Part shown: positions 1 through 64,000 of the stretch, piece after piece
How positions within the stretch are numbered: position 1 is the stretch's first letter
Layout of the letters: each line of letters begins with the position of its first letter
Assembly (NCBI GenBank): GCA_002172675.1
Contig: NETF01000208.1
Location: 1-64,000 of the forward strand
DNA from: an unicellular cyanobacterium SU3
GTDB lineage: Bacteria > Cyanobacteriota > Cyanobacteriia > Cyanobacteriales > Microcystaceae
Reading direction: 5' to 3'
Length of the DNA stretch: 64,000 bases
Program-made: the position numbers and the translations under genes
The notes under the pieces: generated by a model
Told to the model about the DNA's origin: nothing
Databases searched by the model: none
What the model saw: the letters and a program-made list of their open reading frames with translations, nothing else

Positions 1-1
1 T

Positions 2-67
2 GGCACAGTAAAAGATGTTTATATTCCCATCAATGATATTTTACCTCTCCCTTCTCCTGCTACATAA
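2..67 (+). CDS. C-terminal end of an unidentified protein (partial)
   Basis: Frame 2 is open from the window edge to a TAA at 65-67, giving 21 codons that end in LPLPSPAT. Most of the gene lies outside the window. The tail is too short to assign a family. It could also be a chance open stretch, since only the missing upstream sequence could confirm it. Confidence 0.35.
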   Translation, partial: GTVKDVYIPINDILPLPSPAT

Positions 68-131
68 TTTAAACTTATGAATTTTGGTGGCGATCGCTTG
101 TCTCAAGCTGACTTTGTGATCTACTGAGTCT

Positions 132-192
132 GTCTTGGTGCGCGTTCCCTAGGCGATTACTAATCGCCGGGGTCGCACCGCATTGCGAGGGG
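132..192 (+). repeat. Dispersed palindromic repeat, copy 1
   Basis: This block starts GTCTTGGTGCGC and ends GGGGTCGCACCGCATTGCG. The middle is a hairpin with perfect 8-base arms, GGCGATTA and TAATCGCC, around a single C. The same outer sequences recur at 13316-13377 (opposite strand) and 47881-47930, with a different hairpin in the middle of copy 2. It therefore looks like a small mobile or REP-like intergenic element. The rest of 68-419 holds no gene or other structure that I can support. Confidence 0.7.
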
Positions 193-425
193 TATTATAA
201 ATAGTAAGCTTTGATTGTAACTAAAAATCCCCCAAAACCGAAGCCGCGAGGAGCAATAGCGACGTGGCGGACTCTTTAGCTATTTTTGAGAACTGGTATA
301 AAATGGTGGGTTACGACAGATTATTATATTCCTGCGATAACCGAAATTTTAGCCATCTAACCCATCCTACTGTAATATTAATGGTAAAATAATAATGCTC
401 CTGTGAAACAAAATAAAGCGTGATT

Positions 426-1232
426 ATGTTACAAATTCTCACAGGTTTCGGTTTTCTTTCAGGAATGAGTTACCCTTTTCGTTTATTAGGATTGTTTAAA
501 TCTAATCCTGGCCTGTTATCTTATATTATTGTTCCTATTTTAGTTAATATTGTTATCGGAATTTTTCTTTATGCTGGTTTATTTTTCTTTGGTTGGCAAG
601 CTACCCAACTGTTAACCGATAGTATCATTAACCGTCTTGATTTACTATTAGCTGATCTTCCGACTTGGTTGAATAGTTTAGATTATGTTGTTATTTTTTT
701 AGGCTGGTTGATTAGAATTCTTTTAAGCTTATTATTATTGATTTTAACAGGGTTTCTTTTAGTTCAATTTGGGGTTTTATTAGCTGCGCCTTGGTACGGT
801 AACTTATCGGAAAAAATAGAGAAAATCAGAACCAATAAAGTAGAAATTATAGAAGTGGGAATAGTTCGAGATATTTGGCGAGCCATTTTATTTGAACTTA
901 AAAAAATAGTCTTAATTTTAGCTTGTGCTATCTCAATCTTTTTATTGAGTTTTCTTCCTGTTATTGGTGCAATTATTTCTACAGTAGGGGGTTTAACAGT
1001 CACAGGAACGATTATTTGTTTAGACTTTTTTGATGGTGCATTAGAAAGAAGACGACTTAAGTTTAGAAAAAAAGTTAACCTCGTTTGGAAATGTTTTCCA
1101 GCAAGTGCAGGGTTTGCTTTAATATGTTTATTATTAATTGGTATCCCTTTTATTAACTTAATTACCATTCCTTTTTGTGTGGGAAGTGGAACTTTATTTG
1201 TTTGCGATCGCATTCTGCCAAAGTATTTATAA
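426..1232 (+). CDS. EI24/CysZ-like integral membrane protein
   Basis: The protein has about 268 residues and several long hydrophobic segments (roughly residues 18-60, 85-120, 155-195 and 220-255). The N-terminal pattern GFGFLSGMSYPFRLL and the mid-region LLAAPWYGNLSEKIE resemble the EI24 (etoposide-induced 2.4)/CysZ domain family. CysZ proteins help sulfate uptake in enterobacteria, but in cyanobacteria the substrate is not established. I chose ATG 426; an in-frame GTG at 420 would add two residues. The next gene follows after 13 bases and then another after 9, so the three probably form one transcription unit. A specific function should not be assigned from this sequence. Confidence 0.65.
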   Translation: MLQILTGFGFLSGMSYPFRLLGLFKSNPGLLSYIIVPILVNIVIGIFLYAGLFFFGWQATQLLTDSIINRLDLLLADLPTWLNSLDYVVIFLGWLIRILLSLLLLILTGFLLVQFGVLLAAPWYGNLSEKIEKIRTNKVEIIEVGIVRDIWRAILFELKKIVLILACAISIFLLSFLPVIGAIISTVGGLTVTGTIICLDFFDGALERRRLKFRKKVNLVWKCFPASAGFALICLLLIGIPFINLITIPFCVGSGTLFVCDRILPKYL

Positions 1233-1245
1233 TATGAGTTAAATT

Positions 1246-2031
1246 ATGATTAAATTCAATACAAAAATTCGTGAAAAAATTGTCTCTGATCTTCTTGATT
1301 CTTTGGTAAGCTTTGAAGAAATAACAGAATTTTTACACCATAAAAGTACAAAAACTTTAATGTGGAATCCTATTAATAAAGATAGTCATCATTTATACGA
1401 TCATTATTTAGATGCTATTTTAACAGTCTATTTTAATAAATATTATATGTTATGTAAATCCCTAATTCAATCGTTAAACGAAGAAAATTATCTATTATAT
1501 GGACTTATTGGCAGATCCTTAATTGAACATACTGCTATTTTAAGATACTATGTCACCAGCAAAATGTTTCCTTTAGTAAAAATAGCTTTAAAAGATGGCA
1601 AAGTCACCACAGAAGAAGTAGAGACGATTATTCCTTGGTTAGAAAAACATTTGAGCGGAAATCGATTTGACTGGGGTGATTTTTTAGTGGATTATTTTGA
1701 CGAATTAGATAATCTAAAACCAGGAAATATTCTCAAAAATTCTCAGGTTAATGTACTAACTTGTTTACAAAAATGGATGAAAGAAGATCAATCAATTCAT
1801 GATTTATATGCGTTATTTTGTGACTTAGTTCATCCTAACTTGGGTAGTACCCTTCTTATTAGTAATGTTGTTGATAATCAAATTTGTATTGGTGGACATT
1901 CTGGAGAAGCGATCGCTTTAGAAATTGTTAATCGAACTTTTAAACAATTATTATCAATTTTTAGAGAAGTTGCTGAACAATTAAAACAACTTCAAACCTT
2001 TAATTTTTCTGATTATATTAGAGTTACTTAA
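1246..2031 (+). CDS. Hypothetical helical protein
   Basis: The protein has 261 residues, no signal peptide and no clear membrane segment. It appears mainly helical. The patterns GLIGRSLIEHTAILRYYV (about residues 86-103) and LFCDLVHPNLGSTLL (about 190-205) recall DUF5677-like proteins, in which conserved E-H and H-P pairs sit on helices, but I cannot confirm membership. It sits 13 bases after the EI24-like gene and 9 bases before the kinase-like gene, so co-transcription is likely. Its function is unknown. Confidence 0.6.
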   Translation: MIKFNTKIREKIVSDLLDSLVSFEEITEFLHHKSTKTLMWNPINKDSHHLYDHYLDAILTVYFNKYYMLCKSLIQSLNEENYLLYGLIGRSLIEHTAILRYYVTSKMFPLVKIALKDGKVTTEEVETIIPWLEKHLSGNRFDWGDFLVDYFDELDNLKPGNILKNSQVNVLTCLQKWMKEDQSIHDLYALFCDLVHPNLGSTLLISNVVDNQICIGGHSGEAIALEIVNRTFKQLLSIFREVAEQLKQLQTFNFSDYIRVT

Positions 2032-2040
2032 GAAAAAATT

Positions 2041-3558
2041 ATGGATATTTCAACCCTCATTAAAAAACTCCAAAATCCGAATAGTTATCCTCATACTGTA
2101 CAAGATTCAATTAAAGTTGTTCAAACCCATGCGTCAGCTATTTTTTTAACAGGAAAGTATGCTTATAAAATCAAAAAACCTGTTGATTTTGGCTTTTTGG
2201 ACTATTCAACACTTGAAAAACGTCAACATTTTTTAAACCAAGAGTTGAGCATGAATCAAGCGATCGCTCCTGATATTTATTTAGAAGTTTTACCGATTAC
2301 GTTAGAAAATAATCAAGTAAAAATAGGAGGACAAGGAAAAATTGTAGATTATATTCTCAAGATGAATCAGTTTCCTCAAAATTGTTTATTTATCAATCTA
2401 TTTCAAAGAAGAAAACTAGAAAAACATCATTTAGAAGACTTAGGAAAAGTAGTGGCAAATTTTCACAAAAATACACAAGCGAATGATTATATTCGTAGTT
2501 TTGGTGAGATTGAAGTCATCAAAAAATCTATTGATGAAAATTATGAAAGAACTAAAAAATATATCAGTATTGCTCAAACAGAAAAACAATATCAGGAAAC
2601 AAAAAACTTTACTGATCGCTATTTTGAACAAAAACAAGACTATTTTAAAAAACGACAAAAAAAAGATAAAATCAGAGAATGTCACGGAGACTTACACTTA
2701 AAAAATGTTTGTTTATGGAATAATAAAATACAACTATTTGATCGCATTGAATTTAATGAAGAATTTCGCTACGTTGACGTGATGTTTGATGTAGCATTTA
2801 CTGTCATGGACTTAGATGCCAGAAACCGTCAAGATTTTAGTAATATTTTCCTCAATACTTATTTAGAATATACGGGAGATTGGCAAGGATTACAAGTATT
2901 ACCCGTCTATCTTTCCCGTCAAGCTTATGTTAGAGCAAAAGTTAATTCGATGGTACTTGATGATCCTAATATTTCCGATGAAGAACATAAAAAAGCCCAA
3001 GAAGATGCCAAAAATTATTATCATTTAGCTTGGCAATATACCCAACAACATCAAGGAAAAATTATCATGATGTCAGGGTTATCAGGATCAGGAAAAACTA
3101 CAATAGCAAAATATCTTGCTCAAGAAATTAATGCTATTCTAATTCGCTCTGATGCTGTACGCAAACACCTAGGAAATATTTCCTTAGACGAAACAGGAGA
3201 CAGTCAACTTTATAGTGAAGAAATGAACCAAAAAACTTATGACAATTTAATACAACTAGGTGAAATGATTGCAAAAGAAGGATTTAACGTAATTTTAGAC
3301 GCTAAATTTGATCGACATCAATGGCGAGAACCCGTGATAGAAATAGCAAAAAAAGATAACATTCCCTTGACAATTTTATATTGTTATGCACCGTTAGAGA
3401 TTTTAAGCGATCGCCTCTCCAAACGCCAAGGAGACATTTCTGATGCAACCGCCAATTTATTGGAACAACAACAAAATAATGCTCAAGATTTTAATCAACA
3501 CGAAATGAGTTATGTTCAGACAATTGATACTACTAGCAACTGGAAAGAAATTGTATGA
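2041..3558 (+). CDS. Phosphotransferase-like/P-loop kinase fusion protein
   Basis: Two domains are visible in 505 residues. The N-terminal half resembles aminoglycoside/choline kinase (APH) folds, with a YKIKKP lysine region near residue 43 and a Brenner-type catalytic motif CHGDLHLKNV near 213-222. The C-terminal part is a P-loop kinase of the AAA_33/zeta-toxin-like type: GLSGSGKTT near 344-352, an IRSDAVRK segment and a LDAKFDRHQW segment. This architecture is often annotated as bifunctional aminoglycoside phosphotransferase/ATP-binding protein. The real substrate is unknown, and antibiotic resistance should not be inferred. It is the last gene of the likely three-gene unit. A hairpin at 3639-3666 lies downstream. 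Confidence 0.8.
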   Translation: MDISTLIKKLQNPNSYPHTVQDSIKVVQTHASAIFLTGKYAYKIKKPVDFGFLDYSTLEKRQHFLNQELSMNQAIAPDIYLEVLPITLENNQVKIGGQGKIVDYILKMNQFPQNCLFINLFQRRKLEKHHLEDLGKVVANFHKNTQANDYIRSFGEIEVIKKSIDENYERTKKYISIAQTEKQYQETKNFTDRYFEQKQDYFKKRQKKDKIRECHGDLHLKNVCLWNNKIQLFDRIEFNEEFRYVDVMFDVAFTVMDLDARNRQDFSNIFLNTYLEYTGDWQGLQVLPVYLSRQAYVRAKVNSMVLDDPNISDEEHKKAQEDAKNYYHLAWQYTQQHQGKIIMMSGLSGSGKTTIAKYLAQEINAILIRSDAVRKHLGNISLDETGDSQLYSEEMNQKTYDNLIQLGEMIAKEGFNVILDAKFDRHQWREPVIEIAKKDNIPLTILYCYAPLEILSDRLSKRQGDISDATANLLEQQQNNAQDFNQHEMSYVQTIDTTSNWKEIV

Positions 3559-3638
3559 GTTCATCAAATCTATTTCCTTGACGACTTAAATTAATTGATA
3601 TGTATATAAATACTTAATTTACCCTCAAACCCATTCCT

Positions 3639-3666
3639 GTAGGGATCAACAGCCATTGATCCCTAC
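3639..3666. repeat. Perfect 11-bp stem hairpin, intergenic
   Basis: GTAGGGATCAA is followed by a 6-base loop (CAGCCA) and TTGATCCCTAC. The stem is perfect but no T-run follows. It is therefore more likely a repeat-type palindrome, possibly stabilising the 3' end of the upstream transcript, than a classic Rho-independent terminator. Confidence 0.7.
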
Positions 3667-3743
3667 CCGTAGGTAATCAAACGTAACTAAAATGCAAAAA
3701 ATAAATCATAAAAATGCAAAAAACGAATTATATCTAACGTTTT

Positions 3744-3785
3744 GTTACATTAGCTACAAAATATCTCAAAGGGTAGAGGTTAAAT
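3744..3785 (+). promoter_or_regulatory. NtcA-type nitrogen-controlled promoter of nirA
   Basis: GTTACATTAGCTAC (3744-3757) matches the NtcA consensus GTA-N8-TAC with one change. A -10-like TTAAAT lies at 3780-3785, 22 bases after the box. That is the usual class II geometry, with the box in place of a -35 element. It would put transcription start near 3792 and a short leader before the GTG of nirA. NtcA control of nirA is established in other cyanobacteria; here it is inferred from the site. Confidence 0.6.
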
Positions 3786-3818
3786 AGGTACAACTCGACC
3801 AGATGGAGGGTTTTCCCT

Positions 3819-5363
3819 GTGGTGCAAAGTACCCAATCAAAAAACAAAGAAAAGTTAAACAAATTTGAAAAGATCAAGGCCGAAAAAGATGGACTCGCTA
3901 TAAAAGATGAATTAGAACACTTTGCCCGTATCGGTTGGGAAGCAATGGACAAAACCGATCTCGAACATCGCCTCAAATGGGTGGGCATTTTCTACCGTCC
4001 TGTCACCCCTGGCAAGTTCATGTTAAGGATGCGGATGCCGAATGGTATCCTAACCAGTGACCAAATGCGGGTTCTTGGTCATATTGTACAACGATATGGA
4101 GACGATGGAAACGCCGACATCACCACCCGACAAAACCTGCAACTGAGGGGTATTCGTCTCGAAGATATCCCCGACATCTTTAACCGTCTCGACGCAGCTA
4201 AGATGACATCTGTGCAGTCAGGGATGGATAACGTCCGTAATATTACGGGTTCACCCATGGCCGGTTTAGATGCAGATGAACTCATCGACACCCGTGAGTT
4301 AGTCCAAAAAGTACAGAACATGATTACTAACCACGGTGAAGGTAATTATGACTTTACTAACTTACCCCGAAAGTTCAATATTGCTATTGAAGGGGGACGA
4401 GATAACTCAGTTCACGCCGAAATTAATGATATTGCCTTCGTTCCTGCTTATAAAGACGATGAATTAGGGTTTAATGTGGTCGTTGGTGGCTTTTTCTCTG
4501 CCAAACGCTGCGATGCGGCCATTTCTCTGAATGCTTGGGTTCCTCCCACAGAAGACGCTGTTGTGGGGTTATGCCGTGCCATTTTAAGCGTATTTCGAGA
4601 TCATGGTTCAAGGGCAAACCGTCAAAAGTCCCGCCTGATGTGGTTAATTGACGAATGGGGCATAGATAAGTTCCGTGAAGCAGTAGAAGCAGAATTGAGC
4701 TATAAATTAACTCCAGAAGCTGAAAAAGACGAAATTGACTGGGAAAAACGGGATCATATCGGTGTCTTCCCCCAAAAACAAGCAGGTTTAAACTATGTCG
4801 GGATGCACATTCCCATTGGGCGTTTATACGCTGAGGATATGCTAGACTTAGCCAGAATAGCTGAAGTTTATGGAAATAGCCAAATTCGCCTTACCGTTGA
4901 GCAAAATGTCATTATTCCCAATATTCCCGACGACAACTTAGAGACATTTCTAGAAGAACCCATTTTAGAAAAGTTTAGTATTAGCCCAAAACCCTTACAA
5001 AGAGCCTTAGTTTCTTGTACCGGGTCGCAATTTTGCAACTTTGCCCTGGTGGAGACGAAAAACCGCGCGTTAGCTTTGGCTAAGGAACTCGATGAAGCCT
5101 TAGAACTCCCCCAAACCGTGCGTATTCATTGGACAGGTTGCCCCAACTCCTGTGGACAACCTCAAGTGGCCGATATTGGCTTAATGGGGACGAAAGTTCG
5201 CAAAGATGGCAAAACCGTCGAAGGGGTTGACCTGTATATGGGTGGAAAAGTGGGTAAGGATGCTCATTTAGGTACTTGTGTGCAGAAAGGTATTGCTTGC
5301 GACGATTTACTCCCTGTTTTGTCGGAACTCTTAATTGAGAATTTCGGGGCAAAACGGCGGTAA
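3819..5363 (+). CDS. nirA: Ferredoxin-nitrite reductase
   Basis: The 514-residue product reduces nitrite to ammonium with six electrons from ferredoxin, using siroheme and a [4Fe-4S] cluster. The four cluster/siroheme cysteines are visible in CTGSQFC (about 401-407) and TGCPNSC (about 441-445). The two nitrite/sulfite reductase ferredoxin-like half domains (for example RMRMPNGILTSDQMR near residue 67) precede each of the two catalytic halves. The start is GTG 3819 with GGAGGG at 3805-3810, 8 bases upstream; a GTG at 3822 is the alternative. nrtP follows 74 bases downstream in the same direction. Length and motifs fit nitrite reductase better than sulfite reductase, and the nrtP neighbour supports that. 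Confidence 0.95.
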   Translation: MVQSTQSKNKEKLNKFEKIKAEKDGLAIKDELEHFARIGWEAMDKTDLEHRLKWVGIFYRPVTPGKFMLRMRMPNGILTSDQMRVLGHIVQRYGDDGNADITTRQNLQLRGIRLEDIPDIFNRLDAAKMTSVQSGMDNVRNITGSPMAGLDADELIDTRELVQKVQNMITNHGEGNYDFTNLPRKFNIAIEGGRDNSVHAEINDIAFVPAYKDDELGFNVVVGGFFSAKRCDAAISLNAWVPPTEDAVVGLCRAILSVFRDHGSRANRQKSRLMWLIDEWGIDKFREAVEAELSYKLTPEAEKDEIDWEKRDHIGVFPQKQAGLNYVGMHIPIGRLYAEDMLDLARIAEVYGNSQIRLTVEQNVIIPNIPDDNLETFLEEPILEKFSISPKPLQRALVSCTGSQFCNFALVETKNRALALAKELDEALELPQTVRIHWTGCPNSCGQPQVADIGLMGTKVRKDGKTVEGVDLYMGGKVGKDAHLGTCVQKGIACDDLLPVLSELLIENFGAKRR

Positions 5364-5437
5364 TAACAGGGACTTAACACTATTAAGCCCCTACAAAAAC
5401 CTTCAAAAATAACTATATCGAGAGGAAAAAAACAAAA

Positions 5438-7027
5438 ATGCTTGCAGAAATGTGGTCTTTTCGTGGAAGATATAAAATTCTCCATCTGACTTGGTTTGCC
5501 TTCTTTTTATCCTTTGTGGTCTGGTTTAACCTTGCACCCTTGGCAACCCAGGTAAAAGCTGATTTTGGGCTAGAAGTTAGTCAAATTAGAACCTTAGCTA
5601 TCTGTAACGTAGCTTTAACGGTTCCTGCGCGGATTATCATTGGAATGTTATTGGACCGCTATGGGCCGAGAATTACCTATACATTGCTGTTGATATATGC
5701 AGCGATTCCCTGTTTAATCTTTGCAACAGCACAAAGCTTTACCCAGTTAGTGATTGGACGGTTAATGTTAGGTATCGTCGGTGCCGGCTTTGTCATTGGT
5801 ATTCGCATGGTTGCAGAATGGTTCCCCCCCAAAGAAATAGGACTCGCTGAAGGTATTTATGGCGGTTGGGGGAACTTTGGGTCGGCGGCCGCTGCTTTTA
5901 CCCTGCCTACCATCGGCGGATGGTTCGCTTTTGGCGCAGTTTCCCCCGCAGGTGATCCCCTCCTCAATTGGCGACTTTGTATCGCTGGAACAGGCATTAT
6001 TGCTGCGCTGTATGGACTTTTATACTACAATAACGTTCAGGATCATCCCCCAGGAAAAGTCTACCGTAAGCCTAAAAGTGCCAGAGGGATTGAAGTCACT
6101 ACGAAAAAAGATTTTTGGTTCTTAATGGTGATGAATGCACCGTTATCCGGCATTCTCATGGTATTAGCTTGGCGGTTAAACCGTATTGGTTTCTACGGTA
6201 ATAATGCGATGTATATTGTTTGGGCTTGTTTATTGGGCTTATATCTTTTCCAAGCTTATAACTGTTGGGTGGTGAATAAAGACTTAATGACCGGTAAGAA
6301 GCATTATCCAGCAAAAGATCGCTATCGTTTCTCTCAGGTTGCTATCTTAGAATTAACTTATGTGGTGAACTTTGGATCAGAGTTAGCGGTCGTTTCTATG
6401 CTTCCTGCGTTCTTTGAAGGGACATTTGCTTTAACACCAGCACAAGCAGGAATGATCGCCTCTAGTTACGCATTTATGAACTTAGCCTCTCGTCCAGGTG
6501 GGGGTTTAATCTCTGATAAGTTGGGTAGTCGCAAGAATACAATGGCTGTGTTAACCCTGTGTATGGGTATTGGTTATCTAATGTTGGGTAATGTAACGAG
6601 CAGTTGGTGGCTACCGGGGGCTATTTTATTAACGATGGCTTGTTCATTCTTTGTGCAAGCAGGAGAAGGATCTACTTTTGCGATCGTTCCTCTGGTAAAA
6701 CGCCGTATTACGGGGCAAGTTGCCGGTAATGTGGGGGCTTACGGGAATGTGGGTGCAGTGGCTTATTTGACCATTTTTAGCCTCCTGCCGGAATGGTTAG
6801 GAGGCGGTAATAACCCTAGTGAGGCGATTATTTCCCAAGCTAATAGTATGTTTTTCCAGATAATGGGGACGATGGCTATTATTGTTGCCTTTTTATGCTG
6901 GTTTATCCTCAGAGAACCGGAAGGATCATTTGCTGAACATCATCAAGGAGAAGAAGAGGATCGTGACTTATCCCATGTTCATGCGATAGAAAGCGATGCT
7001 TCTGTTGATTCTATTACTAGGGGTTAA
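5438..7027 (+). CDS. nrtP: Nitrate/nitrite permease, major facilitator type
   Basis: The 529-residue membrane protein has about 12 hydrophobic segments. It carries NarK/NrtP-family signatures: WFNLAPLATQVKADFGL near residue 30, a MFS loop 2-3 motif GMLLDRYGPR, and a glycine-rich nitrate signature GIVGAGFVIGIRMV in the first half. A second signature is present in the C-terminal half near GQVAGNVGAYGNVGAVAY. NrtP is the single-component nitrate/nitrite transporter found in many marine cyanobacteria in place of the ABC system NrtABCD. It follows nirA by 74 bases and has an AGAGG-type ribosome site, so it is probably in the NtcA-controlled operon. No narB (nitrate reductase) gene follows in this window. 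Confidence 0.93.
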   Translation: MLAEMWSFRGRYKILHLTWFAFFLSFVVWFNLAPLATQVKADFGLEVSQIRTLAICNVALTVPARIIIGMLLDRYGPRITYTLLLIYAAIPCLIFATAQSFTQLVIGRLMLGIVGAGFVIGIRMVAEWFPPKEIGLAEGIYGGWGNFGSAAAAFTLPTIGGWFAFGAVSPAGDPLLNWRLCIAGTGIIAALYGLLYYNNVQDHPPGKVYRKPKSARGIEVTTKKDFWFLMVMNAPLSGILMVLAWRLNRIGFYGNNAMYIVWACLLGLYLFQAYNCWVVNKDLMTGKKHYPAKDRYRFSQVAILELTYVVNFGSELAVVSMLPAFFEGTFALTPAQAGMIASSYAFMNLASRPGGGLISDKLGSRKNTMAVLTLCMGIGYLMLGNVTSSWWLPGAILLTMACSFFVQAGEGSTFAIVPLVKRRITGQVAGNVGAYGNVGAVAYLTIFSLLPEWLGGGNNPSEAIISQANSMFFQIMGTMAIIVAFLCWFILREPEGSFAEHHQGEEEDRDLSHVHAIESDASVDSITRG

Positions 7028-7654
7028 CCTACATTATTCATGGAGAAAAAATAAAACCAAAAAGATAAGAAATTGGCATCAAAAGCGATTTTTTATCTTA
7101 TGTCACCATTCATCCCTAACTTTTTCATAAGATGGGTATGAATGGCGACCAAAATATAAACCACGAAGTGTCCATATTATCGTCTTAATTCCACTATTGC
7201 TGCATTTAGCATGACATTTTTGATAAAAAAACAGTTAGTAGTGCCTTTAAGTTCAATCCTTAACAATCAAGTCATTTTCCTTTGGGGTAATGTGACTCAA
7301 TTCCTTGATTTGTCCGAAATATAGGTGACAAATCAAATAAGGATTTTCCTTTTGGCTACTAAACTAACTGCTCCACTGTTGTTCCCTAACCACCTACAAT
7401 AATGAGGCTTATTACTAGAAGATACAACCTTAGTTTAGGAACTTAAGGCAGAAGTTAAGCATTTCTCTACAAAAATAGCTGAAGCTCAGTCATAGAGAGT
7501 GTTTTGACGCTTTGGACTTTTGAGACTATTGTTGCTTAAGTTCGGATCAAGGTTGCTTAAGTTAGGATCTCAGTTAGAACGACGAGCTACAGCGTGTAAC
7601 GCAAAGCAAAAGTATAAATCATATGGATTTTACCAATTAATAATTATTAATTAA
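7028..7654. other. Gene-poor stretch, possible relic sequence
   Basis: No intact gene is visible in 627 bases. A small hairpin lies at 7307-7334 (arms GATTTGTC/GACAAATC, 12-base loop). A two-copy tandem repeat lies at 7531-7572. Around 7410-7500 the plus strand reads a short charged peptide (ELKAEVKHFSTKIAEAQ) broken by stops. It resembles the start of some transposases, but this is weak. The stretch may be decayed mobile DNA. Confidence 0.4.
7531..7572. repeat. Two-copy 21-bp tandem repeat
   Basis: GTTGCTTAAGTTCGGATCAAG is immediately followed by GTTGCTTAAGTTAGGATCTCA, with 17 of 21 positions identical. It sits in the gene-poor stretch before the convergent end of miaB. Its function is unknown; it may be a protein-binding site or an end of a decayed element. 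Confidence 0.6.
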
Positions 7655-8995
7655 TTAAATGGCTTCTCCTGTTAAGCTAAATGCACGCACTTCAGTAATT
7701 TTTACTTTAATTAATTGTCCTTTTAATTGGTCAATATGACCCTTAAAAAAGGTCAATCGATTCCCTCTAGTTCTTCCCATAACTTGACTGTTATCTTTAG
7801 GGTTTTGATCTTCAACTAATACTTCTTCTATTCGGTTTAAATACCGTTGCGATCGCTGGGCTGCTTTTTGGGCAACTAAGTGGTTTAATCGTTGTAAGCG
7901 ATCGCTTTTTATTTCTTCGCTTAATTGATTGTCCCAAAGGGCTGCAGGGGTTCCAGGACGGGGGGAATAAGCGGCCGTGTTGAGTTGATCAAACCCAATA
8001 TCATCCACTAATTTTAAAGTATTTTCAAACTGTTCTTCTGTTTCTCCAGGAAACCCAACAATGGCATCTGCACTAATAGAAGCATCGGGCATATATTGAC
8101 GAATTTTATCAATAATTTTGCGATATTTTTCGTGAGTGTAACCCCGTTTCATGGCTTTTAAAAGGTCATTATCTCCTGATTGAAAGGGAATATGAAAATG
8201 TTCACAAACTTTAGGTAATTCGTGACAGGCTTTAATTAATCGTTCGGTAAAATAACGGGGATGACTGGTGGCAAATCTTAGTCTTTCAATACCAGGAATA
8301 TCGTGAACTTGATAAAGTAAATCTGTTAAAGTATGTTCATGTCTTCCGGTTTCGGTGACTCCAGGTAAATCTCGGCCATAAGCATCAATATTCTGCCCTA
8401 ACAAAGTAATTTCTTTATACCCTTGTTTGCCTAATAATTCCATTTCAGCATAAATTGCTTCGGGAGTTCGAGATTGTTCGACTCCTCTGACGTTAGGAAC
8501 CACACAATAACTACAGCGTTCATTACAACCATAAATAATATTGACCCAAGCAGTCACGGTACTATCTCGACGGGGTTTGGTAATATCTTCTACGATATGG
8601 ATAGGTTCAGTGGCAACCACTTGATTTCCGTCAAAAACCTGGGTTAATAAGTCTTGTAAACGGTTAGCGTGTTGGGGCCCCATGACTAAATCTAACTCTG
8701 GAACTCGTCTTAAGATTTGTTCTCCTTCTTGCTGGGCCACACATCCAGCTACCACTAAAGTTAAATCAGGGTGTTCGTGTTTCCGTTTGGCCTGTCTCCC
8801 TAGATAAGAATAAACTTTTTGTTCGGCATTATCCCGAATGGTACAGGTATTATAGAGGATGACATCAGCACCATTCGGGTCCTCAGACCATTGAAACCCC
8901 ATGTCTTCTAAAATACCGGCCATGCGTTCTGAATCAGCTTTATTCATCTGACAGCCAAAAGTCGTGATGTGGTAGTGGCGTGGAGTAGAGGTCAT
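7655..8995 (-). CDS. miaB: tRNA-2-methylthio-N6-dimethylallyladenosine synthase
   Basis: This radical-SAM methylthiotransferase adds a 2-methylthio group to i6A37 of tRNAs reading UNN codons. In 446 residues the UPF0004 domain holds three cluster cysteines (C15, C51, C85). The radical-SAM motif is CNERCSYC (C157, C161, C164). A TRAM-like C-terminal segment follows, with [10 protein letters not shown] near residue 404. The length matches MiaB rather than the shorter RimO-type or eukaryotic CDKAL1-type relatives. The ATG at 8995 is preceded by an AT-rich leader. The gene stands alone, facing away from the Crp-type gene at 9243. Confidence 0.95.
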
Positions 8996-9242
8996 GGTTC
9001 TGAGATTACTTTAAACATCCAACTCTTTATTATAATGGCAATATTCGTTTATTGCTTGATCTTTGAACTATGACAAAGATGTGAAATAATATCCCGTAGG
9101 TTTAAAGAACAATTAACTAAGGTTAAACACTCTTATTGATAGTCAGAGAGATATTTGTGGGGTTAACATTCCTGTCTATGATTTTTGATTGTTTTATTAA
9201 TTGGTTATTAATGATCAAATCAGTATCTTAAGAATTTTATTG

Positions 9243-9962
9243 ATGAATATCTCATATTCTCCTTTTAACAATCGTTTACTAGCTGCCTTACCAGAACGAG
9301 AATATCAGCGTATTTCTCCTCATTTAGAATTTGTCCATCTTGGTCTGGGACAAGTTCTTTATGAACCTAATACTTTGATTGAATGGGTCTATTTTCCTCA
9401 TTATTCACTGATTTCTATCGTTGCAAAATTAACAGATAATGTTACTACTGAAATTGGTTTAATTAGTCGTGAAGGAATGGTAGGACTTCCTGTTATTTTA
9501 GGGGGAGGATATGCTATTAATCAAGCAGTTGTCCAAGTAGCTGATGGAGCGTTTAAACTCAATGCAAATATTTTAAAACAAGAATTTAAACGGGGAGAAA
9601 CGTTACAAAAAATCCTCTTATTATATACAGAAACACGATTACACCAAGTCTCTCAAGTTGCTGTTTGTAAATCCCATCACTCTATTGAAAAACGGTTTTG
9701 TCGTTGGTTATTATTAGTTCATGATGGAGTCGAAAATGATAACTTATTTTTAACACAAAAATTTATGGCTAAGATGTTAGGAGTTCGTCGAGCTAGTGTC
9801 ACAGAAACGGCTCAAAAATTACAAGCATTAAATCTTATTCGTTATAGAAGGGGACAAATAACTATCTTGAATAGAAAAGCTTTACAGGAAAGAGCTTGTG
9901 AATGTTATCATATTATTCATGAGCAATTTAATCGTTTGATGACTTTATCAAGACTTGAGTAA
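9243..9962 (+). CDS. Crp/Fnr-family transcription regulator (paralogue 1)
   Basis: The protein has 239 residues. The N-terminal cyclic-nucleotide-binding-type beta domain spans about residues 15-125 (ISREGMVGLPVILGG in the middle). A winged helix follows at about 155-225, with recognition segment FMAKMLGVRRASVTE. The open frame extends upstream to a TTG at 9201, but ATG 9243 aligns with the start of the paralogue at 10488-11201, where NRLL lies 9 residues in, so I prefer it. The phosphate-binding RxAL cassette of true cAMP receptors is not obvious, so the ligand is uncertain. It lies head-away from miaB and convergent with the ComFB-like and second Crp genes. Confidence 0.85.
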   Translation: MNISYSPFNNRLLAALPEREYQRISPHLEFVHLGLGQVLYEPNTLIEWVYFPHYSLISIVAKLTDNVTTEIGLISREGMVGLPVILGGGYAINQAVVQVADGAFKLNANILKQEFKRGETLQKILLLYTETRLHQVSQVAVCKSHHSIEKRFCRWLLLVHDGVENDNLFLTQKFMAKMLGVRRASVTETAQKLQALNLIRYRRGQITILNRKALQERACECYHIIHEQFNRLMTLSRLE

Positions 9963-10026
9963 TTATTTATTATTCATCTTCCCAAATTAATGAAAGATTA
10001 GTTTTGCTTCTTTCTTTAACTAAAAT

Positions 10027-10332
10027 TTATCCTACTTGATAACAGTTTTCTATCAAAATTTTATGTATATTCATCGAGATCAAAATTTTGGTTTTTTCTT
10101 TGTTTTCTAAAGAATACTTGATATCATCATTATGATGAACTAAGGTTTTCTGGGTTTCAATCATTAAATAATGGTTAGGAGTTTGAGACAAAATTTTATT
10201 AAGGAGTTTTTGCTTAAAATTAGGAAAAGAAAAAATAATTTTAAGAGGATTCTCATTAGAATATTTCGCCAAAAAATTATTAATTTCTTGCTGAACTAAA
10301 ATTACTGTAACATTAATACTTTGTTCTGACAT
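10027..10332 (-). CDS. Small ComFB-like protein (tentative)
   Basis: The 101-residue product begins MSEQSINVTVILVQQEI. The frame is open 14 codons further upstream, but ATG 10332 is preferred because the extra part is hydrophobic filler. The pattern of V-x-x-E-I-x-x-F-L, then an ILSQTPNHYLMIE segment near residues 60-72, resembles the ComFB family (usual LNRLPPRYV). ComFB proteins in cyanobacteria have been described as cyclic-dinucleotide receptors. The zinc-binding cysteines of classical ComFB are absent here. It lies between two Crp/Fnr paralogues. The assignment is low confidence; a plain hypothetical protein is the alternative. Confidence 0.5.
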   Translation of the reverse strand: MSEQSINVTVILVQQEINNFLAKYSNENPLKIIFSFPNFKQKLLNKILSQTPNHYLMIETQKTLVHHNDDIKYSLENKEKTKILISMNIHKILIENCYQVG

Positions 10333-10487
10333 AATAATAGAAATAATCAATAATTTAAAAATGTCTAGATACAAAACAACGAAAAATATTTAATATAATC
10401 ATAAATTTACTAATTTTAAAAGTTGTTGAAAATTTATATATCAAAGGGATAAATTTCATCTTTATTACTCCAACAAAAAAAAGAAAA

Positions 10488-11201
10488 TTAACCTCTTTTG
10501 GTATCTAGTAAACGGATAAATTCATCTTGTATGAGACGATAGCATTCACAAGCAGTCTCTTCTAATTCTTTGTGATTAAGAATCGTAATTTTTCCCCGAC
10601 TATAACGAATTAACTCAGCTTCTTGTAGTATATTGGCTGCAATAGTAACGCCAGAACGCCTAGTTCCTAACATATTAGCGATAAATTCTTGGGTTAAAGG
10701 AATTTCAGGGGACAATGTACAGTCATAAACTGATAGTAACCAACGAGCAAGACGTTGTTGTATCTTATGCTGAGCGTTACAGGCTGCAGTTTGAGAAACT
10801 TGGGTTAATCGGGCTTGAATATATAATAATAATAATCTTGATAGGCTATGACTTCTGTGAAACTCCTGCTCAAGAATAGAACCTTCTAGCCTTAAAGCGG
10901 TTCCCGAAATTTGTACAATAACTTGATTAATATAATGCTGACCTCCTAAGATAATTGGTAAGCCAATCATTCCTTCTCTACCAATTAAACCAATTTCAGT
11001 AGTCGCACCATTTTCCAGAATAGAAACGATGGAAATCATGGCTGAACAGGGAAAATAAGCCGAATTAATTTTTTGTCTAGGTTCATAGAGAATTGTTCCG
11101 GCACTTAAGTCTAAAGACGTTAAATGAGGGGCTAAGTTTTTATAGTCTGAACTAGGTAAAGCACGAAGTAACCGATTTTCAACTAAATTTTGATGTAACA
11201 C
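10488..11201 (-). CDS. Crp/Fnr-family transcription regulator (paralogue 2)
   Basis: This 237-residue protein is clearly paralogous to the one at 9243-9962. Both share NRLLxALP near the start, ATTEIGLIGREGMIGLPIIL in the nucleotide-fold domain, a helix with QTAACNAQHKIQQRLARWLL, and a DNA-binding segment FIANMLGTRRSGVTI. The C-terminal wing ends RGKITILNHKELEETACECY. The effector is unknown. It faces away from the SpoIID gene across a 335-base intergenic region that has no clear regulator site by eye. The pair probably arose by local duplication, followed by inversion or insertion of the small gene between them. Confidence 0.85.
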   Translation of the reverse strand: MLHQNLVENRLLRALPSSDYKNLAPHLTSLDLSAGTILYEPRQKINSAYFPCSAMISIVSILENGATTEIGLIGREGMIGLPIILGGQHYINQVIVQISGTALRLEGSILEQEFHRSHSLSRLLLLYIQARLTQVSQTAACNAQHKIQQRLARWLLSVYDCTLSPEIPLTQEFIANMLGTRRSGVTIAANILQEAELIRYSRGKITILNHKELEETACECYRLIQDEFIRLLDTKRG

Positions 11202-11536
11202 GAATAAGGAATTCTTCCAAAATGAATTGAGGGTAATGAAATGTTGGGAAGCAGACGGAAAAAATATGTTTTTTTACAGTGGCAAAGAATTATTTTTTAG
11301 GATTTATCTTTAATATGTTAGAAAATTTCAAAAATTGAGTTTTTTCCCAATTAACTATAGTGATATATGTATATAAGCTTTGTCGGTACGTTATCGTACA
11401 TAGATTTACCTACGTTATTTTACGGGGAACTATTACAGGGAAAAATAGGACACAATCAAAGAAGAGAAAAATCTTAACATCATGCCCCTCACCTAAAGGT
11501 TATGGGGTTTATAATGCGAAAAAACGATGTATTAAT

Positions 11537-13150
11537 ATGCCAATGACTAAGACGACTCGACCCATTAGGGGTAAACACTTATTTCTAACCCTGTTTTCCC
11601 TTCCGCTTTTGTGGGGAGGAATCTTAGGTTTACCCGGTACGGCCAGAGATATTGATATAGAAGTGGGTATCGTACAACGGTTTGGGGAAACAGAAGCAGA
11701 AAAGTTGTCCATTAGTGCAACCAATGGGGACGCTTTAACGGTTAAGTTTCAAGATAGCCAAGGAGAAACCCAAACCTTAACCACCAGCCAACTCACCCTT
11801 GATATTGTTGAAGAATCCTTACCCCAATCTTTGCTAAAAGAGTACATTGTTTTGAGCGACCATGCTACCTTTGAAACGGCAGAAGATAGTGCCAACAAAT
11901 GGCAAGATAAAGGGATAAAAACAGAAGTCACTCAACCAGGGAGATGGCAAGTCTGGGCTAAACGTGATGTTTATGAAACTCCTTTATTACGCCGTTTATT
12001 GTTAAAAAATCTCCAAGAAAAAGGTTATAATGACCCTTACTTAGAATCAGCGATTTTAAGCTCTAAGTCTCAAGCAACTTTTACTATTGCAGGGAAACAA
12101 TATAAGAGTGATTATTTAGAGATTATTCCCGGAAAAAATCCTATTCAAGTCAGTCATTCTCAACAAAAAACTCGACGTTATGGAGGGAGTTTAAAGTTAC
12201 AACCGAATTCCTATGGAACCTATACCTTAGTTAATGATGTTCCTTTAGAAACTTATTTAAGAGGGGTTGTTCCCCACGAAATAGGACCTAATGCACCGCA
12301 AAATGCAGCTAAGGCACAGACTATTATTGCTAGAACCTATGCGTTGCGTAATTTACGCCGATTTAAAGCGGATGATTACGAATTGTGTGCGAATACTCAT
12401 TGTCAGGTGTATTATGGGTTAAGTGAAACCAGTCCCAAAGCCGATCAAGCGATCGCAGCGACGAAAGGATTAGTCTTAACATACAATAATGAGTTAGTGG
12501 ATGCCCTTTATTCTTCGACGACAGGGGGGGTCACAGCTAGTTTTAGTGATGCTTGGAATGGGGAAGAAAGACCTTATTTAAAAGCGGTTATTGACTCACC
12601 TCAAAATGTTTGGGACCTCACTCAAAAGTCTTTAGCTAATGAACAAGCGTTTCGTAATTTTATTAGTTTAAAACAAGGGTTTAATGAAAGTGGTCGTAAT
12701 GTTTTTCGTTGGAACCGTCAAGCTAGTTTAGATAGTTTAACAAAAGATTTAAAGAAATATTTAGAAAGACGAAAACATCCTTTAGCTAATTTCAAAACCA
12801 TTAAATCTATGGCAGTCACAGAACGCTCTGATTCTGGACGTATTTTAACCATGAATGTTCAAACGGATCAAGGGGTGATTGAGTTACAAAAAAATGAGGT
12901 TCGTAGTGCTTTTGGTCCGCCGAGAAGTACCCTCTTTTATCTTGATCCTATCTATAATAGCCAAAATCAATTAAGCGGTTATGCGTTTGTTGGGGGTGGT
13001 TTTGGTCATGGGGTTGGCCTCAGTCAATTTGGGTCTTATAATTTAGCTAATTTAGGCTGGAGTGCCGAAAAAATCCTCTCATTCTATTATCCTGGGACGG
13101 AGATAATTCCGTTAGATAATTCCATTGTTTTTTGGAGAGAAGCAGAATAA
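11537..13150 (+). CDS. SpoIID/LytB-domain protein, secreted
   Basis: The product has about 537 residues. ATG 11537 is preferred over the far upstream GTG (11360) because it gives a normal signal peptide: basic start, then a hydrophobic run including LFLTLFSLPLLWGG, then an Ala-type cleavage region. The SpoIID domain is well marked: VPLETYLRGVVPHEIG, then AAKAQTIIARTYALRN with its catalytic-type Glu, CANTHCQVYYG, STTGGVTASF, and near the end GFGHGVGLSQFGSYNLA. SpoIID is a lytic transglycosylase acting on denuded glycan in sporulating bacteria. In cyanobacteria the homologue is probably a periplasmic peptidoglycan enzyme, with role unproven. A hairpin follows at 13161. Confidence 0.85.
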   Translation: MPMTKTTRPIRGKHLFLTLFSLPLLWGGILGLPGTARDIDIEVGIVQRFGETEAEKLSISATNGDALTVKFQDSQGETQTLTTSQLTLDIVEESLPQSLLKEYIVLSDHATFETAEDSANKWQDKGIKTEVTQPGRWQVWAKRDVYETPLLRRLLLKNLQEKGYNDPYLESAILSSKSQATFTIAGKQYKSDYLEIIPGKNPIQVSHSQQKTRRYGGSLKLQPNSYGTYTLVNDVPLETYLRGVVPHEIGPNAPQNAAKAQTIIARTYALRNLRRFKADDYELCANTHCQVYYGLSETSPKADQAIAATKGLVLTYNNELVDALYSSTTGGVTASFSDAWNGEERPYLKAVIDSPQNVWDLTQKSLANEQAFRNFISLKQGFNESGRNVFRWNRQASLDSLTKDLKKYLERRKHPLANFKTIKSMAVTERSDSGRILTMNVQTDQGVIELQKNEVRSAFGPPRSTLFYLDPIYNSQNQLSGYAFVGGGFGHGVGLSQFGSYNLANLGWSAEKILSFYYPGTEIIPLDNSIVFWREAE

Positions 13151-13160
13151 AATATTGTAA

Positions 13161-13180
13161 GTGGGCAAATTTTTGCCCAC
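13161..13180. terminator. Hairpin after SpoIID-domain gene
   Basis: GTGGGCAAA, TT and TTTGCCCAC form a perfect 9-bp stem 10 bases after the stop codon. There is no long T-run after it on the plus strand, so termination is plausible but not certain. Confidence 0.5.
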
Positions 13181-13315
13181 CATTACTGTATCTGTCATTC
13201 CTAGAAACGAGGAATCTCTATAATGTCCTAATGATAATGCGTAGTGCTATAGTGGGTTGTTTGAAGATTGCTTCGGGGTATTTTCAGTGAGATTCAAAGG
13301 TTAATATTGATTTTC

Positions 13316-13377
13316 CCCCTCGCAATGCGGTGCGACCCCGCGCCTTCGTAAGGCGCTCTGGGTAGCGCAACAAGACG
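13316..13377 (-). repeat. Dispersed palindromic repeat, copy 2
   Basis: Read on the minus strand this starts GTCTTGTTGCGCTACCC and ends GGGGTCGCACCGCATTGCG, matching copy 1 at 132-192. The middle hairpin differs: GCGCCTT, CGT, AAGGCGC. The outer parts are conserved while the stem is replaced by another stem of similar size. It lies between two convergent genes. Confidence 0.75.
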
Positions 13378-13442
13378 ACCATTTAAGTCTCTAATAACTT
13401 TTTAATGATTTAGTTGTCGTCATTACTTATTTCGACCTTTCA

Positions 13443-14612
13443 CTACGCAACGTTTAGGTAAGTTTTGTTTGCTTCTTTAGCTAACTTCAAAATTTTCCCT
13501 ACCACCTGATCCCAGGTATAATGATCGAGGATGGTTTGACGGGCAGATGTACCTAACTGGTGACGAAGTTCAGGCGATCGCATTAAACGGACAAAGGCTT
13601 TTGATAAGGCGTTAATATCTCCAGGGGGACACAATAAACCGTTGTTTTCATGGTTAATAACGTTGCTTATTTGCCCAATATCACTAGCGACAACCGGCAA
13701 CCCTGCGGCCATATATTCATAGACTTTTAGAGGGGAAAAATAAAACTTATCTAGATGTGGATAAGGGGCAACCGCTACATCCATTTGTTCTAATAAAAAC
13801 GGAGTAGCATAGGGAGGGACGGCCTCGGTTAATTGTACTGCTGAGTTGAGATTTTTGTGATTAATTTCGGTTTGTAGGCGATCGCTTTCAGGCTCTTTTC
13901 CGATAATTAATAGTCTACTTTGGGGATAATGATGATGAAATTGCTCAAAGGCTTCTAATAAAATAGGTAAGCCATGCCAAGGTTTTAATGATCCCACAAA
14001 ACCAACGGTAAAATAAGCATGAGAGGTGATCTTTTTAGGATGAAACCGATCAGCATTCACTCCGTCGGGAATAACTTTTATTTTGTCAGGGTTGTTAACA
14101 TATTGACTGACATAATCTTTAACTGTATCAGATACAGCAATAATAGTTGTCGCTGCATTAAATACTTTGATGGCAACGGTTTCGGCTTCTTGAAAATGCA
14201 CTAAACTACGGCGTTTTTGTTGTTCTAAAATTAAAGGTGCATTGACTTTTAAAATCCCAGGAATACCTTTTTTTCTAGCATATTCCATTGCACCATAACT
14301 CCATAAAGAATAGCGTTCATACACCAGATCAAAGGGTTCTGCATAGTCTAACGCTGCGTCTATTTCTGAATTCATGGATAAAGCAATTTTTTCTCTTAAC
14401 CCTTGGGCAACGTTAGGAATGGGTAATAGTTCATGTAATTTTACAGTTTGTAAATCATCGGGTTTATCATAACCAAACCGAGGACTAAATAAATGGACTT
14501 GATGATCTTGTTTTAAAAACCCTCTAATAATTTCTTGAATATGAATAGAACATCTTTTTTGTCCAAAAATAGGAACACCAGAATCAGCACAAACATATGC
14601 AATACGCATCAT
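13443..14612 (-). CDS. Glycosyltransferase family 4 protein
   Basis: The 389-residue protein has a GT-B fold layout. The N-terminal domain starts RIAYVCADSGVPIFG with the acceptor-loop region. A second Rossmann domain starts near residue 190 (FTVGFVGSLKPWHGLPILL). The donor-site region VYEYMAAGLPVVASDIG is near 310-326. These are GT4 features; sugar donor and acceptor cannot be told. On the minus strand GAGGT lies 5 bases before ATG 14612; a second ATG at 14609 is equally possible. The relic of another glycosyltransferase lies just upstream (14701-14853), so this locus probably once held more sugar-transfer genes. Confidence 0.88.
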   Translation of the reverse strand: MMRIAYVCADSGVPIFGQKRCSIHIQEIIRGFLKQDHQVHLFSPRFGYDKPDDLQTVKLHELLPIPNVAQGLREKIALSMNSEIDAALDYAEPFDLVYERYSLWSYGAMEYARKKGIPGILKVNAPLILEQQKRRSLVHFQEAETVAIKVFNAATTIIAVSDTVKDYVSQYVNNPDKIKVIPDGVNADRFHPKKITSHAYFTVGFVGSLKPWHGLPILLEAFEQFHHHYPQSRLLIIGKEPESDRLQTEINHKNLNSAVQLTEAVPPYATPFLLEQMDVAVAPYPHLDKFYFSPLKVYEYMAAGLPVVASDIGQISNVINHENNGLLCPPGDINALSKAFVRLMRSPELRHQLGTSARQTILDHYTWDQVVGKILKLAKEANKTYLNVA

Positions 14613-14700
14613 TAATTACCTCTTAATTCTTTCTGTAGGGTGGGCATTAAAAACTAAATATACAAATTGCCATCTAGACAAGATTTTTAAGAATGGCCAC

Positions 14701-14853
14701 CTAATCTTTATTATTGGAAGTTGACTGAAATAACTTCCTTAAAGTTGCAGCGTTTTGCTCAATATCAAACTCAGTTTCCATTAAATTTCTTACATTTTCT
14801 GCTAACTGGACTCTATAACTTGGTCTTAGTATAAGTTCATAAAACTTGATATG
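14701..14853 (-). pseudogene. Glycosyltransferase C-terminal relic
   Basis: An open stretch on the minus strand, starting right after an in-frame TGA, reads FYELILRPSYRVQLAENV and continues to EFDIEQNAATLRKLFQS before a TAG at 14701-14703. The pattern (x-L-A-E-N-x-R-x-L-x-x-x-E-F-D-I-x-x-N-A-x-x-L-R-x-L-F) is a typical C-terminal helix pair of a family 4 glycosyltransferase. No start or N-terminal part is present. It points to deletion of most of a second glycosyltransferase gene next to the intact one. The rest of 14613-14986 holds only a terminator. Confidence 0.6.
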
Positions 14854-14871
14854 TCAGTCCCAAAAATCAGG

Positions 14872-14896
14872 AAAAAAAACCCCCTTAAACAGAGGG
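14872..14896 (-). terminator. Rho-independent terminator of the amino-acid binding-protein gene
   Basis: On the minus strand CCCTC, a 7-base loop and GGGGG form a 5-bp stem with one G-U pair, followed by eight T. It lies 90 bases beyond the stop of the gene at 14987-15889. Confidence 0.6.
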
Positions 14897-14986
14897 AAGT
14901 GGTTAAATAGTTCTACTTATGTCCTATTATTTCTACTTATTTCTATGTTTAGCGATCCTCCTTCCCAACAAGAAACAACACCTGAT

Positions 14987-15889
14987 CTAATAACTAATTA
15001 AAGGAATCCATTCATAACCATCAACAATTCCTTGAAAATAGTCATTAATTGCTTCTCTTGAATAAGGAGTTACTCCTGTTTCTTCTCCAAACCATTTTTC
15101 ATACATTTGAACTTGTTGCGGTTGATCACTAATAATCCCTTCCATAAACTTAACCAAACTATAATTTACCATTCCTCGCCAAGCTGACTCATCTTCAGGA
15201 ATCATACAAGCGTACGATTCATACATATAAGGAAACTCTGGAACGACTTCAAACTTATCCGCATTACCATTTTCTAATCTTAATCCCTGTAAAACAATTC
15301 CATCTCCTGCGATCGCTTCAATTTCCCCATTGTTCAGTTTTTCTAATCCTTCATTTCTATCTTTAATAGGAACAAGAATAGCCGCCGGTTGTTGTAATTT
15401 AATGGCTTGTTCATTAGTCGTATTCGGAATAACTCCAATTCTGCGCCCAGCTAAAGAATCAATTGTGCCTAGATCACTGCCTTTTTTTCTAAAAATTTTC
15501 GTACCACTGGCAAAATAACTGACTGAAAAATCAACAATTTCATCCCGTTCCCAGGTAAAGGTAGACGAGGCACATTCGATATCAATTTCTCTATTTTTAA
15601 CTTTATCAAAACGATTTTGTGGAGTGACTTCTACTAATTTCAATTTAATAGGTTTGCCTAATTTTTTTTCGATATCTTGACGAATAATCTCTAAAACATC
15701 AATAGAATAGCCGACCCATTCTCCCTCGTCATTGATGTATGCAAAAGGAATGGCATCTGTACGAGTTCCTGCAGTAATGATCCCTGTTTCTTTAATTTTT
15801 TCTAGGATTTCTCCAGCCCAACTTGCATTTTGAGAAGTAGCAGCTAATAATAATGTTAACACTAATAAGACAAATTTTTTTCTCATCAC
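14987..15889 (-). CDS. Amino-acid ABC transporter substrate-binding protein (orphan)
   Basis: The 300-residue protein begins with a signal peptide (KKFVLLVLTLLLAATSQ, cleavage near WAG). Family 3 solute-binding features follow: GIITAGTRTDAIPFAYIND, then DIECASSTFTWERDEIVDFS, which resembles the GltI/BztA glutamate/aspartate group. Such proteins deliver polar amino acids to a periplasmic ABC permease. No permease or ATPase gene is next to it, so it is an orphan that must share a transporter encoded elsewhere or act in sensing. A terminator follows at 14872-14896. Family assignment is secure; substrate is inferred. Confidence 0.88.
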   Translation of the reverse strand: MMRKKFVLLVLTLLLAATSQNASWAGEILEKIKETGIITAGTRTDAIPFAYINDEGEWVGYSIDVLEIIRQDIEKKLGKPIKLKLVEVTPQNRFDKVKNREIDIECASSTFTWERDEIVDFSVSYFASGTKIFRKKGSDLGTIDSLAGRRIGVIPNTTNEQAIKLQQPAAILVPIKDRNEGLEKLNNGEIEAIAGDGIVLQGLRLENGNADKFEVVPEFPYMYESYACMIPEDESAWRGMVNYSLVKFMEGIISDQPQQVQMYEKWFGEETGVTPYSREAINDYFQGIVDGYEWIPLISY

Positions 15890-16154
15890 TTTTTTCCTCA
15901 GACTATCTGAAAGTTAAAGACTGCAAAAAAGTCAACTAAGTTTCAACTAAATTCTTTTCTATAAAAGAATTTATCTTTAATCATTTATGACCGATAATTT
16001 TATTTTTGTTGAGAAAACCATTCACCTTTTATTATTGCCTATTGTCCCTTCCTTAAGTTAGATTGTCTTAATATTCATAGGTTGTGCTAAGACTGACAAA
16101 ATAAAAGAGATTTGCTATGGTAAAACTCTACAGACATAAAGGATTGACATCACT

Positions 16155-16418
16155 GTGAGTTCTAATAATCTACCGAAAACCACCGCTTATGTCCGTATTA
16201 CTCAGCAATCTTGGCAACAAGGGCAAATGGAAGGAGAAGTCAGGGCCGCAGAATATCAATGGCGGTTTAAATGGCATTTTCGTCAGGGACAATTATCAGT
16301 ACAACCGTCCTTAGGCCGCGCCTTGATTTATGAACCTTTAGGACGGTTTTTGGAACGATCGGACTATCAATTAGAACCTGGGGGAGATTATGAATTTACT
16401 TTGCGATCGCAGCTTTAA
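16155..16418 (+). CDS. DUF3146 family protein
   Basis: The small soluble protein of 87 residues is rich in W, Q and R and has no membrane segment. The pattern TTAYVRITQQSWQ, then VRAAEYQWRFKWHFRQG, then EPLGRFLERSDYQLEPGGDY agrees with the cyanobacterial DUF3146 family as I recall it. The function is unknown. It starts at GTG 16155, which overlaps by GTGA the stop of a 13-codon upstream frame; I do not call that frame a gene. Confidence 0.75.
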   Translation: MSSNNLPKTTAYVRITQQSWQQGQMEGEVRAAEYQWRFKWHFRQGQLSVQPSLGRALIYEPLGRFLERSDYQLEPGGDYEFTLRSQL

Positions 16419-16576
16419 CTAATATAATTGGGTACTTTAACATCAATTTAATTGACAATTGCTTAGGGTATGATCAGGAATCTCACTAAAGCTGTGATTT
16501 CCCTTACAGTCAAAAAAAACAATCAAATTTATTCTGGATAATACATAGATGTTTGTCGTATTCTTATGTGAAAGAG

Positions 16577-16804
16577 ATGTCTAAGTCTACTATCTTGTCC
16601 AGTATCTGCACTAAAAGTCTCACTCACGTCTTACCTTCTTGCAGCATTTCTATGTTAGTCTTGTCTGGATATTTTTCGATTCTGTTTGGTGGCTTAATGA
16701 TTAGCTTTGGTGGTGCAATGTTTTACCAAGCGTTAAGATCGAGTCAGGAACAAAAATTAGAAAAAACCTTTGTCGCTACATCCACTCATATTCATCCCCA
16801 TTAG
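16577..16804 (+). CDS. Small hypothetical membrane protein
   Basis: The 75-residue product from ATG 16577 has one long hydrophobic segment (about residues 25-52, SISMLVLSGYFSILFGG onward) and a polar, histidine-containing tail (STHIHPH). The frame extends to a TTG at 16553. The family is not recognised. Its stop codon overlaps the stop of the convergent GDT1-like gene by a few bases (16801-16804). Confidence 0.5.
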   Translation: MSKSTILSSICTKSLTHVLPSCSISMLVLSGYFSILFGGLMISFGGAMFYQALRSSQEQKLEKTFVATSTHIHPH

Positions 16805-17082
16805 TCTTCATCAACTTCTGGCCATAATAAGCGTAAAGCCATCATGGCAAAGCCTATGGCTGCCATTGCTTTTAATACTTTAGTGGGTAAAAATTGGGCA
16901 ATGGTTCCTCCTGCGATCACCCCTAAGAAACTGGCTAAAATTAAAGCAGTAATTGATCCAAAAAATACCGCACGAGGTGACTTAGAACTTCCCCCTAAAG
17001 CGATCGCTGCTAGTTGACTTTTATCGCCGATTTCTGCTAAAAAAACGGTAAGAAAACTTAAGCCTAATAATTGCCAATCCAT
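16801..17082 (-). CDS. Half-size GDT1/UPF0016 cation transporter, subunit 2
   Basis: The 93-residue membrane protein has the hallmark motif E-x-G-D-K-[ST] in FLAEIGDKSQLAAIALGG (about residues 15-32) and about three hydrophobic segments. GDT1/TMEM165-family proteins move Mn2+ or Ca2+; the full-length cyanobacterial member (Mnx) exports manganese from the cytoplasm. Full proteins have two such halves, while this gene and the one 12 bases upstream each encode one half. They probably pair as a heterodimer. They lie downstream of a Psb28-like gene, so a link to manganese supply for photosystem II is possible but only inferred. Confidence 0.88.
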   Translation of the reverse strand: MDWQLLGLSFLTVFLAEIGDKSQLAAIALGGSSKSPRAVFFGSITALILASFLGVIAGGTIAQFLPTKVLKAMAAIGFAMMALRLLWPEVDED

Positions 17083-17094
17083 AATTAATTTACC

Positions 17095-17454
17095 TTAACT
17101 ATTTAATATATCCCCTACCAGTAAACCTGTAATCATTAATAATAACAAAGCGACCGCTATATCTAACGTTTTCGGAGATAAACGACGGGCTAACCAATAA
17201 CCAATTAATACCCCTAATAAGCTAGTTACAATTAAGGCCAATGCTGCCCCGGCAAACACCACCCAAGGGGACTGGGATTCTGCTGTAATTAATAGGGTTG
17301 CTAATTGGGTTTTATCCCCCATTTCTGCTAAAAATATTGTGATAAAAGTTGAACTAAAAACAGTCCAAAAACTCCAAGATTTTTCATCTCTAAATTTATC
17401 GTCAGAAGACAAATTTTGCCTATTTTCAGGTTTACTTGTTTTAGAAGCATTCAT
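17095..17454 (-). CDS. Half-size GDT1/UPF0016 cation transporter, subunit 1
   Basis: The product has 119 residues with motif FLAEMGDKTQLATLLI (about 41-56), the T version of E-x-G-D-K-[ST], preceded by a polar N-terminal tail of about 30 residues that the partner lacks. It has about three membrane segments. It is transcribed first, followed after 12 bases by the second half-size gene (16801-17082), so the two subunits are expected in equal amounts. It follows the Psb28-like gene by 31 bases in the same direction. The transported ion is inferred from family knowledge (Mn2+/Ca2+). Confidence 0.88.
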   Translation of the reverse strand: MNASKTSKPENRQNLSSDDKFRDEKSWSFWTVFSSTFITIFLAEMGDKTQLATLLITAESQSPWVVFAGAALALIVTSLLGVLIGYWLARRLSPKTLDIAVALLLLMITGLLVGDILNS

Positions 17455-17485
17455 AATTTAAAGTTATTTAACTATTAACTATTAA

Positions 17486-17857
17486 TTATTCACTATCTTG
17501 ATAAACCATACCATTTGCTTCTGCGTAACGTTCCATAAAACGCATAAACCGATCCCAATGATCGTCTTTTTCAATTTCAAATCCACATCTAACTTCTTTT
17601 AACTCATCCCCTTCATCCCCTCCCCAAATAATTTTTAAAGAGGATGGTGTAACACTAATTTCTCCCTCAGAATCAATTAAACGTAAATCTCCATAGGTTT
17701 GTGTTGTATAACTTCTAAATCGTTCTAAAGATTTTAAATTCTCAAAAATCATCAAGACATTACGAACTCCTGTTTGTTTACCACGTCGTAACCTAACATT
17801 ACTTAATTCTTCAGAAATGCCCACAAAAAATTCAATGGAAGGGGTAACATCACTCAT
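17486..17857 (-). CDS. Psb28-family photosystem II assembly factor
   Basis: The 123-residue soluble protein contains the Psb28 signature near the C-terminus, WDRFMRFMERYAEANGM (about residues 101-117), and near the N-terminus a PSIEFFVGISEE...VRLRRGKQTG pattern. Psb28 binds the cytoplasmic side of photosystem II assembly intermediates. The middle part departs from the standard Psb28, so this may be the Psb28-2 paralogue; I cannot settle that without alignment. ATG 17857 is clear. It heads a minus-strand group with the two GDT1 genes. Confidence 0.85.
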   Translation of the reverse strand: MSDVTPSIEFFVGISEELSNVRLRRGKQTGVRNVLMIFENLKSLERFRSYTTQTYGDLRLIDSEGEISVTPSSLKIIWGGDEGDELKEVRCGFEIEKDDHWDRFMRFMERYAEANGMVYQDSE

Positions 17858-17954
17858 AGTAAAGCAGTTTTATCATTGATTAACAACATCAATTAAAATA
17901 GAGGAGGAAACCGAAAAACTAAACTGAATTTTGTCTCCTCCTGATCGTTATCTC

Positions 17955-18068
17955 TTACTCAGCTTCTCCTCCTTGAATTCTGAGCATGAGAAAGCCCCAA
18001 GCTAAACCAAAAAGAACTAAAACTATTAAGATAACAGCCCCGTTAAACATCATGCTTTCAGCAGTCAT
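17955..18068 (-). CDS. petM: Cytochrome b6f complex subunit VII (PetM)
   Basis: This 37-residue protein begins [14 protein letters not shown] and continues with a single membrane helix including [15 protein letters not shown], then a short acidic tail. Length and sequence fit PetM, a small peripheral helix of the cytochrome b6f complex in thylakoids. A strong ribosome site AGGAGAAC lies 4 bases before ATG 18068. It stands just upstream (97 bases) of the Psb28-like gene on the same strand and may be co-transcribed with it or on its own. Confidence 0.92.
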
Positions 18069-18221
18069 TGTTGTTCTCCTAATTAAATGGATAAATATTA
18101 ATAATTGCCTGACAGTTTTAGCTTATCATTGAAGTTACCCTTACAGTAAAGGCTTATCAATTCTAGCTAAATTTAACCTATCATCCATAAGTATTGTAAA
18201 ACACCAAGGTAAAATCACAAG

Positions 18222-19325
18222 ATGCAATCTTCTGACTCTGTACAGCGTCAACGTCCTCATCTAGCTTTAACCATGGGAGATCCCGCCAGTATTGGACCAG
18301 AAATTATTCTCAAAGCATTAGTTGATCCTACTCTGACCCAAACTTGTGATCTCACCGTCATCGGAACGCGATCGCTATTTGATAAAACCTATCAGCAATT
18401 ATACTCAACGGGACAACCCTTAGCTGATCCGGATACTTTATCGATGATAGACATTCCCCTCGACTCCAACACCATCAGCCAGATTATCCCAGGTTGTGGT
18501 AATGCTGCCAGTGGAAAAGCCAGTTTTCTGTATCTAGAGACTGCTATCAACCATACCCTAGAAGGCAAGTTTCAGGGTATCGTCACAGCCCCCATTGCTA
18601 AGTCTTGTTGGAAAGCTGCCGGTTATCATTATCCTGGACAAACCGAAGTATTAGCTCAAAAAGCCCAAGTTGATCGCTTTGGAATGTTATTTGTCGGGCG
18701 ATCGCCTTATACGGGTTGGACTTTAAGAACGTTATTAGCGACCACCCACATTCCTTTAAATCAAGTGTCTCAAACATTAACCCCTCAATTAATGTCTCTC
18801 AAGTTGGACTTATTAATTAACTGTTTGCAGCAAGATTTTGCTATTAAAAATCCTAAAATTGTTATCTCAGGATTAAACCCCCATAGTGGCGAAAACGGAC
18901 AATTAGGAACAGAAGAAAAAGACTGGTTATTGCCTTGGCTAGAAAACGCAAAAACCCAATATCCCAACGTAGAATTACTAGGTTTAGTTCCTCCTGATAC
19001 TATGTGGGTAAAACCCGCAAAAGCTTGGTATGGCAACCCTTTGAAAGTAGGACAAACCGGCGATCCTTCTAGGGATCAACCCACATTAACCCTGAAGAAT
19101 CCAGCCGATGCTTATTTAGCTTTATATCACGATCAAGGGCTAATTCCTGTGAAATTAATGGCCTTTGACCAAGCGATTAATACCACCATTGGTTTACCCT
19201 TTATTCGCACTTCTCCTGATCACGGAACTGCCTTTGATATTGCTGGACAAGGCATTGCCAGGGATGCCAGTCTTAAAGCGGCCATCAATTTAGCGGCTGA
19301 GTTAACTCAGCAAAGATTAAAGTAA
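18222..19325 (+). CDS. pdxA: 4-hydroxythreonine-4-phosphate dehydrogenase
   Basis: The 367-residue enzyme oxidises 4-phosphohydroxy-L-threonine with NAD+ in vitamin B6 synthesis. Visible marks are [14 protein letters not shown] at the start, a [14 protein letters not shown] segment near 125 with the metal-site region, [10 protein letters not shown] near 215, and [10 protein letters not shown] near 303. The C-terminal part, [20 protein letters not shown], is typical. ATG 18222 gives the usual family start. It is divergent from petM and followed by a strong terminator at 19361. Confidence 0.95.
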
Positions 19326-19360
19326 TTTTACTGAAATTATGACTTAAAATAACACATCTG

Positions 19361-19382
19361 AGGTGATCAAGATCACCTTTTC
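19361..19382 (+). terminator. Rho-independent terminator of pdxA
   Basis: AGGTGATC, AA and GATCACCT form a perfect 8-bp stem followed directly by a short T-run (TTTT), 35 bases after the pdxA stop. Confidence 0.75.
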
Positions 19383-19490
19383 AGTAGGGTTGCGATCAGT
19401 GGAAAGTACACATTCATCATTCATAATTGATATCAACTTTATTAGTGATTTAAGTAATTAGCCCATTTCCACCCCTTTCTTGCTGTTACT

Positions 19491-21602
19491 ATGCTCCATT
19501 TAACAAAAAAACAACAAAATATACAACATATCTTAGTCTTTAATTTGACTTATGGTGAGCGAGTTTTTTACCTTAATGAACCTCAATATTTGATCGGACG
19601 ATATCCTCAAAATTCTATCGTTATCAACGCTGAAGGAATTTCTAGGGAACACGCTACTCTCCTCAAGAAAACTACACATGATCATCATTTTTCTTACCTT
19701 ATCATGGATGGAACAATCGAGGGAGGGAAAAGTAGAAATGGAATTCGGGTTAATGGTAATAAAATCAATCAATGCGAATTAAGACATGGAGATATTATTC
19801 ACTTTACTAAAGAGATAAAAGCCCACTATTATATTATCGATCAAAAGAGTCAAGAATTCATTGAAAATTTGACTCCTAATGTTTTTTCGACTTCTCAATT
19901 GTGTGATCATAGGAATGGTGCTACTGAGACACAAATTATCGAACATACTATCAAAAAACCGACTTTCTCTGAGATCACAAATCTCGCTTCTGTAGTAGAA
20001 CTGAGTCCCATTCCTATTATTGAAATCAATAATCAGGGAATTATTACATACCTTAATCCTTCGGCCAATTTAAAATTTTCTGACTTACAAAAAGCTCAAC
20101 TTCGGCATCCTTTATTACAAGGACTAACTAAAAAGAAAAATTATAATAATGGTAGTTTAGTTATTCGAGAAGTTGATATAAAAGATCAGAGTTTTGAACA
20201 GCATATTCATTATTTAACCAAAGAAAAACTCATCAGAAGTTATATTTTTGATATAACTCAACGCAAAAAAGCAGAAACCGAGTTGAAATATCATGCGTTT
20301 CATGATGGTTTAACAGAATTACCTAATCGTACTTTTTTTGATCAACATATTTCATTACTGATCAAAAATTGTGAACGCTATAATAAATCATTCGCGGTTT
20401 TATTTATTGATGTTGATAGTTTCAAAAATATTAACGATACCTTGGGACATACCATTGGTGATCGCATTTTGAAATGTTTTGCTCAACGTTTAACCTCCCA
20501 AGTACGAAATAGTGATTTAGTTTGCCGGTGGGGAGGCGATGAATTTGTAGTGCTTTTTTCGGAGATAGAAAATCCTGATGAAGTCGCTAAATTTTCCCAA
20601 AGATTACTGAAGACTTTTGAACATCCATTAACCATAGAAGAACATCAAATCTATTTAAAATTTAGTATAGGAATTGCTTTTTATCCTGAAGATGGAGAAA
20701 ATGCAGAGATACTTCTCAAAAACGCCGATGCGGCTTTATACCGTACCAAAGAATCAGGACGAAATCATTATCAATTTTATAATTCAGAAATGAGTTTAGA
20801 AATTGCTGAGAATTTTGCTCTAGAAACTGAACTTCATCAAGCTATCAAGAATAAAGAACTGATTCTACATTATCAACCACAAATTAATATTAAAACTGGT
20901 AAAGTTTACGGTTTAGAAGCTTTAGTTCGCTGGAAAAGTCCCAAATTAGGATTAGTTGGACCAAGTAAATTTATTCCGATTGCAGAAAAAACAGGCTTAA
21001 TTCTTCCTGTAGGAGAATGGGTATTAAAAACCGCTTGCCAACAGAATAAAAAATGGCAACAAATGGGATTACCTCCTGTGAGAGTTGCTGTTAATTTATC
21101 AGCACAACAATTGCAGCAACCGAATCTGATTGAAACTGTAGAAAAGACCTTAGAATCAGTTGGATTAGACCCCCAGTGGTTAGAATTAGAAGTAACAGAA
21201 TCGATATTAATGAAAAATACAGCTTTAGCCAGTAAAACTTTACATGAATTAAGAAATATGGGAGTTTATATTTCTATGGACGACTTTGGTACAGGATACT
21301 CATCTTTAGGCTACTTAAAAAAATTTACCTTTGATACCCTCAAAATTGATCAAAGTTTTGTTAGGGAACTTAAACAAAGTCCTGAAGATATATCCATTAT
21401 TTCTGCAATTATGACTCTTAGTCGTGGATTTAATATGAGAGTAATTGCTGAAGGAGTAGAAACGCAAGAACAGCTAAACTTGCTTAAGCAATTGCAATGT
21501 GAAGAAATGCAAGGATATTTCTTTAGTCATCCATTAAGCCAAGAAGAAGTATTAAACTACTTACTCAGTTTTAATCAACAAAAGCATTTAATTATTCCCT
21601 AA
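19491..21602 (+). CDS. FHA-PAS-GGDEF-EAL signalling protein
   Basis: In 703 residues the order is: an FHA phosphothreonine-binding domain (about 25-115, with YLIGRYPQNSIV and ISREHATLL); a PAS-like sensor (about 165-260, SPIPIIEINNQGIITYLNP); a diguanylate cyclase domain with an intact GGDEF at about 346-350; and an EAL phosphodiesterase domain with EAL near 474. EAL catalytic residues look complete: NLSAQQL Asn, LELEVTES Glu, MDDFGTGYSS Asp pair, LKIDQSF Lys/Asp and AEGVET Glu. It could make or break c-di-GMP in response to a Ser/Thr kinase signal via FHA. It is a tandem paralogue of the next gene, 57 bases downstream. Confidence 0.9.
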   Translation: MLHLTKKQQNIQHILVFNLTYGERVFYLNEPQYLIGRYPQNSIVINAEGISREHATLLKKTTHDHHFSYLIMDGTIEGGKSRNGIRVNGNKINQCELRHGDIIHFTKEIKAHYYIIDQKSQEFIENLTPNVFSTSQLCDHRNGATETQIIEHTIKKPTFSEITNLASVVELSPIPIIEINNQGIITYLNPSANLKFSDLQKAQLRHPLLQGLTKKKNYNNGSLVIREVDIKDQSFEQHIHYLTKEKLIRSYIFDITQRKKAETELKYHAFHDGLTELPNRTFFDQHISLLIKNCERYNKSFAVLFIDVDSFKNINDTLGHTIGDRILKCFAQRLTSQVRNSDLVCRWGGDEFVVLFSEIENPDEVAKFSQRLLKTFEHPLTIEEHQIYLKFSIGIAFYPEDGENAEILLKNADAALYRTKESGRNHYQFYNSEMSLEIAENFALETELHQAIKNKELILHYQPQINIKTGKVYGLEALVRWKSPKLGLVGPSKFIPIAEKTGLILPVGEWVLKTACQQNKKWQQMGLPPVRVAVNLSAQQLQQPNLIETVEKTLESVGLDPQWLELEVTESILMKNTALASKTLHELRNMGVYISMDDFGTGYSSLGYLKKFTFDTLKIDQSFVRELKQSPEDISIISAIMTLSRGFNMRVIAEGVETQEQLNLLKQLQCEEMQGYFFSHPLSQEEVLNYLLSFNQQKHLIIP

Positions 21603-21659
21603 CTTTAAATTTTTTCAAAATCTTGATTTTTTTTGTATCCAATTTCTTACTAAACTATT

Positions 21660-23474
21660 ATGAATACTCATGTCAATTATTCTCAGCAAAACCGTAATCT
21701 GATCGTTATTGAAGATCAAAAGTATCGGCAAACTCTTTCTTTAGAAGAAGAAACCTATTCTATTGGAAGACATCCGAATAATTCCATTGTCATTCATTCT
21801 CAACAAGCTTCCCGTCGTCATGGTACATTGATGAAACGAAAAAATCGGCGTAATAATACCTATTCTTACTGGATTATTGATGGAGATTTAGATGGTAATA
21901 AAAGTCGTAATGGAATTTATATTAATGGAGAAAAATGCTTGATCAAAGAGTTAAAAAACGGAGACTTAATTAACTTTGGTTGTGAAGTCAATGCAACTTA
22001 TTATGCCAGTCATGAATGGTCAAATACAGTCACTAACATTGCTAAAAATAAACCTCAACAATTAGCTAATCATTCCCCAGGAGTTGATAGTAAGTATGTC
22101 TTATCTCAACCTCATATTGATGTCAACTGTGAGTCTAAACCTTTGAATAATAAGGATACACTTCAAACTCAAGAATATCAAGATACATTAACCCAATTAC
22201 CAAACAGAATTTTATTTAAAGAATACCTATTAAATTCCCTGAAAAATGCCAAGCAATATCATACATCAGTGGTCATACTGTTATTAGACATTAACCACTT
22301 CAAAGCCATTAATAAAAATTGGGGTTATCTTGTGGGTGATAAAATATTAGTAGAAGTAGCTCAAAGACTTAAATCTAGTTTAAGAGGTAGTGATATTGTT
22401 GCCCGTTGGGGAGATGATGAATTTATTCTTTTATTACCAAAAATTAGTTATGGAGATGATCTTGAAAAAATTACGCAAAGAATTGTCAAAAGTGTTAGTA
22501 AACCCCTAGAATTATCTGAAACACCATTATACTTAGAATATAGTTTGGGTTGTGGTGTTTATCCTCAAGAGGGGGAAGATAGTCAGACTCTTTTACAAAA
22601 AGTAGAAATTGCTTTATTAAATCATAAAAAAGAGGCTACTTTATCAGAAAAAAAAATAAAGTTAACCATCGATCCTAAAGCTTCTAAATTATTGAAAGCT
22701 AAAACTGCACTACAACAAGCATTAAACCAGCAAGAATTAGAACTGCATTATCAACCACAAATCAAAATAAAGACAGGAGAAATCTCAGGATTTGAGGCAT
22801 TGGTACGCTGGAATCATCCAGAGTTAGGTCAAATTAATCCACAAAAATTTATACCTGTGGCTGAACAAACTGATTCAATTTTAATGATAGGAGAATGGAT
22901 TTTAAAAGAAGCTTGCCGTCAGAATAAAGCTTGGCAAGATATGGGTTTACCGAATTTTATTATGTCGGTTAATCTTTCACCATTACAGTTAAAAGATCCG
23001 AATTTTGTTACCGTTGTTAAACAAATATTACAAGAAACAAAACTAGATTCCCATTGGTTAGAATTAGAAATAACAGAAAAAGCCCTTCTTGCTAATTCAG
23101 AACTCGCTCATCAAGTTTTACAAGAGTTAAGACAATTAGGGGTTCATTTATCGATGGATGATTTCGGAACTGGTTATTCTTGTATGAATCATCTGCCTAA
23201 ATTTCCCTTTGGCACCTTAAAAATTTCCCAATCTTGTATTCAAGAACTCACAGAAAAGCCAGAAACCATCGCTATTATTTCAGCCGCCATTGCTTTAGGA
23301 AATAATTTAGATTTACGAGTTATCGCAGAAGGCGTTGAAACCCATAAACAACTCGATTTATTGCAAAATTTAGATTGTCGAGAAGCTCAGGGTTATTTAT
23401 TAAGTCAACCCTTAACTAATATCGAAGCGACTCAATTTTTAAACCTTTATCAAAATTCAAAAGTTTCTTGTTGA
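21660..23474 (+). CDS. FHA-GGDEF-EAL signalling protein (diverged paralogue)
   Basis: The 604-residue protein is built like the previous gene but without the PAS segment. An FHA domain spans about 20-110 (YSIGRHPNNSIVIHSQQASRRHG). A degenerate cyclase domain has GDDEF in place of GGDEF (about 249-253). An EAL domain has EAL near 378. In the EAL domain the usual LKID motif reads LKISQSC, so a conserved acid is lost, and the tail of DDFGTGYSS reads DDFGTGYSCMN. One or both activities may therefore be lost, leaving a c-di-GMP sensor or a partner for its neighbour. It was probably formed by tandem duplication followed by decay. Confidence 0.88.
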   Translation: MNTHVNYSQQNRNLIVIEDQKYRQTLSLEEETYSIGRHPNNSIVIHSQQASRRHGTLMKRKNRRNNTYSYWIIDGDLDGNKSRNGIYINGEKCLIKELKNGDLINFGCEVNATYYASHEWSNTVTNIAKNKPQQLANHSPGVDSKYVLSQPHIDVNCESKPLNNKDTLQTQEYQDTLTQLPNRILFKEYLLNSLKNAKQYHTSVVILLLDINHFKAINKNWGYLVGDKILVEVAQRLKSSLRGSDIVARWGDDEFILLLPKISYGDDLEKITQRIVKSVSKPLELSETPLYLEYSLGCGVYPQEGEDSQTLLQKVEIALLNHKKEATLSEKKIKLTIDPKASKLLKAKTALQQALNQQELELHYQPQIKIKTGEISGFEALVRWNHPELGQINPQKFIPVAEQTDSILMIGEWILKEACRQNKAWQDMGLPNFIMSVNLSPLQLKDPNFVTVVKQILQETKLDSHWLELEITEKALLANSELAHQVLQELRQLGVHLSMDDFGTGYSCMNHLPKFPFGTLKISQSCIQELTEKPETIAIISAAIALGNNLDLRVIAEGVETHKQLDLLQNLDCREAQGYLLSQPLTNIEATQFLNLYQNSKVSC

Positions 23475-23593
23475 TTTAGATTGAAATAAGGATTTTTTGA
23501 GGAAAAAGTCAATTTTTGCTTTTTTTTGATAATGAAAGTGGCTTTGTAGTATGATTATAAGGATTGCCTCAGTCTACTAATCATTAACAAAAA

Positions 23594-25039
23594 ATGTCTG
23601 AAGCGAGTTACGATAACCCCTTAAACTTTCACGACTTAGACGAAGCCTTACTTAATTTTGATGAAATTCAAGAACAATTAAACTATCAACAAGCACAAGA
23701 GAGTCTGAGAAATTTAGTTAATCATTTAGATTTAACTGCTCAGGAACAAACAGGGTTAGAAAAAGAGTTAAATAATCTTACAGAAATGCTCGAAAAATTA
23801 GAGCATTCTGTAGTACAAATTGCTGCCTTTGGTATGGTAGGGCGGGGAAAATCCTCTGTTTTAAATGCTCTGTTAGGGGAAGAAATTTTTAAAACAGGGC
23901 CTCTTCATGGGGTGACTCAAGCCATCGATACAGCTTCATGGACATTAAAACCAGATGATAAGATAACAGGTTTGCAAACAGTAGCGTTATCAGGATGGGG
24001 ACAATCTCAAATAGAATTAATTGATACCCCTGGTATTGATGAAGTTGATGGGGAAACCAGGGAAATATTAGCCCATCAAATGGCTAAACAAGTGGATTTA
24101 ATTCTCTTTATTATTTCAGGGGATATGACCCAAGTAGAATTTAAGGCTCTATCCCAGTTACGAGAAGCAGGAAAACCGATTATTTTAGCCTTTAATAAAA
24201 TTGATCAATATCCAGAAACCGATCGCTTAGCCATTTACCAAAAAATACGAGACGATCGCGTTAAAGAATTACTCTCTCCTGATGAAATTGTCATGATTGC
24301 TGCTTCTCCATTGGTGACAGAAATTAGCCAGGATAGTCAAGGAAATTTAAAACAACAAAGAAGAAGAGGAAAGGCTCAAATTGAGGCATTAAAGTTAAAA
24401 ATATTAGAAATCTTACATCGGGAAGGTAAATCCTTAGTGGCTCTCAATACTATGTTATACGCCGATGAAGTCAATGAGCAGATTGTCGCCCGTAAATTAG
24501 AAATTCGAGAAAAAGCAGCCAATGAATTAATACATAAAGCTACCCTAACCAAAGCCATGGCCATTGCTTTAAATCCTGTGACAGTGGTTGATTTATTAAC
24601 CGGGGCCGTGGTAGACGTGGCCATGATTTTAGCTTTATCCCGTCTTTATGGTATTCCTATGACCCAACAAGGGGCGATCGCACTCTTACAAAAAATTGGG
24701 GTCAGTATGGGGGGTATTAGTGCCACTGAATTTCTTACCTCTTTGGGTTTAAGTTCTCTCAAAGGAATATTAGGGTTAGTCATTCCGACAACAGCGGGAC
24801 TATCTTTACTTCCCTATCTCTCTATTGCCATTACTCAAGGGAGTGTCGCAGGAGTATCTTGTTATGCCATTGGACAAGTGACTAAACGTTATTTAGCCAA
24901 TGGAGCAGCATGGGGACCAGAAGGACCGAAAACAGTGGTTAAACGGATTTTATTATCTTTAGATAAAACGTCAATCTTAAATCGAATTAAGTGGGAATTG
25001 GGATCAAAGTTAAAGCGAGATAAAGCAGTAAACGGTTAA
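23594..25039 (+). CDS. GTP-binding protein with DUF697 domain
   Basis: The N-terminal third is an Era/dynamin-like small G domain: P-loop GMVGRGKSS near residue 79, DTPGIDEV near 144, and NKID near 202. The remainder (about 290-470) is a helical, partly hydrophobic region with NPVTVVDLLTGAVVDVAMI and long glycine-rich membrane-like stretches, which fits DUF697. Such proteins are common in cyanobacteria and are thought to be membrane-associated GTPases of unknown role. A predicted coiled coil precedes the G domain (residues 25-75). It has 481 residues and stands as a single gene. Confidence 0.82.
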   Translation: MSEASYDNPLNFHDLDEALLNFDEIQEQLNYQQAQESLRNLVNHLDLTAQEQTGLEKELNNLTEMLEKLEHSVVQIAAFGMVGRGKSSVLNALLGEEIFKTGPLHGVTQAIDTASWTLKPDDKITGLQTVALSGWGQSQIELIDTPGIDEVDGETREILAHQMAKQVDLILFIISGDMTQVEFKALSQLREAGKPIILAFNKIDQYPETDRLAIYQKIRDDRVKELLSPDEIVMIAASPLVTEISQDSQGNLKQQRRRGKAQIEALKLKILEILHREGKSLVALNTMLYADEVNEQIVARKLEIREKAANELIHKATLTKAMAIALNPVTVVDLLTGAVVDVAMILALSRLYGIPMTQQGAIALLQKIGVSMGGISATEFLTSLGLSSLKGILGLVIPTTAGLSLLPYLSIAITQGSVAGVSCYAIGQVTKRYLANGAAWGPEGPKTVVKRILLSLDKTSILNRIKWELGSKLKRDKAVNG

Positions 25040-25380
25040 CACGGAACAGTGACCAATAATTAATAACTGATAACTGAGTATAAGACAGACTTTTTCTAAT
25101 CGTTAACAAAATTTAAAACTAGGGTCTTGACGAATCCTTAAAGTTTGTTGTAATCTTCTATAGTAATTAGGCTATGATTTATTTATAAAAAATAGAATCA
25201 AGTCTATAAACAAGTCAGCAACAGACTTTTAGACCTATGGGGAGTTAAAGCGTAGGATTCAGAAGAGTTTTCACCCTTTTCTCCCTTACTATGTTGCCTG
25301 TAAATTTACGCAAATGTATCGCTAACAGACATTAGTCACATACAATCAAAACATGAAAAACCTTAATTAAGATTTAATAA
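25040..25380. other. Intergenic region before bicA
   Basis: In these 341 bases I see no gene. The region presumably carries the bicA promoter. TTGACG at about 25132 and TATGAT-like hexamers near 25180 are candidates, but spacing is not convincing. No LysR-type TTA-N7/8-TAA box stands out enough to report. Confidence 0.4.
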
Positions 25381-25386
25381 TTGTTC

Positions 25387-27144
25387 ATGCAAATAACGAA
25401 TCGAATTCATTTTAGAAATATCAGGGGTGATATATTTGGCGGGGTAACTGCAGCCGTGATCGCCCTTCCCATGGCTTTGGCCTTCGGGGTTGCCTCTGGT
25501 GCAGGTCCTGCGGCAGGTTTATGGGGTGCCGTATTAATCGGTTTTTTCGCTGCTTTATTTGGGGGAACACCCACCCTAATCTCCGAACCGACTGGGCCAA
25601 TGACAGTGGTAATGACAGCGGTGGTCACAAAATTAACCGCAGATAACCCTGAAACTGGACTAGCAATGGCGTTTACCGTTGTCATGATAGCAGGGATATT
25701 TCAAATTATTCTCGGTTCTCTAAAACTGGGTAAATATATTACTTTAATGCCCTATACAGTCATTTCTGGCTTTATGTCAGGGATTGGGTTAATTCTGATT
25801 ATTTTACAATTTGGTCCATTATTAGGAACAGAAAACCCCAAAGGTGGCGTTATTGCTGCACTTAAAAATGCACCGATGGTATTGAGTAATCTCAATATTA
25901 ATATGGGTGAAGCAATTTTAGGCGTGTTAGCCGTCGCCGTTTTATTCTTAATGCCCTCAAAACTGAAGAAAGTTGTACCGCCTCAGTTAGTGGCTTTAAT
26001 TGGTTGTACCCTAATCTCAGTTTTCTTCTTCTCTAATGCAGGGATTAAAACCATTCCTGAATTTAATGCAGGATTGCCTTCTTTAGTGATGCCCACTTTT
26101 ACCCTAGATCAAGTCCAAGTCATGATCGTCGATGGTTTAGTGTTAGGGATGTTAGGGTGTATCGACGCGCTGTTAACCTCTGTTATCGCTGATAGTTTAA
26201 CTCAGACACAACATAATTCTGATAAAGAATTAATCGGTCAAGGAATCGGTAACTTAGTCTCTGGTTTGTGCGGTGGTTTGCCCGGTGCCGGTGCAACCAT
26301 GGGAACCGTAGTTAATATTCAAGCGGGGGGACGCACTGCCCTATCTGGTTTATCCCGTGCCTTGATCTTATTAGTTGTGGTTCTTTGGGCTGCCCCTTTA
26401 ACTCAAAATATTCCCTTAGCAGTATTAGCAGGGATTGCCTTTAAGGTAGGGATCGATATTATTGACTGGAAGTTTCTCAGACGCGCTCATAGTCTTTCTT
26501 GGAAAGCAGCCGCCATCATGTATGGGGTCATGTTACTGACTGTATTCTATGATTTAATTACCGCCGTTGGTTTAGGGGTATTCGTTGCTAACATTTTAAC
26601 CATTCAAAAATTAGCCAATGTTCAAGCCGATCTCGTTAAAGCCATTGATCACCCTGAAGACGATCGCTTAGCAACCCAGGAAGCTCAACACTTGATGAAG
26701 GAAGCTAAAGGCCGCATTATGTTACTAGACTTAGCCGGTCCAATGAGTTTTGGTGCTGCTAAAGCTATTACCCAACGTCAAGCAATTTTAGATAACTATG
26801 AGATGTTGGTGATCGACTTAACCAATGTTCCTTTATTGGGTGTAACTGCAACCTTAGCCTTAGAAAAGACCATTGATGATGCTTACGCTAAAGGGTTAGA
26901 AGTATTCATCGTCGGTGGGGAAGGCAAACTTAAAGAAAGACTGCAAAAATTCAATATCTTGGATCGGGTTCCTCATCAAAACCGTTTTAAAACCCGTGTT
27001 GCTGCTTTACAGTTAGCCGTTGCCAGTCTCAACGGAGATACCATCGATCAAATTCAAAACCATATGGGAATCAATAGCTCCCATTTTCCTGAAGATGATA
27101 CCAATCCATCTAATGGCGTTGCTAAAGAGCGATCGCATTTCTAA
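25387..27144 (+). CDS. bicA: Low-affinity sodium-dependent bicarbonate transporter (SulP family)
   Basis: The 585-residue plasma-membrane protein begins MQITNRIHFRNIRGDIFGG, close to BicA of Synechococcus PCC 7002 as I recall it. It has about 12-14 membrane segments, the SulP signature TPTLISEPTGPMTVVMTAV (residues about 60-78), LGMLGCIDALLTSV near 255, and a C-terminal STAS domain (about 430-560, LLDLAGPMSFGAAKAI). BicA imports bicarbonate with Na+ for the CO2-concentrating mechanism. The open frame reaches back to a TTG at 25381, but ATG 25387 matches the family start. A Na+/H+ antiporter gene follows 87 bases downstream. Confidence 0.93.
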   Translation: MQITNRIHFRNIRGDIFGGVTAAVIALPMALAFGVASGAGPAAGLWGAVLIGFFAALFGGTPTLISEPTGPMTVVMTAVVTKLTADNPETGLAMAFTVVMIAGIFQIILGSLKLGKYITLMPYTVISGFMSGIGLILIILQFGPLLGTENPKGGVIAALKNAPMVLSNLNINMGEAILGVLAVAVLFLMPSKLKKVVPPQLVALIGCTLISVFFFSNAGIKTIPEFNAGLPSLVMPTFTLDQVQVMIVDGLVLGMLGCIDALLTSVIADSLTQTQHNSDKELIGQGIGNLVSGLCGGLPGAGATMGTVVNIQAGGRTALSGLSRALILLVVVLWAAPLTQNIPLAVLAGIAFKVGIDIIDWKFLRRAHSLSWKAAAIMYGVMLLTVFYDLITAVGLGVFVANILTIQKLANVQADLVKAIDHPEDDRLATQEAQHLMKEAKGRIMLLDLAGPMSFGAAKAITQRQAILDNYEMLVIDLTNVPLLGVTATLALEKTIDDAYAKGLEVFIVGGEGKLKERLQKFNILDRVPHQNRFKTRVAALQLAVASLNGDTIDQIQNHMGINSSHFPEDDTNPSNGVAKERSHF

Positions 27145-27231
27145 GTAGAAAAAGAATTCTAAATTCTGCATTCTCAATTCTACATTTTCTGACCTCTTTC
27201 CTAAATAGTTTGTCCACTTAGTTAAGAAACC

Positions 27232-28599
27232 ATGTTCATTTATCCACCTATTCCACTCTTAGCCACAGAAAGCACTGCCAATCTCGGTCCGATGATTCTA
27301 GCCGGTGTGTTAGTCAGTTTGATCATTATTTATTTAGCCAGTAAATTAGGGGGAGAAATCTCAAGAGCCCTGAATTTACCCCCCGTATTAGGAGAATTAG
27401 TCGGGGGTGTGGTTGTTGGTGCCTCTGCCCTACATTTATTAGTGTTCCCCGAAAGTGGTGCCACTGCTACAGACTCAGTATTGATGAGTTTCTTGCAATT
27501 AGTGGCTGGTTTAAGTCCAGAAGCGGTTCCAGAAGTATTTAACACCCAAAGCGAGGTCATTTCGGTTTTAGCCGAAATAGGGGTGATTATCCTCTTATTT
27601 GAAATAGGCTTAGAATCGGATATTAGGGAATTAAAGGAAGTGGGTTATCAAGCCGCAATTGTCGCAGTAGTGGGTGTGGTTGCACCGTTTGCGGCTGGTA
27701 CTGTTGGTTTGATGTTACTCTTTAATGTTTCGGTTATTCCTGCTATTTTTGCCGGTGCAGCGTTAACCGCCACCAGTATTGGTATTACTTCAAAAGTTCT
27801 ATCTGAGTTAGGTTATTTAAAGTCCAAAGAAGGACAAATTATTGTCGGGGCTGCGGTGATTGATGATGTATTAGGTATTATCGTCTTAGCCGTTGTTGCT
27901 AGTTTAGCTAAAACAGGGACAGTTGATGTTGTTAATGTCATCTATTTGATTGTTAGTGCAACGGTCTTTTTACTAGGCTCAATTTTCTTAGGAAAATTCT
28001 TTAATAAGTCTTTTATGGCGGTTTCTGATGTGTTACAAACCCGTGGAAAGTTAGTCATTCCTGCTTTGATTTTTGCCTTCTTCATGGCGTTTATGGCTAA
28101 TGTCATTCAATTAGAGGCTATCCTAGGGGCATTTGCTGCTGGTTTAGTATTAGATGAAACTGATAAACGCAAAGAATTGGATCAACAAGTTGTTCCCATT
28201 GCCGATATTTTAGTTCCCATTTTCTTTGTCAGTGTCGGGGCAAAAGTCGATTTAGGTGTATTGAACCCCTTCGTTCCTGAAAATAGAGAAGGTTTAATTA
28301 TTGCCACCTTTTTAATTGTTGTTGCTATCATCGGGAAACTTATTACAGGATGGACAGTGACAGGACAAGAAAAAGTTAACCGTTTAGCCATCGGTTTTGG
28401 GATGATTCCTAGGGGAGAAGTTGGCTTAGTTTTTGCTGGTATTGGTTCAGCCAGTGGGGTATTAAGTCAATCTTTAGAAGCTGCTATTATTGTGATGGTA
28501 ATTCTGACAACATTTATCGCCCCTCCTTTATTAAGATTTGCTTTTAAAGAACCCTCAGAAACAGCCGAAAAATTACCTAATGCTGATACAGCAAAATAA
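27232..28599 (+). CDS. Na+/H+ antiporter, CPA2 family (NhaS3-like)
   Basis: The 455-residue membrane protein has a periplasm- or lumen-type N-terminus and about 12 hydrophobic segments. Family marks are LPPVLGELVGGVVVGASAL near 50, IILLFEIGLESDIRELK near 115, and the ion-binding region GAAVIDDVLGIIVL near 203-216 with the conserved Asp pair. It resembles NhaS3 of Synechocystis. Next to bicA it would recycle the Na+ that enters with bicarbonate. A strong terminator follows at 28604-28643, so bicA and this gene likely form a two-gene unit separate from the mrp genes. Confidence 0.88.
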   Translation: MFIYPPIPLLATESTANLGPMILAGVLVSLIIIYLASKLGGEISRALNLPPVLGELVGGVVVGASALHLLVFPESGATATDSVLMSFLQLVAGLSPEAVPEVFNTQSEVISVLAEIGVIILLFEIGLESDIRELKEVGYQAAIVAVVGVVAPFAAGTVGLMLLFNVSVIPAIFAGAALTATSIGITSKVLSELGYLKSKEGQIIVGAAVIDDVLGIIVLAVVASLAKTGTVDVVNVIYLIVSATVFLLGSIFLGKFFNKSFMAVSDVLQTRGKLVIPALIFAFFMAFMANVIQLEAILGAFAAGLVLDETDKRKELDQQVVPIADILVPIFFVSVGAKVDLGVLNPFVPENREGLIIATFLIVVAIIGKLITGWTVTGQEKVNRLAIGFGMIPRGEVGLVFAGIGSASGVLSQSLEAAIIVMVILTTFIAPPLLRFAFKEPSETAEKLPNADTAK

Positions 28600-28603
28600 A
28601 GCA

Positions 28604-28643
28604 AAAAAAGGGACAATATATAGTTTATGATTGTCCCTTTTTT
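28604..28643 (+). terminator. Rho-independent terminator of bicA-antiporter unit
   Basis: AAAAAAGGGACAAT, a 12-base loop and ATTGTCCCTTTTTT form a 14-bp stem with A-run and T-run. The symmetry would allow it to work in either direction. Confidence 0.8.
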
Positions 28644-28672
28644 CACGTTTCATGGTAAACTAATAGGCCGAT

Positions 28673-29179
28673 ATGGTAAAAGCAGTAAAAATGACAAAAA
28701 GAAACCCGTCGAAAAACAGGTTGAAAAATTTCATTATTAAAGCAATTAAATTATTAAAAGATGATAATTTTATGGTAGGCATTCACATTGTTGAGAATGT
28801 CGTTTCTAAAGTTCTATCTATTGCTTTAGTTATTGTAATTGGTGTTTCTTTATTTGATTTATCTTTAGTATTAGTCAGAGACCTTTTTTCTGCCGAACCA
28901 GTAGGTTTTTTTAATAAAACATTAATAGAAATTTTTGGATTATTTCTTAATGTATTAATTGCTTTAGAACTATTAGAAAATGTTACAGCTTATCTAAGAA
29001 AACATATTGTTCAAGTTGAATTAGTTGTGGTAACTGCCTTAATCGCAGTAGCTAGAAAGATTATAATTTTTGATCCGACTAAATATGCTAAAAATGACTT
29101 AATTGCTTTGGCTTTTGCTTGTCTTGCTTTAGCCGCTAGTTATGCTATAATTCGCTTTATTAATCACCAATCTAATTAG
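28673..29179 (+). CDS. PsiE-family membrane protein
   Basis: The 168-residue protein has four hydrophobic segments after a basic N-terminal tail. Patterns GIHIVENVVSKVLSIALV (about 37-54), LNVLIALELLENVTAYL (about 97-113) and VTALIAVARKIIIFD (about 125-139) fit the phosphate-starvation-inducible E (PsiE) family. The role of the family is unknown; the phosphate link comes from E. coli regulation and should not be assumed here. ATG 28673 was chosen; ATG 28691 is an alternative. It lies 72 bases before the mrp-type genes on the same strand and may lead their transcript. Confidence 0.75.
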   Translation: MVKAVKMTKRNPSKNRLKNFIIKAIKLLKDDNFMVGIHIVENVVSKVLSIALVIVIGVSLFDLSLVLVRDLFSAEPVGFFNKTLIEIFGLFLNVLIALELLENVTAYLRKHIVQVELVVVTALIAVARKIIIFDPTKYAKNDLIALAFACLALAASYAIIRFINHQSN

Positions 29180-29250
29180 GTTAGGAGAAAATAGTGACTA
29201 ATCTATCTTGAGTATGTGCGAAAGCTAAAATTTTTTAAATATTATTAAGG

Positions 29251-29613
29251 ATGAACTTACTATTTATTATGTTAGAAGCTTTTATTTTTGCGACAATTTT
29301 ATTCGGTTTTTTTGGCATTATTATTAAAGAGAATTTAATGATGAAAATCATTGGTATGGATGTGATGAGTACAGGAGTGATTGCTTATTATGTTTTGATT
29401 TCGTCAAGAAATGGTCTATTTACACCAATTATGAATGAAACTACCCATAATGATTATGCTGATCCTGTTCCGCAAGCCGTTATTTTAACTGCCATTGTTA
29501 TTGGCTTTTCTATTCAAGCATTAATGTTAGTGGGTGTGATGAAATTAGCTCACAATAATCCAACTCTAGAAACTAAGGAAATCGAAAAAAATAATACCCC
29601 TGCTAAGAGTTAG
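29251..29613 (+). CDS. mrpC: Mrp/Mnh antiporter subunit C (NuoK-like)
   Basis: The 120-residue protein has three membrane segments of the NuoK type: an N-terminal hydrophobic segment, MMKIIGMDVMSTGVIAYYV in the middle, and DPVPQAVILTAIVIGFSIQA (about 71-90) near the end. The DPxPQAxxLTAIVI signature is characteristic of MrpC/MnhC. It is a membrane subunit of the multi-protein Na+/H+ antiporter. It is the first of seven same-strand genes ending at 33348. Confidence 0.88.
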   Translation: MNLLFIMLEAFIFATILFGFFGIIIKENLMMKIIGMDVMSTGVIAYYVLISSRNGLFTPIMNETTHNDYADPVPQAVILTAIVIGFSIQALMLVGVMKLAHNNPTLETKEIEKNNTPAKS

Positions 29614-29663
29614 TTATTGAAATTTACAAATTCTCACCATTTTAAACTTAATAAAAACCTCTA

Positions 29664-31121
29664 ATGAAAGCCTTAACAATTGTTTGGATAGCCCTACCTT
29701 TATTTATTGGATTTAGTATTTATTTATTGCCTAACATGGCTCGCTACCTTGCTTTAGGAGTAGCTATATTTTCCTTGGGTTATGCTTTAAAAATCTTTAA
29801 TATTGAGTCTCTTTTAGAGTTTCAATTGCTGGATAATTTTGGGGTTATTCTCTCAATTGATAATTTAAGTGGCTTTTTTATTCTGACCAATGCTTTAGTT
29901 ACCTTAGCAGTCCTTTTTTACTGTTGGCAAAGTGACAAAACAGCCTTTTTCTATACTCAAATTATCATCCTACATGGAAGCGTCAATGCTACGTTTATTT
30001 GTGCTGACTTTATTAGTTTATATGTTGCCCTAGAAGTGATCAGTATTGCTTCATTTTTACTCATCGCCTATCCGAGAAGCGATCGCTCAATCTGGGTAGG
30101 ATTGCGTTATCTGTTTGTCAGTAATGTGGCCATGCTATTTTATTTAGTAGGGGCAGTATTGGTGTATCAGTCCCATAATTCCTTTAGTTTTGCTGGTTTG
30201 AAGGGATCACCCCCAGAAGCGATCGCACTCATCTTTCTGGGACTTTTGGCCAAAGGCGGTATATTTGTATCAGGTTTATGGCTACCCTTAACCCATTCCG
30301 AGTCCGAAACCCCAGTTTCTGCTATGTTATCGGGAGTGGTTGTCAAAGCGGGAGTTTATCCCCTTACTCGTTGCGCTTTGATGGTGAGTGAAGTCGATCC
30401 CATTGTCCGCATTTTCGGCGCGGGGACAGCCTTATTAGGGGTGGGTTTTGCTGTGTTTGAAAAAGATACTAAACGGATGTTAGCTTTTCATACGGTTTCC
30501 CAGTTAGGCTTTATTTTAGCCGCCCCAGAGGTAGGAGGATTTTATGCTTTAACCCATGGCTTAGTCAAGTCTGCTTTATTTTTAATAGCAGGGGTTTTAC
30601 CCAGTCGTAACTTCAAAGAATTAAAACATTTACCCATTCATACACCAGTTTGGATCGCTTTGGTGATGGCTAGTTTTTCTATTTCGGGATTTCCTTTATT
30701 ATCCGGGTTTGGGGCAAAAGTATTAACCATGAAAAACCTTTTACCGTGGCAAGTCATTGCCATGAATATTGCTGCTTTGGGTACAGCCATATCCTTTGCT
30801 AAATTTATTTTTCTGCCTCATTCCAAAACAGGAGAAAGTAAGGTTAAAGCCGGGTTATGGCCAGCGATAATACTTTTATTAGGTGGATTAGTTTTGGCTA
30901 ATGGAATTTATTATGAAGCTTATACGATTAAAAACACTATTAAACCTTTAATTACTATTTTCTTAGGATGGTTAGCTTATTACTTCTTGTTTCAAAAAGC
31001 TATGGTCAAATTACCTCGTACGGCTGAAAACTTTGATCATTTAATTGGGGTAATGAGTTTAATGTTAATGTTTCTATTTTGGCTGGTATTATCTCCAGGT
31101 ATTCGGGGAGTTACCGGGTAA
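29664..31121 (+). CDS. mrpD: Mrp/Mnh antiporter subunit D (proton-translocating, NuoN/M-like)
   Basis: The 485-residue membrane protein belongs to the complex I proton-pump family. It has about 13-14 hydrophobic segments. Marks include FISLYVALEVISIASFLLI (about residues 117-135, with the conserved Glu), GGIFVSGLWLPLTHSESETP near 198, VKAGVYPLTRC near 230, and KRMLAFHTVSQLGFIL near 270. It is the only NuoL/M/N-like pump subunit in the cluster; no full-length MrpA is seen. It follows mrpC by 50 bases. Confidence 0.88.
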   Translation: MKALTIVWIALPLFIGFSIYLLPNMARYLALGVAIFSLGYALKIFNIESLLEFQLLDNFGVILSIDNLSGFFILTNALVTLAVLFYCWQSDKTAFFYTQIIILHGSVNATFICADFISLYVALEVISIASFLLIAYPRSDRSIWVGLRYLFVSNVAMLFYLVGAVLVYQSHNSFSFAGLKGSPPEAIALIFLGLLAKGGIFVSGLWLPLTHSESETPVSAMLSGVVVKAGVYPLTRCALMVSEVDPIVRIFGAGTALLGVGFAVFEKDTKRMLAFHTVSQLGFILAAPEVGGFYALTHGLVKSALFLIAGVLPSRNFKELKHLPIHTPVWIALVMASFSISGFPLLSGFGAKVLTMKNLLPWQVIAMNIAALGTAISFAKFIFLPHSKTGESKVKAGLWPAIILLLGGLVLANGIYYEAYTIKNTIKPLITIFLGWLAYYFLFQKAMVKLPRTAENFDHLIGVMSLMLMFLFWLVLSPGIRGVTG

Positions 31122-31167
31122 AATTGGTTTCCATACTGATAAAAACTTATGAGGAGTAACTGTTCCT

Positions 31168-31557
31168 ATGATCTCTTATTTAGATTTATTATTAAAATTG
31201 ACTATCTGGTTTTTACTAACATCTGATGTGAGTCTGGCTAACATTATTATTGGCGTAACCATTTGTGTATTATTACCTCGAAAACTCACCTCACCCGGAA
31301 AACTCAAAGATTGGTTTCGTGCCTTAGTAGAAGTTTTAATTGCTATTCCTCAAGCTTACGTCGAAGCTATAGAAATTATGTTATTTCCCCATAAGCAAGA
31401 AGACATAAAAATGGAAAGGGTTAAACCGCGAAGAACCCCTGGTTTGATTTTTTTAGATATCTTTTTAATTACCTTTACTCCAAAAACTATTGTTTTAAAA
31501 TATCACGAAGAAGGATGGTATGAAGTCCATCGTATTAAACGGAGAAAAACATCATGA
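31168..31557 (+). CDS. mrpE: Mrp/Mnh antiporter subunit E
   Basis: The 129-residue protein has two N-terminal hydrophobic segments, then IPQAYVEAIEIMLFPHKQE and a C-terminal cytoplasmic domain ending in a basic RIKRRKTS tail. This order matches MrpE/MnhE. Its stop overlaps the start of mrpF (ATGA at 31554-31557), suggesting translational coupling. It follows mrpD by 46 bases, with a GAGGAG ribosome site before the ATG. Confidence 0.85.
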   Translation: MISYLDLLLKLTIWFLLTSDVSLANIIIGVTICVLLPRKLTSPGKLKDWFRALVEVLIAIPQAYVEAIEIMLFPHKQEDIKMERVKPRRTPGLIFLDIFLITFTPKTIVLKYHEEGWYEVHRIKRRKTS

Positions 31558-31811
31558 ACTTAATCTTAATTATTATGATTTTAGCCTTACTAATACCCAT
31601 CTATGAAGCTTGCAAAGATAGCGATATTTGGCAAAAAATGTTAGCATTTGCTAGTATTGCTACTAAAACATCTGTTATGATCTTAGTAATTTCTGTATTA
31701 AGAGATGACTGGATGATCGGTGTTGTAGGGGTTCTTATACTAAGTTTGGGTAACGCTTCTTTAATGTTACTAGCACAAATTTTAAAACGAATGAAAATAA
31801 TAGAAAGTTAA
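31554..31811 (+). CDS. mrpF: Mrp/Mnh antiporter subunit F
   Basis: This 85-residue protein has three short hydrophobic segments (LILIIMILALLIPIYEA first), a size and layout typical of MrpF/MnhF. It overlaps mrpE by four bases. The assignment rests on position and topology more than on a sharp motif, since the family is short and variable. It is followed after 27 bases by mrpG. Confidence 0.75.
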   Translation: MNLILIIMILALLIPIYEACKDSDIWQKMLAFASIATKTSVMILVISVLRDDWMIGVVGVLILSLGNASLMLLAQILKRMKIIES

Positions 31812-31838
31812 CAACTTTTTTGCTAAAATACTAAAATT

Positions 31839-32117
31839 ATGATTACCTATTTAAGTTACTTTTGTATCGGTGTTGGTTTAATCTTTTGGTTTTGGGGAAC
31901 CTTTCCCTTAGTGGGCGATCGCTCAGTTTTATATAAACTTCATAGTCTATCGGTAGCTGATACCCTAGGATCAATGAGTATTATTTTTGGACTCTTTTTA
32001 AAGATACCCAGTGAATGGCCGTTATTAATTTTAGCTATTCTTTCTCTGGCCATTTGGAACACAGTCTTAGGTTATGTTTTAGCTTACTGTTCTAGTAGTG
32101 AAGATAATCAACAATAA
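31839..32117 (+). CDS. mrpG: Mrp/Mnh antiporter subunit G
   Basis: The 92-residue protein has three hydrophobic segments and the MrpG signature VLYKLHSLSVADTLGSMSII (about 29-48), in which the K-L-H-x-L-S-x-x-D-T-L-G core is strongly conserved. It lies between mrpF and the DUF4040 gene on the same strand. Confidence 0.85.
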   Translation: MITYLSYFCIGVGLIFWFWGTFPLVGDRSVLYKLHSLSVADTLGSMSIIFGLFLKIPSEWPLLILAILSLAIWNTVLGYVLAYCSSSEDNQQ

Positions 32118-32146
32118 TCAATCTTGTCTATTTTTCTATTTCTAAA

Positions 32147-32689
32147 ATGACTGACATTTATATCTATGTTATCGCCGCTTTATTACCCCTTTCTGCTTGT
32201 TTAACCGTTTTACAAGTTAATCCTTATCATGCCTTAGTGATTCGGGGAATTTTAGGAGCGATCGCTGCTTTGGTTTATGCTATGTTTGGAGCAGCAGATG
32301 TGGCTTTAACCGAAGCATTAGTCGGTACCATGTTAGCGATTACGCTTTATGGGGTTGCCGTTCGTTCTTCGATGGTAATGCGTCTAGGAATCATAGAAAA
32401 GGAAAATACTAATCAAGATAAGTTTAACCAATTAGTCGATAATTTAAGAACCATTTTAAATCAATATCATCTGCGATTAGAACTGGTATGCTATCAAGAC
32501 AAAAATCAATTAGATCAAGCCTTAAAAAATAAAGACATTCATGGAACTTGTCAAGAACAAATAGATAGTGATTCTAGCTACGAAATGGTAACTCGAATTA
32601 AGCGACTTTATGAAATTATCAAACCCCACCTATCATCATCTTTAATTACTTATATTAACCCCTCAGATACCAAGGAGAAACAGTCATGA
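32147..32689 (+). CDS. DUF4040/MbhD-like Mrp subunit (MrpA C-terminal-like)
   Basis: The first 80 residues hold three hydrophobic segments with GAIAALVYAMFGAADVALTE (about 38-57), a signature of the DUF4040 domain found at the C-terminal part of MrpA and in MbhD of hydrogenases. Residues 85-180 form a soluble, charged extension (LRLELVCYQDKNQLDQAL region) that I do not recognise. In standard Mrp systems this domain is fused to a NuoL-like pump in MrpA; here it stands alone. Its stop overlaps the start of mrpB (ATGA, 32686-32689). Confidence 0.8.
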   Translation: MTDIYIYVIAALLPLSACLTVLQVNPYHALVIRGILGAIAALVYAMFGAADVALTEALVGTMLAITLYGVAVRSSMVMRLGIIEKENTNQDKFNQLVDNLRTILNQYHLRLELVCYQDKNQLDQALKNKDIHGTCQEQIDSDSSYEMVTRIKRLYEIIKPHLSSSLITYINPSDTKEKQS

Positions 32690-33348
32690 AATGGGTTTAT
32701 CTCGTTGCAGGAATCGCACTATATGTGAAAATGTTAGTCATGCCTAACCCTATGGCTGAAATGGTCGATCTTTCCATTGTTGAAAGCGTCGTACAAGATA
32801 GTGGGGTTCCCAATGCTGTCTCTGGGATCATTTTCCGTAACCGTCTCTATGACACGATTTTTGAGGTGGTTGTTTTCACCCTTGCAGTGATGGGTGTTCG
32901 CTTTCTTATGTCCAATGAACAACCTTTAACCCACATTTATCAATTTAACGATCAGCCTTCTATTGTGTTAGCAAGGTTAGGGGCGACTATTGCTGCATTA
33001 GTTAGCATTGAACTCGCTATTAGAGGACATCTTAGCCCCGGAGGAGGATTTGCTGCTGGCGTTGCTGGAGGAACCGCTATTGGTTTGATTGCCATTACTT
33101 CTCCTCCTGAATGGATGCAAAAACTTTATCAACGTTGGCAAGCAGCCACTTGGGAAAAAATTTCTGTGCTTATTTTTATAATTTTAGCGGTTATTACTTT
33201 AATTGGTTTAGAGTTGCCCTATGGAGAAATGGGAAGTTTACTCAGTGGTGGAATCATACCCATTCTCAATATTTTAGTCGCCATTAAAGTGGCTTTAGGT
33301 TCTTGGGCCGTGATTTTAATTTTCATTCGTTATCGAGGATTACTTTAA
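32686..33348 (+). CDS. mrpB: Mrp/Mnh antiporter subunit B
   Basis: In 220 residues there are two parts. The N-terminal half contains VPNAVSGIIFRNRLYDTIFE (about 41-60) and a hydrophobic helix, resembling the MbhE-like end of MrpA. The C-terminal half is MnhB-like, with RGHLSPGGGFAAGVAGGTAI near 119-138. The gene therefore probably combines MrpA-tail and MrpB functions. It is the last gene of the run and converges on the P-type ATPase gene 15 bases away. Confidence 0.85.
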   Translation: MKWVYLVAGIALYVKMLVMPNPMAEMVDLSIVESVVQDSGVPNAVSGIIFRNRLYDTIFEVVVFTLAVMGVRFLMSNEQPLTHIYQFNDQPSIVLARLGATIAALVSIELAIRGHLSPGGGFAAGVAGGTAIGLIAITSPPEWMQKLYQRWQAATWEKISVLIFIILAVITLIGLELPYGEMGSLLSGGIIPILNILVAIKVALGSWAVILIFIRYRGLL

Positions 33349-33363
33349 CCAGGGAAAAAGGTG

Positions 33364-35259
33364 TTATTTTAACAGACGTAAACCATTGAGAGTTACCAAT
33401 AAAGTCGAACCTTCATGGCCAATAACTCCCAACGGTAAATCAATACTACCGACTAAATTAGCCAGTAAGAGTAAAAAAATAAATAACAAAGCAAAGGTAA
33501 TATTTTGTTGAATAATGCCATTGGCACGACGACCTAATTCAATAGCTTGGGATAATTTCACTAAATTGTCCGACATTAAAACAATATCGGCACTTTCTAA
33601 GGCCACATCGGTTCCGCCCACTCCCATTGCTATGCCTACCGTCGCAGCAGCTAAGGCCGGAGCATCATTAATACCGTCTCCTACCATGGCCACCATTTGA
33701 TACTGTTTCTCTAGTTGATCAATGACAGCGAGTTTATCTTCTGGTAATAATTCAGCATGAACTTGATCTAAATTTAGCATCTCGGCTACACTATGGGCGG
33801 TACGTTGATTATCTCCTGTTACCATAGCAGTGGCTTCAATGCCCAATTTTTTTAAACGAGCGATCGCCTGATGAGCTTCTGGTTTAAGGGTATCAGCAAC
33901 GGCAATCATACCTATTACCTCTTGCTCTACACTCACCCAAACAACGGTTTTACCGTCATTTTCTAGGGTATGACTGGCTTGTTTCAACACTTCAGAGTCA
34001 ACTTTTGTGATTATTTTGCCCACTGTCACCTTTTTTCCGTCTATTTCTCCGACAATACCTTGACCGGTTTTAGCTTGTATCTTGATGGCACTTTGCCAAG
34101 ATAGGTTTGCTGTTTTTGCTGCTTGTACAATGGCTTGGCCAATGGGGTGTTCTGAGCCTGACTCAATGGCCGCAGCCAATCTTAGTACACTTTCTCTCGA
34201 CTGTTGGGTTGCGGGAATGATATCAACGACCTCTAAATGTCCCATAGTTAACGTGCCTGTTTTATCAAAGGCGATCGCTTTAACTCGTCCCATTTTCTCT
34301 AGTTGCGCCCCATTTTTAAACAAGATTCCCTGTCTAGCACCACTGGCAATACCCGATAATAAAGTGGGCATAATTGAAGCCATCAAAGCACAAGGAGAAG
34401 CCACCACCAAAAAAATAAGCATCCGATAAATAGTCGTTTCCCAGTCCCAACCCAAGATAAAAGGGGGTAAAATAGCCAAAACTATGGCTAAGAACACAAT
34501 AACCTTAGAATATCCTCTCTCAAAACGTTCTACAAATTCTTGAGATGGAGGAGCTTGAGTTTGTGCTTGTTCGACTAAACGAATAACTCTTTGAATCAGA
34601 CTGCTTTCTGGCGGTTGTTCGACCCTCAATTTTAAGACACCATTGCCATTGAGCGTCCCTGCAAACACTTCATCCCCAATGATTTTATCGACAGGAACCG
34701 ATTCTCCTGTGATGGACGCTTGATCAACGATGCTTTCTCCTTCGATAATAATGCCATCAGTAGGAATCATTTCTCCAGGTTTAACTAATACGCGATCGCC
34801 GACTTGTAACTGGGAGATAGCAACATTTTTTTCCCCATCCTTGTTTATTACCCTAGCGGTATCGGGAGTGACTGCCATTAACGATTGAATATTACGTTCG
34901 GTACGCTCCATGGCAAAGCTTTCTAAAGCACCACTCATGGCAAAAATGAGAATTAAAATCCCCCCGTCAACAATTAAATGATACTCCTGTTGCCATAACC
35001 CTAAACCAGCAGCCCCTAGTGCTGCGACAATCATCAATAAATCGACATCTAACTCTTTTTCTTGCCAAAGGGTTGTTATTCCTTCTTTTGTGCTTTCATA
35101 ACCACCAATGACATAAGCTATGATCAATATCAATATTCCTAAACTAACCCAGTTAAAATGAAAAGACACCACACCAAGCATCAGTAAAAGACCACAGGTT
35201 ACGGTTGCATAAGCTTGGGCGTATTTCGGCGAAATTCTAATTAACGGAAGTTGAGTCAT
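33364..35259 (-). CDS. Heavy-metal P1B-type ATPase (P1B-4-like, CoaT/HMA1 type)
   Basis: The 631-residue membrane pump has ATPase marks TGESVPV near 195, the phosphorylated Asp in DKTGTLT near 331, and MVGDGINDAPAL near 540. The membrane metal motif is SPC (about residues 287-289, ASPCALMA), not CPC. The last helix carries HEGSTLLVTLNGLRLL. SPC with HEGxT is the P1B-4 pattern, linked to Co2+ and other divalent ions (CoaT of Synechocystis, plant HMA1). There is no N-terminal metal-binding HMA domain. No CoaR-type regulator gene is adjacent. Metal specificity is inferred, not shown. Confidence 0.87.
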   Translation of the reverse strand: MTQLPLIRISPKYAQAYATVTCGLLLMLGVVSFHFNWVSLGILILIIAYVIGGYESTKEGITTLWQEKELDVDLLMIVAALGAAGLGLWQQEYHLIVDGGILILIFAMSGALESFAMERTERNIQSLMAVTPDTARVINKDGEKNVAISQLQVGDRVLVKPGEMIPTDGIIIEGESIVDQASITGESVPVDKIIGDEVFAGTLNGNGVLKLRVEQPPESSLIQRVIRLVEQAQTQAPPSQEFVERFERGYSKVIVFLAIVLAILPPFILGWDWETTIYRMLIFLVVASPCALMASIMPTLLSGIASGARQGILFKNGAQLEKMGRVKAIAFDKTGTLTMGHLEVVDIIPATQQSRESVLRLAAAIESGSEHPIGQAIVQAAKTANLSWQSAIKIQAKTGQGIVGEIDGKKVTVGKIITKVDSEVLKQASHTLENDGKTVVWVSVEQEVIGMIAVADTLKPEAHQAIARLKKLGIEATAMVTGDNQRTAHSVAEMLNLDQVHAELLPEDKLAVIDQLEKQYQMVAMVGDGINDAPALAAATVGIAMGVGGTDVALESADIVLMSDNLVKLSQAIELGRRANGIIQQNITFALLFIFLLLLANLVGSIDLPLGVIGHEGSTLLVTLNGLRLLK

Positions 35260-35603
35260 GGCTAAAGGAAATAAAAGTTAACTATAGCAATCAGGAATGA
35301 TTCATGAAATATTTTTTTCTATCTTTTGCCTCTTGCCTCTTGCCTTAGACTCAGATTTAATTCTCACAACTGATGACTTATTGCTATATTTACCCATTGA
35401 CTTAGTTGACTAAAGTAAAGATTATCAAAACTAATTGAAAGAGAATCTTAATTATTCTACTGCAATTTTAGAGTGATTTGTTGAGACAAGCATGATCCTT
35501 GAATTAAGAAAATATTAAGGAATATCTCTCATAAACTCCATACTCATAACGAATAAAAGCTTAAATTTTGTTCTGAATCGAGAAAGGTATGGTTCAATGT
35601 TAT

Positions 35604-35618
35604 TGAGAATAATTCTTA
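35604..35618. promoter_or_regulatory. Fur/Zur-like palindrome
   Basis: TGAGAATAATTCTTA fits the cyanobacterial Zur box TGATAAT-N-ATTATCA at 11 of 14 defined positions, with dyad symmetry around the central A. It lies 20 bases before the YwiC-like gene and in the divergent region from the metal ATPase, so it could control either. The rest of 35260-35637 is AT-rich, with a TTTTGCCTCTTGCCTCTTGCC tract near 35327 and no gene. Confidence 0.4.
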
Positions 35619-35637
35619 TCAAACGGGTTTTGATTTT

Positions 35638-36477
35638 ATGGCACTCTCCTCTTTTCCATTCCTCACTGACAACCTTAATGCCAAAAAATCCCCTAACATA
35701 CTTCTTTGGTGTCGCCCAACCTTCGCCCCGGAACAAGGTGTCTTTTTGGTGTTGTTGGGTTCTTTTTTAACCGGTGCTGCTTTAGCCCAACATTGGAATC
35801 AATGGACGAATCTAGCGTTATTCTGTAGCTTTGTGACGTTACAGATGGAACATCCTTATGTGGTGCAACTGAAACAAAGGAAAAGTTGGAAACCTCGTTT
35901 TTTGATTTGGGGGGGAATTTATGGGATAAGTGCGCTCAGTATCGCTATCATTCTTTGGTTTCACTCCCCAGGATTATTAGCTATTTACGCTTTAGTCGTG
36001 ATAGCCTTGATTGCTGATGGTATTGCTGTGGTTAACCAAAAGCACAAGTCCATTGTTAACGAAATTATCAGCTTTGCAGCGATTTCTCTAGCAGCACCTT
36101 TAGCTTATGGTGCCACCACGGGACATCTCTCGATTGAAGCAATAGGGATGTGGATTTTGAACACCTTATTTTTTAGTAGTGGGATTTACACTATCAAGCT
36201 ACGGAAGAAAAAAACTCGCTCATTGAAACCAGGGATCATCTATCATGGTATATCAGTGATCATTTTAGCTGGACTATACAGTGTCAATTGTTTATCCTTG
36301 ATTACAGCTTTATCTTTTGCTGTAGCCTTAATTAAATTTGGTATCATCACTTGTGTATTAAACTGGTATCGTCAAGCAAAGTTTCACTCCATTGCTATTT
36401 TTGAAACCAGATTTAGTTTAATTTATGTTGCGATTGCTTCTATTAGTGTTCTTCCGGCACATTTACCTCCTAGATAG
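35638..36477 (+). CDS. YwiC-like integral membrane protein
   Basis: The 279-residue protein has about eight hydrophobic segments. The N-terminal part APEQGVFLVLLGSFLTGAAL (about 30-49) and the following topology resemble the YwiC family (in Bacillus next to nitrate-respiration genes, role unknown). Positively charged loops such as IKLRKKKTRSLK separate the helices. ATG 35638 is the first in-frame start. It is divergent from the metal ATPase, with a Fur/Zur-like box 20 bases upstream. Family assignment is moderate. Confidence 0.65.
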   Translation: MALSSFPFLTDNLNAKKSPNILLWCRPTFAPEQGVFLVLLGSFLTGAALAQHWNQWTNLALFCSFVTLQMEHPYVVQLKQRKSWKPRFLIWGGIYGISALSIAIILWFHSPGLLAIYALVVIALIADGIAVVNQKHKSIVNEIISFAAISLAAPLAYGATTGHLSIEAIGMWILNTLFFSSGIYTIKLRKKKTRSLKPGIIYHGISVIILAGLYSVNCLSLITALSFAVALIKFGIITCVLNWYRQAKFHSIAIFETRFSLIYVAIASISVLPAHLPPR

Positions 36478-36644
36478 AAAATAAGATAATGTTTTTTAGT
36501 CCATGAAAATTCAATAATCTTGACTCATTATGAAGTTCCTATAAGATTAGGACTCATTGCATTCTATCTCGATGTTTAAGTCTTTCTCCTCATATTAAAA
36601 ATAGAGACTATAATGATTAAGGTAATCAGCTAAGATTAACCTTA

Positions 36645-38747
36645 ATGGAAAATTTATTATCTCTTTTACGCGGTAATCCTCTTGTTTCCTTTACTATCTT
36701 ATTATTGGTTATTCTAACGTTACCGCCTATTTTTGAACGGTTACGTCTTCCTGGCTTAGTGGGATTACTATTTGCTGGCGTTATCTTAGGTAAAGATGGG
36801 TTACATCTTTTAGATGCTGACTCAGAAAGTATTAAATTATTAGCTGATATTGGTAAAATTTATCTCATGTTTGTGGCCGGTTTAGAGATAGATTTAGCTG
36901 AATTTCGCAAAACAAAAGAACGCTCATTAGTTTTTGGGGCTTTAACGTTCTTGTTACCTTTATTTATGGGAACGATAGTCGGGTTAAATTTTGGATTTGG
37001 CTGGAATTCTTCGATTTTAATCGGTTCCCTTTTAGCTTCTCACACCTTATTAGGATTTCCCATTGTCCAAAGGTTAGGAATGGTCAAAAACGAAGCTGTG
37101 ATGGTAACAATAGGAGCGACCATTTTTACTGATATTGCTGCTTTGTTAGTATTAGCCATATCAGTTTCTATTCATGGGGGAAATTTTTCGTCGGTTAGCT
37201 TAATTATTCAACTGGTTTCTTTGGGACTATATTCAGTTTTTGTTCTTTTTGGTTTTGATTGGTTAGGGAAAGAATATTTTAGACGGACTGGGGATGAAGA
37301 AAGTAATCAATTTTTGTTTGTTTTATTAGCAGTATTTTTAGCATCTATTGGCGCACAACTAATTAATGTTGATAAAATTGTCGGTGCTTTTTTAGCTGGT
37401 TTAGCAGTCAATGATGTCGTCGGTAATGGTCCAGTAAAAGAGAAAGTAGAATTTGTAGGAGGAACTTTATTTATTCCCTTCTTTTTTGTGGGTATGGGAC
37501 TGTTATTAGACATTCCTGCTTTTGTGAAAACTATTCAATTTGAACTGCCTTTAGTGCTTGGTATTGTTGGAGGTTTAATCCTCGCAAAATTACTTGCTGC
37601 AATGGGTGCTAAGTTTATTTATCGCTATACTTGGCCTGAATTATTTACCATGTGGTCTTTATCATTACCTCAAGTTGCTGCTACCTTAGCAGCAGCCTTA
37701 GCAGCGTATCAAGTCCAAAATACAGCAGGAGAACGATTGATTAATGAAGCTGTTTTTAATAGTGTCATTGTTTTAATGTTAATTACGTCAATTTTGGGTC
37801 CTGTATTAACTGCCCAATTCGCCACAAAATTGCCCTTACCAAAAGCAAAAGATAATGAAGACTATGGCAATGTTGTCGGTAGTACCTTAGACGAATGGTT
37901 GCCACAATTAAAACCTGAAAGAGAGAATGATGATTTTACAATTGTAATTCCTATTTATAATCCCCATACTCAACGAGATTTAATTGAAATGGGAGCTTTA
38001 TTAGCGAAAAAAGAGTCAGGCATTATTGTGCCAGTTTCTATTGCTAATGCTGGTGTTCACATGGATGATCCCCAACTGGATGGAAACTTAAAACAAAGTC
38101 AAATGTTATTAGATCGAGCCATAGAAATTAGTCAACAATTTAATGTAGAGGCTCAAGGAATTATCCGTATCGATGATGATATTGCTTATGGAATTAGTCG
38201 GGTAGCAAAAGAAAAAAATGCCAACTTAATTATTATGGGATGGAGTGAAAATACAGGGTTAAAAGCAAGACTTTTTGGCACAATTTTAGATACAGTGTTT
38301 TGGTCATCTCATTGTCCCGTTGCTGTGATGCGTTTATTAGATAATCCGACTAATTTACATCGCATTTTACTACCCGTGAAAAATTTAAGTAAAGCGACCC
38401 TAGAAACCATTAAATTTGCTAAACTATTCGCTGATGCAAACCAAGGATCAATTACCCTATTACATATCTGCGATCGCCAAACCCCAAGCCAACAAGTTAC
38501 CGAATTTAAAACAACATTATCTAATTTAATTACTGAGTATGAATTATCCGAAAAATGTAAAATAAAAATGATTATTCATGATGCTCCGGCACAAGTAATT
38601 ATTCGAGCATCCCATCAATTTGATCTCGTTATTTTAAGGTCTTTTCGCCGTCGTACCGCCGGAGGATTAGCGGTTAGCGATATTACGACAGAAGTTCTCA
38701 AAAAATTAAGATGTTCTTTAGTGTTATTTGGTCAACCCCATTCTTAA
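36645..38747 (+). CDS. CPA2 cation:proton antiporter with C-terminal universal-stress domains
   Basis: The 700-residue protein has an antiporter part with about 12 membrane segments (residues 1-390). Marks are LPGLVGLLFAGVILGKDGL near 30, IYLMFVAGLEIDLAEF near 73, a TIFTDIAALLVLAI segment near 158 with the conserved Asp, and a GAFLAGLAVNDV segment near 247. The soluble part (about 415-700) has two universal stress protein-like repeats, the first ending near SSHCPVAVMRL and the second near LKKLRCSLVLFG. The USP part may bind nucleotides and gate the transporter. The ion (K+ or Na+) is not evident. Confidence 0.86.
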   Translation: MENLLSLLRGNPLVSFTILLLVILTLPPIFERLRLPGLVGLLFAGVILGKDGLHLLDADSESIKLLADIGKIYLMFVAGLEIDLAEFRKTKERSLVFGALTFLLPLFMGTIVGLNFGFGWNSSILIGSLLASHTLLGFPIVQRLGMVKNEAVMVTIGATIFTDIAALLVLAISVSIHGGNFSSVSLIIQLVSLGLYSVFVLFGFDWLGKEYFRRTGDEESNQFLFVLLAVFLASIGAQLINVDKIVGAFLAGLAVNDVVGNGPVKEKVEFVGGTLFIPFFFVGMGLLLDIPAFVKTIQFELPLVLGIVGGLILAKLLAAMGAKFIYRYTWPELFTMWSLSLPQVAATLAAALAAYQVQNTAGERLINEAVFNSVIVLMLITSILGPVLTAQFATKLPLPKAKDNEDYGNVVGSTLDEWLPQLKPERENDDFTIVIPIYNPHTQRDLIEMGALLAKKESGIIVPVSIANAGVHMDDPQLDGNLKQSQMLLDRAIEISQQFNVEAQGIIRIDDDIAYGISRVAKEKNANLIIMGWSENTGLKARLFGTILDTVFWSSHCPVAVMRLLDNPTNLHRILLPVKNLSKATLETIKFAKLFADANQGSITLLHICDRQTPSQQVTEFKTTLSNLITEYELSEKCKIKMIIHDAPAQVIIRASHQFDLVILRSFRRRTAGGLAVSDITTEVLKKLRCSLVLFGQPHS

Positions 38748-38826
38748 CCTAAATTTATTTAATTACACTCAAAAAACGCTAAAATATTAGATAATACAGG
38801 TAACTTTACACTGCGGAGTATTTTAA

Positions 38827-39477
38827 ATGGCAGATATAACAAGAGAAGAAATGCGTGATCGTTTAGGGAATATCGAACAAATCCGTGATTTATTATTTGG
38901 AAACACAATTCGAGAATATGAAAAGCGTTTTCAACAGTGTGAGCAAAATATCGATAAATTAACCAGAGACTTTTCTTTATTTGAAACAGAAACACGCGAT
39001 CACCTAGATCAACTTCAAGATTCTTTAACAACGGAAATTCGCTCAATGGTCAGTTCTTTAGATAAAAAACTGAAATATTCGAGTATGACTACACAAGAAC
39101 AAATTAATCAATTAGAAAAAGAACTTGATTCAACAGCTAAAAATAATTCTCGCAGTATTGAATCTTTCAATCAAAATATAACAGGACAAACGGACTTATT
39201 AAGAAATGACCTGGCTCAAAGTAAAGATAAATTAGAAAAAGCGATGGAATCCTTACGAGAAGAGCTATTTGAGATGATACAGAATGAATTAGTTAATCTT
39301 AAAGATAATAAGGTTTCTCGTACTGATTTATCTGACATTTTGTTTGAACTTTGCGTAAAAATTAAAGGAGATGAGTTTGTTACAGATTTCCCAGAAAATA
39401 CTGAACAAAATAATCATACTGAATTATTTTTACCAGAACAAAAAGCAAGCTTAGAATCAGAAAAGAATGATGAATAA
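38827..39477 (+). CDS. Coiled-coil protein, GTPase/OmpA cassette
   Basis: The 216-residue protein lacks signal or membrane segments. The first 30 residues (TREEMRDRLGNIEQIRDLLFG) are well structured and look conserved. Residues 35-155 form a long coiled coil with heptads rich in L, K, E and D, followed by KVSRTDLSDILFELCVKIKG (about 159-178) and a disordered acidic tail. I recall similar proteins next to OmpA-family genes in other bacteria but no named function. It begins the three-gene run 38827-42184, with the OmpA gene 35 bases downstream. A cytoplasmic adaptor or scaffold role is an inference. Confidence 0.7.
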   Translation: MADITREEMRDRLGNIEQIRDLLFGNTIREYEKRFQQCEQNIDKLTRDFSLFETETRDHLDQLQDSLTTEIRSMVSSLDKKLKYSSMTTQEQINQLEKELDSTAKNNSRSIESFNQNITGQTDLLRNDLAQSKDKLEKAMESLREELFEMIQNELVNLKDNKVSRTDLSDILFELCVKIKGDEFVTDFPENTEQNNHTELFLPEQKASLESEKNDE

Positions 39478-39512
39478 CCAGAAAAAACGAAAATAATTGG
39501 GGATTAATAGAC

Positions 39513-41615
39513 ATGGCATTTCCTGATAAAAACTCTTTTAATAATTCATCAAAATCATCTAATTATAATAATAATTCTGCAGAAGTATTAGAAAATTTAT
39601 TAGGATTATTAACAGAATTAGAAGTGCTAGATAAAGAAAATAAAGATGAAATAATAAAAGATCAGATTACTAAAAAATCAGGAGGAATCAAACAACAAAA
39701 TAAATACTCAAAATATTCTCAATCTCCCCAAAAATCACAAGCTACAAAAAAAAGAAAGTTTCAAGATTCTGTTACTATAAAAATAAGTCAATTAGAGCAG
39801 AAGATTAATCAATTAGACAAAAAGAACGACCTTGAAGAAGTCATTAATATTTTACTGCCTTTAATGACAGAATTATTAGATTCTTCCTCAGTATCAGAAG
39901 AAAACATCAAACAAGCTATTATTCCTGTTATTGATCAAATTATCAAAAAAAGATTTCAACAAGATCGCTTAAAAATGAGTCAAGCGATCGCCGATATTTT
40001 ACCAGCGGCTATTACCCAACAAATTGAAAATTCTCCTCAAGAAATAGCCAAAGCCATCGCACCAGAAATGGCGTTAGCCATTCAGAATCAAATTCAACTA
40101 GATCGAGAAGCGATCGCTCAAACTTTGGGTCCAGAAATGGGACAAGCTATTAAGAATCAAATCGAAGTAGAACGAGATGCGATGGTGGATGCACTTTATC
40201 CAGTGATTGGTAATACCATTTCTAAATATATGGTAGAACTCGCTAAATCTATTAATGATAAAGTAGAAAATGCACTTTCAATTGATGGGGTTAGGCGAAA
40301 AATACAAGCTAAAATCCAAGGGGTTTCTGAAGCAGAATTAATTTTGCAAGAATCTATTGATTTTTCGGTTCAAGCTGTTTTATTAATTCATAAATCATCG
40401 GGTTTAATTATCAGTCAAGCCCAATCTGCATCTCATTCCATAGAAGAAGTCGATTTATGGGCAGCAATGTTAACTGCAATTCGTGATTTTGTTAATAATT
40501 GTGTTACTGTAGACGGAAAAGTATCTGAACTTCATGAAATTGAATATGATGATGCCAAAATTATCTTAGAAGTAGCAGGGTATTGCTATTTAGCCGTTAT
40601 TATCAAAGGAGAACCTTCTCCAGCTTTTCTCAATCAAATTCATCAAACTTTAAGCCATATCATTCTCAAAAGTGGTCGAACGATTGAAAACTTTAGTGGA
40701 GATCAATCTGCCATCCCCCAATTTATTCAACCGCAACTCAATACGTTAATTACCTTTCGTCTTAACTTAAAAAAATCAAAAAAACCTACTGCTTTAATCG
40801 TTATTTCCTCACTGATTATTATTATTATTGGTACAATTATTTATCGTTATAAAATGACTAATTACTGGGAAAAAGAAGTCTTAAACGCCTTAGATGCCGC
40901 GCCAGAATTATCTGTTTATCGCATTATTCCCAAAGTCAAAAGAGGACAATTAATATTAAGAGGACGAGTCCCTAGTCTGGCTTTAAAAGAACAAGCAGAG
41001 AATATCAGTCATCAAGTTACCCCCCATTTAACCCCAAATAATCAAATTGTTGCGGTTAATGTTCCTCCTGATGCTAAAGCGATCGCAGAAGAAGTCCAAC
41101 GAGTAACAGAAATTTTTAATCAAACTGAAGGAATAGCTATTAATACGAATTATCAAAATCATAAGGTTACTATTACAGGATTTATTCTCGATATTGCTCA
41201 AAGTAATCAAATTTCCCAAGCCTTTCAACAAATTCCAGGAGTTGAACAGGTAATTAGTACGTTTCAAACTCAACCCCATTTAGACACTCGTATTTATTTT
41301 GAGCAAAACTCTAGTAGCATTAAAACTAATAATATTAGTCAAGAATTTAAGGCGATTGAAAAGTTTTTAGCAGAACATCCTCGCATTCATCTTATAATTA
41401 TAGGTCATAGTGATACAAAAGGTTCAGTTGCCCAAAATAAAGCGTTAGCCCAAGCTAGAGTTAACGAGGTAAAAAGAGTTTTGCTCAAAAATAAGGTAGA
41501 TCCTAGTCGCTTAACAACTGCTGTGAGTCTTCAACCACCTCCTGGTGTAACAAGCAATCAACCCTTATGGTTAAGTCGGTGTGTTCGTTTTGAAATTTCG
41601 ATTCCACCTAATTAG
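39513..41615 (+). CDS. OmpA-family protein with possible Roadblock-like and BON domains
   Basis: The 700-residue protein has no N-terminal signal. Residues 1-125 are low complexity (N, K, S, Q). Residues 130-260 carry helical repeats such as IAQTLGPEMGQAIKNQIEV and DAMVDALYPVIGNTISKYMV. About 285-395 (AVLLIHKSSGLIISQAQ ... YLAVIIKGEPSP) resembles a Roadblock/longin fold. One membrane helix lies at about 425-443. Two BON-like repeats follow (450-590), then an OmpA peptidoglycan-binding domain with GHSDTKGSVAQNKALAQAR near 632-650. The cytoplasmic part could bind the Ras-like GTPase encoded 23 bases downstream; the periplasmic end would hold the cell wall. This links cytoplasm and wall in one protein. 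Confidence 0.8.
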   Translation: MAFPDKNSFNNSSKSSNYNNNSAEVLENLLGLLTELEVLDKENKDEIIKDQITKKSGGIKQQNKYSKYSQSPQKSQATKKRKFQDSVTIKISQLEQKINQLDKKNDLEEVINILLPLMTELLDSSSVSEENIKQAIIPVIDQIIKKRFQQDRLKMSQAIADILPAAITQQIENSPQEIAKAIAPEMALAIQNQIQLDREAIAQTLGPEMGQAIKNQIEVERDAMVDALYPVIGNTISKYMVELAKSINDKVENALSIDGVRRKIQAKIQGVSEAELILQESIDFSVQAVLLIHKSSGLIISQAQSASHSIEEVDLWAAMLTAIRDFVNNCVTVDGKVSELHEIEYDDAKIILEVAGYCYLAVIIKGEPSPAFLNQIHQTLSHIILKSGRTIENFSGDQSAIPQFIQPQLNTLITFRLNLKKSKKPTALIVISSLIIIIIGTIIYRYKMTNYWEKEVLNALDAAPELSVYRIIPKVKRGQLILRGRVPSLALKEQAENISHQVTPHLTPNNQIVAVNVPPDAKAIAEEVQRVTEIFNQTEGIAINTNYQNHKVTITGFILDIAQSNQISQAFQQIPGVEQVISTFQTQPHLDTRIYFEQNSSSIKTNNISQEFKAIEKFLAEHPRIHLIIIGHSDTKGSVAQNKALAQARVNEVKRVLLKNKVDPSRLTTAVSLQPPPGVTSNQPLWLSRCVRFEISIPPN

Positions 41616-41638
41616 ATGAGTTAAATATTTAATGGTCT

Positions 41639-42184
41639 ATGATTACTAAAAAAATCTGTCTGATTGGTGATTTTGGTGTAGGAAAAACTAGCTTAATTCG
41701 TCGTTTTGTAGAACATCAATTTAGTGAAGAATATTTATCTACTATCGGAGTCAGTATTTCTCGCAAATCAGTTACAGTCTCATCCTCTACTGAAAAACAA
41801 GCTCCTCAAATAGTACAGTTATTGATCTGGGATATTGAAGGAAAAACAAAATTTCAAGAGATTTCCTCCAGTTACTTAAAATCTGCTCAAGGGGTGATCA
41901 TCGTGGCTGATTGCAGTCGTCAAGAGACCATCGCTAATATACCCCATCATATTGATTTAGCCCGTTCAATTAATCCCAAAGAACTTACCCTCAGCATTGT
42001 TATGAATAAAATTGACCTTGTTGAAGAACATTTGCCCATCCTTTTGCTCAAACAGCATCAATTTTATAATCAGTTTCTAACCATTCCGATCTACCATACC
42101 TCTGCGAAAACAGGAAAAAATGTTGAAATCATGTTTCACCAATTAGCTCAGAATATAATGGAAAAAAGAAAAGAAAATTATTGA
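41639..42184 (+). CDS. Ras-superfamily (Rab-like) small GTPase
   Basis: The 181-residue protein has every G motif: GDFGVGKTS (10-18), Thr35 in YLSTIGV, WDIEGKT (64-70), NKIDL (123-127) and TSAK (154-157). This order and spacing are typical of Ras/Rab proteins; bacterial members include MglA and the poorly known Rup groups. The switch II motif is WDIEGK rather than WDTAGQ, so the catalytic Gln of Ras is replaced by Lys (position 69). This suggests slow intrinsic hydrolysis or need for a partner. There is no lipid-anchor cysteine at the C-terminus. It follows the OmpA-family gene by 23 bases. Confidence 0.9.
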   Translation: MITKKICLIGDFGVGKTSLIRRFVEHQFSEEYLSTIGVSISRKSVTVSSSTEKQAPQIVQLLIWDIEGKTKFQEISSSYLKSAQGVIIVADCSRQETIANIPHHIDLARSINPKELTLSIVMNKIDLVEEHLPILLLKQHQFYNQFLTIPIYHTSAKTGKNVEIMFHQLAQNIMEKRKENY

Positions 42185-42281
42185 CAAATTTAAAAGTTCA
42201 ATTAGAATAGCCTACATTCCCTTATTTTTGTTCCTTAACTCAAAAAATGCTGTTATTTGTTATACCCATTCATTTATTTAT

Positions 42282-44210
42282 ATGGCACAAGAAAACTCAA
42301 TATCGATCAACTCCCCTTTAGTTTCTGTCGAAACATTAATTACTGAACACACCAAGAAACTTGAGCAAGCTAAAAAACATTTACAACAGTTGACCATTCA
42401 CTTAGATCAATTAACCCATACTAATATTGAGCTATCAGAAGATATCCAACACTGCCAAAAATTGGACGAAGAACTAAGGATTAATGAACAAGCCTTACAG
42501 CTTAATCAAAAACGACTTCACAGTATTCTCGGCTCTATTGATGATGTGGTATGGTCAATTGTTCCCCAAACCAGCCAAATTCTTTATCTTAATCATGCAA
42601 CCGAGACAGTTTATGGCCGTCCCATTGCAGACTTTCTAGATAACTTAAATTTATGGCAAGAAATTATCTATCCAGATGATCAACAACGAGTGGAAGAGTC
42701 GCAACAACTCCTATATAAAACAGGAATACAAGATATTGAATATCGTATTCTTTGGCCCAATGAAACCATCCATTGGATTAGGGTTCGTAGTCGTTTGATT
42801 AGAGATGACCAAGAAAACCCAATTCGTATTGATGGACTGACGACAGAAATCACCGAACATAAAAAAATTAAAGAACAACTGCGTCACGATGCTCTACATG
42901 ATAATTTAACAGGACTGCCTAATCGAAGCCTCTTGATGGATCGACTTGAACAAGGGTTGAAACGGTGTCAAAGAGATGAAAATAAACGCTTTGCTGTTCT
43001 TTTTTTGGATTTAGATGGATTTAAGCTAATCAATGATAGTTTAGGACATTTGACAGGGGATCAGCTATTAATTATCCTCAGTCATCGGTTTAATCAATGC
43101 TTGCGGGCCGAAGATACCTTATCCCGATTAGGAGGCGATGAATTTGTCATTTTGTTGGAAAATTTAGGCACTATTGATGAGGCAATAACCATTGCTGATC
43201 GCATCCATAATATCCTCAAAGAACCTATTTTGTTGCAAAACGAAGAAATTTTTATCAGTGTTAGTATTGGGATCGTTTTTGGAGGGGAAAAATCCGTATA
43301 TAATAATTCTGATCAAGTGGCTGAACTGTTACGGGATGCAGATACAGCTATGTATCGAGCCAAAGCCAAAGGGCCTGGTACTTTAGAAGTCTTTCAACCC
43401 TCAATGCATACCCATGTTGTTAAACGTTTACAAGTGGCCAATGAGTTACAAAAGGCCATTGAACGTGAAGAATTTATTGTTTATTATCAACCCATTATTT
43501 CTTTAGACAGCGATCGCATTGATGGGTTTGAAGCCTTAGTTCGTTGGCAACATCAAGAAAAAGGATTAATTCCACCGACTGATTTTATTCCCATTGCTGA
43601 AGAAACAGAAGCGATCTTAAAAATTGATAAGTGGGTTTTGCGCCATGCTTGTACTCAATTAAGTCTTTGGCAACAACAATTTCCAAACATTCAACCTTTG
43701 ACCATGAGTGTTAATCTCTCTAGTAAACATTTAACTAAACCAGATTTTATTGAAGTCTTAGATGAAATTCTAGCAGAAACGGGATTGCGAGGAACATCAT
43801 TAAAATTAGAAATTACTGAAAGTTTTTTAATGGAAAAAAGCAAAATAGTTTTTGATATTCTTGAGGAGATTAAGCAGAGGAAAATCGAACTTTGTTTAGA
43901 TGATTTTGGTACTGGATATTCTTCATTGAGTTATTTAGATTGTTTTTCTTTTAATGTTTTAAAAATTGATCGTTCTTTTATCAAAAGATTAGTGGGAGAA
44001 AACGATAAATGTGAAATGATTAAAGCGATTGTTGATTTAGCTGTCACTTTAAATATGAAAGTGGTGGCTGAAGGGGTAGAAACTAATGTACAAAAAGATA
44101 AATTAAAAGCTTTAAATTGTAGTTATGGTCAAGGATATGGCTTTTTCCCTCCTTTGGATAGTCAAACCATTAGTCGTCTCTTAGAACAACAAAATATAAG
44201 TATTAGTTAA
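42282..44210 (+). CDS. PAS-GGDEF-EAL signalling protein
   Basis: The 642-residue protein starts at ATG 42282; a TTG at 42228 would add 18 residues. An N-terminal coiled coil (about 15-75) leads to a PAS domain (about 80-205, with a GIQDIEYRILWPNETIHWI PAC part). The GGDEF domain has an intact GGDEF near 284 and the EAL domain has EAL near 416, with TESFLMEK, LDDFGTGYSSLSYL, LKIDRSFI and AEGVET all present. Both cyclase and phosphodiesterase activities are possible. It follows the Ras-like GTPase gene by about 100 bases on the same strand, so a link to that cassette is possible. Confidence 0.9.
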   Translation: MAQENSISINSPLVSVETLITEHTKKLEQAKKHLQQLTIHLDQLTHTNIELSEDIQHCQKLDEELRINEQALQLNQKRLHSILGSIDDVVWSIVPQTSQILYLNHATETVYGRPIADFLDNLNLWQEIIYPDDQQRVEESQQLLYKTGIQDIEYRILWPNETIHWIRVRSRLIRDDQENPIRIDGLTTEITEHKKIKEQLRHDALHDNLTGLPNRSLLMDRLEQGLKRCQRDENKRFAVLFLDLDGFKLINDSLGHLTGDQLLIILSHRFNQCLRAEDTLSRLGGDEFVILLENLGTIDEAITIADRIHNILKEPILLQNEEIFISVSIGIVFGGEKSVYNNSDQVAELLRDADTAMYRAKAKGPGTLEVFQPSMHTHVVKRLQVANELQKAIEREEFIVYYQPIISLDSDRIDGFEALVRWQHQEKGLIPPTDFIPIAEETEAILKIDKWVLRHACTQLSLWQQQFPNIQPLTMSVNLSSKHLTKPDFIEVLDEILAETGLRGTSLKLEITESFLMEKSKIVFDILEEIKQRKIELCLDDFGTGYSSLSYLDCFSFNVLKIDRSFIKRLVGENDKCEMIKAIVDLAVTLNMKVVAEGVETNVQKDKLKALNCSYGQGYGFFPPLDSQTISRLLEQQNISIS

Positions 44211-44234
44211 GAATGATAAAAAACTAGGACGAAA

Positions 44235-44254
44235 CAGTTTGCGACTTTGTATCA
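44235..44254 (+). repeat. Sequence related to the end of the 91-bp MITE at 50692
   Basis: CAGTTTGCGACTTTGTATCA shares its first 14 bases exactly with the left end of the element in the DpnII-type gene (from 50695). No matching opposite end is visible nearby. It may be a solo remnant of the same element, or part of a larger parent. Confidence 0.45.
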
Positions 44255-44285
44255 TTTTCAATTATTATTAAAATTAAGCTAGAAA

Positions 44286-44918
44286 ATGGCTAAAAAAAAC
44301 ATAGGTTATTATTATCTTTTATTCAATAAACCCTACAATGTTTTATGTCAATTTACCGATAATAGCAATATAGAAAACCATCGACCCACTCTTAAAGATT
44401 ATATTAAAGTTCCCGATGTTTATTCTGTGGGGAGACTGGATAGGGACAGTGAAGGGTTGCTTTTTTTAACCAATAATGGCCCATTAAAACATCGTTTATC
44501 CCATCGTCAATTTGCTCATCCTCGTACCTATTTAGTGCAAGTCGAACGCATCCCCGATAAAATGGCATTAAATCAATTGCGTCAGGGTGTTACGATTAAA
44601 GATTACAAAACACGGCCAGCGAAGGTTAAACTGCTAGACAGTCCCCCTTTAATTCCGCCTCGTGATCCTCCTATCCGTTATCGCAAAACCGTTCCCACTG
44701 CTTGGTTAGAAATGACCTTAACCGAAGGACGAAACCGACAAGTCAGACGAATGACGGCCGCTGTAGGTTATCCTACCCTAAGATTAATTAGAATCGCCAT
44801 AGGAGTGCAAAAAGAAGGAAAAACCACAAATTTGACTTTAAAAGGATTGGAACCAGGTAAATGGCGCGAATTAACCCCTTCTGAGCTAATTATTTTTAAA
44901 GACTGGACTAATATTTAA
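44286..44918 (+). CDS. Ribosomal large-subunit pseudouridine synthase, RluE/RsuA type
   Basis: The 210-residue protein has the RsuA-family order without an S4 domain: [14 protein letters not shown] near residue 12, then the catalytic Asp in [17 protein letters not shown] (about 53-69), then [18 protein letters not shown] (about 143-160) and a C-terminal IRIAIG. Lack of S4 and small size fit RluE, which modifies U2457 of E. coli 23S rRNA. The target here is inferred. It stands between the signalling gene and the kai cluster, on the same strand. Confidence 0.88.
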
Positions 44919-45048
44919 ACAATATAATTTTGTATCAAAACACACAAAACGGGGGAAAATACCCTATACGGTAGAGAAAATAGCGTTTATGATGTAACTA
45001 TCGAGCCAGCATAAACACTTAAATGAAAAGTTGAGCTTATCTTGACCA

Positions 45049-45933
45049 ATGCCCAACGATACTTGTCATGTTTTATTAATAGAAGATAAATTAGAGAATA
45101 TTGAGTTATTACAAAATTTATTATCTCAAGGCCAATTTAGCTCTCTAGCTAAAGGTTTGACTTTTCCGATTACTTCTACTACTACTTTAAATGATAGTTT
45201 AAAATTCTTAGAAGCTCATAAATTTGATGTAATTTTACTCGACTTGGATTTACCCGATAGTCAAGGGTTAGATACGTTAATTAAGGTAAAAGAAAAAGCC
45301 ATCAATATTCCTATTATTGTAGAAATGGATGGAAAAAGCGAAGGAAGAGTTGTGGAGTCTTTTCAATTAGGTGCCGATGGCTATTTAGAAATTAAAAGTA
45401 TCGATAGTAATCTGTTAATCCATGAAATTCGCTTAAGTATTGAACGGCAAAAATATCGAGCTAAAATTAACAAAAGACAAGAAGAAATACGCCAAGCACA
45501 AGAGTTTGCTGATTTAGATGATCTCATTAAATCCAGTCGTGAAACCAGTGTCACAGCTAGACTATTTGGGGCTTATCCCCTAAAAGAAAGCTTACCCGAT
45601 GTCTTTGACGAATTGACAGAAGCCTATGGTAAGTTATTAGAATTATCTTTAGAACAACGAATGTTTAAAGTAGACTATAATATTTCTGAGCAACTACGAA
45701 CCTTAGGAGATAAATTAGGGTTTCTTAAAGCAAGTCCTAGAGATGCTATTGAAATTCACACTAAAGTTTTAAAAGAAAAAAGCAAAGATGTTCCTGTGGT
45801 TAAAGCTCAAGCGTATGTTGCCGAAGGAAGATTAATGATTTTAGAATTAATGGGGTATTTAGCTTCATTTTATCGTAAATATTATATCGGCCTGAGTAAT
45901 ATTAACCTATCGGCTAGAAAACATTACCCATAA
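45049..45933 (+). CDS. kaiA3: Non-standard KaiA: receiver domain fused to KaiA C-terminal domain (KaiA3-like)
   Basis: The 294-residue protein has two parts. Residues 6-130 are a response-regulator receiver (HVLLIEDKLEN, acceptor-type Asp65 in VILLDLDLPD, then IPIIVEMDG). The conserved Thr/Ser after the fourth strand is changed, so signalling may be unusual. Residues 175-290 resemble the KaiA dimer domain: DAIEIHTKVLKEKSK aligns with the KaiA segment having EIH, and EGRLMILELMGYLASFYRK aligns with its last helix. This chimera matches KaiA3 (Sll0485) of Synechocystis PCC 6803, described as supporting KaiC3 phosphorylation. kaiB follows after 5 bases and kaiC 80 bases later. A simple response regulator is the alternative, but context argues against it. 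Confidence 0.8.
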   Translation: MPNDTCHVLLIEDKLENIELLQNLLSQGQFSSLAKGLTFPITSTTTLNDSLKFLEAHKFDVILLDLDLPDSQGLDTLIKVKEKAINIPIIVEMDGKSEGRVVESFQLGADGYLEIKSIDSNLLIHEIRLSIERQKYRAKINKRQEEIRQAQEFADLDDLIKSSRETSVTARLFGAYPLKESLPDVFDELTEAYGKLLELSLEQRMFKVDYNISEQLRTLGDKLGFLKASPRDAIEIHTKVLKEKSKDVPVVKAQAYVAEGRLMILELMGYLASFYRKYYIGLSNINLSARKHYP

Positions 45934-45938
45934 ATTGT

Positions 45939-46223
45939 ATGAACAAATATCTACTCAAGCTATATATTACAGGGAATACAGCCAATTCTCAAAGGGCGAT
46001 CGCGAATCTATTTCGTATCTGTCATGAAGAGTTGCAAGATAAATATACTGTAGAAATTATTGATGTTCTCGAACAACCGCAACAGGCCGAAAAAGAAAAA
46101 ATTTTAGTTACACCTACCCTGATCAAAAAGTTACCTCCACCCCTACAACGGATTATCGGAGATATGTCCAACACTCAAAAAGTTCTCCTAGGGTTAGATT
46201 TAGTGTCCCAAGATAAAAATTAA
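45939..46223 (+). CDS. kaiB3: Circadian clock protein KaiB (KaiB3-like)
   Basis: The 94-residue thioredoxin-like, fold-switching protein has LKLYITGNTANSQRAIANL near the start, IIDVLEQPQQAEKEKILVTP in the middle (about 41-60), and IGDMSNTQKVLLGLDL near the end, as in KaiB. The acidic tail of clock-type KaiB1 is short here. KaiB binds KaiC in its phosphorylated state and sequesters KaiA. It starts 5 bases after the KaiA3-like gene, so co-translation is likely. Assignment to the B3 subgroup comes from its partners, not from the KaiB sequence alone. Confidence 0.88.
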   Translation: MNKYLLKLYITGNTANSQRAIANLFRICHEELQDKYTVEIIDVLEQPQQAEKEKILVTPTLIKKLPPPLQRIIGDMSNTQKVLLGLDLVSQDKN

Positions 46224-46303
46224 CAAAGATTTCTTGGCAATAGGAAAAGAAACAGGCAAAATAAACAATGAACCATTAACCCTCTATTCCCTAAAAAATA
46301 CGG

Positions 46304-47818
46304 ATGACTCAAGAGAACGAACTAGATTATATTGAGAAAATAGAAACTGCCATTCCAGGGTTTGATTTTTTGTCTGAAGGAGGACTTCCCAAAGGACGGG
46401 CTACATTAGTCGCTGGAACTGCCGGAAGTTCCAAAACGGTTTTTGCTTGTCAATTTTTAGCCGAAGGAATTAAACGAGGGGAAAATGGCGTTTTTATTAC
46501 CTTTGAAGAACCCCCCAAAGCCTTACGACGGAATATGCGAGGGTTTGGCTGGAATATTGCTCAATGGGAACTAGAAAGAAAATGGGCGTTTGTGGATGCG
46601 TCTCCCCAACCCGGCGAACCGATGATGGTGACAGGAGACTACGATCTCGGTGCTTTGATCGCCCGCGTTGAATTCGCTATCCGTAAGTATAACGCCCAAC
46701 GGGTTTCTATGGACTCTTTAGGGGCGATTTTTAGTCACTTAAGCGATAGCGCACAAGTGAGAAGCGATCTCTTCCGTTTGGCCTCAGCCTTACGGGAGTT
46801 AGGAGTCACCGCCATTATGACGGCAGAAAGAACAAAAGAATATGGAGGAATTAGTCGGTTTGGAGTCGAGGAATTTGTAGCCGATAATGTGGTCATTTTA
46901 CGCAACGTTTTAGCCGACGAAAAACGTCGCCGTACCATTGAAATTTTGAAATATCGCGGAACGGATCACCAAAAAGGAGAATATCCTTTTACCATCATTC
47001 CAGGTCGTGGGGTGGTCATTATTCCTTTATCGGCTATTGTATTAGAACAAAAATCCTCTAACATTCGCATCACTTCTGGTAGTTACGAACTAGATAGAAT
47101 GTGTGGGGGTGGATTTTTCCGAGATTCGATCATTTTAGTCTCTGGGGCAACTGGAACGGGAAAAACCCTCATGGTGACGGAATTTATGGCGGGTGGAGTG
47201 GTTAATGACGAACGATGTTTGATTTTTGCCTTTGAAGAAAGCAGAGAACAACTCTTTCGCAATGCCACCGGTTGGGGGGTAGATTTTCGCGAAATGGAAA
47301 AACAAGGTAAGTTAAAAGTAGTCTGTCGTTATCCAGAAACCACAGGGTTAGAAAATCATCTAATCAATATGAAAGAAACCATCGAAACCTTTAAACCCAA
47401 CCGAGTGGCGGTTGATAGTTTATCGGCGTTAGAACGGGTTTCTACTCTAAAGGGATTTCGAGAGTTTATTATTGGTTTAACTTCTTTTATTAAACAGCAA
47501 GAAATTGGCGGTTTATTTACTTCTACGACCCCCACTTTATTAGGAGGATCATCCATTACAGAAGCACATATTTCTACCATTACCGATTCTATTATTTTAC
47601 TGCGTTACGTCGAAATGTATGGAGAAATGCGTCGCGGTATCACTGTCTTAAAAATGCGCGGTTCAATGCACGATAAAGATATTCGAGAATTTTCTATTGA
47701 TAATGAAGGAATGCACATCGGTAAACCCTTTCGTAATGTAACCGGTATTTTATCCGGTTCGCCGATGTATACAGCACAAAACGAAGTAGAAAGATTAAGT
47801 AATTTGTTTGAAGAGTAA
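46304..47818 (+). CDS. kaiC3: Circadian clock ATPase/kinase KaiC (KaiC3-like)
   Basis: The 504-residue protein has two RecA-like halves. CI has P-loop GTAGSSKT, with Ser in place of the usual Gly before Lys, and catalytic TFEEPP. CII has an orthodox GATGTGKT and FAFEES. The autophosphorylation pair is present as Ser424/Thr425 in EAHISTITD, with Thr419 equivalent to T426 of Synechococcus KaiC. CI is often described as using REKR-type contacts; here MTAERTKEYG and ADEKRRRTIE are visible. The C-terminal tail is short (ends SNLFEE), about 15 residues less than KaiC1, which may change KaiA binding. Similarity of style points to KaiC3. Confidence 0.92.
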   Translation: MTQENELDYIEKIETAIPGFDFLSEGGLPKGRATLVAGTAGSSKTVFACQFLAEGIKRGENGVFITFEEPPKALRRNMRGFGWNIAQWELERKWAFVDASPQPGEPMMVTGDYDLGALIARVEFAIRKYNAQRVSMDSLGAIFSHLSDSAQVRSDLFRLASALRELGVTAIMTAERTKEYGGISRFGVEEFVADNVVILRNVLADEKRRRTIEILKYRGTDHQKGEYPFTIIPGRGVVIIPLSAIVLEQKSSNIRITSGSYELDRMCGGGFFRDSIILVSGATGTGKTLMVTEFMAGGVVNDERCLIFAFEESREQLFRNATGWGVDFREMEKQGKLKVVCRYPETTGLENHLINMKETIETFKPNRVAVDSLSALERVSTLKGFREFIIGLTSFIKQQEIGGLFTSTTPTLLGGSSITEAHISTITDSIILLRYVEMYGEMRRGITVLKMRGSMHDKDIREFSIDNEGMHIGKPFRNVTGILSGSPMYTAQNEVERLSNLFEE

Positions 47819-47880
47819 GAGTAGATTAAGACATGACAAACAGTTGAAACCTTTGTGAATTCTACTTTTGCCTTTTGCCT

Positions 47881-47930
47881 GTCTTGGTGAGCTACCCAGT
47901 GCGTCTTACGAAGAGGGGGGGTCTCACCGC
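47881..47930 (+). repeat. Dispersed palindromic repeat, copy 3, flanked by 16-bp direct repeats
   Basis: GTCTTGGTGAGCTACCC through GGGGGGTCTCACCGC matches the ends of copies 1 and 2 in shortened form. On both sides stands the same 16-bp sequence CTTTTGCCTTTTGCCT (47865-47880 and 47930-47945). This looks like an insertion into that tract, or one that copied it. The rest of 47819-48053 has no gene. Confidence 0.65.
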
Positions 47931-48053
47931 TTTTGCCTTTTGCCTATCTTCACTCGCTAATTTTATCAAAGGTGCAAGATTATGAGTGTTCCCTTTCTCA
48001 AAAGGCGTTATCCTAAATAGTAAAGATGACGGTTAAGTGTAAGTGACCACCCT

Positions 48054-49238
48054 ATGTCAAAAATAGAAACTAGAACCGAACCCATGGTGTTGAACATGGG
48101 GCCTCATCATCCCTCAATGCACGGGGTATTGCGTTTGATCGTCACTTTAGACGGAGAAGACGTAGTAGACTGTGAACCTGTGATCGGGTATCTTCATCGA
48201 GGGATGGAGAAAATTGCGGAAAATCGCACTAATATCATGTACGTTCCCTATGTGAGTCGTTGGGATTATGCGGCCGGAATGTTTAATGAAGCGATTACTG
48301 TTAACGCCCCTGAACAATTAGCGGATATTGAAGTTCCCAAACGCGCCCAATATATTCGGGTGATTATGTTGGAACTCAACCGCATTGCTAACCATTTACT
48401 GTGGTTAGGCCCCTTTTTAGCAGACGTTGGCGCACAAACTCCCTTTTTCTACATTTTCCGTGAACGGGAAATGATTTACGATCTTTGGGAAGCTGCCTCT
48501 GGAATGCGTTTAATTAATAATAACTACTTCCGTGTTGGTGGGGTAGCGGTAGATTTACCCTACGGTTGGATCGATAAATGTGAGGACTTCTGTGATGCGT
48601 TTGACCCCAAAGTAGATGAATACGAGAAGTTAATCACCAATAACCCCATTTTCCGCCGTCGTGTTGAAGGGGTAGGAACTATTACCCGCGACGAAGCCAT
48701 TAACTGGGGACTCTCTGGCCCAATGTTACGGGGTTCTGGGGTTAAATGGGATCTGCGTAAAGTAGACCATTATGAATGTTATGATGACTTCGACTGGGAA
48801 GTACAATGGGAAACCGCAGGAGACTGTTTTGCCCGTTATCTCGTTCGTATTCGGGAAATGCGCGAATCAGTTAAAATCATTCGTCAGGCGTTAAAAGGTA
48901 TTCCAGGGGGTCCCTATGAAAACCTCGAAGCGAAACGCATGATGGAAGGGAAAAAGTCTGAATGGAATGATTTTGAGTATCAATATATTGCCAAAAAAGT
49001 CGCCCCTACTTTTAAAATTCCTGAAGGTGAACATTATGTTCGCATGGAAAGTGGAAAAGGAGAATTAGGGATCTTTATTGTGGGTAATAATGATGTCTTC
49101 CCCTGGCGTTGGAAAATTCGCGCTCCTGACTTTAATAATTTACAAATTCTGCCCCATCTCCTTAAAGGAGTTAAGGTTGCTGATATTATGGCAATTTTGG
49201 GTAGTATCGATATTATTATGGGTTCGGTTGACCGTTAA
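48054..49238 (+). CDS. ndhH: NAD(P)H-quinone oxidoreductase subunit H (NDH-1)
   Basis: The 394-residue protein is the 49-kDa-type subunit of the thylakoid NDH-1 complex (respiration, cyclic electron flow, CO2 uptake). Marks include [18 protein letters not shown] near 13-30, [15 protein letters not shown] near 45, [18 protein letters not shown] near 102, and [14 protein letters not shown] at the C-terminus. As in other photosynthetic forms the nickel-ligand cysteines of hydrogenases are absent. A strong terminator follows at 49269. ndhH is unlinked to other ndh genes here. Confidence 0.97.
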
Positions 49239-49268
49239 AGGTTTTCTATCCATAAGTATTAATTTTTT

Positions 49269-49295
49269 GAGGGGTTTTATCCCCTCTCTTTTTTT
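49269..49295 (+). terminator. Rho-independent terminator of ndhH
   Basis: GAGGGG, a 6-base loop and CCCCTC form a stem, followed by TC and a run of seven T, 31 bases after the ndhH stop. This separates ndhH from the coiled-coil gene at 49336. Confidence 0.82.
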
Positions 49296-49335
49296 ACAAT
49301 ACAATAAAAGAAATATTATTTTAACAGTTAAATTC

Positions 49336-49737
49336 ATGAATGAACCAGTGACAGTTAAATACTCTTTAGAAGATATCCTCAAAAAGATCGATGATAAACT
49401 CGATAGAATGGAAGAAGCTTCTACTAAACGATTTGAAAAGTTGGAGTCCAAGTTAGAGAGTAACCAAAGAGACTTTGAGCAGAAATTAGATACTCTTCAA
49501 ACAGATGTTAATCAGAAATTAGATAGTTTCCAGAGAGATGTTAATCAGAAATTAGATACTCTCCAAAAAGATGTTACAGATTTAAAAGTAGGACAAGCAA
49601 AATTAGAAGAAAAAGTGGAAGGTTTAACCAAACGATTAGATTATCAAGAGTTTATTAATCGTGGAGTTATCATCGGTTTACTTGTTGCTTTGTTAGGAGG
49701 TTTGGCTAAAATGTTCGGGTTGATTGGCAATCCCTAA
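49336..49737 (+). CDS. Coiled-coil membrane-anchored protein, copy A
   Basis: The 133-residue product starts at ATG 49336; the open frame runs further back into ndhH, but that part is a shadow. Residues 10-110 are coiled coil with three 11-residue repeats of the type QKLDTLQTDVN, QKLDSFQRDVN, QKLDTLQKDVT. One membrane segment follows near the C-terminus (RGVIIGLLVALLGGLAKMFG). Copy B 40 bases downstream shares the start MNEPVTVKYSLEDILKKI and the tail but lacks the 11-residue repeats. The function is unknown; similar small proteins are common in cyanobacteria and plasmid or toxin regions. Confidence 0.72.
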   Translation: MNEPVTVKYSLEDILKKIDDKLDRMEEASTKRFEKLESKLESNQRDFEQKLDTLQTDVNQKLDSFQRDVNQKLDTLQKDVTDLKVGQAKLEEKVEGLTKRLDYQEFINRGVIIGLLVALLGGLAKMFGLIGNP

Positions 49738-49777
49738 ATGCTATAATTAATAGTATTAATAGATAGGAGTTGAATCC

Positions 49778-50080
49778 ATGAATGAACCAGTAACAGTTAA
49801 ATACTCTTTAGAAGATATCCTCAAAAAGATCGATAATAAACTCGATAAAATAGAAGAAGCTTCTATTAAAAGATTTGAAAAAATAGAATCTAAGTTAGAT
49901 ACTATTCAAAAAGATATTACTGATTTAAAAGTAGGACAAGCAAGATTAGAAGAAAAAGTCGATGGGTTAGGAAAGAGATTCGATTATCAAGAGTTTATTA
50001 ATCGTGGGGTAGTTATTGGTTTAATTGTTGCTTTGTTAGGAGGTTTAGCTAAAATGTTCGGCTTGATTGGTAATCCTTAG
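49778..50080 (+). CDS. Coiled-coil membrane-anchored protein, copy B
   Basis: The 100-residue tandem paralogue of the previous gene has the same opening MNEPVTVKYSLEDILKKIDN, a single heptad block (RFEKIESKLDTIQKDITDLK) and the same C-terminal membrane segment (RGVVIGLIVALLGGLAKMFG). A GATAGGAG ribosome site precedes the ATG. The two copies differ by about 33 residues because copy A holds extra 11-residue repeats. It converges on the dead restriction gene. The function is unknown. Confidence 0.7.
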   Translation: MNEPVTVKYSLEDILKKIDNKLDKIEEASIKRFEKIESKLDTIQKDITDLKVGQARLEEKVDGLGKRFDYQEFINRGVVIGLIVALLGGLAKMFGLIGNP

Positions 50081-50090
50081 CTTTCTAATT

Positions 50091-50714
50091 CTAGACATTC
50101 GTTATTGCAGTTTTGTTTAGAATTAATGCTTCTAAAATTCCTAATTGAACCATATTAAGATTCAAAATATAATCAATTTTATTAAACGCATCATGTAATG
50201 GTTTTTTAGCTGTTAACCAACCTTTTCCATCTGTTATCCAAATAAATTGATGACCATCATTTTGCCATTGAAGAAAAATATTACTATATTCTCCTGCTGT
50301 TGATTTTAGTTTTGATTTACCCCCTCCATAAAAATTAGTTTCTATCAAAAATAATTTATCTGATGTATTAATAGCAAAGTCAATTTTCTTAGATGATTTA
50401 TTAACAGTAATATTTTTATTGAACTTTTCTTTAATTTTAGAAGCTGTTGCTTGAGAAATATATTCAAAATCATGAGTTTCACAAATTGAATTAATAAAGT
50501 ATTCTAGAATCTCTTCCATTGCATTTCCGCTTCTATTTTCCCTCCCATTTGTATCTAACCCAACTTCTACCCCTAAAAAGTAATCTGGAATTGATTTTAT
50601 TGTTTGAGATTCTATTTGTTTTAGAAACCCTGTTTCTTTTAAGAAAAATATTGCTTGATCAATTATTTCATCACTAACCGTCTGATTTTTACAGCAGTTT
50701 GCGACTTTATACAA
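50091..50714 (-). pseudogene. DpnII/MboI-type restriction endonuclease, C-terminal part (interrupted)
   Basis: This open stretch of about 199 native codons holds the catalytic part of a DpnII-like nuclease for GATC: NRSGNAMEEILEYFI with the first acidic residue, then KIDFAINTSDKLFLIETNFY as the D...E-x-N nuclease core, then GKSKLKSTAGEYS. The first eight codons come from the inserted 91-bp element, read from a TTG. The other half is at 50751-51125 in the same frame. Removing the element and one TA rejoins the halves exactly (FFFD-KNQTVSDE). It is an inactive gene unless the pieces reassemble. Confidence 0.85.
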
Positions 50715-50782
50715 TACAAGAAGTTAAGGTGTGAAACCGTAGGATCAGTTTTAGTTGTACTTCAATGACTCGCAAACTGCTG
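50692..50782. mobile_element. 91-bp MITE-like element inserted in the DpnII-type gene
   Basis: The ends are perfect 13-bp inverted repeats, CAGCAGTTTGCGA (50692-50704) and TCGCAAACTGCTG (50770-50782). A TA dinucleotide flanks each side (50690-50691 and 50783-50784), as expected for target duplication by IS630/Tc1-mariner-type transposases. The interior has no coding potential and carries several in-frame stops on the nuclease strand. Precise removal of element plus one TA restores the reading frame. A related fragment lies at 44235. Confidence 0.88.
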
Positions 50783-51125
50783 TATCAAAAAAGAAGTCTT
50801 GATATTGAAATTTTCCATCTTGATATTCTGTTAAAAGTTTAAAAGATGTATTTCGACAAGCAATTAACGCAGGAACGATATGTACTAATTTAGGATGTTC
50901 TTGAAATAAAATTTTTGTTTCTTTTTCTATATCATCTTTTCCTACTAAGTAGTTTAATAAATTAAGACTAATTTCGACATCTCGAAAATTACAATTGACT
51001 TTTTCCCAATTAATAAAATAATCCCATTTGAAAATAGATGGTTGGAGATTATTGATCAAATAATCAAATACTTGATCAGAGTTATAACAACTGATAATAT
51101 CAGAAAAAATAGAACTATGTTTCAT
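50751..51125 (-). pseudogene. DpnII/MboI-type restriction endonuclease, N-terminal part (interrupted)
   Basis: About 114 native codons of the N-terminal domain are present, from ATG 51125 to FQYQDFFFD, followed by ten codons of inserted element and a stop. The opening SIFSDIISCYNSDQVFDYL and the mid part NVLLNYLVGKD-like segment fit the DpnII/MboI N-terminal region. The methylase relic ends 4 bases upstream (51130), giving the normal methylase-then-nuclease order on the minus strand. See the C-terminal half at 50091. Confidence 0.83.
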
Positions 51126-51129
51126 GATT

Positions 51130-51942
51130 TTAATAATTAGTAACTAAGATTTCTCTTATTTTTCCTCGCTTACTTCCTTTAGAATTAATCATCCTTGATG
51201 CTAAAATACGACTAATATTAAAGTCTTGGTATAATTCATCAAAGAAAGGATCATCAACATAATTAGTCGGATCTGAATTACTCAACATTTGTAATGCACC
51301 TTGATTAGATGTTTTAACAAATATATTCCTTAATCTTCTTTGTTCATCATCATTAAATTCTAAGGAACTATAAGCATTAAAATTTGCAGTTTCGCTAATC
51401 GGACGATAGGGAGGATCATAATAAATAAAGGTAGATTTATCAGCATAGTTGAGAACTTATGCAAAATCTGTGTGTTTAATTTCAGCAATTTTAAAAGCTT
51501 GACTAACAGCGCGTAAATTATTTTCATTGAGTATTTTAGGATTGTTATAACGACCGATTGGTACATTAAAATAGCCTTTACTATTGACTCTATATAACCC
51601 ATTAAAACAAGTTTTATTTAAAAATATTGTGTAATCTGCTCTTTTTATCCACTCTTTTTTATAATCATTAGCATCAGCTTTTTTATCAAACCTATTATAA
51701 TCATCTCTCACTTGATAATAAAATTCTTTTCTTTTTTCAGTATCTAAGTCAAGATATTGTCTTTCTAACGGTTCTAATTCTTTAATGAGATCCTCTACAT
51801 CGTTTTGAATCACCTTATAAAGAATAATTAATTCTGGATTTTTGTCAAAAAGATAAGCTTTTTCACCTTTAAAATTAGAATAAATATCAAAAAAAACTGC
51901 ACCTCCTCCAAAAACAGGTTCTATATAGGTTTTAATTTGGCC
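51130..51942 (-). pseudogene. Dam/DpnM-type GATC adenine methylase, decayed
   Basis: The minus strand reads the Dam family order. EPVFGGGAVFFDIYS (AdoMet-binding F-x-G-G-G part) comes first, then GLYRVNSKGYFNVPIGRY, then DPPY (51406-51417) in YYDPPYRPISET, and finally SKGSKRGKIREILVTNY. Two faults are clear. An in-frame TAA at 51457-51459 sits about 14 codons before DPPY; it could come from a CAA by one change. The first 25-30 residues with the usual KWAGGK motif are missing, because the frame opens after a TAA at 51943-51945 with no start. It is therefore inactive as it stands. Confidence 0.85.
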
Positions 51943-52007
51943 TTAAAGTTTGCTAATATAGAATTTAGATTTTATCTAGGTCTGTTTCTAATTTTTCCTT
52001 TCTATCT

Positions 52008-52448
52008 ATGTCATCTCCAGAAACCTCTTTACCCCCTAACTTAGCTCGTATTGTTGAAAAGTTTAAACGGCGTTCTGACCCCAAAAAACGCTATGAACAA
52101 TTACTTTGGTATGCTAAAAAGTTAGAAGCTATGCCAGAAGACAGCAAAGTAGAAGAAAATAAAGTAAAAGGATGTGTTTCCCAGGTTTATATTACCGCCG
52201 ACTTTCAAGACGGTAAAATCTGGTATAAAGGCGACTCAGATGCTCAATTAGTTAAAGGATTAGTCGCTTTATTAATTGAAGGATTAAATGGGTTAACTCC
52301 TAATGAAATTATAGAAGTTACCCCTGATTTTATCGAAGAAACCGGACTTAATGTTAGCTTAACCCCATCCCGTGCCAATGGCTTCTATAATATATTTCAA
52401 ATGATGAAAAAGAAAGCGTTAGCTTTTCAATTGGGAACTTCAGCTTAA
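52008..52448 (+). CDS. sufE: Cysteine desulfuration protein SufE
   Basis: The 146-residue protein takes sulfur from the desulfurase SufS for iron-sulfur cluster assembly. The sulfur-accepting Cys is in VKGCVSQVYI (about residue 55). The opening IVEKFKRRSDPKKRYEQLLWYAKKLE and the later GLNGLTPNEIIEV are typical of SufE. ATG 52008 is the natural start. It lies beside the dead restriction locus and converges on fur, with an inverted repeat between. Confidence 0.93.
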   Translation: MSSPETSLPPNLARIVEKFKRRSDPKKRYEQLLWYAKKLEAMPEDSKVEENKVKGCVSQVYITADFQDGKIWYKGDSDAQLVKGLVALLIEGLNGLTPNEIIEVTPDFIEETGLNVSLTPSRANGFYNIFQMMKKKALAFQLGTSA

Positions 52449-52468
52449 TTAACGATTACTCGAAGCGA

Positions 52469-52585
52469 AATAATATTTCTGATAAAGTCTTAAGAAGAAT
52501 TTCGTTTTTTCTTTTGTCTGTTTTCTTGTGTTTCTTTAGTCCATCAACTGGCTTTATTTTATTAACTCTGATCAGAAATATTATT
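52469..52585. repeat. 117-bp unit with 15-bp perfect inverted ends
   Basis: AATAATATTTCTGAT (52469-52483) and ATCAGAAATATTATT (52571-52585) are perfect inverted copies separated by 87 bases, between the convergent sufE and fur genes. The layout fits a second small inverted-repeat element, or a long-loop hairpin acting on both transcripts. No clear target duplication is seen. Confidence 0.65.
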
Positions 52586-52599
52586 ATCTAGAAAAAGGA

Positions 52600-53139
52600 T
52601 TATTCTGATTCACCTTCGCTATCACTAACTTCATGATCGTGTTCGTCAGAAATAGCGCGAGTACAAACCCAATTACTAGGAAGAGAAGAGGGCCAACCCA
52701 TACGAATGGCCTCAGGACAAATTGTCATAACTGTTAATTGACAATCTATCAATTGATACCCATCTTTATCACACTGTTTTAAACTATGTTTTAAGATCGA
52801 ATCATTTTTAAATTCAGTAGTTTTATTACACTGAATACAAACCATGTGATGATGATGGTTAGGATGAGGATGATTTAATTCATAATGTTTGTGTCCCTCT
52901 GCTAATTCTAATTCTCGTAAAATTCCCATACGAGACATCAATTTTACACTACGATAAATCGTAGATAAACTAATCGTTTCTCCTTTTTCCTCTAATAATT
53001 CAAACAACTCCTCAGCACTTAAATGGTTTCCTCTTGGTAAGTTTTGAAAGACGTGCAGTATTTTTTCCCTTTGTGGAGTCAAACGCCAACCTCTGGCATT
53101 CAATTCAGCTTTTAGGGAATTGGCTGTATAGGGAGACAT
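52600..53139 (-). CDS. fur: Fur-family regulator (FurA-like)
   Basis: The 179-residue protein has a winged helix with RLTPQREKILHVFQNLPRGN and recognition part ISLSTIYRSVKLM, then GHKHYELN and a histidine cluster PNHHHHMVCIQC that would bind the regulatory metal. A first CxxC is present (near 100-103). The second usual CxxC is reduced to CPEA. The opening closely follows FurA of cyanobacteria, the main iron repressor, rather than PerR or Zur, as I recall those sequences. A C-terminal acidic tail (EHDHEVSDSEGESE) is extra. Confidence 0.85.
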   Translation of the reverse strand: MSPYTANSLKAELNARGWRLTPQREKILHVFQNLPRGNHLSAEELFELLEEKGETISLSTIYRSVKLMSRMGILRELELAEGHKHYELNHPHPNHHHHMVCIQCNKTTEFKNDSILKHSLKQCDKDGYQLIDCQLTVMTICPEAIRMGWPSSLPSNWVCTRAISDEHDHEVSDSEGESE

Positions 53140-53253
53140 AACAAATTGCTCTATACTAATTCTATTAATTAAATATGATAGTCTTTCTTAAGAGCTATTT
53201 GCAACAATTCTTGCTTATTGACAATAATTAGCAACTGATTTGCCTGTAGTTCA

Positions 53254-54141
53254 TTAGTCACAAGGACGGGTGCTACTAAATTGCAGCACAATTTTATCAA
53301 TAGAATAGATCATAGAGGAACCAGACACACTGGGATTATTTACTAAGATGCTAAACACCACCATACCAAAATGGGGATGCTTCATGTAACCAGATAAAGC
53401 TCTTACCCCTCGTAATGTGCCTGTTTTAGCAAAGACAGTTCCTTGTGCGGGGGTTCCTTTCATGCGGTTGCGAAGAGTTCCTGTGACCCCTGCAACGGGT
53501 AAAGAACTGTAAAAGACATCTCGATTAGGAGTATAGTACATCGATCGCAGGGTTGTCACCAAAGAGCGAGGAGTTGCCACATTGCGACGAGATAACCCTG
53601 AACCATCAACTTGACGAAAAGCATTAGGAAGCACCCCTAATTTGCCTAAGGCACTCTTAGCTGCTTGTTGTCCCCCAATGTGACGTAAGAGAGTGTCAGC
53701 ATAATAGTTGTTACTTCTAACATTGGTGACATTAACCCAAGATTGTAGAGATTTTGAGCCTATTTTCGATTGAGGGGTTTTTAATTGCAGTGCAGCAGCC
53801 GTGGTAAAGATTTTATTATTAGACGCAGGGATAAAATGTCTATCTGCATTATGGCTGTATAAAACCGTGCCATCATCTAATTTTTCCACCAAAATTCCCC
53901 AATGTTTTTGGTAGGGACTGATGATATTATCAATAACTGGTGTAATTAAAGCTGAACAACTTCCAGACGTATTATTTTCTGGGGGTGGAACAAAAATCTC
54001 GATAGGACTGTCTGAAACGGGAGCCGGTTCTGGATTATTAAGAAGGGGTCTTAATTCGTTACCGACACTAGGATTAATTGCGGTTAAAGATGTAGTAGCC
54101 ACAATGGCTAAAGTTGGGAGCCAAGAACGGGTTAAGCGCAT
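53254..54141 (-). CDS. Short PBP4/DacB-type D-Ala-D-Ala carboxypeptidase (S13)
   Basis: The 295-residue protein has a signal segment (LAIVATTSLTAINPSVG). The three penicillin-binding motifs are present: SxxK at Ser107-Lys110 (ASNNK), SNN at 143-145, and KTG at 239-241. In E. coli PBP4 more than 200 residues separate the first two motifs, while here only about 36 do. The extra surface domains II and III are thus missing, and the enzyme is a compact core. A catalytically inert or specialised role is possible. It is followed by fur at a distance of 115 bases on the same strand. Confidence 0.82.
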   Translation of the reverse strand: MRLTRSWLPTLAIVATTSLTAINPSVGNELRPLLNNPEPAPVSDSPIEIFVPPPENNTSGSCSALITPVIDNIISPYQKHWGILVEKLDDGTVLYSHNADRHFIPASNNKIFTTAAALQLKTPQSKIGSKSLQSWVNVTNVRSNNYYADTLLRHIGGQQAAKSALGKLGVLPNAFRQVDGSGLSRRNVATPRSLVTTLRSMYYTPNRDVFYSSLPVAGVTGTLRNRMKGTPAQGTVFAKTGTLRGVRALSGYMKHPHFGMVVFSILVNNPSVSGSSMIYSIDKIVLQFSSTRPCD

Positions 54142-54375
54142 AATTGTAATGTTTCTGTCACTACCTCACTGGCTTACTCAAAGGTATAGCTAGTAATTTA
54201 GGAACTAATAGGAGTAAGACGTTTTACTCACGAAACCTTAACTCATGTTTCTGTATAAGTCAAGGGAGACAACACAGAAGAAATTGTTCACACTGAGTCT
54301 GTTATAACGTTTTTGCTTTTTTTCTTTAATTTTATTAATTAAGTTTTATGAAGAATAATTTTAATCAGCTAAAGA

Positions 54376-55869
54376 CTAATCCCGTTTTTTTAATTCAGTT
54401 TCAATAGCATGGATAACTGTTTCTAACACATGAACACGGGCATAATATTTATCATTTCCAGGTACAATTGTCCAAGGCGCATAGGGTGTACTGGTACGAG
54501 CAATCATTTGATTGACAGCAACATAATATAACGGCCATTTTTCTCGATTTCTCCAGTCTTCGTCGGTCAATTTATAAGATTTAAACGGATCATTTTTTCT
54601 AGCTTCAAATCGTTTTAATTGTTCTTCAAAACTGATATGTAACCAGAACTTAACGATGACAAATCCAGAAGCACTTAACTGTGCCTCAAACTCATTAATT
54701 TCTTTATAAGAGCGTCGCCATTCTAACTCCGAAGCCAATCCTTCTACCCTTTCGACCAATACTCGTCCGTACCAACTTCTATCAAAAATACCGATGCTTC
54801 CTTCTGCTGGAATTTGTCGCCAAAATCGCCATAAATAATGATAGTTTAATTCTTCAGACGTGGGTGCAGAAAACGCATGAACTTTATAACTTCTTGGGTC
54901 TAAAGTATCCGTTAATCGTTTAATGGCTCCCCCTTTTCCGGCTGCGTCCCATCCTTCAAATAAGACTAAAACAGGAATCTTTTTTTTGAAAATTTGTAAC
55001 TGTAATTCTCTTAATTTAACTTGTGCTTCTCGTAACCGTTGTTTATAATCTTCTTTAGGTAGATGTAACCCTAAATCTATTTTTCCCAAAAAATCGGGTT
55101 CTGTGGGTTGTAACTCCGTTTGCGGGGGTAAAGAAGGAATATCGGTTTTTGGCAGTCTCAGACGGTCTAAAGCTTGGGTAATGACCGCTACAATTTGAGA
55201 TAATACCTTAACCCTTGCCCAACGTTTACAGTCTCCTTCTACCAATGTCCAAGGCGCATGGCCGGTACTGGTATAGGTTAACATTTCCTCAGCAAAAGTT
55301 GCATAGCGATCATATTGTTTGGACTGTTGCCAATCTTCCGGACGGACACGCCATGATTCTAACTCATCAGACTCATATTTTTTTAGTCGCTTTTTCAGTT
55401 CTTTTTGACTCAAATGTATCCAAAATTTAGCCATAGCCACGCCATCGTCCACTAATTGCCTCTCAAAGGCATTAATATCTCGCATTAACAGGGGAATACT
55501 GCCATCGGTTTCTCGTTCAAATAATCTATCTTCTAAAACGTGGGTGTACCAACTATGGTAAAAAATGCCGATACTGCCTTTTGGGGGTAAAGTATGCCAA
55601 AATCGCCAAAGAAAAGGATATTTTTTCTCTTGTTCTGTAGCCGCTAAAATAGGATGAACGTTAAAGCCACGAGGGTCCATATAACCAATGGTTTTTTGTA
55701 ATAACTTTCCCTTTCCTGCCGCAGCCCAACCTTCTAAGACAATGACTACGGGGAGTTTATGATGCCAACAGTCTTTTTGTAGCGAACGCAACTGTCGCAT
55801 CAACGCTTCTATCTCTGTCTTATAAGTTTCTTTATCTAAAGTTAATGTAAGATCCAGGGTATCTAACAT
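54376..55869 (-). CDS. Polyphosphate:AMP phosphotransferase (two PPK2 domains)
   Basis: The 497-residue protein is two PPK2 kinase domains in tandem (about 1-240 and 265-497). Each has a P-loop: EGWAAAGKGK near 47-56 and EGWDAAGKGG near 300-309. Each also has a lid-type RFWHTLP/RFWRQIP part and a SWYG/SWYT arginine-lid element. Fused PPK2 of this length is class II, which phosphorylates AMP to ADP with polyphosphate. In the first P-loop the usual Asp is Ala (GWAAAGKG), so that half may be inactive or structural. It stands alone between dacB-like and galE genes. Confidence 0.88.
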   Translation of the reverse strand: MLDTLDLTLTLDKETYKTEIEALMRQLRSLQKDCWHHKLPVVIVLEGWAAAGKGKLLQKTIGYMDPRGFNVHPILAATEQEKKYPFLWRFWHTLPPKGSIGIFYHSWYTHVLEDRLFERETDGSIPLLMRDINAFERQLVDDGVAMAKFWIHLSQKELKKRLKKYESDELESWRVRPEDWQQSKQYDRYATFAEEMLTYTSTGHAPWTLVEGDCKRWARVKVLSQIVAVITQALDRLRLPKTDIPSLPPQTELQPTEPDFLGKIDLGLHLPKEDYKQRLREAQVKLRELQLQIFKKKIPVLVLFEGWDAAGKGGAIKRLTDTLDPRSYKVHAFSAPTSEELNYHYLWRFWRQIPAEGSIGIFDRSWYGRVLVERVEGLASELEWRRSYKEINEFEAQLSASGFVIVKFWLHISFEEQLKRFEARKNDPFKSYKLTDEDWRNREKWPLYYVAVNQMIARTSTPYAPWTIVPGNDKYYARVHVLETVIHAIETELKKRD

Positions 55870-56052
55870 GATTCAGTAATAATTAAGTATTATGGGATAC
55901 ATTGATAGACTTTCCAGTATAGAAGCAATAGAGCAAAAAGATTCTTGATTTTGGCTTTTCTTAAGGGTAAAAATGCCCTATCCTAAGTAAGTAAAACCCA
56001 TTAAGGGCGATCGCTGTTAGAATCGTTCTTAACTTATGTTCAGGAGTTGCTT

Positions 56053-57057
56053 GTGTCTGATAGCCAACCCACCATTTTAGTCACAGGAGGAGCCGGATAC
56101 ATCGGTTCTCATGCTGTTCTATCCTTACAAAAAGCTGGTTATAAGGTCATTGTCTTTGATAATCTTTCCTATGGCCATCCTGAAATTATTAAAGATGTTT
56201 TAAAAGCTGAATTAATTGTCGGAGATACGAATGATCGCCCTCTGTTAGATGAGCTATTTTCGACTAGGAATATTGATGCTGTCATGCACTTTGCGGCTTT
56301 TATTGCGGTAGGAGAATCAGTTAAAAATCCTGGAATTTATTATCAAAATAACGTAGTGGGAACCCTAACTTTATTAGAAGCAATGATGGCTGCTAATATT
56401 AAGCAGTTTGTCTTTTCTTCGACTTGTGCTATTTACGGGATGCCTCAAGAAATTCCCATGACAGAAAAGCATCCAAATAACCCATTAAGTCCCTATGCTT
56501 CTAGTAAGTATATGGTCGAAAAAATACTCAAAGATTTCGATAAAGCCTATGGCTTAAAATCCGTTGTCTTTCGCTATTTTAATGCCTCAGGAGCTGATCC
56601 TTCTGGTAATTTAGGAGAAGATCACACCCCCGAAACTCATTTGATTCCTTTAGCTTTATTAACGGCTTTGAAAAAACGAGATCATCTGTTTATTTTTGGC
56701 ACAGATTATGATACCCCTGATGGTACTGCAGTCCGAGATTATATTCATGTTAATGATTTAGCATCAGCCCATGTTTTAGGTTTAGAATATCTTTTAAATG
56801 GGGGTGAAAGCGAAATGTTTAATTTAGGGAATGGTAATGGATTTTCTGTTAGAGAAGTGATCGAAATGTCCAAAAAAGTAACAGGAATTGATTTTCTGGT
56901 TAAAGAAAGTGATCGCCGTTCGGGGGATGTACCTATGTTAGTAGGGAGTAGTGAAAAAGCACAATCTATTTTAGGTTGGAATCCTCAATATTTTGAGCTT
57001 GAAACCATTGTAAATCATGCTTGGCAGTGGCATCAAAAACGTCACGGAAATTCTTAA
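56053..57057 (+). CDS. galE: UDP-glucose 4-epimerase
   Basis: The 334-residue Rossmann-fold enzyme interconverts UDP-glucose and UDP-galactose. Visible features are TGGAGYIGSH near residue 10, SSTCAIYG with the catalytic Ser near 123, YASSKYMVEK with Tyr-x-x-x-Lys near 148, and GTAVRDYIHVNDLASAH near 225. The start is GTG 56053, because AGGAG lies 6 bases before it; an in-frame TTG at 56047 touches the Shine-Dalgarno sequence and is less likely. A small coiled-coil gene follows 44 bases downstream. Confidence 0.93.
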   Translation: MSDSQPTILVTGGAGYIGSHAVLSLQKAGYKVIVFDNLSYGHPEIIKDVLKAELIVGDTNDRPLLDELFSTRNIDAVMHFAAFIAVGESVKNPGIYYQNNVVGTLTLLEAMMAANIKQFVFSSTCAIYGMPQEIPMTEKHPNNPLSPYASSKYMVEKILKDFDKAYGLKSVVFRYFNASGADPSGNLGEDHTPETHLIPLALLTALKKRDHLFIFGTDYDTPDGTAVRDYIHVNDLASAHVLGLEYLLNGGESEMFNLGNGNGFSVREVIEMSKKVTGIDFLVKESDRRSGDVPMLVGSSEKAQSILGWNPQYFELETIVNHAWQWHQKRHGNS

Positions 57058-57101
57058 ATAATTAATGTCAATCCTTAAAAAATTAGATAATTTATACAAA
57101 A

Positions 57102-57383
57102 ATGATTCAAAATAACACAAAAATAGAAACAATTTTAGAACGCATGGGAGAGACGGTTATTGCCACCACTGAAACAGTGGAAAGTTTAGCAGAAAAAATG
57201 GAAAATTTAGTTGAACAAATGCAACAACAAGAACACCAAATTCAACAACAAGGTTATCAAATCTTTGCTTTAAGTGAGTCCATCCAAACCCTAGTAGATG
57301 CACAAACAGAGTCTAGAGAACAACTAACCCAATTAACTTATTTAATCCATACTTTAGTGAATAGTTTAGCTTCACCAGAATAA
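57102..57383 (+). CDS. Small coiled-coil hypothetical protein
   Basis: The 93-residue product is almost wholly coiled coil, with heptads rich in Q, E and T (METLVEQMQQQEHQIQQQ-like centre) and no membrane segment. It lies between galE and the lipoprotein gene on the same strand. The family is not recognised. Similar short coiled-coil genes are frequent in cyanobacteria. Confidence 0.55.
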   Translation: MIQNNTKIETILERMGETVIATTETVESLAEKMENLVEQMQQQEHQIQQQGYQIFALSESIQTLVDAQTESREQLTQLTYLIHTLVNSLASPE

Positions 57384-57433
57384 AAAAATGACTATTTTAC
57401 TCAAGAAATTATTATCACAGTGAGGAACATAAC

Positions 57434-57877
57434 ATGATGAAATTTTATACAAAAAAGTCTCTTGCTTCAACTCTATCTTTAATAACAGTGTTGATGAACT
57501 TATTCCTAATAAGTTGTGCTGAAACCAAAGTATCTCAATGTCAAAAAATAATACTTTTAACCCAAAAAATGGCCGAAGAAAGTGAAAGTTATCGTCAAAC
57601 TACTGACATTAAAAAAGTTTTACAAGTTGCGGATTTATTTGAAGAAACTTCCCAACAAATGAAACAATTACAAATAGAAGATCAACAATTACAAGAATAT
57701 CAAAAAGGTTTTGCTGATATTTATCAAGGGAATGCAGATACGACTCGTCAATTTGTCGCTGCATTGAATAATAAAGATATTGATACTGCTAAATTAATGC
57801 AACAGCAAGTTCAACAACTAGGTAAAAAAGAACAAGATTTAGGCACAGAAATGAATGCTTATTGTCAAGAAAATTAG
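57434..57877 (+). CDS. Putative lipoprotein
   Basis: The 147-residue product starts with a basic region and a hydrophobic stretch (STLSLITVLMNLFLISC), ending in a lipobox-like LISC with Cys near residue 28. The mature part is helical and Q/E/K-rich, with two further cysteines near the start and end (SQCQKI, AYCQEN) that could form a disulfide. It is probably anchored in a membrane on the periplasmic side. Family and role are unknown. ATG 57434 or 57437 could be the start. Confidence 0.6.
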   Translation: MMKFYTKKSLASTLSLITVLMNLFLISCAETKVSQCQKIILLTQKMAEESESYRQTTDIKKVLQVADLFEETSQQMKQLQIEDQQLQEYQKGFADIYQGNADTTRQFVAALNNKDIDTAKLMQQQVQQLGKKEQDLGTEMNAYCQEN

Positions 57878-57977
57878 GCTCTATCGAACCTAAGATGTAG
57901 AGAGATTAAAAATTACCGAATAGTTGATAGTTGATAATTAATAATTAATTGTTCGTTATGATTATAAATAAACATAA

Positions 57978-58041
57978 GGTGGGCAATGCTAAGAAAAAAC
58001 TTACAAACCTGAACCAGAAACTATTGGAAACATTGCCTACC
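57978..58041. repeat. Imperfect inverted repeat, intergenic
   Basis: GGTGGGCAATG (57978-57988) and CATTGCCTACC (58031-58041) are inverted copies with one mismatch, 42 bases apart. They lie beyond the lipoprotein gene and before the convergent end of the FAAL gene. It is a small palindromic unit of the type common between cyanobacterial genes. Confidence 0.5.
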
Positions 58042-58072
58042 CTACAAGTCCTATCCATTTAATTATGCCTAC

Positions 58073-61021
58073 CTACTTATCTGGTTTAGAAGTACACAGT
58101 TTGAGACTATCAGCTAACACCTTAACATTAGGTTCAAGCATCATAGTAATATGATCCCCTGGAACAGAAGTAAACTCTACTGAACTTAAGGTTAATTGAT
58201 CCCAACCAAAAGACATATTCTTTTGAATTTGATTACGAATCTTATCATTAATTCCGTCAGCTGTTTCCCAAAGACGAACATCGCTACTACGAAAAACATG
58301 AATAGGGGTAGAATATTGTGGTTGAGGTTTATAATGAGCCATTGCATACACACTCGCTTTAAGAACTTTAACAAACCCTCGAACCTGTTTAGTGGCAATA
58401 GTAGATGGGTTAACATGAAGCTTTTTAACCAACCGTTCTGTTACATACTCTAACTGTTCATCAGGTAAGAAATTTTTAAGATCATTGTAAGAAATATTCA
58501 GATTTTCCTTTAAAAAGAACTCAAATAACTTCACCACTTCACTCATATATTTCGTTTCATCCCAACCCATCACAATGAGATTATTAAATAAGGGTGCAGG
58601 AATATCAAAAATAGCTAATAACCCCACTTCATCCCCTTGTTGTTGTAACTGTTGGGAAATTTCAAACGCTACTTGACCTCCAAAAGAATGACCTCCCAAA
58701 AAATAAGGTCCGAAGGGTTGAATGGTTTTTAAAGCATCGATGTAATAAGCAGCAATTTCTCCTACATTAGTTAACGGTGTCGCTTGATCATCCATCCCTC
58801 GCGCTTGCAGTCCATAAAATGGTTGATCTTCTCCTAAATGATGGGCTAAAGCATGGAGATAAAACGCCGTTCCGACACCCCCAGGAACACAGAAAAAGGG
58901 CGGTTTTGTTCCTTGAGACTGAATGGTAATCACAGGAGACGCAAAACCCGTCTCTAAAGTTTCATCTTCGACTAAACCCAAGTCATACCCTTCTGAAGTA
59001 AATACTTCAGTGGCCAGATACTTTGCTAATGCTTCTACGGTAGGATATTCAAAGATTAAAGTCCCTTGAAAAGATGCACCTAAACTCTCTTGCAGGAGAT
59101 CGCTTAATTGTACTACTGTCAAAGAATCAAGTCCCATGCTAGTTAAGGGGTTTTTCCAGTTGATATCAGAAACATCAACTTTTAGCACATGAGCAATTAA
59201 ACTTTGAAGATACCCTTGTAATAAGTCTTGTCTCTTTTCTGGGGGAGTGGTTAAGAGGGTGTTTCTGTCTAAACTAATTTGTTTTTCTTTGACCTTAATA
59301 TCTTCTTGAATATTACGAGCGATCGCTTCTAAACTATCCTCTAAAAAGCCAATTTTACAAGCATGACGTTGAATCTTATTACTAGAAGTTTTAGGAATGG
59401 TTCCTGGTTTCAACAAAGCGATCGCATAAACTTGTAACTGATGCTGCTGAGAAACCCCTTGACGAATAGCATTAAACACTTCTTCTTGATTTAATGAGTC
59501 TAAAGCCGCTTCATGAACTTCTTGGACAATAACCAGCTTTTCTTCACTATCTAATTCTACAGAAAAAGCAGCCCCACAACTCGGACGTAACCCTCGATGA
59601 CTTCTTTCGACACTCAACTCAATATCTTGGGGATAATGGTTGGTTCCGCGAATGATAATTAAATCTTTGAGACGGCCCGTAACAAATAACTCATTTTCCC
59701 AGAGAAACCCTAAGTCTCCTGTGCGTAAAAAAGGCCCTTCCAGTTTATCGTTTAAATACCCTTTAAACGCTTCTTCTGTTGTTTCTGGACGTTTCCAATA
59801 TCCTTGAGCAACACTAGCACTAGAAACCCAAATTTCCCCAATTTCGTGAGCATCACACTGAGTTAAGCTATCAGGATTAACAATGATAATGTTTTGTTCG
59901 GTTCCGATGTTACCACACCCGACTAACTTCTGGGTGTTTTCCTTATCATTTTCAGCCACAACCACACGATTTTGTTGTAACTCACTGCGATCAATATTGA
60001 GAATAAGGGGTGGTTCATTTTTCTTCCCTAAACTAATACCCATCACACTCTCGGCCATCCCATAACCGGCACTTAACGCTTGCCAACGGAACCCACAAGG
60101 GGCAAAGGTTTTGGCGAATCTTTCCAAGGTTTCGGCCCTGATGGGTTCGGCCCCACTAACCGCCAACTCCCAACGACTGAGATCGAGGGTTTCTCGTTCT
60201 TCTAGGGTAGTATAAAAAGTGGCTAAGTCATAGGCAAAGTTGGGGGCTAAACTTTGAGTTGCTTGATGCTTGGAAATAGCCGTTAACCAACGAGAAGGTT
60301 TTTGTAAAAAATCTAAGGGTGACATCAAGATCACAGCATGATTATTATAAAGAGGTTGTAGAATTCCCACCACTAACCCGGTATTATGACTAAAGGGCAA
60401 CCAGCTTACTGTCTTGGTTTGAGGGGTAATCTCTGCATATTTATACCCCATTTCTAAATTGTTCAGTAGATTTTGATGGGTAATAATCACCCCTTTGGGT
60501 GTTCCAGTTGAACCAGACGTATATTGTAAAAAGGCGATGGTATCACTATCAAGATTAGGGTTTTGGTAGTTTCTGTCTTCGGTTTGAATAATTTGATTAC
60601 TATCGAGTATTTTTAACTCAGCTAAGGTGGGACTAATGGTCAAACGACCTTGTAAATAGGGAACTAAAGGACTAATCGTTATAATAAACTTAGCTTGTGC
60701 ATCCGTTGCGATCGCTTCTAACCGTGAAAGAGACTGATCCGGACGAGGAGGATAAGCAGGAATGGCGATCGCCCCCGCGTATAAACAACCGAAAAATCCT
60801 GCTATAAAATCCAGTCCAGGAGGATACAATAATAAGACTCGTTCTCCTTTAGCATTAAGAGATTGAAGATGAATAGCGATCGCTTTTGCTTGTTGTTCTA
60901 AGGTTGCATAAGTGAGACTGCCGGCTTCGGTTTCTCCTTCATGGAGAAAGGTATAGGTTTGATTATTAGGTTGGGCTAAACTTCTGTGTTGTAGTAAATC
61001 AACTAAAGTATTGAATGACAT
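58073..61021 (-). CDS. Fatty acyl-AMP ligase - acyl carrier protein - thioesterase fusion
   Basis: The 982-residue protein has three domains. Residues about 1-590 are a fatty acyl-AMP ligase: YTSGSTGTPKGVIITHQNL near 167, LRTGDLGF near 430, and the FAAL mark IIRGTNHYPQDIELSVE near 452. About 605-680 is an acyl carrier domain with phosphopantetheine Ser in GLDSLTVVQLSD. About 710-975 is an alpha/beta hydrolase thioesterase with nucleophile GGHSFGGQVAFE near 775 and His in VPGDHITMM. It would activate a fatty acid, load it on the carrier and release it. No ketosynthase or other module is fused or adjacent. The acyl product and biological role are unknown. Confidence 0.87.
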   Translation of the reverse strand: MSFNTLVDLLQHRSLAQPNNQTYTFLHEGETEAGSLTYATLEQQAKAIAIHLQSLNAKGERVLLLYPPGLDFIAGFFGCLYAGAIAIPAYPPRPDQSLSRLEAIATDAQAKFIITISPLVPYLQGRLTISPTLAELKILDSNQIIQTEDRNYQNPNLDSDTIAFLQYTSGSTGTPKGVIITHQNLLNNLEMGYKYAEITPQTKTVSWLPFSHNTGLVVGILQPLYNNHAVILMSPLDFLQKPSRWLTAISKHQATQSLAPNFAYDLATFYTTLEERETLDLSRWELAVSGAEPIRAETLERFAKTFAPCGFRWQALSAGYGMAESVMGISLGKKNEPPLILNIDRSELQQNRVVVAENDKENTQKLVGCGNIGTEQNIIIVNPDSLTQCDAHEIGEIWVSSASVAQGYWKRPETTEEAFKGYLNDKLEGPFLRTGDLGFLWENELFVTGRLKDLIIIRGTNHYPQDIELSVERSHRGLRPSCGAAFSVELDSEEKLVIVQEVHEAALDSLNQEEVFNAIRQGVSQQHQLQVYAIALLKPGTIPKTSSNKIQRHACKIGFLEDSLEAIARNIQEDIKVKEKQISLDRNTLLTTPPEKRQDLLQGYLQSLIAHVLKVDVSDINWKNPLTSMGLDSLTVVQLSDLLQESLGASFQGTLIFEYPTVEALAKYLATEVFTSEGYDLGLVEDETLETGFASPVITIQSQGTKPPFFCVPGGVGTAFYLHALAHHLGEDQPFYGLQARGMDDQATPLTNVGEIAAYYIDALKTIQPFGPYFLGGHSFGGQVAFEISQQLQQQGDEVGLLAIFDIPAPLFNNLIVMGWDETKYMSEVVKLFEFFLKENLNISYNDLKNFLPDEQLEYVTERLVKKLHVNPSTIATKQVRGFVKVLKASVYAMAHYKPQPQYSTPIHVFRSSDVRLWETADGINDKIRNQIQKNMSFGWDQLTLSSVEFTSVPGDHITMMLEPNVKVLADSLKLCTSKPDK

Positions 61022-61126
61022 GGTTAAAAGCCTAAAAATTTAGCTCTATTATAGTTTTGTTGCTCTTTTTTAGAGTATAGTATCATTAACAGTCTTGTCA
61101 GCCAATTTTTCTCTGTTTTGCAACCA

Positions 61127-61149
61127 TTAAAAAACCCGCCACGGCGGGT
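61127..61149 (-). terminator. Rho-independent terminator of acsF
   Basis: On the minus strand ACCCGCC, GT and GGCGGGT form a perfect 7-bp GC-rich stem followed by six or more T, about 28 bases after the acsF stop. Confidence 0.85.
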
Positions 61150-61177
61150 ACTCAAAACGTAAACTAACTCAAAACTT

Positions 61178-62254
61178 TTAACGAACAGTTCCTTCTAAAT
61201 GATCAACCCGAATGGGTTTAATGAAATACAATTTCAAGAACTGAACCCCATTAGAAACAAAAGCAGGTAACTTTCTCAAGAACTTAATCGGTGCAGGACT
61301 ATTAGAAGCGTCAATTTCCCGTAACTTTTCATTGTTCTTGATACAAACTTCTAAACTGCCATAAAACTCAGGATTTTCTACATCTAAAACGATGGGGAAA
61401 ACTCGTCCTGCTGTTTCGTTGGTCTTCTCAATAACATATTTATCATATTCCCGTGCATCCAATCCAATAGAGGCATAAAAATCAGACCGTTGGATATCAT
61501 TGAGATACATGGTAGCAAACACAGATAACAAGAAGAAACGACACCATAAACGGGCTTTCCAATCGTTTAAAATATTAGGGGTTGCCTTCATAATGGCATC
61601 AAAAAAGTCCCCATGACGGTTCTCATCTTGACACCAATTTTCAAAGAAGTTAAAAATCGGATAGATTCTGTCTTCAGGATGTTTTTCTAAGTGACGGTAA
61701 ATGGTGATATAACGCCAATAACCAATTTTTTCAGATAAATAGGTAGCATAGAAAATAAACTTAGGTTGAAAGAACGTATAACTGCGACTCTTCGTTAAAA
61801 ACCCTAAGTCCAAAGACATATTAAAATCAGATAAGGCTTTATTGAGGAACCCTGCGTGACGCGCTTCATCACGGGACATGAGGGTAAAACATTCAGCCAA
61901 CACAGGACTTTTATCCTTTAACCGTCTACCTAATTCCTTGTAGAGAAGGAACCCTGAAAATTCCGCCGTACACGAACGTTCTAAAAATTCTACAAACAAG
62001 CGACGGGTATCTCCATCAATATGATCCCAGGTTTGGGCAAATTCTTCACGACGGATAAAATGATGACGGTTATAATCAGTACGAAATTCTTCGAGAATGG
62101 CTTGTAATTCCTCTTCGTTGACTGAAATATCCATTTTAGCCATCGCTTCAAAGTCGGTGGTGTAAAAGCGAGGAGTCAGGATAGTTTCTTTCGCCGGAAC
62201 TTTAATCCCTGGACGGAGTTCCTCAAATTCAGGTTTTTGAAGGGTATTGACCAT
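61178..62254 (-). CDS. acsF: Mg-protoporphyrin IX monomethyl ester oxidative cyclase
   Basis: The 358-residue di-iron enzyme forms the fifth ring of chlorophyll with O2. The iron-binding pattern is visible in [19 protein letters not shown], then [18 protein letters not shown] (E-x-x-H), then [19 protein letters not shown] (E-N-R-H). The opening [19 protein letters not shown] is typical of AcsF. It is a membrane-associated protein that needs partner Ycf54, which is not seen here. ATG 62254 is clear. A strong terminator (61127-61149) separates it from the FAAL gene on the same strand. Confidence 0.95.
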
Positions 62255-62308
62255 AACTTGTTTAAAAAGATTTTTTTTGAATCGATCAAGGACTCGTTCT
62301 ACTTTTTT

Positions 62309-62324
62309 GTAACAAAATTGTTAC
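62309..62324. promoter_or_regulatory. Inverted repeat in the acsF upstream region
   Basis: GTAACAA, AA and TTGTTAC form a 7-bp inverted repeat 55-70 bases before the acsF start. The spacing (10 between GTA and TAC) does not fit NtcA (8). It may be a site for another regulator. The rest of 62255-62560 has no clear gene; a 63-codon frame there looks spurious. Confidence 0.35.
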
Positions 62325-62560
62325 GTTTTTTAGCAGGAATTTACGAGGCTTGGATCACAGTCTACCAGCCTTGAAGCCATTCGTAACCCCTCTTTTCATT
62401 AAGAGTTACAACACATTATCAATTTATGTTAAAAAGCTTGCTTTTTTTACACTTGATGATGTATTCATGCTCATTAATTTTAGTAGATCGAAAACTTACC
62501 TGAATTTTATAATGCAGAGCATCATTATCTGCGATTCCTGAAAAATAACCAGCAAAAAAA

Positions 62561-63601
62561 ATGAAGAAATCTTCAACAGTAAATGTTTCGATGACATCAA
62601 CTCAATTGCGTGTTCTCCAAAAAGAGCTACATCAAGCGATCGCTCCTTTTTGCAACTTTGATTGCAAGATCAGCTTCAGTCGTTTTGTAATCATAGGAAT
62701 CGTCTGTTTAGGAAGCACAATCATGGCTTGGCATTGTCATCAGCAATGGGGATTTATCCTTTGGACAGTTGTTGGCGCAATTAGCTATGGATTTTGGCTT
62801 GTCTGTACCCATGATGCCGTTCATCAAACATTGACGGGTAAGCGACAGATTGACTTATGGTTAGCCCGTTTGATTTCTTGGCCGATTTGGTGGCCGGTAG
62901 GAATATACAGTGAACTTCATTGGTTACATCATAGTCGAAACGGGAAAAACTTACGCGATCCCGAAAGAGTCCAATGGTCACAGACAGAATATGAACAGTC
63001 TCCACCGATTTTACGTTGGTATGTACGTCACCAATGGACTTGGAATATCCTGGTAGCAGGGTCTTTTGGTTTAATTGGGAATGCTTTCGTTAAAGGATGG
63101 CACTATCGTCAAGAACGTCCTCAACTGCATCGGCAAATGGCTTTAGATTTACTAGGAATAATTTTGCTCCATAGTGGTTTATTTATCTTAGTTGGATACT
63201 ATGGAATCTGGGGAAAATATTTTCTATTTTGGCTGATTGTGGAGTGGGTTGTGGGCGTAATGATGCAAACTCGCGCTCATCTAGAACATTATGATTGCTG
63301 GTATCCCCATGAATCACCATTACTAACTCAACTCTATTCAACCCGAAACGTAAATGGAAGCCTTTGGGTTAATTGGTTGATGGGAGGTCTTCCTTATCAC
63401 TCAATTCACCATGCTTTTCCGGCAATTCCCTTTGATCAATTGCCTCAAGCTTATCAGGCCATTCAAGTCGTACTTCAAAAACATGATCAAATTTCTCTAG
63501 AGATAGAAAGAGGATATTGGCAAAGTACAATAAAAAATAGCCAAGTTTATAGTCTTATAAAACCTGGCGATAAAAAATTGTTTAACACCGACCTTAATTG
63601 A
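62561..63601 (+). CDS. Membrane fatty-acid desaturase-family protein
   Basis: The 346-residue protein has about four to five membrane segments and the three histidine boxes of membrane di-iron enzymes: HDAVH (near 88), HWLHH (near 127) and HSIHH (near 287). The third box in GGLPYHSIHHAFPAIPF is of the DesA/CrtR broad type. It may act on acyl lipids or carotenoids; the exact substrate is not clear. ATG 62561 is used; ATG at codon 11 is an alternative. It is divergent from acsF. A link with the FAAL protein is conceivable but there is no direct evidence. Confidence 0.78.
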   Translation: MKKSSTVNVSMTSTQLRVLQKELHQAIAPFCNFDCKISFSRFVIIGIVCLGSTIMAWHCHQQWGFILWTVVGAISYGFWLVCTHDAVHQTLTGKRQIDLWLARLISWPIWWPVGIYSELHWLHHSRNGKNLRDPERVQWSQTEYEQSPPILRWYVRHQWTWNILVAGSFGLIGNAFVKGWHYRQERPQLHRQMALDLLGIILLHSGLFILVGYYGIWGKYFLFWLIVEWVVGVMMQTRAHLEHYDCWYPHESPLLTQLYSTRNVNGSLWVNWLMGGLPYHSIHHAFPAIPFDQLPQAYQAIQVVLQKHDQISLEIERGYWQSTIKNSQVYSLIKPGDKKLFNTDLN

Positions 63602-63701
63602 CGGCGATCTAGAATTTAGGGAAGAAAGAGACAAACCTTTGTACCTTACCCCCCATCAGAAGTACCATATAAACTACAATAAAGACTAAAACGATATCTA
63701 T

Positions 63702-64000
63702 ATGCTTAAAGCCCTATTTGGTGATCCTAATACCCGCAAAATCAAAAAACTACAACCCATCGTTGCGGAAATAAACTTACTCGAAGAAGATATTCAGCAC
63801 TTATCCGACGAACAACTCAAGGAAAAAACCGTTGAATTTCGGGAAATGCTCGATAAAGCTGACAATGATGAAGAATTAGAGGATATTTTAGACGAAATTC
63901 TCCCGGAAGCCTTTGCCGTAGTCAGAGAAGCCGCCAAACGAGTCTTAGGAATGCGTCACTTTGACGTACAGTTAATGGGGGGAATGGTACTCCATCAAGG
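63702..64000 (+). CDS. secA: Preprotein translocase ATPase SecA (5' part)
   Basis: The first 99 codons are in the window and the gene runs off the end. The opening [19 protein letters not shown], then [14 protein letters not shown] and [20 protein letters not shown] near residues 68-87, followed by [12 protein letters not shown], is the N-terminal part of SecA leading into the first nucleotide-binding motif. SecA powers protein export through SecYEG. ATG 63702 is supported by family alignment. Confidence 0.95.

Follow-up and report, generated by a model that had tools for sequence, protein, structure and literature searches.

The window, a stretch of 64,000 nucleotides of contig NETF01000208.1, carries the gene of a KaiA-like protein with a receiver-like N-terminal domain, followed by kaiB and kaiC. 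It was originally predicted that this receiver would let a histidine kinase or a redox signal set the pace of a second oscillator. The question raised by the locus is whether the receiver still operates as a phosphorelay input. From the evidence presented below, we consider it fairly likely that the cluster represents the KaiA3B3C3 system in a cyanobacterium of the Crocosphaera/Cyanothece type, whose genome also has a canonical kaiA1B1C1, and that the receiver is a pseudoreceiver rather than a phosphorelay input.

Table 1. Features of the kaiA3B3C3 cluster (positions are those of the window).
Feature	Position	Strand	Evidence
kaiA3, chimeric KaiA with receiver-like N-domain and KaiA-type C-domain, 294 aa	45049..45933	+	ORF, Pfam, fold
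KaiA3 receiver domain, residues 5-128	45061..45432	+	Pfam Response_reg, alignment to same-genome canonical receiver, ungapped motif check
kaiA3 Asp65 codon, phospho-acceptor position, retained	45241..45243	+	Alignment
kaiA3 Met93 codon, switch Thr/Ser position, lost	45325..45327	+	Alignment
kaiA3 Ile115 codon, beta-5 Lys position, lost	45391..45393	+	Alignment, motif check
kaiA3 linker end and KaiA-type helical C-domain (modelled), residues 148-294	45490..45930	+	AF2 model, Foldseek vs PDB
kaiB3, 94 aa	45939..46223	+	Pfam KaiB (PF07689) E 1.8e-30; PDB KaiB matches
kaiC3, 504 aa, two KaiC ATPase domains, Ser-Thr pair of HIST motif present	46304..47818	+	Pfam, NCBIfam, tree

The kaiA3B3C3 cluster and its canonical counterpart

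As predicted, kaiA3, kaiB3 and kaiC3 form a complete cluster of three open reading frames on the same strand, kaiA3 being directly upstream of kaiB3 (5-base gap) and kaiC3 following after 80 bases. The idea that this contiguity is unusual was ruled out both by the literature (published statements, here and below, are those of the available parts of the papers), in which kaiC3 usually follows kaiA3B3, Synechocystis and one Microcystis being the exceptions (PMC11372060), and by our survey of the window's family, where kaiC3 adjoins 18 of the 35 KaiA3 loci, as judged on 1.5 kb flanks. The cluster belongs to a known system, the KaiA3B3C3 of 2024, for which the chimeric KaiA3 (Sll0485) was named and its D65 noted (Kobler et al. 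2024, PMC11372060). With the Synechocystis PCC 6803 KaiA3-KaiB3-KaiC3 system it shares a chimeric KaiA encoded next to kaiB3, a KaiC of the same clade, a canonical kaiA1B1C1 in the genome, and D65; it differs from it in having kaiC3 contiguous.

The identity of the third gene was confirmed by profile matches (Pfam KaiC, E 2e-120; NCBIfam PRK09302 KaiC, E 3e-224) and by a quick maximum-likelihood tree (LG+G4) of 78 KaiC proteins. In this tree, the window KaiC groups with 60 KaiCs of kaiA3 clusters and four lone KaiC3s encoded by genomes of Synechocystis and Microcystis (SH-aLRT 98 for this side), while KaiC1 (95) and KaiC2 (100) are separate. The placement with KaiC1 or KaiC2 set at the outset as refuting the label was not seen. 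KaiC proteins are phosphorylated on the Ser-Thr pair of their HIST motif. The same pair is given as the phosphosite in PMC5520375. The host genome (5.6 Mb, 208 contigs) contains one other clear kaiC (56% identity), located on another contig and preceded by canonical kaiA and kaiB, i.e. kaiA1B1C1. In the genome-contig scan, the seven KaiA3 relatives nearest to the window protein came from Crocosphaera and Cyanothece (74-87% identity). The Cyanothece ATCC 51142 genes named kaiB2 (cce_4715) and kaiC2 (cce_4716; PMC3549803) are probably orthologs of the window kaiB3 and kaiC3, as judged by their adjacent locus numbers only.

The C-terminal half of KaiA3, announced as KaiA-like, stood up by fold but is weakly supported by sequence profile. 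Its EIH segment and YRK helix, noticed at the outset, are present. PF07688 matches this half with E 0.0083 (16.7 bits; cut-off 22.2), and neither PF07688 nor PF21714, which are both strong on the canonical KaiA of the same genome, passes its cut-off on the window KaiA3. Aligned with hhalign to canonical KaiA, the C-domain is collinear with it, but the matches are weak (E 0.047 and 0.016; probability 1.1 and 2.8%). A first PDB profile search with the C-domain did not find KaiA; a deeper one returned 11 matches, of which three were KaiA sequences (E 0.55-0.75) and the top one was an unrelated protein (E 0.041). The AF2 model of the C-domain (pLDDT 87.4), compared by Foldseek with the PDB, has KaiA as 11 of its 14 best matches (probability 0.92-1.00; E 0.06-0.69, none reaching 0.001), and the full-length model retrieves receivers only among the 50 matches listed. 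The predicted structure thus supports a KaiA C-domain fold which, together with the KaiC3 clade, upholds the KaiA3B3C3 label.

By analogy with the Synechocystis orthologs that have been tested, the C-domain of KaiA3 would promote the autophosphorylation of KaiC3, KaiB3 would oppose it, and the three proteins may constitute a second, damped post-translational oscillator in the organism of the window. Alternatively, the locus might encode a KaiBC-type timer or stress module that does not truly oscillate and in which the KaiA-like protein is an accessory regulator. That the C-domain resembles KaiA only weakly in sequence speaks for such a module, as do two published observations: the KaiC3 of Cyanothece PCC 7424 or Microcystis is unstimulated by canonical KaiA (PMC5520375), and the kaiC2 transcript of Cyanothece ATCC 51142, probably the same kaiC3, does not oscillate like kaiC1 in constant light (PMC4431719). 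However, canonical KaiA is not KaiA3, transcripts are silent on phosphorylation, the C-domain model matches KaiA by fold, and the phosphorylation of Synechocystis KaiC3 cycles in cells and, with damping, in vitro (PMC11372060). We therefore regard the timer or stress module as quite improbable.

Receiver residues in the window and in the KaiA3 family

The N-terminal half of KaiA3 is matched by Pfam Response_reg (PF00072; residues 8-127, E 2.1e-13), and Asp65, expected from the first inspection, aligns with the phospho-acceptor Asp of a canonical receiver from the same genome. The active site of the window protein reads E12, D13, D65, M93 and I115 (EDDMI), against D, D, D, T and K in that canonical receiver. 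The residue set of a phosphorylatable receiver is therefore incomplete: the switch Thr/Ser, already suspected to be changed, is Met93, and the beta-5 Lys is gone as well.

The replacement of the Lys by Ile115 is additional to what had been predicted. A shift of the Lys by one residue was ruled out: the motif G-A-x-G-Y-L-x-[K]-x-x-L/I-D is ungapped in 35/35 family rows, its D standing at motif position 12 in all of them, and intact relatives have the Lys at position 8. Nor is Lys116, which follows Ile115, a conserved substitute: no more than 16 of the 35 family rows have a Lys at that place.

For a wider census, KaiA3 proteins were collected by a genome-contig scan (80 loci kept of 87 confirmed; eight identical copies, and loci lacking a full-length receiver-type protein within the length bounds, were set aside) and by genome searches, which gave a near full-length KaiA3 match in 10 of 291 genomes of the class, by reading of the list. 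The KaiA3 tree was built from 64 receiver-bearing rows with the five active-site columns excluded; proteins with an unrelated or different N-terminus (L093, L096, L099, L104, L105, L106, L109-L112) were left out. The window protein falls in a 22-row clade (bootstrap 96, SH-aLRT 97) comprising Crocosphaera, Cyanothece, Synechocystis, Microcystis, Chlorogloea, Hydrococcus and one unicellular isolate, in which the beta-5 Lys is gone from every row and the Asp is kept in 12. Outside this clade, 35 of 42 rows keep the Lys and 28 are counted as complete, among them L014 despite its Ala at the first acid; one row labelled cyanobacterial (L080) branches with Competibacter. Parsimony on this tree gives five changes for the Lys, six for the Asp and five for the Thr/Ser.

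The window's family gives the same picture. KaiA3 occurs in 35 of its 50 genomes, and by the ungapped motif reading none of these proteins has the beta-5 Lys; D65 is present in 18, and replaced by Ser (11), Asn (5) or Gly (1) in the others. The proteins without the Lys include those of 5/5 Synechocystis-genus genomes, PCC 6803 likely being among them; unlike the window protein, all five keep Thr or Ser at the switch position. As controls, we read the receivers of other cyanobacterial proteins with a match to KaiA3, and all 20 to which a locus had been assigned have EDDTK. The beta-5 Lys is described as 'invariant' in typical receivers and as basic in about 70% even of the Asp-less ones (PMC4395418), so that its loss with the Asp kept is unusual. 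The order of events suggested by the tree is that the beta-5 Lys would have been lost first in the lineage of the window, and the switch Thr/Ser afterwards in Crocosphaera.

The receiver is not decaying freely. Over 15 pairs drawn from six Crocosphaera/Cyanothece genes, the pairwise dN/dS is 0.08-0.22 for the receiver and 0.06-0.12 for the KaiA C-domain (simple counting method, several pairs being near saturation), which indicates that the N-domain is retained under purifying selection. Purifying selection combined with the loss of the Thr/Ser and the Lys fits a pseudoreceiver, which may have a structural or ligand-sensing role, like the PsR domain of canonical KaiA. The resemblance to canonical KaiA (Synechococcus elongatus type) extends to the C-domain fold and to the possession of a receiver-like N-domain without a complete phospho-site, with the difference that D65 is kept in the window KaiA3. 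One feature counts against the pseudoreceiver reading: none of the eight rows in the Crocosphaera clade to which the window protein belongs has lost D65, E12 or D13, and a dead site would hardly be expected to keep them. Some receivers that lack the beta-5 Lys can still be phosphorylated.

More specifically, the N-domain might have been turned into a quinone or redox sensor similar to the canonical PsR, which binds oxidised quinones (PMC11372060). The common fold class, the degenerate phospho-site and the purifying selection are in line with this possibility, but no KaiA_N match was reported for the window KaiA3 (E up to 0.001), and we hold a sensor of this particular kind to be rather unlikely.

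Histidine kinases adjoining kaiA3

A histidine kinase input to KaiA3 was proposed in PMC11372060, the kinase not being named, and the proposal was restated in a 2026 review that calls the PCC 6803 KaiA3 receiver genuine (PMC13421787). Both infer a histidine kinase from the conservation of Asp65, and the words lysine and threonine are absent from the main text of PMC11372060. We searched the neighbourhood of kaiA3 for such a kinase, counting genes on the same strand within 700 bases upstream, at loci whose flank spans 1.2 kb or more (L051, L058, L062 and L083, with less than 1.2 kb upstream, were excluded). Such a kinase gene directly precedes kaiA3 in 16 of 26 non-cyanobacterial loci and in 0/34 cyanobacterial ones. 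Pfam HisKA and HATPase_c were confirmed in nine of the 16 kinases, the others resting on an HMM made from the kinases collected here. A 109-aa kinase fragment (L089), a kinase 3.1 kb upstream (L074) and a kinase on the other strand (L114) were counted as none, and at L073 a GGDEF gene lies between the kinase and kaiA3. At one cyanobacterial locus with an intact receiver (L056), a kinase gene confirmed by Pfam follows kaiB at a distance of 121 bases.

The adjacency of kinase and kaiA3 genes is real and repeated. The clusters compared with the window, from Roseiflexus-type Chloroflexota (L067, L069, L071, L072, L084, L115), Halochromatium/Lamprobacter (L078, L085, L086) and Competibacter (L107, L108), share with it the KaiA3 architecture and the kaiA3-B-C order, and differ from it by an EDDTK receiver in all and a histidine kinase gene directly upstream.

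Kinase adjacency also appears to go with receiver integrity. The Asp, Thr/Ser and Lys are kept in 16/16 kinase-linked loci (two having Asn for the second acid), and none of the six non-cyanobacterial loci missing one of these residues has an upstream kinase (Fisher p 0.0009 on raw counts). An extension of the survey to Chromatiales and Chloroflexia yielded mostly the same loci and five new rows that were counted: L151 and L157, intact with a kinase; L146 and L161, degenerate without one; and L173, a counter-example in which a degenerate receiver is preceded by a kinase-core match (score 96; judged by eye to be a hybrid). With these rows, the counts for intact receivers with and without kinase, and for lost ones with and without, are 18, 4, 1 and 8 (p 0.0005). 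Adding receiver types that had been left out (L105, L106, L109, L112, L174, L180 and L181, L179 having too little flank) changes them to 18, 9, 2 and 9 (p 0.011); among these, L105 (DDDSR) has a kinase directly upstream, and L109, L112, L174, L180 and L181 (DDDSK, judged to be another receiver type) have none there. When relatives are collapsed by hand, the counts are 8, 4, 1 and 5, and significance is lost (p 0.13), which makes the link between adjacency and integrity suggestive only; an independent-pairs test of the same association had too few pairs.

Eight of the 34 cyanobacterial loci, L056 among them, have the Asp, Thr/Ser and Lys intact without a kinase directly upstream, so that the lack of a neighbour does not prove the lack of an input. 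Cyanobacterial histidine kinases are often unlinked to their partners. An unlinked kinase could phosphorylate D65 of the window protein and set KaiA3 activity, a working phosphorelay with which the retention of D65, E12 and D13, the published proposal and the many intact KaiA3 relatives adjoining kinase genes would agree. It is opposed by the loss of both Thr/Ser and Lys in the window protein, by the family-wide loss of the Lys (35/35) and the frequent loss of D65 (17/35), and by the lack of directly upstream kinase genes at the cyanobacterial loci, and we find it improbable. The predicted control of the pace by a histidine kinase is weakened accordingly, although the Asp65 on which it was founded is indeed there. 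Phosphorelay input would be an ancestral or foreign trait that the window KaiA3 probably does not use.

A probable exchangeable input module in KaiA3

As a further indication of how KaiA3 may have evolved, this C-domain is preceded by PAS domains, either alone or along with a receiver, in 10/10 proteins scanned, which had been picked for their unusual length or missing receiver. These proteins are encoded by eight Chloroflexota loci, one spirochaete locus and one from a proteobacterial MAG; kaiB and kaiC follow in nine of the ten, the tenth being at a contig or locus end. This swapping of PAS and receiver domains in front of the same C-domain supports the view that the N-domain is an exchangeable input module. 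The KaiA3 receiver probably descends from a true response-regulator receiver, which in other phyla is probably driven by the kinase encoded next door.

A more general scenario, to which we give an even chance, is that KaiA3 began as a two-component output, in which a histidine kinase and a receiver regulated KaiC instead of DNA, with a receiver, PAS domains or both as interchangeable inputs. Cyanobacteria would have lost the adjacent kinase, and the receiver would have become a pseudoreceiver in the Crocosphaera-Synechocystis-Microcystis lineage, thereby repeating separately the step that produced the PsR domain of canonical KaiA, with intermediates still alive.

The residue census points to a broken active site, taken as a whole, in precisely the lineage in which KaiA3 has been investigated. 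The relatives from Chloroflexota and purple sulfur bacteria keep the site, often with a candidate kinase adjoining, which suggests organisms in which the input could be tested. Together, these data call phosphorelay input in that lineage into question in a specific and testable way, and provide candidate kinase partners of KaiA3 elsewhere.

Surroundings of the kai cluster in the window and another protein with KaiC domain matches

When looking for a kinase gene within 6 kb of the kaiA3 gene of the window, which encodes the chimeric KaiA (an N-terminal receiver joined to a KaiA-type C-domain), we found none. Features noted on either side of the cluster are listed in the table; the two near-copies of the small protein share the hydrophobic segment with which they end.

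Features flanking the kai cluster
Feature	Position in window	Remarks
Ras-like small GTPase gene and PAS-GGDEF-EAL gene	41639-44210	5' of kai cluster
Direct repeat, 21 bases, 95% identical, spacing 65	47865-47950	Just 3' of kaiC3
Small protein encoded twice, as adjacent near-copies	49778-50080 and end of ORF 49078-49737	Each contains MNEPVTVKYSLEDILKKID

Elsewhere in the same genome (locus L003, contig C199), a 423-aa protein has two KaiC ATPase domain matches, and a 379-aa ORF, kinase-like by eye, lies just 3' of it on the same strand.

Kinase genes near other kai genes

Locus L056, from a cyanobacterial MAG, encodes a KaiA3 whose receiver is intact. Immediately 3' of kaiB in this locus, at the place occupied by kaiC3 in other loci, lies a kinase gene of the HisKA-HATPase_c type (6286-7500). 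In L074, a 730-aa protein combining a KaiB-like stretch with a weak kinase match, a layout that we take to be SasA-like, is encoded at 7906-10098, shortly 3' of kaiC.

The series kinase-like, receiver, kaiA3, kaiB, kaiC, kaiB, kaiC occurs in L076 (3098-9745; G703 contig C1, about 463-468 kb), from a MAG labelled Helarchaeota (Asgard archaeon). The contig looks archaeal, because it carries TFIIB genes and numerous Ras-like GTPases, of which the closest lie some 11 and 30 kb away from kaiA3; it may still be a chimeric assembly.

PAS domains fused to KaiA-type C-domains

Ten loci whose proteins were chosen for unusual length or a missing receiver (L087, L088, L096, L097, L102, L104, L106, L110, L111 and L113; eight Chloroflexota, one spirochaete and one proteobacterial MAG) encode PAS domains fused to a KaiA-type C-domain, together with a receiver in L088, L102 and L106 and a MEDS domain in L113. 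The fused gene is followed by kaiB and kaiC in nine of the ten.
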